Assembly (NCBI RefSeq): GCF_021917145.1
Contig: NC_061078.1
Span: 9,933,604 to 9,997,603 of the forward strand
From: Hypomesus transpacificus
Taxonomy: Eukaryota; Chordata; Actinopteri; Osmeriformes; Osmeridae
Direction of reading: 5' to 3'
Length of the DNA stretch: 64,000 bases
Shown here one piece after another: positions 1 through 64,000 of the stretch. The notes under the pieces were generated by a model, which made no database searches, was not told where the DNA came from, and saw only the letters and a list, made by a program, of their open reading frames with translations. Position numbers and translations under genes: made by a program. The stretch's first letter is position 1. Each line of letters opens with the position of its first letter.

Positions 1-147
1 AGTTGTATTGGTTGAAGTCCCACTGGCCGATGTCTTATTGGTTGATATCGTGATGGCTGACATGTCACTCGATGATACATTGGCTAATATTGCTGTTGAA
101 TTGGCAAATGTGTTGGTTGCTAATGCTGCAGAAGCTCTTGGGAGTTC
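1..147 (-). CDS. possible mucin-like coding exon, cut by the window edge
   Basis: On the minus strand a pyrimidine-rich tract ends in an AAG acceptor (148-150). It is followed by exactly 49 open codons running to the window edge. The peptide is rich in Ser, Thr, Ala and Asn and holds four N-glycosylation sequons (NST, NVS, NKT, NTT), as in a mucin-like extracellular stalk. The DNA is a degenerate tandem repeat with units of about 30-33 bp, so the plus strand is also open (8-205, starting from TTG), but that frame reads as a bland acidic peptide. I do not recognise the gene. An AAG acceptor is uncommon, and without the rest of the exon this could be chance openness of a repeat. Confidence 0.35.
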
Positions 148-3100
148 CTTAGGAGAGGGTAAAAAAATTAAATCAATGTCAATCAATGTGAATACAGTAC
201 AGTAGCAGAGCATAAACTTGACCCTGGACTTGCGTTTCTAAACCTGGTTTAAACAACTAGCCTATGTTAAATGTTATCATATGGAGATCCTTGGCAGTGT
301 TTGATAAGTGAGCAATTTATCTTTGTCAGCAAACCAAAACTAAGTCCTTGTAACACAACCTGGATCGTTTAATTAATTGTGTTACGTTTCTCGACTTTAA
401 TATATAATACAGAAATGCCTCAACAATCTGGAGAAACAAGCCCTGCTCTCAGATAACAGATTAATTAAGGTTTGATTAAATGTTGGACATTGAAACGTTT
501 TACAAATCTGCGTCTTGTCTGGCAAAATTCCGTCCTGAATTACATTTGTTGGTGCCAAATCAAATCTAGAAAATGATCAAGAAATCCAGGTATCGCATAA
601 GTTAATATGTGGGTGTGTGGATAGAGCTGTCATCCACCATTGATTATCCTACAGCAATAGACTTTCTGTCACATAGAAACTTGCCAATAGGACAAAAAAA
701 GTGTTGGGTGTTCTCCCATTTGAGTTCAGGAACAATGCAAGCGGGCTTGGTAGTTCTAGATATAAAGCTTGTGCAGTTTAGGTTTAGATCAAAGTTGAGA
801 CAAAAAAGAATCAGTTTGTCCTGTCTGCCCCAGAATACGCTTTTCCCTCCCCATAGATGCAGCACATATACCTCACCTGGGACTCAACCACCACCTGTAT
901 TACAAACCTTCAACCCTGTCTGAACACATGAGCCCTCAAACCTCTGCTTTCATCTCAGAGAGCAGGGACAAAGCCTGGCCAGCGGAGAGGGGAGAGGCAG
1001 CATTTGTTTGAATAATTAAAGATAGGTAATTAGCCAGGGTATTGTGAGCAGGAGTGAGATAACAAGACCACAACAACGTTGTTGTGCCTACTGTAGTCTT
1101 GTTTTCATTCTAAATTACATGTATGGGATTCACTTTGCACAACCTATAAACACCATGATGTTGATAGCATATTGAGTAAGATAGCCTACGTGTTCCAATA
1201 GGCTCCTGAGATTATATAGATTGCTGTAACAATGCATTTGAAAGATTACTGTAACAATGACTAGCCGCAATAGACTGTAGTCTACAACATATACCATGAT
1301 ATAACCATTTGACCTTATTATCGAAATATGAAACTAATCAATCGAAGTGGAATACATTATGGCAATAGCCTAATATAAGGACTTTTGATAGTGTGGCTCC
1401 CTGACGTTACTAATCGCCTGCATTTCATTTTCCTGGTTTATTGACTCGAAATATTTGCTCGAAAAGTCGGCTGAGGAGGAACATAAGAATAGGTTGATTA
1501 TGCAATCAGTGTCATTATTCAAGTTCATGTTGGGCGTTAATACATTTGCATTATATGTGCATTTTATGGAAATGAAACTACTAATCATCCTGACTGCTGG
1601 CTTCTGTGCCTGACGTATTTAACGTGCTCTATCAATGCAACGTTTCAAAACAGCGACTCCGTTCGCCTACCTGCCCTCTTTGGGAAGCGGTATCCCATTT
1701 CGGCAGCATTATACTGCTGCTTTTACTGTTGGAAGAAAGAGAACAAGGCAAGGTTTGTTCTTCACAGGTAATCAGCACTTGTGTTAGTCCGAAAAAGAGG
1801 CATTGCGCAAAAGACAAAGCTTTTTCCCTGACACCAACAGAAAAGGCTTCCACTCAAAATGACTAGGCAATAGAAAACAATTGATGGATGGTTAAAACTT
1901 CTGTATAATCTTTCTGCATGCACAAATTCGATTTTGCACTTGATGTTACAGCAACAAAATTGTAATAACAATAGGACTACGTGTTATTGATATTATTAGC
2001 TAACGTTATCCAAAAATGAATTAGCCTAGGCCTGTCATTTGCATGAAATAACAATAACCTATAAATGAGGTAATCTCAACATGCGAAAGAATGAACATGC
2101 ATCAAATTAAGACTCACTTATCAAAATCATTCCAGTTTGTTATGTTCACTCTGTCAATACCCCAAGACATATGCGCTGAAAAAAATAAAATAAAAAAATA
2201 ACAATCATAAACAGAATCCTGAAATAGCCTTCTGTTTAAGAGTCAATGGTATAATTTAGGCTAGAACAAAACATAACTGTCGTAAAGGTTATTTGCAGAG
2301 TTAACTTATTGCAGGTGGCCGTGTGAGGCGATTTGTTAAAAGTAGATTCTAGAGAAGTGCACAGCTGCTCCGGCACGTCTACAACTTCAAAGATAGGCTA
2401 ACTAACAAAAACGGTTGGATTGAACAAACTAAATGTTGTTAATTATAACCAAAACAATGACACACAATTAGACATCACCTACCTTGATAAATAAGGATAA
2501 AATAGAAAGATAAAAAATGCAAAAATCTTTTCCTGCTAAGACTTAAATTAGGATCCATTCGTGATTCATACGACCCACGATGAGTGGAATCAGTTTCTCC
2601 CTTGCCAGTTAAAATCAAGTTTAGCTGTACCATCGAAACATTTTTTCTGATACCATCACGTTTATTTCCTCCGCATAGACTCGCACTCCCTCTCTCTCTT
2701 TCTCCATTCAGCTGATCAAGTGACCATCCTTGCTCCTTGGTTAAGGACTATCCGCTCCATCCTATTTGCATAATATATGCAAGGTGAACAGGTAGTCGCG
2801 TAAAGGCAGACGTGAGAATGTCGTTTTATGCTCTATGTTGATCAACGAAGTCATAAGACCCTGGGGTAGTCAGGAGATATGATATTGTTTGGGGATTCAT
2901 GTCAAATACGTAAATGTTATCAAGGCCTATAGTAACATAAAAACGGTTGGGCTAAGATTTATTTAAATGATTCAAGGAGAAAACAGGTGTAGGCCTACCC
3001 AATTAGGCATCGAATGTAATTTGTTAGAAATGTTGGAATTTATATAAAGTTGAACATGAAACCTTCTAAATTAATGTTGCAGTATATTTCAGCCTAATTG

Positions 3101-4842
3101 AAGCCATCGACTCTACAGGCAAGTCAAATTGGCTCGTTAGCATAGGCCTACCGGTGAAGTACCCACCTTGCTGTTTCAATGGCGCCCTCGTGTGGGAAGT
3201 ATAAGGAAAACATCGCAATAATTCTGATTCTGTTAGCTTCTCCCTCATTCTTTTCTCCTCTTGTAATTATCAATAATTATTATTAAAAACAGTATCAGCT
3301 GCATCTGTGAGAATGAGCAAAGATTTAGGGTAAGTGATATTATCTTTCTATGTGAAGCATCCATTTGTCACATGGCAAACCTCCAAGGGAATGATGGGGA
3401 CACTAAATGTCAATTACGGGGTCAACACCACAGGAATTCCAGCCAGTTTATGAACTGCACACCTGTGATTCCACCCAGTGTGGGTGGAATTGTGACCTTT
3501 GTTGACCATTATTGTACTCCACAAACCCTCTAAAAACAGGTAATGAAACCCAACCCTCAGGAGTGAAACCTTACATGTTTAACATGACCCGTGGAAATAC
3601 AATCTCACTTTCCATGCAGATTACTGGTCATGATCTCATGATCTCAGCGTGGTTGACACACATACAGGTCAGATTTCAACAGAGGAAGTGGCCCTATGTC
3701 TGGGGGACACACAAGCAGTGCTCTCACAGAGAAAAGGGCATTGAGCAAATCCCCTTGGAGACTTCCCGGGGTGCTCCCATGTCCCACGCCCCCTTTATGC
3801 TGCTCCACCATTGTGAGTCTGGTTTCATAAGAGGAAACAGGACCTGAGAAAAGGGGGGACATGACCGGGGGTGGGGGCCACTGTACTGAGATGTGGGCTC
3901 AGAGGTTTGGTAAAGCCTGATTAAAAGTGCACGCTAAAGCTAACTCACACTTAGGGTCTGAGAGCATCCCCGGGTGCTCTCAGGGTGCTTCCCAGTGTGC
4001 ACCGGGTCAGTAATCTCCTTTTTGCTGAAAGCCTGGCGCCTGCTTTGTGCCAAGCAGCGAAGAGAGTTCTTTCAGGCTGGTTATGAAGCAGCTATAACAA
4101 TGCATCTGTTGACTCTTTGATGGTTCCACCAGGAATGCATTTGTCTTTCAAACTGTCAATACTAATTATGAATTTATTTCAAAGTCAAGACATATCAATT
4201 CGACTGTAAACCATTATTCACTCTTGTGAACCTGTTAAACTGTCATATTTAAAATGAAAACTAAGATATTTGGTGTGACATGAGCATTTTACTAGACATT
4301 TAAAAACATTTCCTATTTATACATGTCCTATACATTTCAAATTGCATCAAAACCTGTACAATAAAAACAATTGCAGTATAGTGTTTGTTTTCTAAATAAT
4401 GTTGAGATGTATTTTATGTTTGGTTTGCAATAGTATGACTGAAATTAATGAATGTTTTTACAAGGAAGTGGTATAGGCATGGTCTGCTACTCTTGGCAAA
4501 GTGGTCTGTAAAAAAAGAAAATCTAGCCAAATGAAGAGTTGGGAGTCCTTAAGCTAAATGTGATGAGCTACCGAAACATATTAAATAACAATTTCTGCAA
4601 AACAATGACTGATTTGGCATGCTTAAGAAGGGAAGCCATAATCAGATTGACAACTGGTTAATAAACTATAAAGCTTAACAACAAAAGATGATTATAATGA
4701 ATGCAATCAATTATATGTCAAACTAAAATTAGTATTTGGGACATTTGGTATCTACAAGTTCAACACAAATCTGTATGGAAAAAAGGATGTGGAAGAGTCC
4801 CATATTGACTGATATGCAACACTCTAGGTCAGTTTTCTGGAC
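148..4842. other. gene-free stretch left of aph1b
   Basis: I see no convincing coding exon on either strand here. All open frames are short and lack splice context or family resemblance. The stretch is AT-rich. It contains a palindromic octamer-type motif (2766-2782), a CTCF-like motif (3181-3195) and, around 4030-4060, two TTGGC/GCCAA-type half sites that could bind NFI proteins. It probably holds regulatory or intronic sequence of a neighbour beyond the left edge. Confidence 0.5.
2766..2782. promoter_or_regulatory. palindromic POU/octamer-like motif
   Basis: The sequence TTGCATAATATATGCAA is a perfect 7+3+7 palindrome overlapping an octamer (ATTTGCAT, beginning at 2765). Paired inverted TTGCAT half sites are the kind of arrangement that POU-domain dimers recognise. 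Function is inferred from the motif alone. Confidence 0.3.
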
Positions 4843-4848
4843 TTTATT
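4843..4848 (-). terminator. candidate distal polyadenylation signal of aph1b
   Basis: The plus strand reads TTTATT, which is AATAAA on the minus strand, about 670 nt past the aph1b stop. A second copy lies at 4990-4995. The aph1b 3' UTR would therefore cover about 5513 down to 4970 or 4820. It includes a CA/GT microsatellite at 5451-5469. Confidence 0.4.
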
Positions 4849-5513
4849 TGTCCTCTAGTGATGATGGACAGTGAATGTTGCCCCAACTTTCCAAAATCAC
4901 AACCAGAAATTAACATCTGAGGTATTACTGGATAAGCACTATAAAATGGCTTGGTACAATCACAAGGAAAAATGGGATGTGACCTCATGTTTATTGAAGG
5001 CACAGAACCAGAAAGGGAGCAAAGCCCATCGAATGGTGGGTGGGTACCATCATTTGAAGGAAAAAGAAAAGTCTGGACAAAGACCGGCAAGTAGCAAAAC
5101 CTACAACCCATTACTAAGATTCTGTGATTCCTTTTTCAGTAACAGCAATCTTGTCAATATCACTGCCAAACAGAACCGGATGGCACAATCTAAAGAAAGC
5201 AGCTTTAGGTCTCCAAGAGGGGCAAAGGAAGAGAGGTTGAAGAGCGTTGCTCCCTCAAGGAAAACAACTCACCTGGGTGGCAAGACACCTACAATAGCAA
5301 TATTCTACAAACACTGAAGTTCTTACCTACAGTACAGCAATACCCTGATCCATCAAATTTATGCAACACAGAACATAACAATAATTAGACCTTAAAAAAA
5401 GAAAACAAATATAAATCAACCCAGTGTGTCCACATTATTGAGTGGTTCTGCGTGTGTGTGTGTGTGTGTTAGAGAGGCATTTGGATAGAGTCCCGAGGCT
5501 GTCTCGTGTAGTG

Positions 5514-7862
5514 TTATCTAGGCCGATGGTTAGCTAGGAGGAAGTCCTTGTCTTTGCAGGTGAGGCATAGTTTGAGGTTCCGGAGGGAGCCGCCAGCACA
5601 TGAGAAAGCCCACATTCCCATCAGGAACATGATGATGTAGGTGGGCACCAGACTGCCCACATACTGAGGGTTCTGGAACGTCTGCAACAAATGACATATG
5701 TTAAGTTCTCCTGGTTGCTTGTCATACTATACTTGTATAGTGGAGTTGAAGACTTGTGCCAGTTGGTCAATATATTCATTAGTAGGCAACACTGAGACCT
5801 TTAAAATTATGGTAACTTCTCTGCAGGCCTTCTTTGAAGTATGGCTAATGACTAAGGTAAGTACTTGAATGAATGAACTAACTTCCCTTACAGGGGAAAT
5901 GTTGTTCCCTAAAATGTTAAATGTTGCTCACTTACCAAACAAGATACCAGCAGGTGGCTGATGACCACCACACCCACAGACCACCAGTGCTTCTTCTCAC
6001 AGGCCTCAAAGAACACCACCCCCCAGAACATGTGCAGTAGGATGATGGCCATAGTCATGAAGGCTGGGGTTGGGCACAACACAGGTAGCATCTGTTAGCA
6101 TGCTACAGTACATTGAGGTATAAATAATCATGACCTGGAGTCAAGAGGAGATGTATGCACAAATTCTAGAGCTACAAAACCAATATTATTTTTCTACGCT
6201 TCAAACAAAGCTTAACATGTATTGGCCTCAGAAACTAAAGTAGACCATGCTTAGTGCTGACTTAGTATTTGTGAAGGTCAGATTATTTAATACGTAATTC
6301 AAGGAACCCTAAGGTAACCTCCTGTTAGTTCTGAGTTAAAGTGCATGACAACACCTACCGACACTAAGCTAGTAGATTGTGTACTATGCTAAGTTATGAA
6401 AGTATGTAGCCACATATATCTTTACCTGAGGACAAAAAGTAGTGTTGGGAGTCCCCATGGATCCCTATAGTCCCAGGGCCTGCAGAGTCTGCCAGGATGT
6501 TGACCATTGAGAACGCTCCACTCATGAAGCCAAAGCCCAAGCCAGACACTGAAGGACACACATGATGACATCACTCACACATTCAAATCACATCCTCCAA
6601 CTTCATCTCATATAGAGGTATCATAAAAATGATGGCAAGGATGCAAGCAAAACCACAACATTTTTTATGAACACAACACGACATAATAGGCTACCATGTC
6701 AGCTTTAACAAGTATCCATCTAAAAACGTGATTGTCCCCCTACTTTATTCACTGTATAGCCGAACATTTTTGAATTTGGAGTGGGACATAGTCTCAGTTC
6801 TTTCAACATACCGTAGGCCAGCTGCCTTATGGAAATTGGCATGGTCTCCTCTTGACTCAGAGCAAGCAACCCTTCATTTGCTTTCCTGACAACACAAACA
6901 AAATGTACATTATAAATAAAGTTGACTAAAGTTGTTTCTTACACAGACTGAAAACAAAGAGATCAGATCACCATGTACAGTATCTATGTCAGTTGGTGGA
7001 ATATCAAGTTCTCTTCTAGCAATGATATGCATCGTTCTTTGGTTCACTGTGTGAAAAAAACCCAGAGGGCTGATGAACCCATGGTGGAGCAGCACACAAA
7101 CAGGTCATGGGATAAGCTTACTTCAGTAGCTTGTAGTAACCAAAGCGGAAAGTTTCCTGAAGGAGTACAGCGAGCACCACTCCGAATATGAGCAGGCCTT
7201 TCTGTTGAGAGGTGCTTTCTTTGTTGCTGATCTGAACTGTAATGAACCACACCAATGAAGATAGCAGCAGCGACACCAACCAGAAGAAGGCCCTGGAGAA
7301 AACAGTTGAGCATCAAGAATACATATGTAGCTAAATACATGCTGCATGATCATTTTCAATCAACTTGGAATAAAGACACGGCATCCAATAGATTGATGCG
7401 GAAATTTGCCAATACAATTTCCTATGCATTAACCGATTTATTAAAAGAGAAAGCAAAGAGAAGTTATGCACCACTACAAATCACAAACATCGCTGTTTTG
7501 CGGGCTCAGACTAATTGCTGGGATAGACCAGAATCTTAAGAGTATGGATTAGAACGTATTGAAATACATTATATGAAAGTATATAGTCCTCATGTCCACA
7601 CACTAACTCAGAAAATCACATGTCATAGTTAGCTCACATTCAATGATTGAATGTTGGCAATCATCATCGTTCCAGAAAATAGTCTGAGCCACAATACGCG
7701 TTGGCTTGCATGCAAGCTAACAGTTATGCTAACTGATAAAGATACTCACCCGGCTATGAGAAAGATGACCCGCAGTGGGTCTCTAGCAATTGTAAACAAG
7801 AACAAAGCAATGGCTGGGCCAAATGCGATGAATGTACAGCCGAAAAAAACGGCTGCTGTCAT
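5514..7862 (-). CDS. aph1b: Aph-1b, gamma-secretase subunit
   Basis: Six coding exons on the minus strand: 7750-7862, 7122-7292, 6812-6885, 6426-6548, 5936-6063, 5514-5681. They join into 777 nt, or 258 residues, matching the length of human APH1B. All junctions are GT-AG. The product is a seven-pass membrane scaffold of the gamma-secretase complex (with presenilin, nicastrin and PEN-2), which cleaves Notch, APP and other type I proteins. Visible hallmarks are the N-terminus MTAAVFFGCTFIAFGPA, the helix-packing GxxxGxxxG motif at G122/G126/G130 in transmembrane segment 4, and the conserved histidines H171 and H197. The start is the first ATG, with family-typical sequence straight after it. 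The paralogue aph1a is excluded only by resemblance and neighbourhood, since human APH1B also lies on 15q22. islr2 lies divergently 2.9 kb away. Confidence 0.95.
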
Positions 7863-10732
7863 TTTGTGATTTAGAAACCAAGGAGACGAACAAAAATTAG
7901 CAGCTAAAACAGTTCCTGACGCGCCCTGTCCTCTTTCTTATTGTTCAAGTGACCTTGTTTTTTCAGTCCTTTAACGCTATAAAGATACTACCTTACTGAT
8001 GTACTTCGTTAAACCCCTGATAATCTAAATGTGTTATTTAAATGTAATATAATTATAAGACGCTTTTGTAGACCCACATTTATTCTGCTTCTGAACACTT
8101 CCTGTTCTCGTTTTCTGAAGTCATGTGACAAAGCAAAACAGTGAAGAACTTGTGCTGAGTTTTGGCTCGCAAGTTAAATGTATTGTTGTGTAAACTCGTG
8201 TTTGATTTTTCTAGATGTTTCCGGGTACTGGAATGGTGTTTGTTTAAACTACTTTGGTGCAATACCTTATAAATAAATGTCCTGTGTCTGGAACATTTTT
8301 CACGACGAATGCCCAGTTTTTACACTTTCTATGATCTATGAGTTCAACCACAGCGCCATCTAGGGCCTGTGTTTACAGGTTAGCATTGTCATCACCCTAG
8401 CCTGGTCTGATGATTGCCAAAGCCCTATTACTGTTAAAAACACATTGCAAACCATTGCAACCGTAGGGCAATCTTTTCCAGAAAACCCACTAAACGAAAA
8501 TCAGCTGCTTTCATTGTATAGGCTGAACATGACTAGCCTATATTTGAATCTTTTGTGCAAATATTCACACAGCAGAGGTCACTGTCCCCTCTCAAACAAA
8601 CAATCATTAAGTGGAAGGTCGGTCCTGTCGGACATTCCCATTGGCTTTCTAGTTCAATCACCTTTCGTTGCATGGAACACAAATTTACTTCGACGTCTAT
8701 TAATACAACATGTTTTGTGAAACATCACCAGGTCACCATGAACTAAAACCTAGCAGCTCCGTTAATCTTATTCTTAACAAAACTGGACAGTTAAAATGAT
8801 GTGGAAATATTATAACAATTATAACATCACGTGTTATGAATCATAAACCTTACAGTAATGTCGCATGAGAGACCCATAAGTCATTAAGTCGATAATTATT
8901 TGCGAGCCTTGGGGGTTATGAAAGGGTAGAAGTAGGCTATTGTTGCTGTTACACTTGAAGTTTGTATAATAACAGCTACAGTTATTGGTGATACACAGCC
9001 TAGCCTGACGGGGAATTCTGTCATGGTACTCGGGCTTTGCTTCACGTCTTCAGCTTCACTCAAGCAATCAACTACAGGTGTGCTAATTGAAGGTATAAAA
9101 GCCTTCCCCTTTAAAGACTTGAATAGGCTACTGCATGCATTCACAGACCCGGACACACATGACATGCTCACATCATGCATGATGTACCTGCATATTGTGT
9201 AATTGCTGCCAACCTCCACCATCCCCAGCTCCTCCATTTTCTGTATTATCACTACAATTTTTGTAATGCTCTGTGAAGCCTTTTTGACTCGCTTGTTAAA
9301 AGGTTTGTACACAGAATGTTAAATGTTTCCTGTCCACCTGGGATCTTATATTCTGCTCCCTGCATTGCTGTACTTGTGCTATGCTATATGCTCCTAGACA
9401 GGGAGTTTGACCTTATATTGAACCACAAATACATTTTTCTTTGCAATAAATGTTGCAATATAACGGTAAACTACAGTTAAATCAATACATTTTCTCTGAT
9501 ATTACATCACAACCATTGTTTAGGGTTGTTGTGTGGAGGAGTCAAATCAGCTCTTGATTTATGTTGCTGTAGGCTTATTAGCTGCATGGTCTCATGCCTT
9601 GTATTTCTAGCAGCCCACTGTAACCTACATTTGTCTGATCATGAAAAAAACAAAAACATAATTCAAGGCAATAATCTACATTGAAAGAATACAGTAGCGG
9701 ATTGTTGGAAGAGTTTCGTCATGATGTGGGTTGGATAGACTTTAAGGGCGCATCCCTTTAATTTTAGGGACGTATGACTTTTTCCCGTGGCGGGAGGGGT
9801 CCATGACTCTATTAAACCAAACTGCAAAAAAAGCCGCTGCAGTAGACTACTAAGAATAGCATTTGAGGACGGAAGGTCTAGTATGTTTAAACCATGTAGG
9901 ATAAATGCCATTAATCTCACTTTTAACTTTCTCCCAACTCAACATGTAGGCTAGGCTTGTTCAGCTGGTGAGACAAGCATCCGAACCTATAGCAAAATAC
10001 GAACATCAACATCTCTTTCATTTCGTGAAAGACAACACCAGACAGGTAAGATTCAATGTTATTTATGACTTATGATATAGCCTACAATATTATTTGAGAA
10101 GAATCAGCAAATGTCTGTTTGCTTTTCACCAATGCGACGTGACTTATTCACGAACATTTCAATATATTTTTCATAATGTAATTCCATGTATCCCCACATT
10201 TTAGGTATTAAAGTATTTCAATGAAATATATTGATAACCACAATAGTCTGCGAGCATAGAGGAGTGCTAAATCAGATGCGATCCCGACTTTCAGCACCAA
10301 GGACAGGGGCACAGACGTTGTGGCGTAGTTCGAAACAAACATAAGCTACTGCCCTCTACTTCCAAGCAGTTTGTTCTAGCCCAAGCTCCAACGTCAGTGT
10401 TTTGTTTGTAAACTCAAACAAAAACAACTAACTAAAAAAACTGAAATAGAGAAGTGATTTCAGAGATAATACACAAATTGTATTTGAGTATGGACTAGAA
10501 CCCAAATCTACTTGCTTGTTAAGTTTCCTCCTTTCCAATTTTCAAGATATACCCAATGTACAGGCTATTAGTAGGCTAAACTGTAAGAGCTCATTAAGAA
10601 CCATGGCAAGTGGGTTAATAATGAGGAAGACGAGCAGACATTGAGTTAATGATAGTGATCAGATTTGATTTAATAATTTTAGGGTACAAGATCTTTATTG
10701 ACCATTTGAAATGTGTTTCACAGGTGGGGAAA
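7863..10732. other. divergent aph1b-islr2 intergenic region
   Basis: This stretch holds the aph1b promoter side (near 7863-8300) and the upstream region and probable non-coding first exon of islr2. A pyrimidine-poor but usable acceptor (TTTCACAG, ending at 10723) sits just before the islr2 start, so the 5' UTR of islr2 is probably spliced. A CTCF-like motif lies at 8353-8366. No coding exon was recognised; the 138-codon minus-strand frame at 8896-9312 has no family resemblance. Confidence 0.5.
8353..8366. promoter_or_regulatory. CTCF-like motif
   Basis: GCGCCATCTAGGGC differs at only a few positions from the well-known GCGCCATCTAGTGG form of the CTCF core. It lies between the divergent genes aph1b and islr2, a plausible insulator position. 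Binding is inferred. Confidence 0.35.
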
Positions 10733-12865
10733 ATGGCGTCTGTATCTATGCTTTGTTTCTTCCTGTGGATTTCTTCTGTCATCAGCATTGGACACGGTTG
10801 TCCTGAGCTATGTACCTGTTCCGACAAATATGGACGTCATTTTGCAGAATGTTCGTACAAAGACTTGGTTGAAATCCCTGACGGATTCCCCCCTAACGTG
10901 ACCACTCTTAGTCTTTCTGCTAATAAAATCTCTCTGATCGAGTTTGGAAGCTTTGACAATGTGACCCAAGTGACTTCCTTATGGATGGCCAACAATGAGA
11001 TACTTTCCATTAAGCCGGGGACCCTGGCCCACCTGATACAGCTGCGTAACTTTGATATCAGTCACAACAGAATAGTGGATTTCCCTTGGGAAGATCTCCA
11101 GAATCTCACAGCTCTGCAGCTTCTGAAGATGAACCACAACAAGATGGTCAGTTTGCCCAAACATGCCTTCTTTAACCTCAACGATCTGAGGTCGCTGCGT
11201 CTCAACAATAACAGGTTCACGACTATTCCAGAAGGGACATTTGATGGCTTAATCTCCTTGTCTCATCTGCAGCTCTATAACAACCCGTTCACATGCTCCT
11301 GCTCCATGGACTGGCTGAGAGACTGGATATTGAAGACCACCATGACCATCCCTGAGCAGAATTCCATTGTCTGTGCAACCCCAGAAAAAGTGAAAGGAGC
11401 AATTATTGTGAAATTGCCTGAATCAAAGTGCATGTCCCCTATCGTCACCATAACATCTCAACCAGACATTGGCAACACAACACTCTATGATGGTGCAGTG
11501 CTGATGTTGACCTGTGAAACTGAAGGCAATCCAAATCCTGAAATCATCTGGAAAATCCATACCGAAAGACACAATGTGACATTGAGTTTGTCGACAGAGG
11601 AGGATGACTCAGCAGAGTCGGTAGAATCCAGGGAGCATACTAACATCTCGGACAAACCAATCAAATTCTTCCACAATGGTACCCTTATCATATCACCAAT
11701 CAGCAAAAAGGACATTGGCAACTATAGCTGTTTAGTAACAAATGAATTTGGTAAAGCTGAGGATTTGGTGTCTGTAGTGATTGTGGATGCACCAACACCC
11801 CCTCCTATAAAAAAGTTGATTGAAACTCCCATGGTGCCAGAAACCAAGCCTTCTATACATCAACCAGATGTCATAACGTCCATCTTCGACACATTCCATG
11901 TTGCCAATGTAGAGAGAAAGGACATCATTGGTAACATCCCAACTCTTCCACCATCTGCTGAAGTTAAAACTAAATATACAGACCGGGTTGTGAGGTATCC
12001 AACCCGTGCTACCAAATGTGGCTTGAATAGCCAATCACAATACATCTCCAACCATGCCTTCAACGGGACCCTAGACGATGTCAAGCAATACACATTTGAC
12101 TTTGGCATCATTGCCTTGGGGGTGTCAGAGACAGAAGCCAAAGTACGTCTTAACCCTCTTCTCCTACCTAAAGACAAGACCAGTATCCAACTTAGCACCT
12201 CAGAGGAGTTTCACTCTGTCAACAAAGAGTTTCACAAAACATCTGAAGTCTCAAGAAGGGTAATCTCAGACGGCTTGTATCTATGTGTTACTGCTGACCA
12301 CAGACACTCTGCAGTCCAGTGGTCTAGGATTGAAGATGGTGTCAACACCTATCTGTTTAGGGGTTTACGCCCTGGAACCAACTACTCCCTCTGTCTCACC
12401 TACAGAGGGGAGGACTGTGAAGTCCAAGTACTCTTTGCGACGAGGAAAAGGGTTCCAGACTTGTTAATCATCATCTCTGTCAGCATATGCCTTCTTACTG
12501 TGTCCACTGTGCCTCTGCTCGGGGCCACATGCTTTCATTTAGTGTATAAATACAGAACCAAAACCTACAAGCTGATTATGAAAGCCAAAGATCAATACCA
12601 CATAGAGAGGAATCTAGGTGCCAACTTTAACATTAGAGCTCCCAATGCTGAGTCTCAAAGGAAGATCTACATTAGTGAGATAGATGAAGGAGCAGAGAGC
12701 GTGGAGGGCGACAGAGAGGGGGATGTGGAGGGGAGCATTGCGACAGAGTCCTTTACTTTATCTCAGTACAGAGGGAACCTAGATGACTGTGAGGTAGGGT
12801 CTGAGTATAGCGACAGACTTCCACTAGGGGCAGAGGCAGTGAATATTCGGAGTAATTACAAATAG
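10733..12865 (+). CDS. islr2: ISLR2/LINX-like LRR and Ig membrane protein
   Basis: A single coding exon of 710 residues (human ISLR2 is about 745). The order is: signal peptide (1-22); cysteine-rich LRR N-cap starting at C23 (CPELCTC); about five leucine-rich repeats (roughly 50-175) with typical LxxLxxNxF/L spacing; LRR C-cap (NPFTCSCSMDW); one Ig C2 domain (about 230-350) ending in the NYSCLVTN type of F strand; an acidic, glycosylated linker; a fibronectin-like segment; one transmembrane helix (about 577-605); and a cytoplasmic tail of about 105 residues. The transmembrane helix separates it from secreted ISLR. In mammals ISLR2 is a neuronal receptor that modulates axon extension and guidance. 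The frame is open upstream to 10649, but the ATG at 10733 follows a splice acceptor and begins the signal peptide. It is convergent with stra6, as in human. Confidence 0.93.
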   Translation: MASVSMLCFFLWISSVISIGHGCPELCTCSDKYGRHFAECSYKDLVEIPDGFPPNVTTLSLSANKISLIEFGSFDNVTQVTSLWMANNEILSIKPGTLAHLIQLRNFDISHNRIVDFPWEDLQNLTALQLLKMNHNKMVSLPKHAFFNLNDLRSLRLNNNRFTTIPEGTFDGLISLSHLQLYNNPFTCSCSMDWLRDWILKTTMTIPEQNSIVCATPEKVKGAIIVKLPESKCMSPIVTITSQPDIGNTTLYDGAVLMLTCETEGNPNPEIIWKIHTERHNVTLSLSTEEDDSAESVESREHTNISDKPIKFFHNGTLIISPISKKDIGNYSCLVTNEFGKAEDLVSVVIVDAPTPPPIKKLIETPMVPETKPSIHQPDVITSIFDTFHVANVERKDIIGNIPTLPPSAEVKTKYTDRVVRYPTRATKCGLNSQSQYISNHAFNGTLDDVKQYTFDFGIIALGVSETEAKVRLNPLLLPKDKTSIQLSTSEEFHSVNKEFHKTSEVSRRVISDGLYLCVTADHRHSAVQWSRIEDGVNTYLFRGLRPGTNYSLCLTYRGEDCEVQVLFATRKRVPDLLIIISVSICLLTVSTVPLLGATCFHLVYKYRTKTYKLIMKAKDQYHIERNLGANFNIRAPNAESQRKIYISEIDEGAESVEGDREGDVEGSIATESFTLSQYRGNLDDCEVGSEYSDRLPLGAEAVNIRSNYK

Positions 12866-12873
12866 TGGAGTCA

Positions 12874-13499
12874 TTAAAGGGGTCATAGAATGCAAAACCG
12901 AGTTTCCCTTGTCATAATCGAATAACGACAGTTTGGTGGGTAAAATGGACATACAGAGAACCTCAAGTCCCATTGACACCCCTTTCCTATGAAAATCTCA
13001 CAATTTGAAACTGCTCCTGTAAAACGGTAGAATCCAAAAGAAGCCCCAAGTTCACGTCAACTCGTGGCTGTACATTATTTGGCTCTGGTCTGTACCTTTG
13101 TCAGGCCCCAAAATGTACATATAGTAAATGTATAACTGTTATGTTGCTTACAATGCTAAAAACAAACCTAATACAAAGTTATGCTTAGGCTACGACACTG
13201 AAGTGCGAGTATTTCACTAGTATTACAAGGAACGGGTGCTGTTGGCCATGTTGCGTCTTTGCTCCACAGCTTCGCTCGTTGTAAACCAACCAATCAGCTC
13301 GCAGCTCATCTAAATATTCATGAGCATACCATAAAAGGGAGAAAACCTCTCGTTTCATTCTAGGGATATTTCACAGGGTTGCATTAGGGCGCATAGAACA
13401 GCACCTGGGCCATTTTCAGCCCAACCAATGTTACATACCCTATTCGGAGACCTTAAGGAACAGTGTGAAATACCCTATAAAATCATTCATGACACCTTT
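12874..13499. mobile_element. TTAA-type non-autonomous DNA transposon (MITE), right end broken
   Basis: The left end reads TTAAAGGGGTCATAGAATGC. The right end, read in reverse, is AAAGGTGTCATGAATG, giving an imperfect inverted terminal repeat of about 16 bp around roughly 620 bp without a transposase frame. Elements flanked by TTAA are typical of piggyBac-like families. The left TTAA is present. On the right the expected TTAA is missing and the sequence runs into a copy of stra6. The element lies inside the islr2 3' UTR. Confidence 0.55.
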
Positions 13500-13545
13500 C
13501 TATTTGTGATCATCCAGGCCTATCTGGGTGACTTTAATATTGGTG
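13497..13545 (-). repeat. 49-bp inverted copy of the stra6 intron 13/exon 14 junction
   Basis: These 49 bases are the perfect reverse complement of 16435-16483, which holds the end of stra6 intron 13 and the first 28 bases of exon 14. Being on the opposite strand of the duplicate, it cannot serve stra6 as an exon. It begins exactly where the neighbouring MITE loses its right terminus; the shared TTT could be junction microhomology. Confidence 0.9.
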
Positions 13546-14217
13546 TTGGTGTTTGATTTCTGAGATTTTGATTGGCTTGACATGAGAACTATAACACCCA
13601 GGTAAATAAACGCCATATACTGTTGCCATAACCAATTACTTAAAGTTAAACTTAAAGATACCTCTTTGATGTCTCGATGGAAAAACATACTTCACATACA
13701 TTGGAAAATTAGTTGGTTGAATGTTTTGGATAATTTTAGGTCATTGGTTCACAGTTCAGTCTATTTCCTATAAACATGCTAGAGTATAAATACATGTTAG
13801 CAGGTAGAGGTACATTTTTTAAGAGCATTTGCCAGTCAAGTGTCCCATGGTTGCAAATTAGTCAAAGTAAATGAGTGTAGTCTGCGTAACAGGCAAGTAG
13901 GGGTAAAGATCATTTGTACTGTGTCCTAAATGTCTCGGCACTCAACAGTTGCACTCATGAATGTGTTCGTCACTCTATTGTAACTATGCTGGTACATGTT
14001 GTTATTAACAAAAAGTGATGCTAACAAAATTAAGAAATGTTTTATGCTAATACTGCATGTTATTAGTATTATATTGTAGACCCAAGCATTGTGTCAGTAA
14101 CTATAATAATAACTCTTTCTATCTTCAACTCTTAACAATTCTATTTTCTGCTGTTTGGGTTAGGAGTAGGCTTTAATATGTTTATTTCTCATGTTACTGA
14201 CTCTATGTGCCTGAACT

Positions 14218-14223
14218 AATAAA
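14218..14223 (+). terminator. candidate polyadenylation signal of islr2
   Basis: AATAAA lies about 1.35 kb past the islr2 stop. It is the first good plus-strand signal seen in this interval, in an AT-rich setting. Confidence 0.45.
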
Positions 14224-14437
14224 GTTAGATTAGTAAAACATTTTAAGTGTTTTTACTTTTACCAATGAGTAATACACATTTTAAATGTTAATAATTGTCA
14301 CTTCAATTTCTTCAATTCAGATATTATTTTACACTTGGACACTGGAGATAGAATCATAGATTAAAAGTGATAATCTGTGATGGAAATGAATAGAGAACAT
14401 GCAACGTCTTATGTCTTTCCATACTAAACGAGAACCC

Positions 14438-14443
14438 TTTATT
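14438..14443 (-). terminator. candidate polyadenylation signal of stra6
   Basis: TTTATT on the plus strand is AATAAA on the minus strand, about 780 nt beyond the stra6 stop. The two convergent 3' UTRs would end about 200 bp apart. Confidence 0.35.
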
Positions 14444-14558
14444 TTTTCAATAGAAATATCAAGAAAAATGTTCTCTGTTATTACATGAATGTTAATGTAA
14501 AGTTATTTCTGAAAGTTTGCATACAGTTATCCTGGAATTGCATTAAATCAGTAGATAT

Positions 14559-14881
14559 TGGGACCACACTTTGCATTAAGTAATAGCACATAACAATAAC
14601 TTTAGTAAAAACATTGTAGATACATAGGTGTTCATGCTATAGGTTATTACAAAAGTTTAAGAAGGCCCAGTTACAATAGTGGTTGTGTCACCAAAATAAG
14701 ATCAATGTTAACATTTGCATATCCCTACATCGCCCAACCACTCCAATACCAAGTTTCACTACCTTAATGAAATGTAACTACATTGCAGACACTTTGTAAC
14801 TACTATATTGTTACTATTGTTACTGGGTATTGCTAAATAGTTGCATGGCAGTTATGTAACCTTAATGTAAAGTGTTACCAA
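14559..14881. mobile_element. degenerate inverted-repeat element (MITE-like)
   Basis: The left end contains ACACTTTGCATTAAG and the right end, read in reverse, GGTAACACTTTACATTAAGG. These form an imperfect terminal inverted repeat around about 320 bp with no coding potential. The GGTAACACTTTACATTAAGG-type terminus resembles dispersed repeats common in fish genomes (from memory). Decay suggests an old insertion, in the 3' UTR of stra6. Confidence 0.45.
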
Positions 14882-15221
14882 CATTGGACACATCAGACAA
14901 AAGGTAAGACAACCATCAAGATTATTGCAAAACCTGATAATACACAAATGTACGTTGAACTGAAAGTTGAATCTGAACAGAAGGACACAAAAAGAAATCT
15001 CAAGATGCATCAGTGAAAACGTTTGGCTGTATATTTAGCAAGGGAGCCAAGTCAATCCATTCAACCCAAATTTCTGTATTCAAATGAACTATGAAAATTC
15101 GACGTCCACATTCAAAGCCAAGGTCAATAGAGAACATATAGGACAAAGCAGGAGCGTATCCACCTAGCTGTATGCCAAAGTAACTCAGCCACAACCATTC
15201 ACAGTTGTCTCCCAGTTAGAG

Positions 15222-18200
15222 TTAGTTAGCCCCAGCAGTGGCGGCTGTCTCGACAGACTTGACAGGTTCCTTTTTGCTGCCCTCCTTGGTGGTGCGGTTG
15301 AGGGCCCCATTGATGAGGCTGTCCGAGCTCTGGAGCTGGAAGTGCTTCCTGGACCCTAGAAGGGATGGGTTGTTGACCAGAGTGTAAAGGAGTTGCCAGC
15401 GGGCCCGGTTCTGCCTGCTGTTGGTCACCTTGTTCTGTCTCTTCTCCTGTTGGACCATCTGGATCCCTGAAAACATGGAGGGGGCAGGCTGTCAAGGCAG
15501 AGGAAACTGAGAAACTGATGCTAAGAGGTCCAAGGGTTCCCTTCTCAAAGAGCGTAGACATTAAAACAACTGTGGTTTTCAGTTGTAATTGTTAGCAAAA
15601 TACAAAGATTTCTCAACTGTGTGTGAATGTGTGAGTGCCTATGTTTTTACTCAGAATCACCAACCTTCCTCTGCATCACGAATTTTCTGCCCTGCACTTC
15701 CCCCTTGCTGTGCTGACTGCAGTAACAAAGCACAGAAAGCCTTCATGACAGGGTGGCACTGGCTCACCTCCACCTTCAGGTAATGGGCGTAGTAGCGATA
15801 AGCTGTAGGTATCAAGGATGAGGAGGGGCATGGGTGGGAGGGGGAAGGAAGCAAATACATTGACTTTTAATTGACATTGCCACTAAAGGGCCAATCGAAC
15901 AACTCGGTTTCTGTATTTGTCATGTATGGGACCGTGTATTTCATTGCTGTAATAAAAGAAAACCATAAGATATTTTGGATATCGTTTATAATATTATTCA
16001 TGTTCATGGCCATGTTCTACACAGTTACTATGAGGCCCCTCTACCTGGATCATAGGACTCTGCAGCTCGGTTGATCAGACTGATGTCCATACGGCAGAGG
16101 TGGATGACGTTGAAGAGGGCAGTGATCACCATTCTCCATATGGCAGCTATAAGTCCCACCATGATGTTGACCAGGAAGAACAGGTAGGTCAGCAGGAACA
16201 GACTTCCTCTGCAAATGACATCGCAATCGAAGGCAGTTGCAGTTCTCAGATTGAATACATGTAGGTTGAAGGTATTACATCCGATGGAAAGGAAAATAAA
16301 TCTAATTAGTGTGTCATTTTAACATCTAGTTGTTTACGTTTGTGTGAATGCTGTCTCTACCTGTTATTTAAGTCTCTTGTGCCAGCATCCTTTTTCACAA
16401 ATGCAAACTTAGCTGTCACATGCTGAAGAGCAACCACCAATATTAAAGTCACCCAGATAGGCCTGGATGATCACAAATAGAAACAATTACAATTTGGCAA
16501 AGAAAATAAACACAAACATTTCAAAGGTTGAGGATTAAGATTAATGATATATATATATATATATATTCCCATATAGTGCACATAAGGTGTATTTGTCTAC
16601 AGTATACTGTATGTACATGAAGAATGAACAGAAACAGAAACACATCTACCTACCATGCTTTTGCAGCAATTTGGAAGAGGATGAGGTTCTGGCCATATAA
16701 AATGGGTATGATGATCAGGAACACCAGAAACAGGAAACAGATGAAGAACACCACAGTCTGAATGACCATTCCTGAAGAGGGAACACAGAAAATGTCAGTG
16801 CTTTTTAGTGCAATGGATTCTCAAATCCAGCTTTTTTACATTTTACTTAAAAATGGAGAAGAAACACCTCAGCATGATTAATGTTGAAATTATAATTTGA
16901 TGAGACAAGATAATTCTATACTATAAATGTTTTATATCATTAGAAACATATTGCACCTAAAGAGATAACTGCAGCTTGATATCCTGTGAAGCCCATCCAG
17001 CAGACAATACCAGGTTTGGAAGGGCGGATAGTCTTCTGGCAGTTGTAGACGTTGTAAATATCTCCCTTGTACAATCCTTTTAGGTTTGACCTATTGATAG
17101 AAAGATTAACAGTTTGATGTTCTGATGTTCTGGTATAACTGTGCATACCCCTTCATCATTGTTTATCACGTATTTAAAGCAAGTCAAATAATGGTCCTGC
17201 TGTGATTACATGGAATAAACAAGGGACATAATTTTGTCATTAAAGCTTTGTTGTGTTGTCATTACCTATGAAGGATCATGGATCTCATTAGCATTACTAG
17301 GTTGACCAAACAGGACAGCGTCAAGGCACAGAGGTAACACACTGCAAACACAAAAATAAAGATGAAAGCTAAAAATAGAAGATAGTGATAAGTGCAGAAA
17401 ACAAATCTAAAATGCAGTATCATGCATACTTTTATAACAGTCACTAAAAGAAAACAGCTGCTCACCTTCCAGACACCACGTATAGTGGATCACAATTTGG
17501 ACCACCTCCATCCTGTCGTCTGATAGGACGATATTAAAGCCAAGCAGAAGGAAGGCAATGTTCTCATCAATACCAGCACGGACAATGTGAAGAGTAGGGA
17601 TTACCAAAATGACCAGTAGCAATGCCACCTGAGAACAAAGAACGGAATTGAGGTTAAGAGGTTACCATGAAAAAAACAGTTTTTGTGCTATGACAAAACA
17701 AAAAAATCCCTAAAAATATCAATTTGAATATTGAAGTCACCTGATATATTGCCACAACAGACACAAAAGTTGAGATTGCCAATTTAAGTGGAAACTGGAA
17801 CTCTAAAAAGGGAGAATGATTGGCAAATTCAGTTAAAATGTTGGCAATTCAACAACATCTTAAATGTTTTAAATTATGAATTGAATGATTCAAGATGAAT
17901 GGCCTTGGTATGTATCCTACCTTTCTCTGCTGTGTAGATGTAAGACTTAATTGCATCAGATATCCTTTCTGTCAGTTTAGGTTTGTCGGCTATTGAAGTG
18001 CTACTGTACAAAATTCAGCAATAATCTCAGTAATCACGATTCAGACGACATTTGAATGTTGTTTCATAAAATGGTGACCGTTTCTTAAGGGTTAACTATA
18101 GTTTTGTCTGGGAAAGTTTTTCTCAAATATTTTAAACATGTTTTATCTTAATTTAAACACCTGTTGGAAGACTTTTTCTTCTTTAGAATTGACTTCACAT

Positions 18201-21200
18201 AGTCTTTGTAGTAACTGTTGTCAAGGTCCTACAAGGCAGAAGAATTATTTTTGAACGACACTGTACAAACAAACAATCAACAATCATTTCTCAAGTTAAA
18301 GATTATATCTGTTGGTGTATAAAACGCCCGCTATGATGTTCACACCACTGAATTCATTAGGTCACATCAACATTAAATTGTTTTCCAAATCAATACTTAT
18401 AATCAATACTTGCAAATAGACAGTATGTGTGTGTGTGTGTGTGTGTGTGCGTTTGTATGTGTGAAGGGGTTGGGGGTAATCAGTATATTGTGCTAAATAT
18501 CCTTCATTCTACACACGCTGCTTCTAATAATCCAGCAGGAGCTAAAAATATGTTTGCCTAACTGAACTGTTGTCCTAAAACTAAATTACATTTTGACTTA
18601 CAACATCTTTTTAATAAATTGCTTGAAATATAAGCCAGGGGACCATAATAGTTGTCATAGGAACCTGATGCTTCATCATTTTATGTAATTTTCTCAGATT
18701 TTCTTGTTGGAGAAATGCCAGATGCAATTTTGTATTGCTTGGCACACTTTTCATCATGCCCTCATATTTTTCCATGTGTAAATGGGAATGTTTTATACCC
18801 ATGCATTTGATGCTGCCTTCAAGTTATTGATAGATATTGTTACACTTTAATGTACCTGTGATCAAAATTGGAATCCAAGAATACAGTAAAGGGAACAAGT
18901 CTTCATTCAAATGGTCAAGAATGAACTTACCTCCCCAGCGTCATCCCCTTTCACAAAGAGCAGAGGATACTGGACGCAGAGACAAGCGAGGCAAGCTAGC
19001 TGAGGGAGACTTGCAAGCAGGGTGTAATACTTGTAGAGCTTTGGATAAAGAAAAAACAGAGATTCAAGATTTGGTTCAAGCACACAAAAGTAATCAGATG
19101 CATTCATGTATTAAACGTGACGTAACTGCCAATAAGTCAGAAACTGAACTTTAGCTCCCTTTCAACATGAATATGACACAACTTATATAGGTAGGATATG
19201 ATTTCACTTTCTCTCAAATATTGCTGCCCACCTCAGGAGTTTTGGGACAGTCAAACTTCTGCCAGATCATGACTCCAATGTGGGACAAGGACAGCAGGCT
19301 ACCTAGTGCATAGCCTGGTTTGCTTTGTAGTGTGCCACAGACTAGGAGTGGGTAATACAGTAGGGGATAGTAAAAAATTGAGATAATCTTCATGTATTCT
19401 GAAAAAAGAGTGTGAGAACTCATCAATATTCAATAATTAACAATTACATAAAAATATCAATTTCAGCTGCCATTCATTTTTTTGTTACTGCTGTAAAAAA
19501 AAAAAACATTCCAGGCATCTCATCTGAAACTGATAATGATGATGGAATGGTTGCATCATGTGCTATTTAGGTAGTTAACATGATAATAAGAAATGTCGAG
19601 TCCCACATTGATGTGTCACCTTTGATGCTCGCCGAGGTGTCTTTACAGAAAGGAAGAGGATCTGCGGCCAGTACCAACACAGACAGTTTGCTGAAGATTA
19701 GTCCGAAGACAGCCATAGCCAGGCCTTTGTTCTGGGTCTGGTTCAGAAAGTTGCCTGGACTGTGGGATCACAAAGAGATATCACTGATGGAGAGGTCTAC
19801 ATTCCATGGGATCCTTGTTTTTATGATAGTTTTTCTTAGTTTTACATGCATTTACCTTAGGACACTGGAGGATCCTTTTGAGAAACCCTGACATAGTCTC
19901 TTACGCCTCGTGAGCACTGCCAAGATGAGGATCATAACAAGCTATGGAGAAACAGAATAATCAGTTCCTCTAGCCCCACTGAGTACCATTTCCCTCTAAA
20001 TTGCCAAGTTAATCCAGAACTAGATACAGAAAATAACAGCCTAGTTCTCAATTATTCTTTGGAATGTACTCTCATTCTTTCTTATTTATCCTGGGACATT
20101 GAAATCACTAATTGGCCCAGACAATTTGTGACGGATGATCCCTCCTCTCTGTGGGATGGTTAATTGGCACATTCTGGGAGGAATTCTGTGCAAACTGGCC
20201 CAGAGGTTGTTTTTCATCATAAATTGGTAAAACCCGGAGAGGAAACATTATTCTGAATGTTTTATTCGTTAGCAGACTCCAGAGCTTGCTAGACCATTCT
20301 GGAATGTTTTATGTATTTTACACAAATCATCAGTCACCAGTGAATATGTGTACTTTCTGACAGCAGATGGCTTCTACTATCTCAACTGCTCCTACTCCAT
20401 CTACAATCTACTAAGCATAGTAGGTCCAAAGTAAGTCCATAGTACGTCCATAGTAAACAAATGCAGCATTTTGTTCAATTGTTTATTCAAGACATTTATT
20501 CTTTTGGTCAATGCAATATATTGTTATGAACTGTTATTGAATACTATTACTTTCTTAGCCTCTAGTCCTTTTGAGAAAAGAAATTTGGGAAAGATTGTGA
20601 AGTGAGAGTATCTTGATTTATGATGAGTATGATGAATTCCTGCCAAACTTACTGATATTGAGGCCATGCATATGTGGAAGAGCTTATCATCCGCTGTGGG
20701 GTCACAGGGTAGAATCACCCTTTAAGAGTCACATGACACAATCAGAAATATCACATTTTATCCATGCAAAATCAACTTTCACCAAAATTCTCTTCAATAT
20801 TGAAACAAACTTAGTGTTAAGACGTAAACAAAAAGTATCTGTAAAGTAGTCCTTTTACAATGTAGTATAGGTTTTTCAACTCATTTAAACTCAAAGCCCT
20901 GTTCCAACAAAAATAACATCCTCTGTTTTATCAGTTTGGAAGTTGCAGTTTGGACATTGATGTACAACTGACAGTAGAATTGTAACTTTCTGAAAATGTA
21001 ATCTGATATTTAAACAATGGAGTTCTTGCCTTGCACAATAATCTGTATCTTGATGACACAAGTGTGAGTATGTGTAAATATCTATTTAAGTAACTAATTT
21101 AACTGTACTCAGGGAAAACGTGGTCTAAAATCCATGACCTAAGAAATATGTAAATAAAGAAGCAAACTTTTCTACTGCAACATTCTTGCATTTCAAAAAG

Positions 21201-21370
21201 ATTGCATTTGTTTTCCTTCTCAAGATTGTATTTCAGTGGCAGATAATTACGATAATCTTCCATACTTACTCCTTTGGTGGCTTGGTGGGCTCTAGATTGT
21301 TTGAGTACCAGTCTGAATAATCATAATAGTTATACGCTGGTGGTTCCGATTCAACTTTGGTCTGGTTCAT
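15222..21370 (-). CDS. stra6: STRA6, receptor for retinol-binding protein
   Basis: Seventeen coding exons on the minus strand: 21270-21370, 20653-20719, 19856-19941, 19620-19759, 19232-19398, 18931-19038, 18161-18228, 17921-18000, 17741-17802, 17466-17628, 17266-17341, 16957-17090, 16654-16771, 16361-16462, 16045-16208, 15665-15802, 15222-15466. They give 2019 nt, or 672 residues (human 667), with every phase consistent and all introns GT-AG. STRA6 is a multipass plasma-membrane protein that takes retinol from circulating RBP4 into cells, notably retinal pigment epithelium. Recognisable blocks are KYYTLLASLP, FPLKLAIS, YQVALLL, VRAGIDENIAFLLLGF, the exon 16 block (KVEVSQCHPVMKAFCALLLQ) and the RARWQLLYTLVNNPSLL tail. 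The open frame runs upstream to 21607, but the first ATG is at 21370. Neighbouring islr2 supports stra6 rather than the paralogue stra6l. Residues aligned with human Y336 and G342 are F319 and N325. Confidence 0.95.
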
Positions 21371-21719
21371 ACTGACTGTCACTTTAATCCAAGCATATAA
21401 AAACAACCAAGAAAAATCCACCTGTCTCACAACTCTATTTCCAGTTCTCTCTTCAAGCCTCAAGTCGTTCTGTTTACAAAACTTCAGATTTTGTGAGGTA
21501 ATTGGTGGATCCCACAGTGACTGAGGTAGAGAGACACTTCTGGTGAGCTGTTCTGTCTCCCCACTGTGCTGGTGTAATGTGGCTGGGTCAGGGTTTAGCA
21601 CCTGCACCCCTTAACACATTCCTTTGTGTCTAAATAATCAGCGCCACAAATCACCATGACTACAAGCTACCTAAGTAGTTGAAACATGTAGTTTGAGTAT
21701 GTGGAGAGTAGAAACCAAG

Positions 21720-21738
21720 AGTTCACCTATTTTCACCT
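21720..21738 (-). promoter_or_regulatory. possible nuclear-receptor DR4-like element
   Basis: Read on the minus strand, two AGGTGA half sites are spaced by four bases, with an overlapping AGTTCA on the plus strand. The element lies about 350 bp upstream of the stra6 ATG. STRA6 was named for induction by retinoic acid, but canonical RAR/RXR elements use DR2 or DR5 spacing and AGGTCA-like halves, so this is only a weak candidate. Confidence 0.2.
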
Positions 21739-23141
21739 ATTTCTTGAACTGAACAGTTTTACTGAAATTATTTGTGTCATTGCCTCAAAGCTTTAAAATA
21801 CCATTAATACAATTGTCAATTCATTAATAATTTATTGTAAAATATTATGAATATTATTATTTGTAAATGCTATTTTACATGCCTCTGTCACTGCATAGAA
21901 TATCAAGTTGGAAAAACAAAATCTTGATTTCGAAACACTTTACACTTTAATATGGCATAACATGTTGGCCTTACCCCTGTTACTTCAGAGTCTAATCCTT
22001 TAAGAAGATGAAAATCATTGCGTGAAAATCTCTTATTCAAACAGGGGCTAGATTTGTGCTTCAAACCTGGAAGAGATGGTAGAACATTTGATTATTTAAC
22101 ATGTAAGGGTTCCTTTCCATTTTGATAATATATAATATTTTGTCTTAATAATGATGAGCAAATGGTCTCAAGTGTGTTGGCTGTTGCTTAATAGTATTTG
22201 TAGTTCCAGAACAGTTACCCCAAAAATCAAGACATGTATGAGTTGAAAACATAAGAAAACAACTAGCAAGAGAAAGCACCTACTCATGTCTCCTTCATTG
22301 TTTTAATGAACACAAAACTAAAATTGACTACAATACTTTCCTTGAGTTCCACAACTAGGGCAGGGAAGCCAAGTTTAACTTTTAATTGAATTCCTCTAAT
22401 GGGCTCTGCAATGTGGAACCAAAGCTACAGTTCATGGAAGACTATGCATTGTATCATATTGTGAGTCCTGCAGAGATAATAAATAACTGTCAGTGACAGT
22501 TACTTTCAAAATATAAAGCAAAAGCTGTAGCTCTCTTTTAAAATGCTTGATCAGTTGTAGTTTAACTGCAGGTTCCTTGGCGATCAAAGTCTCCTAATCT
22601 CAACCTGAAAGTTGGCTCATACTTTCGTCTTGTTCTGATCCGGCCTTGGGTCCTCTGACGGGGGAGATTAGGAGACAAAGCTCTCACGAGGCCCTGGCAC
22701 GCGCCTGAGGGAGAGACTGTTGCTTCAAGATCAGCTAAGGAGGCTTACCGGCCTCTGAAAGGAGAAAAAGCCCTAACCCAACCCTAACCAACTTGAATTG
22801 TTATGTTGTTATTGTTATGGTACACTGATTGGAGATGTGGACCAAAATGGTTTAATTAAAGATGATTTATTAAATTAGAAATCAACTGAACTGTCAATTG
22901 AGAAGCACACTGTCTTCTATCAGTGTTTTAACATGATTTTCATTACTCTTGTTTCTGAAATCTGTACCAGTACAACTTAGCTTTGCTTTTCTACAGAGAT
23001 GATGTACTGTAGTTACCGCAACTGCTTGCTTACCAACCTCATGGTATTGGTTGAGTTGAGGTGGGATGACACTTAGTCTTTACTCTTTCCTCTGAATGGT
23101 GATGCAGACTTTATAATATTAACTTTCACAATACAGCACCG

Positions 23142-23585
23142 TGTGACACACCCTGATCCGCATCACCTGTTGGTTTGTCTCCACCCCTCACCAGGTGTTC
23201 CCTATTGTCATCAGTATTCAACCTCTGTTCTCTGTTCTGTCAGTTACCAGATCGTCTTGTGCTTCACAGTCGTTTCCAGCATTTCTGATCAGTTTTCTTG
23301 TTCCTAGTATCTTCTGTGTTCACGATTTTGATCGCTGCCCGTTTTGTCTCCCGACCACGGACCTGCTTGCCCCCAGTGTACCTCTGCCATTCGGCCCCAA
23401 TATGACCTCCGACCGACCAAAAAGCGTGCCTGCCCCAGTGTACCTCTGCCTTGCTATTCTGTTGCCAACCCTTGCTTACCCTGGACTACGAGATTGCTTT
23501 GTGAACAAATAAACTGTTCTATTGCAAACTACCCCGCTTCCTGGCTGCATTTGGGTCCACTATCTTGCCTTGTGTCGGTAACACA
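23142..23585 (+). mobile_element. solo LTR of a Gypsy-like retrotransposon
   Basis: A 444-bp block begins TGTGACAC and ends GTAACACA, with the TG...CA ends of an LTR. Near the 3' end is AATAAA (about 23508) followed by the CTGCATTTGGGTCC-type tail that I associate with fish Gypsy-family LTRs. No gag-pol frame is attached. A clear target-site duplication was not seen. The open frames at 23195-23637 are by-products of this repeat. Confidence 0.55.
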
Positions 23586-24798
23586 AAATAAAAGGGACAT
23601 CGTTTGTTGTGTGTCTATTTCCAATTATCAAATCTGATGGAAAGGCAGAGTGGTATTTTACTACCTTGCTCCCAAGCTGGTTCTCAAAGTCTTGATGTTC
23701 AACATCTCACAGGTGGTCTGAGTTCTCTTCCTCTGTAGTCCGGTTTCTGAAGTATTTTAGAGGAGGCTCCTTACAGATTTCTCACCTAATACTGAATGGC
23801 ATGCCTTATCTGGCTGACATTCTTGGAGCTCTGCAACTACGGTATTTTCCTGAATAATTAGGCAGGCTAAAGAGTAGAAAACTGGCACAAGGAGGCAACA
23901 TAAGAAGACAGTTTCCATATTAAATAAAATGTGTGACCATGCAGTAGGTGAAGTCAGTAGATATGTAACAGAAATTCAAATCTTATGCAGTGTGTGTCTT
24001 ACAATATGCATTATATGTAGGTGGTAAAGCCTATACTTATGAATTGTACAGACTGAATGTTGCTTCAGTAGAAACTGCTTTCCCTTCTTGTGCGAGAATA
24101 ATGTTTTAAATCATTCAATATGAATTTTAACCATGCAATTATACAGACATTACTCTAAATGCTGATATTATTAATAAAATACAACCGTAGCAAGATTCTC
24201 AAACCTCCTTTTCTTCATGCTTTTCTTTGACTCTAACTGGGTTCCCATTACCTTTTAATAAATAATAAATAGAAATACAGGCTTAAGAGAATGAAATAAC
24301 AAAAAATAAAAAGGAACACTAATTCTCAATTTGGACTTGCACAATTATCAACTAGAGTGATATTGTACCTTGATATTGTTTGCTGCTCTAAGGATGTTTT
24401 TGCTCACGTAACCGAACAAAACCTGTTTGCTTACTAAATTTATATGGTTTAGCATTATCCCTTAAAAAGGGTGCTGAAAGATGATTTGATCATTGTCTAA
24501 GCTTGGTATTTTGCACAGTTTAGATGGGGGAAAAAATGATTTTATTTGGACAAACTCCTAAATTAAATACTATGATAAGATTTAACAACGCATGCTTTAG
24601 GGACCGATCTTGTCCTCTGTCCAGCCTCAGTGGTGTTGATTGTAAACCGAGAAGGCCCTCTCGTGACCATTATGAGTAGTGATAGATGTTTGGCTGCAGT
24701 GACTACAACCATACATGAGGGGGTGCTGTGCCGTCATGGGAAACTTGTTACTGACCAGCGCAAGGAAGTGACGTGAAGTTTTTAGGAGCTAGCAGCAA

Positions 24799-24939
24799 TA
24801 GGTGGGTTCGACTTCATGCAGCGCCGGCGTCGCCTGCAGCCAACTGTCTTGAAACAGCCAATGGTGTTCTCAGGTTCAAGCCAGCCGGCTGCAGCCGGCC
24901 GTCGGCGCCGCCGGCGCTGCATGATGTCGAATGCACCTA
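24799..24939. mobile_element. short GC-rich MITE with long terminal inverted repeats
   Basis: The left end (TAGGTGGGTTCGACTTCATG, continuing GCGCCGGCG) is matched in reverse by the right end (TAGGTGCATTCGACATCATG, same continuation). About 27 of the first 30 bases pair, so the 141-bp element could fold into one hairpin. It is a sharp GC spike in AT-rich surroundings and has no coding capacity. A TA target duplication is possible because both ends carry TA. Confidence 0.7.
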
Positions 24940-25608
24940 GAGTCTCAGGGTTTCATCTATGTGTTCTGCACAAGGTTCAAAGAAAGGTATCAGTGTGGTT
25001 CAATTACAAAAACAAGTGGAAGTTACAACTTTCGATTTATCCAGGCATCAAAACAAAACACACATATTGGTATTTGTTGCAGAGTAAAATGTATCTAGCA
25101 CAAAACAGATTTTCATATAAACACAGTTCAGACAGTTACATTATTTATGAACAAAACATAATGGATGGCTACACATTGGAAATGAATTTTTAGTGACTTT
25201 CATTAGACTTAACACAAAACCTCAGCAACAGTCAATAGAGTCCCATAGTGCAATTAAATCAAATCTGAGTGTGGTGTGTCATGTTTCTGTTATCACCACA
25301 AAACATGGAAGTCATAATAAGCTCCATAAAAAGCAACAATACAATACATATCAATTTAACTCTTACAAATAGCATGACAGCTTTAGCTTTTTATCTGTAG
25401 AATAATTTGATGTGTCATGACCACAACAAAAGTGTTTAACGTGATCTAAAACACTCAGCATGCAGAATAGCTGATATGCACAGTATCATATATACAATTG
25501 TTTTTTAATATCTCAAACACCAGTCTTTTGTTACTCAATATATCCACACAGTTGTGTGCCCACAGTTGTCCATGTGGGCACTGTGACTCTATCTTGAGTG
25601 TTCTGGAC

Positions 25609-28721
<3,113 letters not shown>

Positions 28722-29237
28722 GTTGACAAGATGTCCAATAGGACTTTTGTGTTGGTCACTGAAAAAAGAAACTCCTCTGTGCTAGAACAAAATAGTATCC
28801 CAAGGTTTCATTGACTGTGACAATCTTCCTTAGGAGATGCTGTCCTACCAATGTCTGATGCTTGCTATCCTGGTACTCAGAGATGAGATGCTTCACAGAC
28901 TCCTCCAAAAGTTTAGAAACGTCCCAAAATGAGCAAATGGTTCTGGCAGCCCTCTGGCTGTGACTCCCTCACTCAGACGGGACAGATGGTTGACCTGGTC
29001 CCCTCTTCCCTGAGCTCACCTCCCCTGTTCAAGGATGTCCCTGTCGGGGTGCCTCTCCCACGTCTCTCTCTGATGTGGACGGAGACGTTGATAGGCTACT
29101 CGTGGTCTTCCCTTCTGCTGTCCTCCACAATGGCAGATTAGCGTGTTCTGTTCCTCTGTCCTGTCACTTGGCTGTGGCGGTCAGTGTCTGTGGATCCTCC
29201 TTCGTGGCGGGTCCTCAAAAGGGAGGCCGTGGGGGTA

Positions 29238-29243
29238 GGATTA
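29238..29243. promoter_or_regulatory. CRX/OTX-type site upstream of nr2e3
   Basis: GGATTA, the core recognised by the K50 homeodomain proteins CRX and OTX2, lies about 520 bp upstream of the nr2e3 ATG. CRX controls nr2e3 in vertebrate retina. Such a short motif occurs often by chance. Confidence 0.25.
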
Positions 29244-32200
29244 GCCCAAAGCGCTGTGTAAGCAGCACGCTTGTTTGTCATCCTCTTAATCTTTACTGTT
29301 CATCTACTGGATCAATCAGTCACATTGCCAGGACTTAAAAGCTGATGGTGACCATCGGACGAGGTCTTCATAAAGAGTAAAATATTTGAATTCTGTGCTG
29401 GGGCCAACTTACAGGCAAGAGGCTGTAACTTTAGACCTGTCCCAATCCAACTGTCCCTCTCATTCTCTCTCTCTTTCTCTCACCATTTTGTCTGTACATG
29501 ACAGCAGCCATCAGTCAATAGGCCTCTTCGATGTCTGCATTTAAGAGATGATTGCACGGGACACACATTATTATGTTTACCGACCCCTTCAATTTGCATT
29601 GCCCTTTTTTTTCTTCTGGCTTCCAAATTCCATCTCAATTTCTTCCTGTGTATTTGATCTATGTGATTGCCCCTCTGTTCAAAATGACTCCCAGTATTTG
29701 CCTCTCCCACTTACCTCTTTCCTTTTTTAGATCATCCCCTTTTCAATGACTGCACAAGGAAAGTGGTGGCTGACAGAATAATGATGCTTTGGTTTGGTCA
29801 AATTTTGTTCATTCATGAGGGATCCTATGAATTATTAAGTGTTCAGAATCACTGTACTTAAATCATTACAGCACCATTTACATGAGCACATAAAGAGGAC
29901 ATTCAACAGGAACTACAAGAGACATGCCACTCAGAAGCAAGGTACAAGCAAGGTTTGCTAAAAGCCTGCCTATGAGACCCTAGTTAGGATATTCATCATA
30001 TTGCATATTGCCTCAAAACCTACAGTATATGTTCCTTTCTAAAGCACACAAGACAAATGTAATGTTCTAATTTGAGTAAAAAGTACAGTGACTTGAAAAT
30101 AGCTATAAGCTATCATACTGCTTGTAACACAAAGCCTGCATTTTGGCGCCTTCACAAGTTTCTGTTGATTTCATCATTTGTTTGGTCCTTCATACAGTTG
30201 AGTGGCTTCTGTGAATGATCTTAATCTGAAGAGGACGCGCTCAACAATATGTCCCAGCTTGAATTTTCTGTATTTTCTGTTACATGGCACAAAAAGTGGC
30301 ATCAGTCTTTGGCATCTGTTTAAATAATAACATTTTTTCAGTTTGTGTCGTTTTTCTGTAACTGAAACAGGAAAGAACTGCAGCATCACATAATAACCCA
30401 GATTCCATGTTATTCGTCATTAAAAAGATTGATCAGAAATATGTCAAGGATCGAATATCTTTGCACACAACTTTTCATTATCTCTACACTACTTATATGC
30501 TCACTGAAACCTATCAGTTTATGCTGTGAATGTATGAGTGCTTGGAGAGCATATTAAATGTGAATGTCTGCAACCAAGGTCTCAAGCAAAGATGCAAAAA
30601 AAGTGAGTCACACTGCAAAATATTTACTGGTTGCTTCAGTTCCATAGGATAGGATAGGAGAGAAAAAAACAATTAGCCCAAAAGATTAACAATGTGGTCC
30701 TGGTGGCTTCTTCAGCCATATGGTGGCTGCTCTCTGCATCCTTGCCAGACTTTGTGCTGACCTTTGCAAGATTTTATCATGATTAGTTTCCTCTGGCTGT
30801 TTTCTTTGATTTATCTAATTAAAGACTTAAGTGATAAGTCATTGAGGGCTGTCGCTCAAGTCATATTTGTTGTCTATGTGGCTGTTGTTTGTCTGGAATT
30901 ACTTGAGAACTGAGTCCAATCTATTCACATCAGTCACCCAGAGCTAACATTAGGAGTTTCTAAATTGTATTAATTGTTTTCATTGAGAAGTATTCTTGGT
31001 CCCACGATAAATGTTAGTAATGGTCCTAATACATGAAAGTAATTATTAATTCACAATGCTGTCTTTAAAGTACTTGGTATTGATATATAAAATGTACTCA
31101 CAAATAATTAAAAACATTCCACAGCTATATAAACACATCTGCATGAAACAACATTCAATGCAGGTCAGTTTTCTTAAAAGCCACAATATGAACCTTTCAA
31201 CACGGCTTCATAGCATACTTTTAGCATGTACTGCAAAACAAAATTGAATAGCCCTGCTTAAAAAGGATAATGATCCCTAACAGTGTGATGGCATAAATTT
31301 GAACAAAATATAATGTAATCAAAGCAATATCTAATCTGACAATCAACAGGTATGCTTTTTATAAAGGCATACGTCAAAATCTACAAGTCTACAAGTTTAA
31401 TAATACAAGGTTAATAAACATTATGACATTGCATTTCAGTATACAATGTATACAATTTATGAAAGTAAAAAAATAAAATTGGACATTTTAATATACAGTA
31501 TATATTGATAATTCATTCTGAAATCATTAATCAGCTATTCTTTTAGATCCACAACTGGCATAATGGGTGACAACCCTAAACCCTGGCCTTTGGAGTATGT
31601 AGGATCCAAATTTTGAAAATGAAACACACTGTACCTGTTCACAAAATGACCACCTGTTCAGGTACAAGTTCAGGCACAAACAAAGCATTATGGTTTACAT
31701 AACAAGCTCCTAGCAAGCAATGTATATGACACCAACACAAGTTTTAAGTGTAGACTTGCTTAGATGAGCAGGCTAGAGATTATGGCAAGACAAAGAGATT
31801 AGAATGGGAGCAACCTAATATTAGAATTCAAAGTATGATTAGAGCTCCTGTGTTATGTAATGATATTAATGACCGCCTATTAGATTTTGCATATATTGAG
31901 GACATGTCTTTAGTAACACCAAGTCTGACCATCTATCTCTTACCCTACCTTATTACTACTATATTTTTGCAGTTATGTTTTACTGTATAATTTTTTACGT
32001 AATTGATTACAATGACAAATATTTAAAAAAAATGTTCATTCCTACAGACTGCTATACATTCACTTGTATTGATGGAGTTGGATGCCGTGTCACATATATA
32101 AAGTTATACCAATGAAGCAAGTACAAATGTTGAATTATTTAATCATTTCAGTAAACTCACGTCAGGCACTGTGGCAGACTCTTTGATTACATCACATTTT

Positions 32201-32962
32201 GTAGTCTTTAAATTATAAATGGCATACAAAAGAATGCTGATTCATCCTCAACTAGAAGACTGCTAGATGTGATCTTCGGATCAAGAGCGGATCTTGAGGC
32301 ACAGAGGAGGAGTTTGGGTCCGAAATCTGATATTGCGGGTGCTGACGGTGGCAGTGTGGCGGTTACAACTTTGGTGTGTGTGTGTTTATGTGTGTGTATT
32401 GTATGTTTGTGGGGTTTTTTTCAATTTGTATATGTGGGCAAGTTTGTTATATAACCAGGTGACAAAGCTGTCTGTGGGATCTGACCTGTAGAATTTGAGC
32501 CTCTTACCTGTACGTCAGGGGAAAGCTCCAGGACGTCAGATTCACAAGCACCACAAAGCTCAGGCCTCCCTTGCATTCAGCTTATGAGCAGATCTCAATA
32601 AAGATTTCGATCCCTCGGGTTAGACCCTAGGATCTGGTTATGAAAATATGACCCTGGCACTCTGACTCCGCCTGATGTGGACCCACATTAACCTTGACCA
32701 CCGATATGTCCACCGAGATATTCTTGGGAAAGCAGTTTGGTTTTGAACCTTTATCAATTAAATTTCATTGAAATTAGTTTACCAATTACTGTAACTTGGC
32801 ATTGGCTTGCTGAAGTATAAGACATGACACTGAGTTTTAATCATCACTTAAATTACAAAAGTAAAAGTTATGACTGCAAAGTGGAATCATTGACCAAATG
32901 TCCACAATTAGATTACATAATCGCTGGGACACAAAAAGGTTAAAGTAGAATTCTTCCTCCAG

Positions 32963-33088
32963 TACGACCCTGCTTCCACAGCAAGAGCTGACACCCTGTC
33001 CCGACCTAGATCTCTGACAGTAAACAGCTGCTTCCCAAAGCGACTTGGTGCTGCCATCAGCAGAAACAGCCGAGGAGGAGGAGAGCAG
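32963..33088 (+). other. orphan exon-like segment
   Basis: A pyrimidine-rich acceptor (TTCTTCCTCCAG) is followed by 126 nt open in one frame (42 codons, beginning YDPASTARADTLSRPRSLTV) and a consensus donor (CAG then GTGAGA). The composition looks protein-like (basic, Ser- and Arg-rich) and the stretch is less AT-rich than its flanks. I do not recognise the family and see no partner exons nearby. It could be a relic or alternative exon of a gene otherwise lost from this interval, or chance. Confidence 0.3.
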
Positions 33089-34438
33089 GTGAGATGGGGG
33101 TATAGATGTGTGGGGGAGGGGGTTCAGGGCTGAGGGAGATAAGTGTCAGATTGGACCTCCGTTGAGCCTTTTGACGGAGCTCATACCCCCTGTGCTTGTT
33201 TAGAAGATCCAACAGCACGTTAACAACTAGCTGTTACTGCTGCTCACACTGTATTGCGTTTAAGGGATTCAGACAATGGAAAAAGTATTGCTGACAACTT
33301 GCATTCTCTGCCAAGCCCATCCTAGGCCAAATATCAGCTTTTCATTGTAGTTTAGCAAACAGTGAGCTTTAATTAAGGTCACTGCTTCAGTCAGAGGTAT
33401 CAGATATGAGTTTGAATGAAAGTTCCTTCATTCATTCAAAACATAGATGCTGAAATGCGTTTCTGAAAATAATGTTGTGGAGCATGGTCTAGAAAGCCTG
33501 AGGATTTTCATCAAGGATTTCCACATCCATCTATATCCATTTGTTTAAAAAAAATTGATGTTACTTTGAGAAGCATTGAAATATATTAACTTCACAGTTA
33601 GAGAATACATGACTCTTTTTCTTCATTCCCAATCAACCAAAGAAGAATTGTATGTAAACCTTTGAAATATCAGCTCTTGTCAAGGTTGGATTAAAGAATT
33701 GGGGTAGTCTATTGTTTTCAGGACTGCACATTAGAAGTCACAATACTTGAAATTTAACTGTTGCTGAGTTCACATTGTCGTAAAAATTCATGATGAAAAA
33801 AAGATTTAGTTGTACAAATGTTTTGGTAATACTCCCAGTAAAATTATAGAGTGATGATATTGATTATTTCAATAATAATGATGAGTCAAATATAGGTTAG
33901 GGCCATGAGATATTCAATTGTTTTAACAAAATCTGAAAAATGAATTTAATTTTTTAACTTACTACGGTAAGATTGCACAGAAAGATACCACAAACAGATG
34001 GCTATCACTGAAAGATGTAATTTAACTTAATCATCACCATCAAGGATGCTTTAAACTGCAGTTTAGAGCCCCTTTGAAATATGGATAAGAAAATTTGTTG
34101 TAGAACATGGGAATGACCTTATATTATATCCAAGTACATTAATTCTATCACAACTGGTTTATCCAACAGGTGGGTTTAAAAAGTCAAACAAATAGTTTAA
34201 ACAGTAATAGTATGGCAATTATTAGTAACTGATCTAATTTGCAACTTTTTGTTATTAATAATTGCTTGAATAATGGTGAGGTGTTTTCTTATAGGACGTT
34301 TGCAAACAAGTGTATTTTTTTGTGGATAAATGTGCTTAGTTAAAACCAATTCAACCTGAAAAGGCAAAGTAGATAAGGGTTAGATGACGGGGGGTAGCAG
34401 GGACCTGGTGTGGGCGTGGGTCAAGCTAGTGGCCAGCT

Positions 34439-34448
34439 GGGATTATCC
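34439..34448. promoter_or_regulatory. palindromic K50 homeodomain-type motif
   Basis: GGGATTATCC contains GGATTA in one direction and nearly the same in the other, in a locally GC-richer patch (34385-34475) of the nr2e3-arih1 interval. It is a candidate CRX/OTX/PITX site, possibly part of a distal nr2e3 element. The assignment is inferred. Confidence 0.2.
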
Positions 34449-36081
34449 AGAAGCCCACCATCTGCCACCATGAGCATAATTATCAAAATGAGAAAATCAA
34501 TTGCTAGTAAATATCACAGGCATGTAAGCTCATTTCACCAAGCAAATTAAACATTAGTATGACTTAACTTAAAGACCATTTACTGCTGACAGAGGACTGG
34601 TGGGCTTATTGTGTGCTTGTGTGTACGTTAATATGGGTGTGTGTGTCAAGATAAAAACATTTTATACTTAATATCACTTAATATTTGACATTTGAAATTT
34701 GTTTTTAATGTAATCAGGGTATGTGTCCAATATATTCATTGAACAGATATTGGATGGATATATGGATGGAGCGTAAAAATATCTTCAAGCAAAGACAACA
34801 AGTCTGTCTTGCATCACACCAACTCAAAAACAAACACTATCATGAATGCACTCACAGATGTCCCACAGATGTCTTCGAATGAGTCACCCTAACAAAACCA
34901 AACACATTCCAGTTACAAAAGCTTACTGACAGTAATTCAACCAGATGCCATGCTTGGCACAAGTTTGTCAAATTCATCATATTTCTACCTAATCATCCAT
35001 ATCAAGATTAAAACATTATCCTTTCATATGAGCTATATTAGCTTGAAACAGTCCGTTTTGTAAACCCGCTTAGTGGTTAATCTGAGACAATGTTATTAAG
35101 TATAGACCAATAATGTGCTTACGGTAAGGGGAAACTCAACTTTATGTCCTAAAATATGGTCTAATCCATTTATAAATGGTACTTAATGGGTAAATGGATT
35201 TGCAGCAAACAACATGGCTGCCCTTAGATGCAATAGCAACGGCTTGTGAAATGTTGCATGAACCTGTTGCAAGCCAAGCCAGATCCATGGATCTGGTCAG
35301 GTATTGTTCTCTTATCTATTGTGACGCTATGAAGAGGCGTTGGTGGTGGATTATGGAACAGTGGCACATGTCAGGGAGTGAGAGTGTGGTTAGGAGTGTG
35401 CCAAACAGACAGAGCCTTATGGGTCTTAGTCTATGACACATGGGACACACTTCATACATGGGTGATACTAAGCGGTAGGGCAAGATTTAAACTGACTGGG
35501 CCATACACACACACCCTCAACTTTGTAACACGTGAAATGCTTCACTTGCAGATGGTGCAGCAACAGCTAATCGCCTTAAGAGATATGGATGGTAATTATT
35601 TAGGAACTGAGATTCTCTGATTCAATTACGATTGACAATTACGATCTCACACAATTTGTAACAAAAAGACCATTCCGATCCACAAATATCCATTTGATGG
35701 CACGATTCAATTTGGTAATGTGAAGTAGCTTCATCAAATAAAAACAAAACCCACTTAGCTTCCAGGTGAATTAAGACGATTCTCTGGACAAATATATGAT
35801 TTCTGCTTAGCTCATTCACCCGAAAGCTACCAGCAATGTTCGGGCATTCACACTCTCACATTGACTGGCACTGTATGCTCAGGCTAGATGAAAGTCAGCC
35901 ATGTCATATAATCAGTACTGGAACCTGAGCTGTGCCTCCACAAGCCACTGTGGCCCCACTCATTATCTTATCTCCCATTGTAACCCTCTGTAATTCCCCC
36001 TCTCATGATTGATGATGTCGCTGTCTGATTACACTGGGACAAAACCTCCTGAGATCACCTTTCCTGTCTGTGGGGTGGAGG

Positions 36082-36136
36082 AGTGTGTGTGTGTGTGCGC
36101 GTGTGTGTGTGTGTGTGTGTGTGCGTGTTTGTGTGT
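36082..36136 (+). repeat. GT/TG microsatellite
   Basis: A run of TG dinucleotides interrupted by two CG steps. Comparable GT or AT runs occur at 5451-5469, 18425-18449, 16547-16566, 28170-28211 and 43939-43985. These are ordinary fish microsatellites and are likely to vary in length between individuals. Confidence 0.85.
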
Positions 36137-37539
36137 GGGAGAGGAGGGGTTAGCAGCTGAGATGAGTGGCCATTTTAGTTACTGTCTTGCCACATGCTGA
36201 GCTACGCTCATCTGATCATACACCCATGGTCTGTCACCCGACCAAAGCTAAATGTTTAAATTTTTTTCAGAATTCAAGTTTTCCAGTTACACATAAATGT
36301 GTACATTTTACTGTAAAGCAAATGTCTAAGAAAACTATTTTTCCATAAAACCCATGATGCACAAACTGATCTTGATAAATTACAATGGAAAACCAGACAC
36401 AAAACTACCACTGCAATTGAAGACAAAAACGCTGGTGGAACCATGGTATAAATCATTCAAAATGAGTGTCTATTGGCTGAGATCAGGTCACTGCCTTGCC
36501 TTGTATAAATCAGATTGGTAACCTGTGCTCTTTATAAGAGAGACAGAGTCCCATCTCTCTATGCCCATGGTGGGGACAGATGCCTCATTATCCATGCCAC
36601 TGGGGACAAAGCCAGACCAGCACCCGATGCCCCCACAGCGGCATCTGGTTTCCCAGGTGACGACACACGCCAACCCCAGGCCACTGTCGGACCGGCTCAT
36701 CTCTGACCTCTGCGAACACAGGCCACTCACCAAATCACATTAAAGATTCAGAGGGCCCAAAGATCCCCATCAGGTGTGTTAACAACAGCATTGTTCCTGT
36801 TACCCCCCTGCTCAAGAGCCAGTCTAGAAAGGCACCTGTGTAGCCACCCCCCCTCAACACACACACACAATGCCAAGGCCCCCTCAAAGATACAATGACC
36901 AACCAACCAAGCTTTATGTGTGTGCGTGTGTGTGAGAGAGTATTCAGTATGTACCCCAGGGAGCTTGTACTGAAATTAAGTAGCATTTGCAGTTACATAG
37001 GCCTACCAAAATTTAGTATTGCAGTCACTTCCATTGGTTAACTACAGGCACTATTTTGGAGCAATAATTTGTTACATACATGTGCACTCAAAGAGGAGAA
37101 GATTAAGACAAGTATGAACAGAAAAATGCAAAAAAAGGATGAATTGACAATCAGAAAATGCTGAAACTTTTTGTATTATTTTCTTTCTTTCTTTAACACA
37201 CAGCGACATACATTAAGAAGAATAACATTGTATTTTTAAATTTACACTTTACAATAAAGTACAAAGTAAAACTTGCAATCATGTAACATAATTAACAGCA
37301 ATAATAAGACCATACACAATTAAATTAACATTATTAAACCTGATTAACCTTATTGAAAAGGTAGGTTTTAAGCACATTCTTAAATTGGCTAAACGAAGAA
37401 GCATTTCTGATAGAAACAGGTAGTGAGTTGTTTATTACTTCTAAATAAACCTATTAATGTAGACCAATAGTCATCGAACAGCCTGGTTGATTGTACAGCT
37501 CTCCCTCATCACTTAACAATTAGGTAGCTAGCTACGTGG

Positions 37540-37555
37540 TGTCATCTAGTGGTGG
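37540..37555. promoter_or_regulatory. CTCF-like motif upstream of arih1
   Basis: TGTCATCTAGTGGTGG closely follows the CCATCTAGTGG form of the CTCF core. It lies about 500 bp upstream of the arih1 start, between divergent genes of very different expression (retinal nr2e3 and ubiquitous arih1), where an insulator would make sense. Confidence 0.35.
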
Positions 37556-38059
37556 GAAAAAGCTTTCCTGTGTCATGCTCTTTTGCAGGGCAAAGATATG
37601 CTGGAAAGCTTTTTTGTGAATGGGACAAGTGACATTAAACAACACTCACTCATATTTCCAAGGTAGCCTATATGTAAAATGTGTCCTTTTTTATACACCT
37701 TATATGGGAGCTTTATTATTGAGAAGAATTTTTTTTAACGTTTTACACTCTAAATATTCATGTGATACTAAATCACACCCTCTTTAAAAGAGTATAATAA
37801 GTATATTGAGGATGAATATGAATAAACAATTTAAACTTCACAAAAGTTTTTCATATGTAGTGACGTAAGTTGGCCGTCAGTAACTGACGCCGCGTCTCTT
37901 TGTTGGTGTAGCAGCAGCTGCGCTCATGTTGTTGTACTCCGGCTACGGAAATATTTTCCCCTCTCGAAATATATCGTCTCCTGTTACAGCGAAGTCCACA
38001 CATATATTAACGTCTTCAGTTCATATATTACTTTGCTATAATACAAAGTTGGCAGAGTA

Positions 38060-41000
38060 ATGGACTCAGACGAGGGTTATAACTATGAATTCGACGACGA
38101 GGAGGAGGAATGCAGCGAAGACAGCAACGAAGAGGATCCCGACGACGACACCCTGGAAGTGGAGTTGGTTGACCCTGTTGTGGCCGGTGGTGAACGAGAT
38201 GAATGTGGGGAGACTGGTGGCAGTGGCTTAGGCCCCGGCCAAGACGAAGAGGACTATCGATTCGAAGTACTGACTGCTGAACAGATCCTTCAGCATATGG
38301 TGGAGTGTATCAGGGAGGTCAACGAGGTCATCCAGGTGAGTGTTTGGAGGCATACTGATCTCAGGAAAGGCCGTGGATGTTGTATATCGATAGGCCGCAG
38401 GTTATTAAACATGAACACAGTGATGTCGGCTTGCTAGTTGTGATAATATAGGTGATTGAATGTTAGGTACCCATGTTGGGTAACTACCTTGTGTATAACC
38501 CACATTCACTGATACATGTGTCAACTAAGCGATTTACTGGCTAATATACTTGTCGGGTAAATTAGCTTACGTTAGCCTAGCTTGTTAAGCGTAGGCGAGC
38601 TTGTTAGCTAGCACTAGTTGTTGGCTAGCCATCTAGGTCAGTAACTTTTTTACAGTAATTGGCATTGGGGACAGTTGGATAGTCAGCTTGGTAGTTTACT
38701 GTCATGTTATGTGAATTATATATATAGAAATCCAATTGACAGAATCAACGTGAAGTTTGCTTTTATTAAGCTAACTTGACTGGGTTGTATGTGATTGATA
38801 CGGTTGGCCAAGTTGGCAATCTCTTGAAAGCTAGCTATCTAGCTAGATAACTATCCCGTCTGAAAGCTAAAGTTCGCTAGCTAGCTGGTTAGCAAGCTGA
38901 CATGCTAAATAGCACAACTAGCGTAGAAAACAGAAGATCCATCAACCTAGCTACTGATCTCAATAGTCATGTCATTAGACTTAATCTCGTGTAACTGGAC
39001 AATTAAGCTCAAAGTAGGTCATCATGTTTATGGTTCAAATAGTTTATTAATAGGTGAAGAGAATGTTGATTTTCATTAAGATTAGTAAAAACTTTCTTTG
39101 GGGATTAGTGCTACAGTAGCTAGCAAGCGGGAGTAGCTAGCTACAAATTCCACCTGAGTCACAGCCATCTGACATGTAAACTAATTTCTGTGGTTGCAAG
39201 CTATCAAGGCCTTAAACAACATGGCCGAATTCAGAATCTTTGCTACTTATGCCAGCCGTTAAGTTTGACTTCAATGAAATTAGAAGGCTTATTTACGTGT
39301 ATTGGTTGCCGTGGTTAACTTGCCTCCATTAAACGGAAGTAATGTATTCTATCAAGTATCTCCGACATGTAGTCTTATTGCTACAACCAATCTTTAACAA
39401 AGTAGCTTTTGGTTTGTGTCATAGACTATATATAAATGTTAAATGTTTTTTTTCCTTCTTCCAACTTCTACTGTTCTGTAGAACCCTGCTACAATAACAA
39501 GAATACTTCTTAGTCATTTCAACTGGGACAAAGAGAAACTGATGGAAAGGTTAGTTTGTGAATGTATTATTAATTAGCCATTTTCTGTACTAAATTGACA
39601 CTAAAGCTTAGTATAATACAATTGGTTGCTATGGCCAGAAACATATTCTAATATGTTGTGTTGACTGCTTTGCTCAATTACGTTATTGATGGTTACATTT
39701 CTTTACTCATGCTATGGGACCCATGACATGGGATTTAATTTAGCTTACAACTTGAGTACTATAAAGTATCATACCTTTCCAAATGTCTTAAATACTTTGT
39801 TGTCATCCAGGTATTTTGACGGGAACCTCGACAAGTTGTTCTCAGAATGCCATGTCATCAATCCCAGTAAGAAATCAAGGACACGATTGATGAACACAAG
39901 GTCTTCAGCTCAGGATATGCCCTGTCAAATTTGCTATCTGAACTACCCTAACTCGGTTAGTACCAGGAAGAACACATTTTGGTCGGTATGTTATAGACAC
40001 TAGTTTGATTGAAGTTCACTTTGCAATCACAGCCAGTAGCCCGTTTTACTATGTACTTTGTTGAAAAAAAAAAGTCTTACCCACTAAAGTTTTGCTTGAA
40101 TGTATAGATACTCTTACAGCATGTTTTGCCAAAATACTGTTGTCATGCTACTTAAGTTGGCGTACGATAGCGATCTAAAAGTTATCGTCCCCCCCCCCCA
40201 GCATTAGAACAGTTCTGAATCGTGTTTTAAGAATTTGTTTCCATTTATAGTACTTCACCGGCTTGGAGTGTGGACACAAGTTCTGTATGCAGTGTTGGGG
40301 GGACTACTTGACTACTAAAATCATTGAGGAGGGAATGGGACAGGTAGGAGCCACACAGAGTGCTTTTATCCCCTCACACAGTTGATGTTTTGATGATTTA
40401 TCTGTTTAAAAGTAGTGTGAAGAAGCCTATAGCTGTAAACAAGTAAAAGTTTGCTGATTCCAGCATTCAGATTATTGAGCCACAATCTAATCTCTTAGTT
40501 ATCACAGGCTATGTTTTCAATGTGTTTGTTAGTTTCTTTGCATTCTGTGCAGAGTATGGATTTTTCGGTGGCTCCCAGATCAGTTGTTTATTTACATTTA
40601 CTTACATTTACATCTACCAACCGAATAGTTGTATAAAACCAGTTTGTCTATTGATTTAGCTGTTAAATTTCATTTGTTCTCCTTTTTAAAGACAATCTCC
40701 TGTCCTGCTCACAGCTGTGATATATTGGTGGATGACAACACAGTCATGTAAGTAATCAGTTCCAAATAGTTACTTTTCTTTTCAAGTGAAAAACAACAGC
40801 AGGAGCACACACACTAGGGCTGTCCCCACTTACTCGACTAGTCGATTTTCTGGTCAATATGCTCTTGGTCGACTACGATTTTTTTAGTCAAGCTGCCATA
40901 TGGCAGTGTGAGATCTGATTCCTGCTTGTGTCATCATTGCTGAATTAACAAAATGTTCAACAGAAATTGTATGTTATATTATTTAAGACAAATAAACCAA

Positions 41001-43934
41001 CTCTAAAAACATAATTTAAAAGAAAAGTTGTTACTGTTTTCCCTTTCGTTAATCTGCGCTTTGTTTTGGTTTGGTATTTTGCACACGGCACAAGCACAAT
41101 TGGCTGCAGAACTACAAACTCTGCCAAAGCCTACTTTGTCGATGTTGATAGTCAAAATGGCAAAGAAATCTGTGGTATGGCAGCATTTCATTAAAGTACA
41201 TTTACAAAGTACCGGGTGACGCAAAAACGTTGAATGCAAACTCTGCCAACAACGGTTTATTTTTTATAGTTCGATGTCGAATATGATGTAGCCTACCACC
41301 TGAAAAACGTAAGTTGGTCTAGCCCTACCTCGCTCATGCTAACACGCTGGGTTGAAAATTGAATATGCCTATTATAAGAATCACATCCAAATCGAATGAT
41401 ATTATCTTCTCCGGCCAAGACAACAAAATCTTTCTCTGTTGCAACGTTCCCCACTCAGCTTCTACGTAAGTCCGCATGCTGCTAGTTTTCAGGCAGTGAT
41501 AAGCGCGCTCTGATGATTTGCATGTTAAACAAACAATATTTTTATTTGTAGTACATTGTAAGAGATACTAAATACCATTGGCATTCGGTTACAAAAGGAC
41601 TGGTGATACGAGTCATATTATTAGTAGGCTATTAGCAGTTGAATCTGCAATGTCCAGCAGCCATTGACTCAGATTGCGAAAATGTTTTTTTTTTTTAAAG
41701 GGTTTTCAGACACTTTAGTCGAGTCTTGATCGACAAATAAAATCTTAGTCGGGGACAGCCCTAATACACACCACACCATACCAATTTAGTGTGAAATTAT
41801 GTAATTCTATCCATCGAGTCTTGATAAAATCTCCCTCATCTACAATTAATTTATTTTCACAGGCGACTGATAACAGAGTCCAAGGTTAAGTTGAAGTACC
41901 AACACTTGATTACCAATAGTTTTGTAGAGGTAAGTCTAATTGAGAATTCACATATGCAGCGGTGTGGCACATTAATTCCATGCCGTGCAGTACTGTGTTG
42001 GTATCAATTTAACAAAGTAAAACTGTGTGCACCTAGTTATGTTTGATAGGTATTGGTGTACTTGTTTCCGTGTTCTGTTTTATAATAAACTGATAAACTA
42101 CGATCAGTTTAAATCTCGGTAATCATACCCCCCAAAATGATATTGCATTGGGACTATTAAAGACATCAAGACAATGGAAATTGTGCTTCAACATCACTTC
42201 AGAAGAAATGTTTCATGAAACATTTCTCATATTTTGTTCACCCCCCTCATTGCTCAGATCCCATGCTCCTCGGCTCCTTTCACAGTATTCCAACACGCCA
42301 TAAGAATCTGGAAAGCTTGACGTATACACAGACTAAAAATGATTGATTCAAGGAATCTTCTGAATCAATGCTCCTTTCTGTTTTCTTGTCTCAGTGCAAT
42401 CGACTGTTAAAATGGTGTCCAGCACCCGACTGCCATCATGTTGTCAAAGTCCAGTACCCAGATGCCAAGCCTGTGAGATGCAAATGTGGACGGCAGTTCT
42501 GGTAAGGGGATAGTCATAGTCAGCACGTCATGTGTTTTGTTGGATGGTTTAAATGTTTTTTTTTTTCTCTCTTCTCGATCATTTTATCCATGATTAGTTA
42601 GATCTGTCATTTTGGAATGTTAATTGACATGGCAAACACCTAAATGTAGACATTAGTCAGTCAGAAAGTATCAGTGTATTGACCTGATTTTATTCTTGTT
42701 TACACACCATTGCAGCTTCAATTGTGGTGAGAACTGGCACGATCCTGTAAAATGTAAGGTATGTTATATATACAGAACCTGCACATGGCCGTGGCAGATA
42801 CTCCAAAGAAAGAGTTCCTTAAATATTATTATTGCGTATGTCCTACCTGATTTTAAACTTTCTGTAAATTTTTTCTCCATATTATTTAGTGGTTGAGAAA
42901 ATGGATCAAAAAATGTGACGACGACAGTGAAACGTCCAACTGGATCGCAGCAAATACAAAGGTATTTAAAGGGATACTTCACTCAAAATGCAAATTGACC
43001 TCACTTTATGTACACAAAGCAAGATTATTCAATCTTGAGAGTCAGAGACCAATATATGGCGTAGTTTTCTCAGTGTTCTCACCCACCTCTTACTTTAATT
43101 GTTGAATGGAAAACAGTGATGGTGCACTGATAAATGATGGCATACTCCAGCACAAACATGTAGTTGGATTATACCATTGCAGATCATGGCACTTTAATTG
43201 TTTTGCTTGACATTTTTTCAATGTTAAGTGGTGGGTACGCAAACTAGGCCATACAATATGTCATACCTGACTCTGACATGAAATGAGGTGAATGTGTATT
43301 TTGAGTGGGCTATTCCTTTAACCATCTTAAAACGTATTTGGTCCACTGCAATGTGTGACCGGACAAGTCAACTTTCAACTTTGGCCGTCAGGAGTGCCCC
43401 AAATGCCATGTGACCATTGAGAAGGATGGCGGGTGCAATCACATGGTGTGTCGAAACCAGAATTGCAAAGCAGAGTTCTGTTGGGTGTGCTTGGGACCCT
43501 GGGAGCCGCATGGATCTGCTTGGTGGGTGCATTTCCATCTCAACTGGATGTTTACAAGTTTCACCTATCCTGGTGACCCTTTATTTTGCTTCGCTTGTTG
43601 TCAACTCCATATTTACGTTTGCCACTGCCATCAAAGAGTTTGGATCTTTTTTTCAAGTCCTACATTCCCACTCCTTAAGTCATCTTCTTTTACATATTTT
43701 TTCACACAGATCACACAGTAGCTGTGGGTAAAATGCTAACTGAGCACACGGTCTGTCCTACTTTGTCTGGGTTAGTTATCGTTTCTATGCTAACATTCAA
43801 ATTAAACTCAATGTCTCAAGCTCAATTAGCAGCAGACGACCCCAAAGTCCAAAATTGTCTTAAAAGGAAACATGCAGAGTAGTCACCATCTGTCCTGTCC
43901 GCTGAGAATAATGACATTTCCAAACTTGAGTGTG

Positions 43935-43992
<58 letters not shown>

Positions 43993-45686
43993 GAAGCTAC
44001 CATTTTACTGTGTGAGAATGTAATTTCAGTAAAAAAAAAAATTTTTTTGAGTCAATTTACACTTATACTTTCAGAATGAGAAAGAAGTTGTAAGAATAAG
44101 ACAGATTGAATCAAACCAACCTCAGATTCACATTCTGCTTTACAATGAAAAAGAATGATCAGTTCAAATTAACTATAACTCATTGATAAAGTCAGATACT
44201 AAGGCCGTTCCAAAATATTATGTCACACCTATTATCTTCATCCTTCAGCAGGTACAGGCAGCTATTTTGAACCTTATGCCATACGAAGATATTTCTACGT
44301 ATTTAATCACAGCCTTTACAATTTTCTCACACTCAGCTAATTAATTGCTGTGTTTTGTAGGTACAACTGCAACCGCTACAATGAGGATGATGCCAAGGCA
44401 GCGAGGGATGCCCAAGAGGTAATATGAACCATAGTCTTAATGAACCTCATTCTGGCACAGTACCACCACAGACAAACATAGTCGTCTCATAAACCTACGT
44501 CTTCTTTCTATCATTCGTTTATTTTGTATGTTTGTAGTAGTAATCTTCAGTTTTCTTTATTTTACATACATTATCTGTTGGAATTATATCCTATCAATAT
44601 TTAGTGGTTTGGATTTGTTTGTTTTTTTACCTAATGGTATTCATAAAGTTTAAATAGCCCCCATCCTTTTAAAAGTTTAGTAAATGCAAATGAAACATCT
44701 GTTATTTGTATGTAGAATATTCTTCTTTCTGTAACCTACACAAGTCCAAATAATGAGCCTCTAAACTAGCACTCTAAGACCCTTTGACTTTCACACCTAA
44801 TGCCTTGTCAGTGTAGAGCATGCGTGCGTTAGGCGTGTCTCCCTAGTCTGTCAGGCCCAGCTACTAGTTCTGATTAAGAGCCAGGTGTTGTCCTCCCTCC
44901 TCCTCCAGCGTTCCCGAGCTGCCCTGCAGAGGTACCTGTTCTACTGCAACCGCTACATGAACCACATGCAGAGCCTGCGCTTTGAGCACAAGCTGTACGC
45001 CCAGGTGAAGCAGAAGATGGAGGAGATGCAGCAGCACAACATGTCCTGGATCGAGGTGCAGTTCCTGAAGAAGGCTGTGGACGTGCTGTGCCAGTGCCGC
45101 TCCACGCTCATGTTCACTTACGTGTTCGCTTTCTACCTCAAGAAGAACAACCAGTCCATTATCTTTGAGGTATGAAAGAGGCAGTTTATTATGCACATCC
45201 CATACACTGCAATTGGCCTTTGCAGAAAATGTTCAAGATAGTGTTTTATAATTTTATATATATATATTTTTAGAACAATCAAGCAGACTTGGAGAATGCC
45301 ACCGAGGTATTGTCTGGGTATCTGGAGCGGGACATTTCCCAGGATTCCCTGCAGGACATAAAACAGAAAGTACAAGACAAGTACAGGTGAGGGGGCATTT
45401 AGTCACGGGGACAGCTATCCCAAAATTGTAATATACCTTGAGGTTTACTTACTATTTTGTGCACATTAGGTTGTCGTCTTTGTTGTAAATGTGAAGTTAT
45501 AACCAACATTTCAAAGGCATGTTTGAAATGAACTGTTGAACTCCAGTGAACTACCTTGGCTTGCTTGCTAGGTTTTCATTGACCTTTGTTCACTACCTTA
45601 GATACTGTGAGAGTCGGAGACGAGTGCTGCTGCAGCATGTGCACGAGGGCTACGAGAAGGACCTCTGGGAGTACATTGAAGATTAA
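38060..45686 (+). CDS. arih1: ARIH1 (HHARI), RING-between-RING E3 ubiquitin ligase
   Basis: Fourteen coding exons: 38060-38335, 39482-39549, 39811-39955, 40251-40343, 40692-40747, 41863-41929, 42395-42501, 42716-42758, 42890-42961, 43392-43522, 44361-44418, 44909-45169, 45274-45386, 45602-45686. They total 1575 nt, or 524 residues. Human ARIH1 has 557; the difference fits a missing glycine-rich N-terminal stretch. Domains: acidic N-terminus, UBA-like region, RING1 from C153 ([20 protein letters not shown]), IBR, RING2 from C311 with the thioester-forming cysteine C324 ([10 protein letters not shown], equivalent to human C357), and the C-terminal Ariadne domain. ARIH1 takes ubiquitin from UBE2L3 onto its cysteine and primes substrates of neddylated cullin-RING ligases. 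From RING1 on, the protein is nearly identical to human. Two mobile elements sit in its introns 5 and 9. Confidence 0.97.
38550..38930. repeat. AGCT/TAGC-rich degenerate stretch in arih1 intron 1
   Basis: This part of intron 1 repeats GCTAGC, TAGCTAGC and related words many times, with irregular spacing (for example near 38608-38632, 38829-38846 and 38877-38886). It is a cryptic simple-sequence region rather than a clean tandem array. I see no sign of function. Confidence 0.5.
40815..41763. mobile_element. decayed hAT-family DNA transposon in arih1 intron 5
   Basis: Terminal inverted repeats TAGGGCTGTCCCC and GGGGACAGCCCTA bound a 949-bp element. The 8-bp flanks, ACACACAC on the left and ATACACAC on the right, match at seven of eight positions, as expected for a hAT target duplication. 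Inside, frames near 41155-41285 show remnants of a BED-type zinc-finger N-terminus (a VVWQHF block, then VECKLC, later YHLKNV) broken by stops and frameshifts. The element is therefore a dead internal-deletion copy. It sits between exons 5 and 6 and does not disturb their splice sites. Confidence 0.8.
42966..43321. mobile_element. TTAA-type MITE at the start of arih1 intron 9
   Basis: The element begins TTAAAGGGATACTTCACTCA and ends, read in reverse, TTAAAGGAATAGCCCACTCA, so long imperfect inverted repeats are flanked by TTAA on both sides. At 356 bp with no coding frame, it is a piggyBac-like non-autonomous element. Its left TTAA lies at intron positions +5 to +8, directly behind the exon 9 donor. 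Confidence 0.75.
43939..43985. repeat. TA microsatellite
   Basis: About 23 uninterrupted TA units in arih1 intron 10. It is the longest pure dinucleotide run in the window and could extrude as a cruciform. Confidence 0.9.
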
Positions 45687-47848
45687 GGATAGACTTTTAA
45701 GAATCTACCAACTAGAGTGCTGATGCAAAGCGTTTGGGGCAGCACTGGTCTCAGCCATAGCTGTTGATTGTCCCAATATTGCGTTTCTTTTGTTTGTTTT
45801 TTCCTCTTGGATTTGTTTTATGGCAAGATTAAATAAATTATATCAAAATAAAAAGATAGACTATTTAAAAAAGAAAAAAAAGGTTAATTGTACAACAGTA
45901 TTGTTTGTAGAAAATTTGATCGTGAGGACGAAAAAAAGAAAAAAACTCCCCCTCAATTGGTCAAGTTTGTAACATCACTCCCTTTCAGGTCATTTTATGT
46001 TTTTCATTTTTCTTCAAAATTCCCTTGTGTGGGTTTGTGTCCAGCTCAATGCTACATGTTCAAGCCATGTCTTGTTAGAGCCTGTTTTGGGTTTTCGAAT
46101 GTTGATTTGCTGATTGTAAGGTGCAAAACTATGGTTGTAAAGCAAACACAAAAAAATAATAAGCATAGGGTGTGCAGTATAGAAAGATTTTTTCTTTTCC
46201 CCAAATGTAAATAATGCATATGCATGCAACAGCAAGTGTGGCACACATTTCTTTCTTTTCTACAACTTAGAAATATTTATTCTTTGCAAATATTCAGTAT
46301 ACTTGCTGCGTAGAAGACATGTTCCTCTTGCTTCTTTTGAATCCATTCTTTGTTAGGGTTTTGGAAGCTGCATAGCTAGTGTACACAGGACACTGGAAAC
46401 GGTTATTTGATGTTTGCTGGAATTGGATGAGGTTGTAATAGGTTTAAAACTATTCTGACTACATGAATGGAAACTTTCATGAAAGGATTTCTGTAGGTAT
46501 GACTAAACCAACCTTTTTCTAAAATCTTGTCCAATTTTGGTCCAGAAACAGGCAATGCAGATGTTGAACTTGTAACCCTGGGTTTGAAAAAACAAAATCC
46601 CTTTGGAGGCATTTTGAAAGAAGAAAACTGGACTGGGAAAGGAGTCCTGTCTGTTTGATCCTTTTTTTACCTTTCTCTCTGTCTTGTTTACTAGCCCCCC
46701 AGTTTTTCCCTAGACATTCTAATTTTAAGATAACACACTACCAACTGTTTCATGAGAGCCAAATTGAGTGACATTCACTCATTGTTAAAAGAAAAAGACA
46801 AAAAAAAACTTTAACAGACTTGAGCTTTTACTCATATGGTTTTGTATGCACCTTGGTAATGAGGAAGATGATTATATCCTGAAAGCACTGTTCAACTTTG
46901 GAGTCGGCATTATCTAGGTCTAAAGAACTAGAAGCTGTGACAGAGCTACAGTCAATGCTTCCTTGTTTTCCTTTTCTTATTGTCGTGACGAGGAGTATTG
47001 CTTTCGATAGCACAATACAATTGGGCTATAATACCTGCTTTGTGGGCTTTAAGGAAGTCTTGTCATACAGCTGCATATTAAATAAAGACAAACACGCATA
47101 GAGATCTGCGTAGATGTCTGCTGTAAAGCGCTGGCATTTAGGCTGTGATGAGAGTGGTGTTTACACTGGGTTGTACAAATAGGCTAAAAGCCAATTACCT
47201 TTGTAACACTTTCCAGTTTTTTTTATGAGCTTACGAGGTCCAAAACAAGACAGCCCCGGAGGTGTGGTGAGGCACAGCGCTTTTCTCTCAGTGTTTGTTG
47301 GCATTTAGGATGTTGATGCTGCTGGCAAAGAAAGAAATCTCTTCACCAAAGCGTGAGTCACCTGAAAAATGATATTTTTATCTCTGTTTCTGATACTTCT
47401 GGGAAATGGAAGTTCAGATACAGTTGCTTTCATGTATTGTAACCGTTCTTACAAAAAAAGTCCTATTTAAGTAAATGTCATTAAAAAGGAACTGTGTAGG
47501 TCTTTTGTGTTCTGTTGATATTGTAGTTAAGTACCACCTCTCATTCTTAAAATTACAATAAACAACCAATAATCAAGGCAATTATGTAGCCCACTTTCAG
47601 CCAAGATTTGTACTGCGTCAGCAGCAACACAATTAACATACAGTGAACATACGACTGAAACGCGCACGTAGGCAGTGAACGTGCTGGGGCTGGGCCAGTC
47701 TTGGGAACGCCCAGAGAACGGAACGCCTTCACTTCTGTTTCCTGCTTCCGTTTGGGTCGTCAGGATGGACTATGAGACTCTCCATCCTCACTTTAAAGCG
47801 CACTGCTTATGATATTTGTTTTAAACACTGAAGCTATAAACCACAGCA
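45687..47848 (+). other. arih1 3' UTR and hacd3 promoter region
   Basis: Candidate polyadenylation signals for arih1 occur early (AATAAA at 45832-45837) and late (47081-47086), so short and long 3' UTRs are possible. The last 160 bases before hacd3 contain ETS-type CTTCCG/TTTCCTG words, typical of a TATA-less housekeeping promoter. Small open frames here have no support as genes. Confidence 0.5.
47081..47086 (+). terminator. candidate distal polyadenylation signal of arih1
   Basis: AATAAA in an AT-rich setting 1.4 kb past the arih1 stop and about 760 bp before the hacd3 start codon. A proximal candidate lies at 45832-45837. Confidence 0.4.
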
Positions 47849-50800
47849 ATGCAGACACTCACACCACACGTGTACTGGGCACAACGTCATAGCGAAATTT
47901 ACCTGCGTGTTGAACTCTGTGATGCCAAGGTAAGCGAGCCAGTAAGTGATGATGATGACCTGTCGAACCCTCAAACCTACAAAGTAAGACAGCTTATATT
48001 ACTGCAGCCAGCTATCCAGTGAGCTAATGATTCCGACCACGACGGATTGATTGCAAAAGGGCTCAAACTGACTAGCAAAATGTATGGCTCTTTGTATGTC
48101 ATCTTGTCATGAACTAGTGTTTAATTGTTGCCAAACATATGTGGGTGTAATTGCTATCAGCCCAGAGGGTTAGCTAACTTTGCTAGCTACAACGTAAGGC
48201 TTAGCTAACCAATTGATTGCTAAAGAAGTGCACTTAAATGCATTGTAACCTGAAACATCCACAAGCTTGCTCGTTTCTTCTAACTGACCTGGTACGATTG
48301 AGTACATCATTCTCTCTCATTCCGCATATGTTCGACTAACACATTCCTTATGAAACATTTAATAGTGATGACTGACGTGTCGTATAGCATTACCTAGCTT
48401 TCTAGCAAGTCACTAAATATGCAAGATGAATTAGTGATAGTGCTCGGGTAACACGGTATCTATAGATTCATGTTCACTATTGTTAATTGTGTGCTCCATC
48501 CATCCTTGAGTGAGTCACACATTCTTCTAGGGTGGGTTATGGCTGTAGTTGCTCATTAATAAATTATCCTCCGTTTCAGAATATTGACATCAGTGTGCAA
48601 GAGAACACCCTTCAATTTAGAGGTTGGCAATTTATTGTAGTCTATTTGAATTTTTCTTGAGTACATTTATTTTATGCATCAAAAAATATTTTGATATATG
48701 TGAATTATTTCTCAGCACGGGGGCATGGAGCCAAAGGAGATAATGAATACGAGTTCAGCCTGGATTTTCTAGGGCCTGTAAAACCAGAGGTACCTTGTTT
48801 ACATTTTTACATTAGACTACCAATCTTTTTCAGCAAAGAGCATGTGGAGAGTAAACTAAATGGCAATAGGACACATGCATCAGGATGTGTGTATCAGGAA
48901 CAACTTTGTCAGAGCTCATAACATTTAGTCTGCTATGGTCTCACTGTGTGTGTGTGTTTTGTGTGTCCCTCCACAGGTGCGTCACAAGTCTACCCAGCGT
49001 CAGGTGAACATTTTGGTAAAGAAGCAGGAGCACTGCTGGTGGAATCGACTCACTCTGCAGGAGAGGAAGCCTCTCTTCCTTGTCCCAGACTTCGACCGCT
49101 GGCTGGACGAATCAGATGCAGAGATGGAGCTTCAGGCTAAGGTGAAACCCTATTTGGTTGTCCCTGTAATAAGTGGGTGAGAAAATGATTTACTGGCTGG
49201 CTTTTAAAAAGACAAGAAAGACATAACGATCTGAGTATTCTTTATTGATGCTTTCTTTTGGCAAAGTTGATGATATATGTCCATTAAAACATTCTTTCCC
49301 AGGAGGAAGAAAAAATAAACAAGGTCAGCATAGAATCAAGAGTTCGTAAAGATCGTGAGTACCCAGTTTCTTCTACTTCTATGTTTGAAACTAAAGGTGT
49401 CCTTGTTTATATTTTGATGACATGGTTTTCATTATTTTTTAACTTTAAATTAAAATATTATATTGAATCATACTGTGAAATACTATCCTGGACATTTACT
49501 GTACAACGTCATTGCTTGGATCACTCATGTAATAGTCCAGTTGGTTTGCTTCAGTTTTGTAATACATCTCCTGTTTTGACTGTCCAGCATACCTTGGTCT
49601 GAAGAAGGGCTATCTATTTATGTACAACCTGGTGCAGTTCCTTGGCTTCTCCTGGATCTTTGTCAACATGACTGTTCGCCTTTTCATACTCGGTCAAGGT
49701 CAGTATTCAAGGTCAAAGACAAGTAAAAGTAAAAAATACAGTTTTCTGTTCTAGGAGCAGATACAACATGCCCTTTGTTCTGACAAGGGAGTGCTCTCTA
49801 TTTATAAATATGCTTATTTGAATATACAATAAAGCAACACTGACACCGCATTTGTATTGCAAATGACTGAGGACAATACTTCTTTCTCTTTTAGATTCCT
49901 TTTACGACACATTCCACACCACAGCTGATATGATGTACTTCTGTCAAATGATGGCTGTGGCTGAAGTCATTAACCCTGCACTGGGCCTGGTCAGGACAGG
50001 GGTCCTCCCAGCCTTGATTCAGGTACAGGACAACATCATTCATGGTGTCCCAGGCACATATAAAGCCCTAATCAACATAAATTTGCACTCTGGATGAGAA
50101 GTGGCCCAAAGAGAGATAATGTTTCCTAGCACAGAATTTCTGATCAGTGATATCTGCTTTACTAATCGACAGGTTGCAGGGAGGAACGTGATCTTGTTTG
50201 TCATTTTTGGAAGCCTGGAGGAAATGCAGAACAGGCCTGTTGTCTTTTTTGTGTTCTACTTGTGGAGCTCCATTGAGATCTTCAGGTATTTGTCTACTAC
50301 AATTGGCTTTTGGACTCACAAACAATATTGCAGGTCTGAAATCTAACCGCATAGCTACATGGTAATGCCATATGTTCCCATCTTTGCTGTAGGTACCCAT
50401 TCTACATGCTGGCATGCATTGACACTGAATGGAAACTTCTAACCTGGCTGAGATACACTATCTGGATGCCACTTTACCCAATGGGGGTTGTGGCAGAGGG
50501 TAAGTTGGACTAAATCAATGCACCTATTTATAAGCACCTTTTATTTTCTTGTATATAATCTTAAAGATGGGGTTGCACAACACAATCTTTTGCAGCCTGC
50601 TTCCTACAAAAATCCATGGTCACTATTTCTCCCTCTTTCTTGCCATGTAGCCGTAGCTGTGATCCAATCTCTGCCAATCTTCGACGAGACGCTCATGTAC
50701 AGCATTCCCCTCCCCAAAGCCCTGGGCCGGTCCTTCAGTTTCTCATATACACTGCGGCTCTACCTTCTCCTCATGTTTTTGGGTGAGTCATTGTTACAGA

Positions 50801-51123
50801 GAAATCAAACCGCCTCTCCAACTGCCACACACTCAGCCCGTCAGACAATGAAACATATATGAAGGACAATTGCATAGCACTCTGGAACAGAAGCAAACAT
50901 TGAGGTTTGGTGTGGCCTCAATCTATTGGCTAAAGATGTTCCATTTGTATTAATAATTTATTTTGCCGTAAATTCCCATTCCAGAATAATCCTGGCAAAC
51001 AGAATAATCATGCAGATAAAAATGTGAGTTTTGAAATTATTCTCAGGTCTTTTCATCAACTTCCGTCACCTGTATAAGCTGAGGAGAAGACGATTCCGCT
51101 CCAGGAAGAGGAAAATGAACTGA
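47849..51123 (+). CDS. hacd3: HACD3, very-long-chain 3-hydroxyacyl-CoA dehydratase
   Basis: Eleven coding exons: 47849-47929, 48580-48622, 48716-48789, 48977-49141, 49303-49354, 49588-49698, 49895-50022, 50173-50285, 50393-50499, 50651-50782, 51047-51123. They give 1083 nt, or 360 residues (human 362), with all phases consistent. The N-terminal third is a CS/p23-like domain (from MQTLTPHVYWAQRH to the FLVPDFDRWLDESD block), the mark of HACD3 (PTPLAD1/B-ind1) among HACD proteins. The rest is the multipass ER-membrane dehydratase domain, which removes water from 3-hydroxyacyl-CoA in the third step of fatty-acid elongation. The catalytic pair Y284 and E291 is present in LYPMGVVAE. The C-terminus is strongly basic (RRRRFRSRKRKMN), as expected for the cytosolic tail. 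The start is the first ATG and begins the CS domain. Confidence 0.96.
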
Positions 51124-53225
51124 AGACGAGGAACATGTCCTCATTCTACCTCCAACCCCCCCACCGTCCTCCCCTTTACACCAGAATGGATCTCCCCGGA
51201 CTCACTGCCGGTTGCCTTCTCTCACCTCTTTAGCTAACTCCCCCTCATTTAGGAAAGTTTATTTGAACTTATCCTGCCATGGAAGGATACACTGGCCTGT
51301 TACACCCAGTAAAAACTCACAGATCAGGCAGTATTAGACCTAGTCTATTGAAGGTTAAAGTGAACACTGTATTGTCATGTTTGTAATAAAATAAAAAAAG
51401 TTACTCTGTTCTAATTGAGGCTTGATTTGGACCAGGCAAATCACAGTGAAGTGCATTCATATTATTGGTCATTAATATGACTTGTGTCAAGTAATTTACA
51501 AAGCCATATGGTATTTACATTCACAAACACATATGTACAGTGAATTACCTTGGAGAAAATCTTGTGATACTGTGTTATGATACTGTACATGTAACTGGAT
51601 ACTACACATGTTTTTCTTCACTGAACTCACCATGCACTACATCATTGTATACCTTTCTTTTAATTTTTTGCTTCATATTTATTGTTGGTTAAGACATTCT
51701 GGTTTTATCTCTTGAAGCACTCTCGGTCACTGAAAGTATACATCTTCAGCAGAAAGGCTTTTCAACTGAACACTGTAGAAACTTCCCTTTTCCCAATGTC
51801 AGTAAATAGGTTCCCATAGCCATGTGATGTGAGATGTACTGTATTCATCTCTCTGCTCTCATTCTCTGTCACTGCTGAATGTTCATTGGCTTACTGACTG
51901 AAGACCCAGAACCTCTGGGAATGTGGACATAAAAAGAAAAAAGGGATTATTGAGTTGTTATCGGGTTATGAACAGTTGACAGATCAGCACTGCATTGCTG
52001 TAATAAAGCTGCGTGGGGGGAGAAGTTACATTTGTGTATTTTATATTCTGAATTCCATAGAAAACATTTAATGCGTGCTATTAAAGCACATATCAAACTA
52101 GTCCAACGGAACTACCCCCCTTGCGAGGGATGCTGTCACTGTTTTCCTTTACTTCTGTTAAAAAATAAATCCTGTGTCACTAAAGCTCATCATTCCCAAA
52201 CCAAACCCCGCCTGCCAGATCTCTCAATTGCAATTATTCCTTGGCGACCGAAGCAGACGTGCTTGGATTTCATTTAGCGTCGCAAAGCCTACTTTATCAT
52301 GACTAAATCAACTGCAATTCCTTGAATTAACAGCACAGTATATGTGTTAATGAGAATTTGAGAGCTGTACACCTAATCCTCTTACAAGACTACAGGTATT
52401 ATGCTGAGCTACGTTGCAGAATTGACCCGCGGTGCGCCCTTGTAGCTGCCCAAAAACTAGTGTCAGCATCTCTCAATCCATTACGCACAGCTGGAGTGAC
52501 CTCGCATGCAGAGGACTGGGAAACAAGCCTGGGAAATAAGGTAGGCTGTGGTTATGTGTTATAAAAAATTATTACGTTGTTGTTTTCTAGTAGCATAGCT
52601 GGAGGTAGATTTTTCTGGAATGTATTTGACCTTGTAACGCCTCCTCAGCTGTCTTTTTAAGAATATTTCATCATCTTTTGCAACATCTTCATATGATTTT
52701 TTGGCACTTTAATTCACACGTGCACACTGGTTCGTGGATTGAATTTCAATCATGGCTGTTAGGATTTCTGTCCCTAGATATCATCACGTTCTGTTTGGTT
52801 CTTTTGACACTGTAAAGACTAAATAACATAATGTGAAATAATCGCGAGATACATTGTGTTGTTTTGTCTAATACACGTGGCTTTTATTTTCTGCTCCCAT
52901 CGAAAAACCGAAAGCTCCTGTTATGTAGCCATAGTAACAGGTGGCTGTGTCTTTCCCTTCTCTACCTTGCCGTTAAGGATATGGCTACTGAGGCTGCACA
53001 TGAAGCTGCGTGGATACAAAAAAAAATAACATTTATATATCTGTTCCCTTTTCCTAGGTTGATGCTGGGACATAACACTACACCCAGAAAAACACAATGC
53101 TAAAGTGTGTTCACCTCTCCCTGGGCTGTGTTATTTTGCCAAATGATAGTGCAAGGACCAAACAAAGTCAATCATGTGTCTGACATAATTTGCGCTTGGA
53201 CTCGACAAGCGTTCCGGAAGTGACC
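51124..53225 (+). other. hacd3 3' UTR and slc24a1 upstream region
   Basis: The hacd3 transcript probably ends shortly after the AATAAA at 51385-51390. The region from about 52300 to 53225 is the slc24a1 promoter side. It contains a CRX-type TAATCC (52374-52379) and a candidate donor (AAG then GTAGGC, at 52540-52541) that could end a non-coding first exon. No separate gene was seen. Confidence 0.45.
51385..51390 (+). terminator. candidate polyadenylation signal of hacd3
   Basis: AATAAA, followed by a second A-rich copy and a T-rich tract, lies 260 bp past the hacd3 stop. Confidence 0.55.
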
Positions 53226-56200
53226 ATGCATCTGCCTCAAAGAAGGAGACTCCATCATAGTCGCATACTCTTCTTCCTCTCAGGTGTGTTGTTATGCTGC
53301 ATCTACACACTAACTTTCAAGGCCAGGCTCTCAGAGCCATGGCTAGCCCTCCAGACAGCGAAGGACACTGGGGGAAAGGAGGACGATGATAGCGTTTTAA
53401 AGATAGACACACGGGATCTTACTGTGTCTAATGTGACTAAGGTAGATGTTATGTCTGAGAGTACCCAGGCACCCCTAGTAATAACCGTCAACAGGACTGA
53501 CCTCAAACACTGTATCTATGTGGACCACGAGCCTCCAGATCCCACTTCAGCTCCAACTCCCACAACCCCTGCACCAACCTCCATCCCTTCGAACCCTGAA
53601 GAACCCCCTCACAGAAAGGGAGAGTACCCAGAGGACATCTTTTCTGTGGAACAACGTAAAGAAGGCTGGGTGGTTCTACACATCCTAGGGATGATCTACA
53701 TGTTTGTTTCCCTTGCCATCGTCTGCGATGAGTTCTTTGTGCCTGCGCTGGGTGTCATTACTGACAGGTTGAAGATCTCTGACGATGTCGCTGGTGCAAC
53801 CTTTATGGCCGCCGGTGGTTCTGCCCCTGAGCTTTTCACATCTCTAATAGGGGTCTTCATCTCCCATAGCAATGTTGGCATCGGCACCATTGTGGGCTCA
53901 GCTGTCTTCAACATCCTGTTCGTGATTGGCATGTGTGCTGTCTTCTCCAGGGAGATGTTGTATCTCACCTGGTGGCCCCTGTTCAGGGATGTGTCCTTTT
54001 ACATTGTGGATCTCCTAATGCTAATAGTCTTTTTTCTGGACAACACTATTATGTGGTGGGAAAGCATGATGCTAGTTTGTGGGTATGTGTCCTACGTGAG
54101 CTTCATGAAGTTCAACGTTCAGATTGAACATGCCGTCAAGACACAGCTCAACAAGCACATGAGCAGCGTCAAAGCCCTGGAAGAGCCAGAGAAGGTTAGT
54201 AAATGTCGAGAAGAAAACAAATTAAGAAAATAACAGATTTGCCAACATTGACATTACAAAAACACCAACTTGCTAACAGAGCCTCAAGTAACAACAACCA
54301 TTGACAGGAAAAATATAGGTACTCTCAGATACAACAATAGCAGCATACAGACTAATCACAGAACAAGTTCAATATCAATGTGGTACACCTTTGTGGCAAA
54401 CTTTAATGCGTAGCTATGCAACTTGAGACAAAATGTTCCCTCGAATGCAAACAGAAACTGTAGCCACTGTATGCATGCACTGAACCGTTGACAATGATTT
54501 GCCCCTATGTTTATTCATCTGGGCCCTTGAGCAGGTCATGGAGAGGCAGTGTTTGTGTGGCAGCCTTTGATGAGGCTGAGCTGAATGGATCCCAGGTGTC
54601 AGTGGGTGTGTGACGGTGATGAGATGTAAAGTAATGTGAATGTCATGTCTGAAGCACTCATGGAAACATGGAGAAGCTTGCTCAACTGCCTTTTGCTAAA
54701 TAGCCTCAATAGTCCTATAAGTTTCTGTTCCATTTATGTTCATGTGAATTGATTTTCTTAAAAAAAAAAAGCAATTATTAAATTAGGATCGATCAGTGAA
54801 GAGTTGATTTGAGGTTATGGTCTTCAACTATGACAGCAATGCCATATTGACACCCACTGAAGCATCTGCACAGGGCACACCATTGTTAAACCCCTGGTTC
54901 TGATATAATGCTAGAATACAATATAGCCTCTATAATGGCCCTCACAGAACCTATAAAGCTACCATAACGCTCATTAATTTCCATCCACACACACTCCAGA
55001 AAACACTCCTGCAATCAAAATGTAATGAGTGTAGGAAGAACGTGACTCTGCACCAAATGGGTGTCTTGGGTCAAGGAGCTCTGCATTTTGCTTGGAGAAT
55101 AAGTACCCTTCAAGCCCATTCTACAGGCTTTCTCTTTTCAGTCTCTTACGTCTTACTAAAACATAGCATCTAAAGCGAGATTAAGAAAGAGATTTCGGAG
55201 TTTTGATTTAATTGCCACTGTAATTTAAACAGGATCTGTTTGCCTTTTGTAACTTAATGGTTTGCAGGTCATGTATTGGTTATCATAAAATCAGTAAACT
55301 ACACACAAAAGCCAGTTTCTTGGGGAGCTAGTATCTTGGGTGTGGTGTCAGAGCTGAACATTTTTCAATGCTAAAGGAAAATGTGATGGTGCTTTAAACA
55401 TGCTTTTCTTGTTCTATTTGGTCTTAATGGTCCACAACAAATATTAAATTGTTTCTTTCATTCATTGTGCATCTGAATGTGCAGGAGAGTGGACCACAAC
55501 CCCCTCCGGATCCAAAACAAAACAACCAACCAAAACCACAAAACCTGCCATCACCACAGCCTGCAGAGGACCACGCCAAATTGAAGGTATTCATTTGAAA
55601 AACCACACATAAACACACCTTCTCGCACACTTCAAACATTTAAGATGCACTAGTCTGATGAGAATCCAAAATAACTGTGGAACTTGGATGTTCTGCTTGG
55701 ATGTTCTTCATCATTGACGCTTACATGTTTACAGTAATCAATTTATGTTTGTTTGTGACCCAGTTTTGTATGGCTTGTCAGAATGTGTTTATATATGTGC
55801 TCAATGCCAGTCTGAGTGTGTATCATGTTCTCTTCTTCCTTAGGTAAAGCCTGTTTTACAGCGAGGGGGCAGTAATGCTTCTCTCCACAACAGCAACTTG
55901 AGGAACACCATCTTCCAGCTCATGATCCACACTCTGGACCCAGTGGGAGAAGGTAAAGTGCGACTTTCCTTGATCTGGTTAAGAAAGGTAAACGTTTATC
56001 CACTGGTTGATCAAATTAAGTTTCTGTTTCCTAAAAGAACAGTTGTGGCTTTGATCCAAACACAAGTGTCCCAGCAGCTTTTTAAACCTCATACATTTTA
56101 GGTAGGTAGCAGAAACCTTCAGAGTTTGGTGCAGATTGTTATTGGTTGGCTAAATTCAAACTCCTTTTGCGCAAAATGAAAACAAACTTTATTGTTGCAT

Positions 56201-59200
56201 ACTGTAGTTACCATAGAGCACAACTCGGTGTCAGGCAAACCATAAAGACATACAGGTAGTCCTACATACCATGAATGGGCCATAAGAATTTCATTGAAAC
56301 AAACATGCACAGCTGGTAAAAAAACTTACAAAATAGGAAGGAACATGTGGAACCCGATGTTCAAGTTAAAACATATTTGAATAAACATTCACTAAATCTA
56401 CCCCAAACCCTAACCATAACCAGTCATTGCCTTTTATTAGACTTGTTAGTTTGATGATCATTTTAGAATTTTATGTCACAACTTCATCCAATGGTAATAC
56501 TAACAACCAAAGGACACAAAGACTCTTTGTCACTTGGGTTGGGCTCATTGTGGTTATTTAGGATTGCTCCTGAGTGGCTTCATCTCAAGGACTGTTTAAG
56601 AACTGGTAGCCCAAGGACTGTTCTTCCTCAGCCGCACCTCCCTCATTATTTATTTGTACCTGTACCTTCTGGCAGGGGAGTCACCTTCAGTCTGCCCTCA
56701 GGCTGGCCAGGCCCTCTCCCCACCTCACCTCTCCTGGCTGTGGCTGATCCTTAATCAGCTTTTCAATACCGGCTAATAAAAGCTGGTTAAGAGCCAGCCT
56801 CCTAGCAGCTCAATCTCTTTATCTCAATAGGACTGTATTGTTCTGTACTGGGCTGGTCAAAGCTCTAATGTGATGAAACTGCAAGTCACTGTCACTCTTT
56901 GGCGACTTGCAGACAGGAGAACTTGGGTTTGAGACTTTGAGTCACTCGTAAGTTGAGAAGAAATTGACTTGAGTCTCAACTAAGACTTGTGATCAGTTGA
57001 TAGCTCTGTAATTTACACATCTATTTGCTCCTACACTGCATCTACCTTGAATCAATCATTTTACAGCAACTCTGCTACATACAAATTGCATTAACTGGCC
57101 AATTACGAGTTCCATAAGAGCAGGTAAATAAACTTATAGTTGTACTGTAGGTTGAGTGTTGTCAGAAATGTTACCCATGTCTGTATGTTCAAATACTTTT
57201 TTTTACAAAAACCTTTAGTCCTCCAGATCCAGATTTGGATATCATTGGTCATTGTGTGTGTTGTTGTGGATTTACTATGATTTTAGTTGTTGACACGGTA
57301 GACTGTTACTACAGTGTTAACTAACAGCTGTAAGAGATGTGTTCTATCGTTTTCATCATAGATACAGTCTTTAGAGGGGACATTAGAGGCCCTGGCCAGA
57401 GGAAAACTAGACGAGGTAAGAGGGGCATCAAAACGTCCCGCTTATCAAATCTTTACCTCATGCCAAACCCGTTCTATTTGGGCTCCATACTCTTTCAGAG
57501 GTTTCCTTTCCTCTGTAATGGAGAGTGGTGTGATGCTTTTGCATGCTCATTCACTCATACATGAGTAAATTGGTGTATTGTGTGATTGTGGTGACTGTTC
57601 TCCGTGTCTGAAAATTAGATACAGCCTTTAATGGAGATGTCAGGGTGGAGGGGTCAGTGCAAGGGAGAGGTCAGTTGAATGATGCTTGTTGTCACATTTC
57701 GTGGTTTTCAATGGTGTCGTGGCTTTTTCGCAATTCGCAATTCTGTTAATTAAAGGAATATGCTGCAGGAGACATTTTCAGCAACGGTGGATTTTGTTGT
57801 GTATTGTTTGTCTTGTGACTGTTGTGTCCTGGCTTTGGAATGTTTTCTAAGAGACATCAGTTGCATGTAGTTGTACAGATCTGTCAGCAATATTCATTGT
57901 GTTTGGGCAATGTGTTGCTTGTAGAGGTGACAGTCGTGTTTCTTATGGCTGATAAACATTTACCTCAAAGCTGTGAATTGTACCAGGGAGAAATCTTCTT
58001 GTTTGCAGTGAGAAAAAAAGTCAAGACTGAGGTGTTGAACCCCCAGGTCAGAGAGAAGTTAGAAAGCAAGTCCCACTGCAAAGCTGAAGGTGAGATGTGA
58101 ATTGTGAGTCTATTGTGAGTCTCTCCACCGCTGTCTGGTCTTGGTCTCAGCGTCTCACATCATCTTTATGTTTTGTCTGTGAATTGTAAGTACGTAGTAT
58201 GATGGAGGGTGGGTTGATTTTGGCTCATTCCCCTCAATCACTTGGCCTCTCAGTGTGTGTGTGCAGACGTCACAGTGAAAGGCTATTAGGTGCTTCAGTG
58301 CCTGGGGTGATTGTTATTGCCACTTGCACTGGAGTGTAGCAACAAGGGGCCCTGTGACCATAGCCTAGAGTGGCCCCAATCCAGACTCAATCAACTCAGG
58401 GATTAACATGCAGATGGGTACTTTGTGTGTGTGTTTGTGTGTAAAAGAGAGCTATTGTGTATATTTTGAACGCACGTTTATGGGATGTTTGTGCATGAGC
58501 AGGGGTAAATATACATTTCAAAACAATAATGACTTAATCATTTATTCATATTATGATATAAATATCAAATGTGCATTGTCTAACTAGTTTGTGGATTTAA
58601 AGTAAGTTATAAATCAGTCAATGTGTGTGCAGTGAATGACAATTCATGATTGAACTATCCCCTGCTGACCTCAAACAAGGGATTTTTCAATTCATGAATT
58701 GAGATAAGTAAAATTGAATAATTCCAATTGTCCCCAGCCCTGTCGGGTTGTGTCTACTTTTTCTGTCCTCGTTCAGGAATAGACAAGAAGCCTGATCAGG
58801 CCAACTCTGTCAGTGTGCAGGTGAGCCCCGTGGCCGAGCCCTCCACATCTGAGCCCACCAAGACGGAAGAGAAGGAGAAAACAGAGCAGCCAGAGAAAGC
58901 AGAGCAGCCAGACAAACAACCAAATGAGATACACTCTGAGGTGGGTAGGCCCTACTGTAATATTTTAGATCTTAAAATAAAAAAATGAATTTCAGTAAAA
59001 CCTTCTGCCTCTGTTTCTTCCCTGTTTTGAAACAGGTTGCAGCAGTCTGCCCAGGTGGGGGTGAAGACTTGGGGGGCAGCGATGAAGATGAGAGCAGTGA
59101 TGATGAAGATGACGACGATGATGATGATGATGACGACAGTGGGGATCAAGATGATGAAGAAGCGGGGGAGGAGCAAGAAGAGGAAGAAGAGGTTGAAGAG

Positions 59201-60752
59201 CCACTGTCATTAGAATGGCCTGAAACTAGGCGCAAACAGATCACCTATCTCCTGCTGCTGCCCATTGTGTTCCCTTTGTGGCTCACTGTGCCTGATGTTC
59301 GCAATCCAGTACGTAACACAGACCATTGTGTTTCTACAATACTTTACCTGTGTTCATGGACTGTGTTTGTATATCCGTCAATGACCATGAAAGTTTATCA
59401 GGCTCTACTAATGTTCTGCACACGTACAGTATTCACTTTGTATATCAGCATGAGAGCAGTCTATCATTACATCTTAATGTACTTCTGCTTGTGAGAGTTC
59501 AGAGCGTTTTTCAAACACAGTTTTCTACCTGAATATGTTGGTTACTTATTTTGTTTTTGCAGGGATCGAGAAAGTACTTTGCTATGACGTTCATCGGCTC
59601 CATCATGTGGATTGCAATATTTTCCTATCTAATGGTGTGGTGGGCACATCAGGTTAGTTAGTTGAGAATTATGTGATTTTGTTGGCTATGGTTTTTGTTC
59701 GTTTTTAGGCATAAATATAAACTGGAATCAATACCGTTTTCATGGCTAGTGAACATACTGTCCACTCCATCTCCATGGAGATCTGCATACAAAGCAGACA
59801 ACAAAACGGACATTTAGGGATGTAACTCGGTACACAATGTGTGTAAAGTTGACTAAAACCAATGTGCATTGTGTCAACACCATCTCCACCTGCCCTAGGT
59901 GGGTGAGACTATAGGCATCTCAGAGGAGATCATGGGTCTGACCATCCTCGCGGCAGGCACCTCCATTCCGGACCTCATCACCAGCGTGATCGTGGCTCGT
60001 AAAGGCCTGGGAGACATGGCTGTGTCCAGCTCGGTCGGCAGCAACATCTTTGACATCACTATGGGGTATTCAACATTATGACCATTTAGACATGATCCTG
60101 GTTTACCTGCTGTGTCTCCGCCATTGATGTTCATATTGACATGCATAGGCGAGGGATAGTTCTCTGAAAAGAGGTAGAGGCATCACATTCCATGTACCTC
60201 GACCTGTCAGTCCTTGACAGAAACCATATGGATGTATCCATAAGTGGTCTAATTGAGTGGAATATTCTGTTATAGTCAGTATTACTGGGGGTTGTTTGGC
60301 ATGTGTATTCATATATCAAATGTATGATTATCTGCTGTACCTGTATACTGTACATACATTATGTATGTACATGCATGTTGCTTATTATATTTGCATGTCG
60401 CTTTGGATTAAAATAATCAGCTAAATCGCATGAAGTGTAACATGTAAAATGTGTGGAATATTGACTTTTTGTTTGTAATTGACGCTGTTTTTCTGTCGTT
60501 AGCCTTCCTGTCCCCTGGCTCATGTTCTCCATGTTACATGGAGGTGTGCCTGTGGCGGTCAACTCCAACGGCCTCTTCTGTGCCATCGTGCTGCTGTTCC
60601 TCATGTTGCTCTTTGTGATCATCTCCATCGCCGCCTGCCGCTGGAAGATGAGCCGCGCGCTGGGCTTCACCATGTTCCTGCTCTACTTTGTGTTCCTGAT
60701 CCTCAGCGTCATGCTCGAGGACCGCCTCATCATCTGCCCCATTTCTATTTGA
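53226..60752 (+). CDS. slc24a1: NCKX1, rod-type Na/Ca-K exchanger
   Basis: Eleven coding exons: 53226-54194, 55485-55586, 55844-55952, 57362-57415, 57619-57669, 58009-58089, 58777-58940, 59036-59308, 59563-59652, 59899-60065, 60503-60752. With all included they give 2310 nt, or 769 residues. Human NCKX1 is longer (1099), mainly in loops. Order: N-terminal hydrophobic segment; Thr/Pro-rich extracellular loop; first transmembrane cluster with alpha-1 repeat (about 190-210, [17 protein letters not shown]); long cytoplasmic loop with a Glu/Asp-rich tract (exon 8); second cluster with alpha-2 repeat (about 644-675, [17 protein letters not shown]). The exchanger uses Na+ entry to remove Ca2+ and K+ from rod outer segments. 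The open frame extends upstream of 53226 only through TTG. Exons 4-6 are all phase 1-1, so they can be skipped freely. SLC24A2 is less likely given the neighbouring hacd3. Confidence 0.93.
57362..57669 (+). repeat. tandemly duplicated loop exons of slc24a1
   Basis: Exon 4 (57362-57415, 54 nt) and exon 5 (57619-57669, 51 nt) both start and end in phase 1. Including the split codon, they encode DTVFRGDIR and DTAFNGDVR at their starts, then diverge. Shared position, phase, length and opening residues point to a local exon duplication. Confidence 0.65.
59090..59205 (+). repeat. GAT/GAA-rich codon repeat coding the acidic loop of NCKX1
   Basis: Within slc24a1 exon 8 a run of GAT, GAC and GAA codons encodes long Asp and Glu stretches, including ten consecutive Asp. 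Acidic loop repeats are a known feature of NCKX1. The triplet nature makes length variation likely without frameshift. Confidence 0.8.
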
Positions 60753-61202
60753 ACACAAGCAGGGGGGCTGCAGAGGGTCAGAGAGCACAGCTTCTAAATG
60801 AAGGAAGTACAGTCTAGCATGCCGCACTTTTAAAAGTGATGTTTGAAGGCTTACAGGTTTAACCAATTGGTTTGGTACATTAAGCCAGACAAAGTTTAAA
60901 GCTTTTAAAACAGTTAACACACACTTACAAATGTTTTCATCAACGGAAAAATACATCAGTCAGCTCTATTTTAACAGCTGTACAAAGCGCTTTTGTTTGA
61001 GTAATTATTTGCCCCTTTTTACAAGTATACAGGTTTCATCATGTATTTTCTTGTATGCAAACTATTTTCATTACTGTTTTGGAGGTGTAACCTTATATCT
61101 GGCCTGTTCATCACATATTGTTTAATTGACCATTCACTATAGGCACAAACTGTAGAGTATCAAATACACTTGCAGTTTTTTTTTTACTTTGATGAGCAAA
61201 GC

Positions 61203-61502
61203 TAGCCTGACGTTGTCATACTCATAATTCTAGTCAGAATGAGTCTGTGAGTATGGGGCGTGTTTCAACTGAACACTGTTGTTTGTTGAAAAGGAATTCA
61301 ACCCAAGCGCTCTTTGGTGACGTGGTTGATTACGTTACTGTTGATCATCTGTCCATCATCGTATAAAGCCCGCCCTGACAATTTCATTGGTCCGAACAGC
61401 TCCTGTTCGGATATGGTTTTTCCCCAACCAAGCTACCCCAGACCCAACTTGCCGACCAAATTTTTGTATGGGCGGGGCTAGGTTGGGCTGGCAGCCAGGC
61501 TA
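61203..61502. mobile_element. hAT-like MITE in the slc24a1 3' UTR
   Basis: A 300-bp block starts TAGCCTG and ends CAGGCTA, and is flanked on both sides by the perfect direct repeat GAGCAAAGC (61194-61202 and 61503-61511). An 8-9 bp duplication with short inverted termini fits hAT-type insertion. There is no coding frame. The intact duplication suggests a relatively young insertion. Confidence 0.75.
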
Positions 61503-62348
61503 GAGCAAAGCTTGTGTGAAATCAGAATTAAGTTTTGATGTTTGTTTAAAGAGGGAACTGTTTCAAAATGACAATGAATTGAATGTCATCAACTGAAAAT
61601 TGTCATTTTAATTTAAAAAGGTTATTGAAATTTTTCTATATGTTGAAAACTAGATTATAGTGCAACTTAACACTGTATGTTGATGGGGAAAATGCTGTTA
61701 AAATCTAACCTTTTTATATATAAAGGAATGTATCGTTGATGTAGAAAATGTGGTATTATTTTGAAAAGATTAATATTACAGTCAAAATGGGAGTGTTGAC
61801 AGAATGTGAGCTAAATGTTTGCAAGAATATTATGTTTTAATAATTATTTATTAAAATAAACCAGGTCATAGTTAACAATTCACTTCAGAACTAAATGTCT
61901 AAGGTAAAAAAAAGAAAATAAATCCCTATTCACTGTGAAGTGGTTGTCTTGACATTTTATGGAAGTTTGAATAAGGTAGTGTTTTCACAATAATCTGTTT
62001 TATGTATCCCTTACTCACTTTTCTTTTAACAGGGAAACATTGCAAAACATTATACTACAAATGTTATGTTAATCCATGTTTAATGTAAAAGTAAAACAAA
62101 TGCTGTAAAATCCTTAAAAAGATTATTACACAAAATAAGTTTGACAGGTGTACAGGCGCCTGTTATGTCCATAGAATGTTCTGTCTTGGAAAATCATAAA
62201 AAATAAAACACTTGTAATCATTGTTGAACCACCTGTCAGTATTATTGTGTTGAATGTAAATTGTGAAATGCACTTGTGTGGGTCAGATGGATACAAATGT
62301 ATTATTGATAGTGTAACTATCAAATGCTGTACTTACAATTCATGCTGC

Positions 62349-62354
62349 AATAAA
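62349..62354 (+). terminator. candidate distal polyadenylation signal of slc24a1
   Basis: AATAAA 1.6 kb past the stop; a proximal copy lies at 61855-61860. Which one is used cannot be told from sequence. Confidence 0.4.
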
Positions 62355-62400
62355 ATTATTTTTAACACATTCAATTAAAGTTCAAGGCACTGTATTTTAA

Positions 62401-64000
62401 ATCGAGCCTCGTCAGTTTTATTACTTACCTAATAATGGTAAAATAATATTCTCCTTGATTTTACTGAAGGACAGTGAAGAAACTGACTATGCACAGTATA
62501 AGTGTTTTTATTTACAGTCAAAGATCACCCTGAAGATCCAGTCAAAGGTACATTATCTTCACCAGATCCAAAGACCTGTACAAGTACAGATGTGTAAACA
62601 CTATGAAGATTTACAAAATGTATTTTTCTACAAAGGTCAGATAAAATATACATGACCTAAATACAATGCAACATTTACATTTTCTTTTAAACAACAAATA
62701 TATAATACACAAATTGACAGCACAGCTTTCGCAAGCTGCTGGTACCCTTTTACTTGTTACTTTATCTTCTGAACTCATGGGGTTTGTTTTATTTTTACAG
62801 ACAGGCTGTAAAGAATCTCAAGCTTTCAAAACAAAAAAAGTGACACTTCCTGATCAATTGCATAGAACTATTCTAGGCCTGGTGACCTCAGCTGTCAATC
62901 ACTGAAGTGGCCAGTGCTCATTGGACGCTACTTGAAAAGAGGTCCTCCTCCAGCCATTACGTTAGTCTGTTGAGTTTTGACTACAAGTCAAGAAACATAC
63001 CTCACTTCAAGTGAGACACCTCTTTAATGTAAACCCATGAGATGAACAAAGCCACTCAGTTACAAACACATTCTGATATAACAGGGTATCTGATGATAAT
63101 GCTCTGCTACACTTAAAATGAGGGGTTTGGGGCACAATTTGAAATGGTGCCTGTACAGTTGACAAAAGCCGAGCTTTAAAATAAAGAGGTGTCTACTTCA
63201 GGTGGGTCGAGACTATTCAAACAAACATTCGTTATCATATTTCAAGGCAAAACTGTGCCTAAAGGCTGAGATTTGTACTATTCATTTGAACTGTATCAAC
63301 ACAGCTACTGATATCCTGGTGCATTCATCTTTTGTCTTCACCGAAGTACTGCGTGTATCACATAACATTCTCGTGTGCTTTTGCACAACCATTAACTGGT
63401 TTTTCTGATCCTACCACATGTAGTTTAAACTATACTGCAGGCTCATGTTAATACAGAATGCTAACTTAGATATTTGTCTGCAAAATGAACATGTAAAGCT
63501 TTTAAGGATGTTTCAAGAAAAGGATGAGCTTTGAGTTCATCCATCTGGACGACAACTGAACTGTTCCTTTGATCAGTATGGTTACTTGGACCAACACTGA
63601 ACAGTTTCTGATGTGAGAGAGAGGGGTAATCAGTTACTGCATCAACTGTTGTGTCATTCATCACATCTATAACAGACCGTAACCACTTACATACCATCTA
63701 TCATCCATACAATCTGTTGTACCATCTTTGGACAATAGAATGTTGGTTTGTTGAGCAAAAATACTAGAAACTACTGGACAGAAAATGCCTTCTCACTGAT
63801 TTGTATAGACATCTACAAAAAACCTAATGTAATCTGGAAGGGAGAACCCCAGATATTTAAGACAGAAATAGTAGTATTGCATGTGTATTACATTTAGGTA
63901 GAAACAATATTCTCTTCATTGGACCACAGACCAAATGCAGTTAATGTGTCTTTGACTATATTAATACTAATACTGCTGTCTGACGTTCCATTTTCTACAG
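62401..64000. other. unassigned right-edge stretch
   Basis: No recognised coding exon. TTTATT words at about 62416 and 62505 would be polyadenylation signals on the minus strand, so this could be the 3' UTR of a convergent gene beyond the right edge (human SLC24A1 is convergent with DENND4A, from memory). A 12-bp inverted repeat (63014-63025 and 63183-63194) is present. The 78-codon minus-strand frame at 63461-63697 has no recognised relatives. Confidence 0.35.

Follow-up and report, generated by a model that had tools for sequence, protein, structure and literature searches.

How does a perfect inverted copy of a splice junction from one gene come to abut a transposable element just downstream of its neighbour? 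The window analysed here, meaning the whole 64,000-nt stretch of Hypomesus transpacificus DNA, raises this question beyond the stop codon of islr2, where a MITE runs directly into 49 nt that also occur, in the opposite orientation, in the convergent gene stra6. An interpretation made from the letters alone (the sequence-only reading) had explained the arrangement by a template switch during repair of a break at the transposon end, and had taken it to be recent.

An inverted fragment of stra6 lies beside the MITE

The inverted copy beside the MITE is real. Positions 13497-13545 (plus strand) are complementary to positions 16435-16483 at 49 of 49 nt (100%), with 2889 nt between the two arms, which confirms both the exact reverse complement that the sequence-only reading had reported and its source some 3 kb away on the other strand. 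When the whole assembly (437,198,280 bases) was searched with the 49-mer, allowing up to three mismatches, it was found in two places, namely the copy and its source; the insert is thus an exact inverted copy of an identifiable nearby sequence that has a single other place. To set this against chance, the window was simulated 20 times with a first-order Markov model and each simulation scored for its longest non-simple inverted exact match, which measured 15-20 nt; in the real window with the copy masked it was 24 nt. The odds of a random source lying as near as 2.9 kb are about 1e-5. The stretch 13500-14100 was recovered in the assembly only at its own place and at the source piece, and is otherwise single-copy, so that a second haplotype or paralogue of the right flank was rejected; only one allele is represented in the assembly.

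The gene on the left has a plus-strand reading frame of 738 aa at 10649-12865 (stop codon 12863-12865), whose product matches LRR_8 (E 2.3e-21) and I-set, an Ig-like domain. Such a combination of LRR and Ig-like domains is what we would presume for islr2, and the name rests on the earlier reading together with the convergent stra6 neighbour. On the minus strand, three joined reading frames match STRA6 (PDB 5sy1, which we take to be the zebrafish protein) with E 1.2e-52. The stra6 exon at 16361-16462 (minus strand) begins at 16462, and the source comprises the last 21 nt of the preceding intron (16463-16483) and the first 28 nt of this exon, exactly as the earlier description of an intron end plus the start of the next exon had it. 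Since the first AATAAA past the islr2 stop lies at 13605-13610 (plus strand), the MITE and the 49-nt copy are probably both within the islr2 3′ UTR. The left MITE edge also forms an ATTAAA at 12873-12878, 7 nt past the islr2 stop, a possible early poly(A) signal for this gene.

The MITE is complete and its right target site is altered

An assembly search with positions 12874-13545 as the query returned 2081 candidates; the scoring covered 40 of them, the window itself included, and gave 61 matched pieces. The TTAA MITE of the sequence-only reading is thus a real, multicopy element. It occupies 12878-13497 (plus strand), reads AGGGG...CCT and has a predicted terminal hairpin. On its left it is preceded by an intact TTAA (12874-12877), 8 nt past the islr2 stop. 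The family match covers query positions 1-626 and ends at 626, corresponding to window position 13499, which is also where most right-end matches stop among the 40 of 2081 candidates scored. Within the same 40, six other full-length copies are 84-90% identical to the window MITE, and the identity of pieces of its 3′ half reaches 94%.

Among the other copies, TTAA is present at 13 of the 15 left ends printed and at 34 of the 39 right edges read. Four of these 34 right ends (L022, L039, L042 and L047) are less sure, having small changes that adjoin the TTAA, and the remaining five (L017, L028, L031, L034 and L038) have an altered right TTAA. L014 and L016 have common flanks and count as two non-independent copies: they lie on different contigs with nearly identical sequence on both sides of the MITE, which places their site in a duplicated or repeated stretch. 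The exact right-end pattern of the family occurs 33 times and is followed by AA in 31. In the window, by comparison, the right edge reads TTCT where the family has TTAA; TT, the surviving half of the target site, remains at 13498-13499 and the copy starts where AA belongs. Given how regularly AA and TTAA follow the other right ends, the joint coincides exactly with the edge of the element. To speak of a broken MITE that loses its right terminus was therefore overstated, since the element itself (AGG...CCT, 12878-13497) is complete to the last base. The earlier claim of an intact left TTAA holds, and that of a replaced right TTAA holds for its AA only. What is missing is this AA and, possibly, some host DNA as well.

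In the available text of PMC6004289, a TTAA target and an AGGRR terminus are the hallmark of T2/Kolobok MITEs, and the present element resembles them in both respects. The AGGRR motif is found in its terminal inverted repeat, the left end being AGGGG, the usual right end of the family AGGGG when read on the minus strand, and the window's own right end AGGTG. A TTAA target-site duplication is likewise found at the level of the family, the window copy itself having it whole only at the left. Judged by target and AGGGG end, the MITE would fit T2/Kolobok better than piggyBac, which was set aside on these grounds, the comparison being with the T2/Kolobok description only. The elements in the available text come from Xenopus, whereas ours is from a fish. 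A search of viral contigs with the MITE left end gave no match. When every TTAA pair in the window was scanned for terminal repeats, none passed the threshold; the scan also misses an element at 42966-43321. This second element lies between two intact TTAA sites and has inverted ends AGGGA/AGGAA; it would seem to be a T2-type MITE too, from a different family.

The joints between MITE, copy and host

At the left joint, TTT (13497 and 13498-13499) is common to the MITE end and the source, giving a 3-nt overlap of MITE and copy that bears out the three shared T bases pointed out previously. At the right joint, a tandem TTGGTG (TTGGTGTTGGTG, 13540-13551), which appears to run across the joint, is compatible with more than one joint position and may represent 6-nt microhomology or slippage. 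If the left joint were placed at random, it would come to lie within 3 nt of the element end at 4 of 726 positions (~0.006). A predicted fold of the single-stranded DNA pairs the two MITE ends in a helix that closes at 13499, with an energy z of -2.3; none of 20 shuffled sequences folded at so low an energy. In its final 12 nt (13488-13499), the window MITE differs from the six full-length copies in two respects, one missing base and one C to A; these changes possibly reflect error-prone synthesis near the joint, or chance.

Age of the copy

Perfect identity, intronic bases included, had been taken to imply a recent event. This claim finds weak support: zero differences in 49 nt bounds the divergence at about 6% only and is barely fewer than the MITE's own private divergence predicts, with a P of about 0.05 that rises to 0.34 as the assumptions are relaxed. 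Against the six full-length copies, the window MITE has 24 private differences in 575 scorable columns, a private divergence of 4.2% (95% range 2.7-6.1). Were the copy as old as the MITE, 2.9 differences would be expected in the copy plus the intronic source, and the probability of finding none would be 0.054 (0.014-0.15 over the 2.7-6.1% range). At the central rate this probability becomes 0.09 under the weaker assumption of 40 nt copied plus 18 intronic, and 0.19 if the 40-nt copy strand alone is counted; the most cautious assumptions bring it up to 0.34. On these figures the 49-nt copy is probably younger than the MITE insertion.

Other inverted repeats and other MITE edges

For a view of how unusual the pair is, we surveyed 23 sequences totalling 249 kb, that is, the window and 22 stretches chosen for holding the MITE, for exact inverted repeats whose arms measured 22 nt or more and were separated by 10 nt or more. 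There were 15 such repeats, and only two of them were abrupt at both edges and did not consist of MITE termini, namely the 49-nt pair and one pair in L020. The latter (L020:4928-4950 / 5273-5295) is a perfect inverted pair of 23 nt with 322 nt between the arms. It has no evident target-site duplication, is found roughly 180 nt away from a member of the islr2 3′ UTR MITE family, and could represent a small MITE or, alternatively, another templated copy.

A 75-nt stretch around the joint was tested for four altered right ends out of the five. At the joints of L017, L028, L031 (wide L052) and L034 (wide L053) there was no local exact match of at least 12 nt, with one exception in L028, a 14-nt inverted match some 55 nt beyond the joint. 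Filler as a recurrent feature of the MITE family was rejected, none being present at these four joints, and in this small sample the templated event at the edge of the islr2 MITE looks single, a one-off. L028 also contains, at 3774-3896, a 31-nt inverted pair with arms 61 nt apart, in the flank beyond a MITE right end with TTAT in place of TTAA.

Template switching as the probable origin of the copy

The locus is best read as a templated insertion that arose through template switching, TTT being the microhomology at the left joint. More broadly, we think it likely that the 49 nt represent the scar of a local templated insertion, whether made by a template switch or by templated repair. An old T2/Kolobok-type MITE would already have been in place 8 nt past the islr2 stop when, later, a DNA end or stalled nascent strand arose at its right edge, terminating in TTT. 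This end would have annealed to the TTT side of the stra6 intron/exon boundary, 2.9 kb off and in inverted orientation, and 40-49 nt would have been copied from stra6 before the strand detached. The detached end would then have been joined to the host sequence on the right, replacing the AA of TTAA and maybe host DNA too. The lesion may have been a cut at the MITE end or stalling where the MITE hairpin closes, and the enzyme polymerase theta or delta, acting in MMBIR-like or alternative end-joining repair. Both the order of events, with the copy later than the MITE insertion, and the direction of synthesis are ones that we infer.

Since the source includes intron, the template was not spliced mRNA and would have been DNA or unspliced RNA; a retro-copied spliced mRNA is ruled out by the 21 intronic nt in the copy. 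An earlier residence of the MITE beside the source was also ruled out, there being no TTAA adjoining 16483. Several features fit templated insertion less well. The distance of 2.9 kb exceeds the range, within 100 bp, that was searched by the MMBIR survey in the available text of PMC8421209, and 49 nt is longer than the typical ape events in that of PMC7954356. The right joint is without proven microhomology, and the age comparison fails to reach significance under most assumptions made. Of the template switch in break repair that the sequence-only reading had proposed, the templated insertion is the supported part, and a break at the transposon end is a possible initiator.

Such a break, if there was one, might have been made by a transposase. 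A Kolobok-like enzyme would have cut at the element end, in an abortive excision or a faulty insertion, and end joining would have patched the site with stra6 DNA. This is a narrower version of templated insertion, with odds that overlap those of the broader one, and taken by itself we consider it unlikely. The joint does lie no more than 3 nt from the element end, and templated inserts at transposon breaks are known from the available parts of PMC4490562 and PMC2895639. However, with the helix closing at 13499, a stall at the predicted hairpin base is as good a reason for this position as a transposase cut. The identities of 84-90% among full-length copies and at most 94% among 3′-half pieces (40 of 2081 candidates scored) leave recent transposase activity without support, and this divergence would speak mildly against a recent cut; the lack of local filler at the four altered right ends tested, of five, points the same way. 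Slightly less probable still is a switch driven by homology, with nothing lost. Because the copy itself holds CTTTAA (13532-13537), on the host side and oriented as a normal MITE end, the joint between MITE and host may originally have read CTTTAA and then TATTGGTG. A pre-existing 14-nt inverted homology with the stra6 exon (13532-13545) would have led to the copying of about 36 nt, with a return at TTT, and the right target site would survive as the TTAA at 13534-13537, which lies inside the copy and is also present in the stra6 exon. This would account for the position at the MITE edge without any break, but eight more host bases (TATTGGTG) would have had to agree with the exon already, an improbable coincidence.

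Whole-genome amplification is known to generate inverted chimeras joined at short overlaps, and a chimeric molecule or some other error of library or assembly might resemble what we see; against this stand two clean joints, a single-copy right flank and a location inside a 15.8-Mb contig, and we judge it very unlikely. The two arms bound a 2987-bp interval (13497-16483) as perfect inverted repeats, and might also be taken for the termini of a 3-kb transposon. We rejected this idea, giving it next to no chance, on the grounds that the right arm is a stra6 splice boundary and coding exon, that no target-site duplication lies outside the arms and that the 49-mer has no place in the assembly other than the two arms.

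Discussion

The case belongs with known templated-insertion scars, and its reach is longer than short-range surveys consider. As far as the available texts go, MMBIR insertions have near, inverted templates and microhomology (PMC8421209). The present event is like them in being an inverted copy of a nearby template with microhomology at one joint; it differs in that the templates of that survey are within 100 bp, whereas here, in the assembled genome of a fish, the template is 2.9 kb off and the copy adjoins a transposon. Tc1 breaks in worm germ cells give polymerase-theta templated inserts in 24% of deletions (available part of PMC4490562); P-element breaks, for their part, leave T-nucleotides (likewise, PMC2895639). 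The likeness here is templated DNA at a transposon edge, but those inserts follow excision of the element, whereas our element has stayed in place and polymerase theta is no more than a candidate for the enzyme. The short-range four-point template switches of apes, in the accessible portion of PMC7954356, also yield a reverse-complement copy through a switch out and a return; they have a median of 12 nt and a maximum of 128 and are modelled in one fork, whereas our copy is 49 nt and kilobase-distant. Class 2 templated sequence insertion polymorphisms (PMC5110952, in part) are similar as small patches without target-site duplication at a repaired break; they originate at distant loci and are believed to derive from RNA, whereas our source is local and contains intron. 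Yeast breaks, according to the available text of PMC11724301, acquire both local and distant inverted insertions.

No new mechanism is needed for the 49-nt copy, and it has no sign of a new function; we propose none. Its interest is as a clean example, from an assembled vertebrate genome, of inverted templated insertion over kilobases at the edge of a transposon, and it illustrates how neighbouring genes can come to share perfect inverted repeats. A further idea, which we hold to be quite improbable, is that MITE-end hairpins launch kilobase-range template switching long after the element has died. If true, the hairpin ends of dead MITEs would seed perfect inverted repeats between neighbouring genes. 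Here, the stra6 3′ splice site would lie in sense within the islr2 3′ UTR, where it might serve as a cryptic acceptor, and a 49-bp hairpin might form in read-through transcripts of the convergent islr2/stra6 pair.
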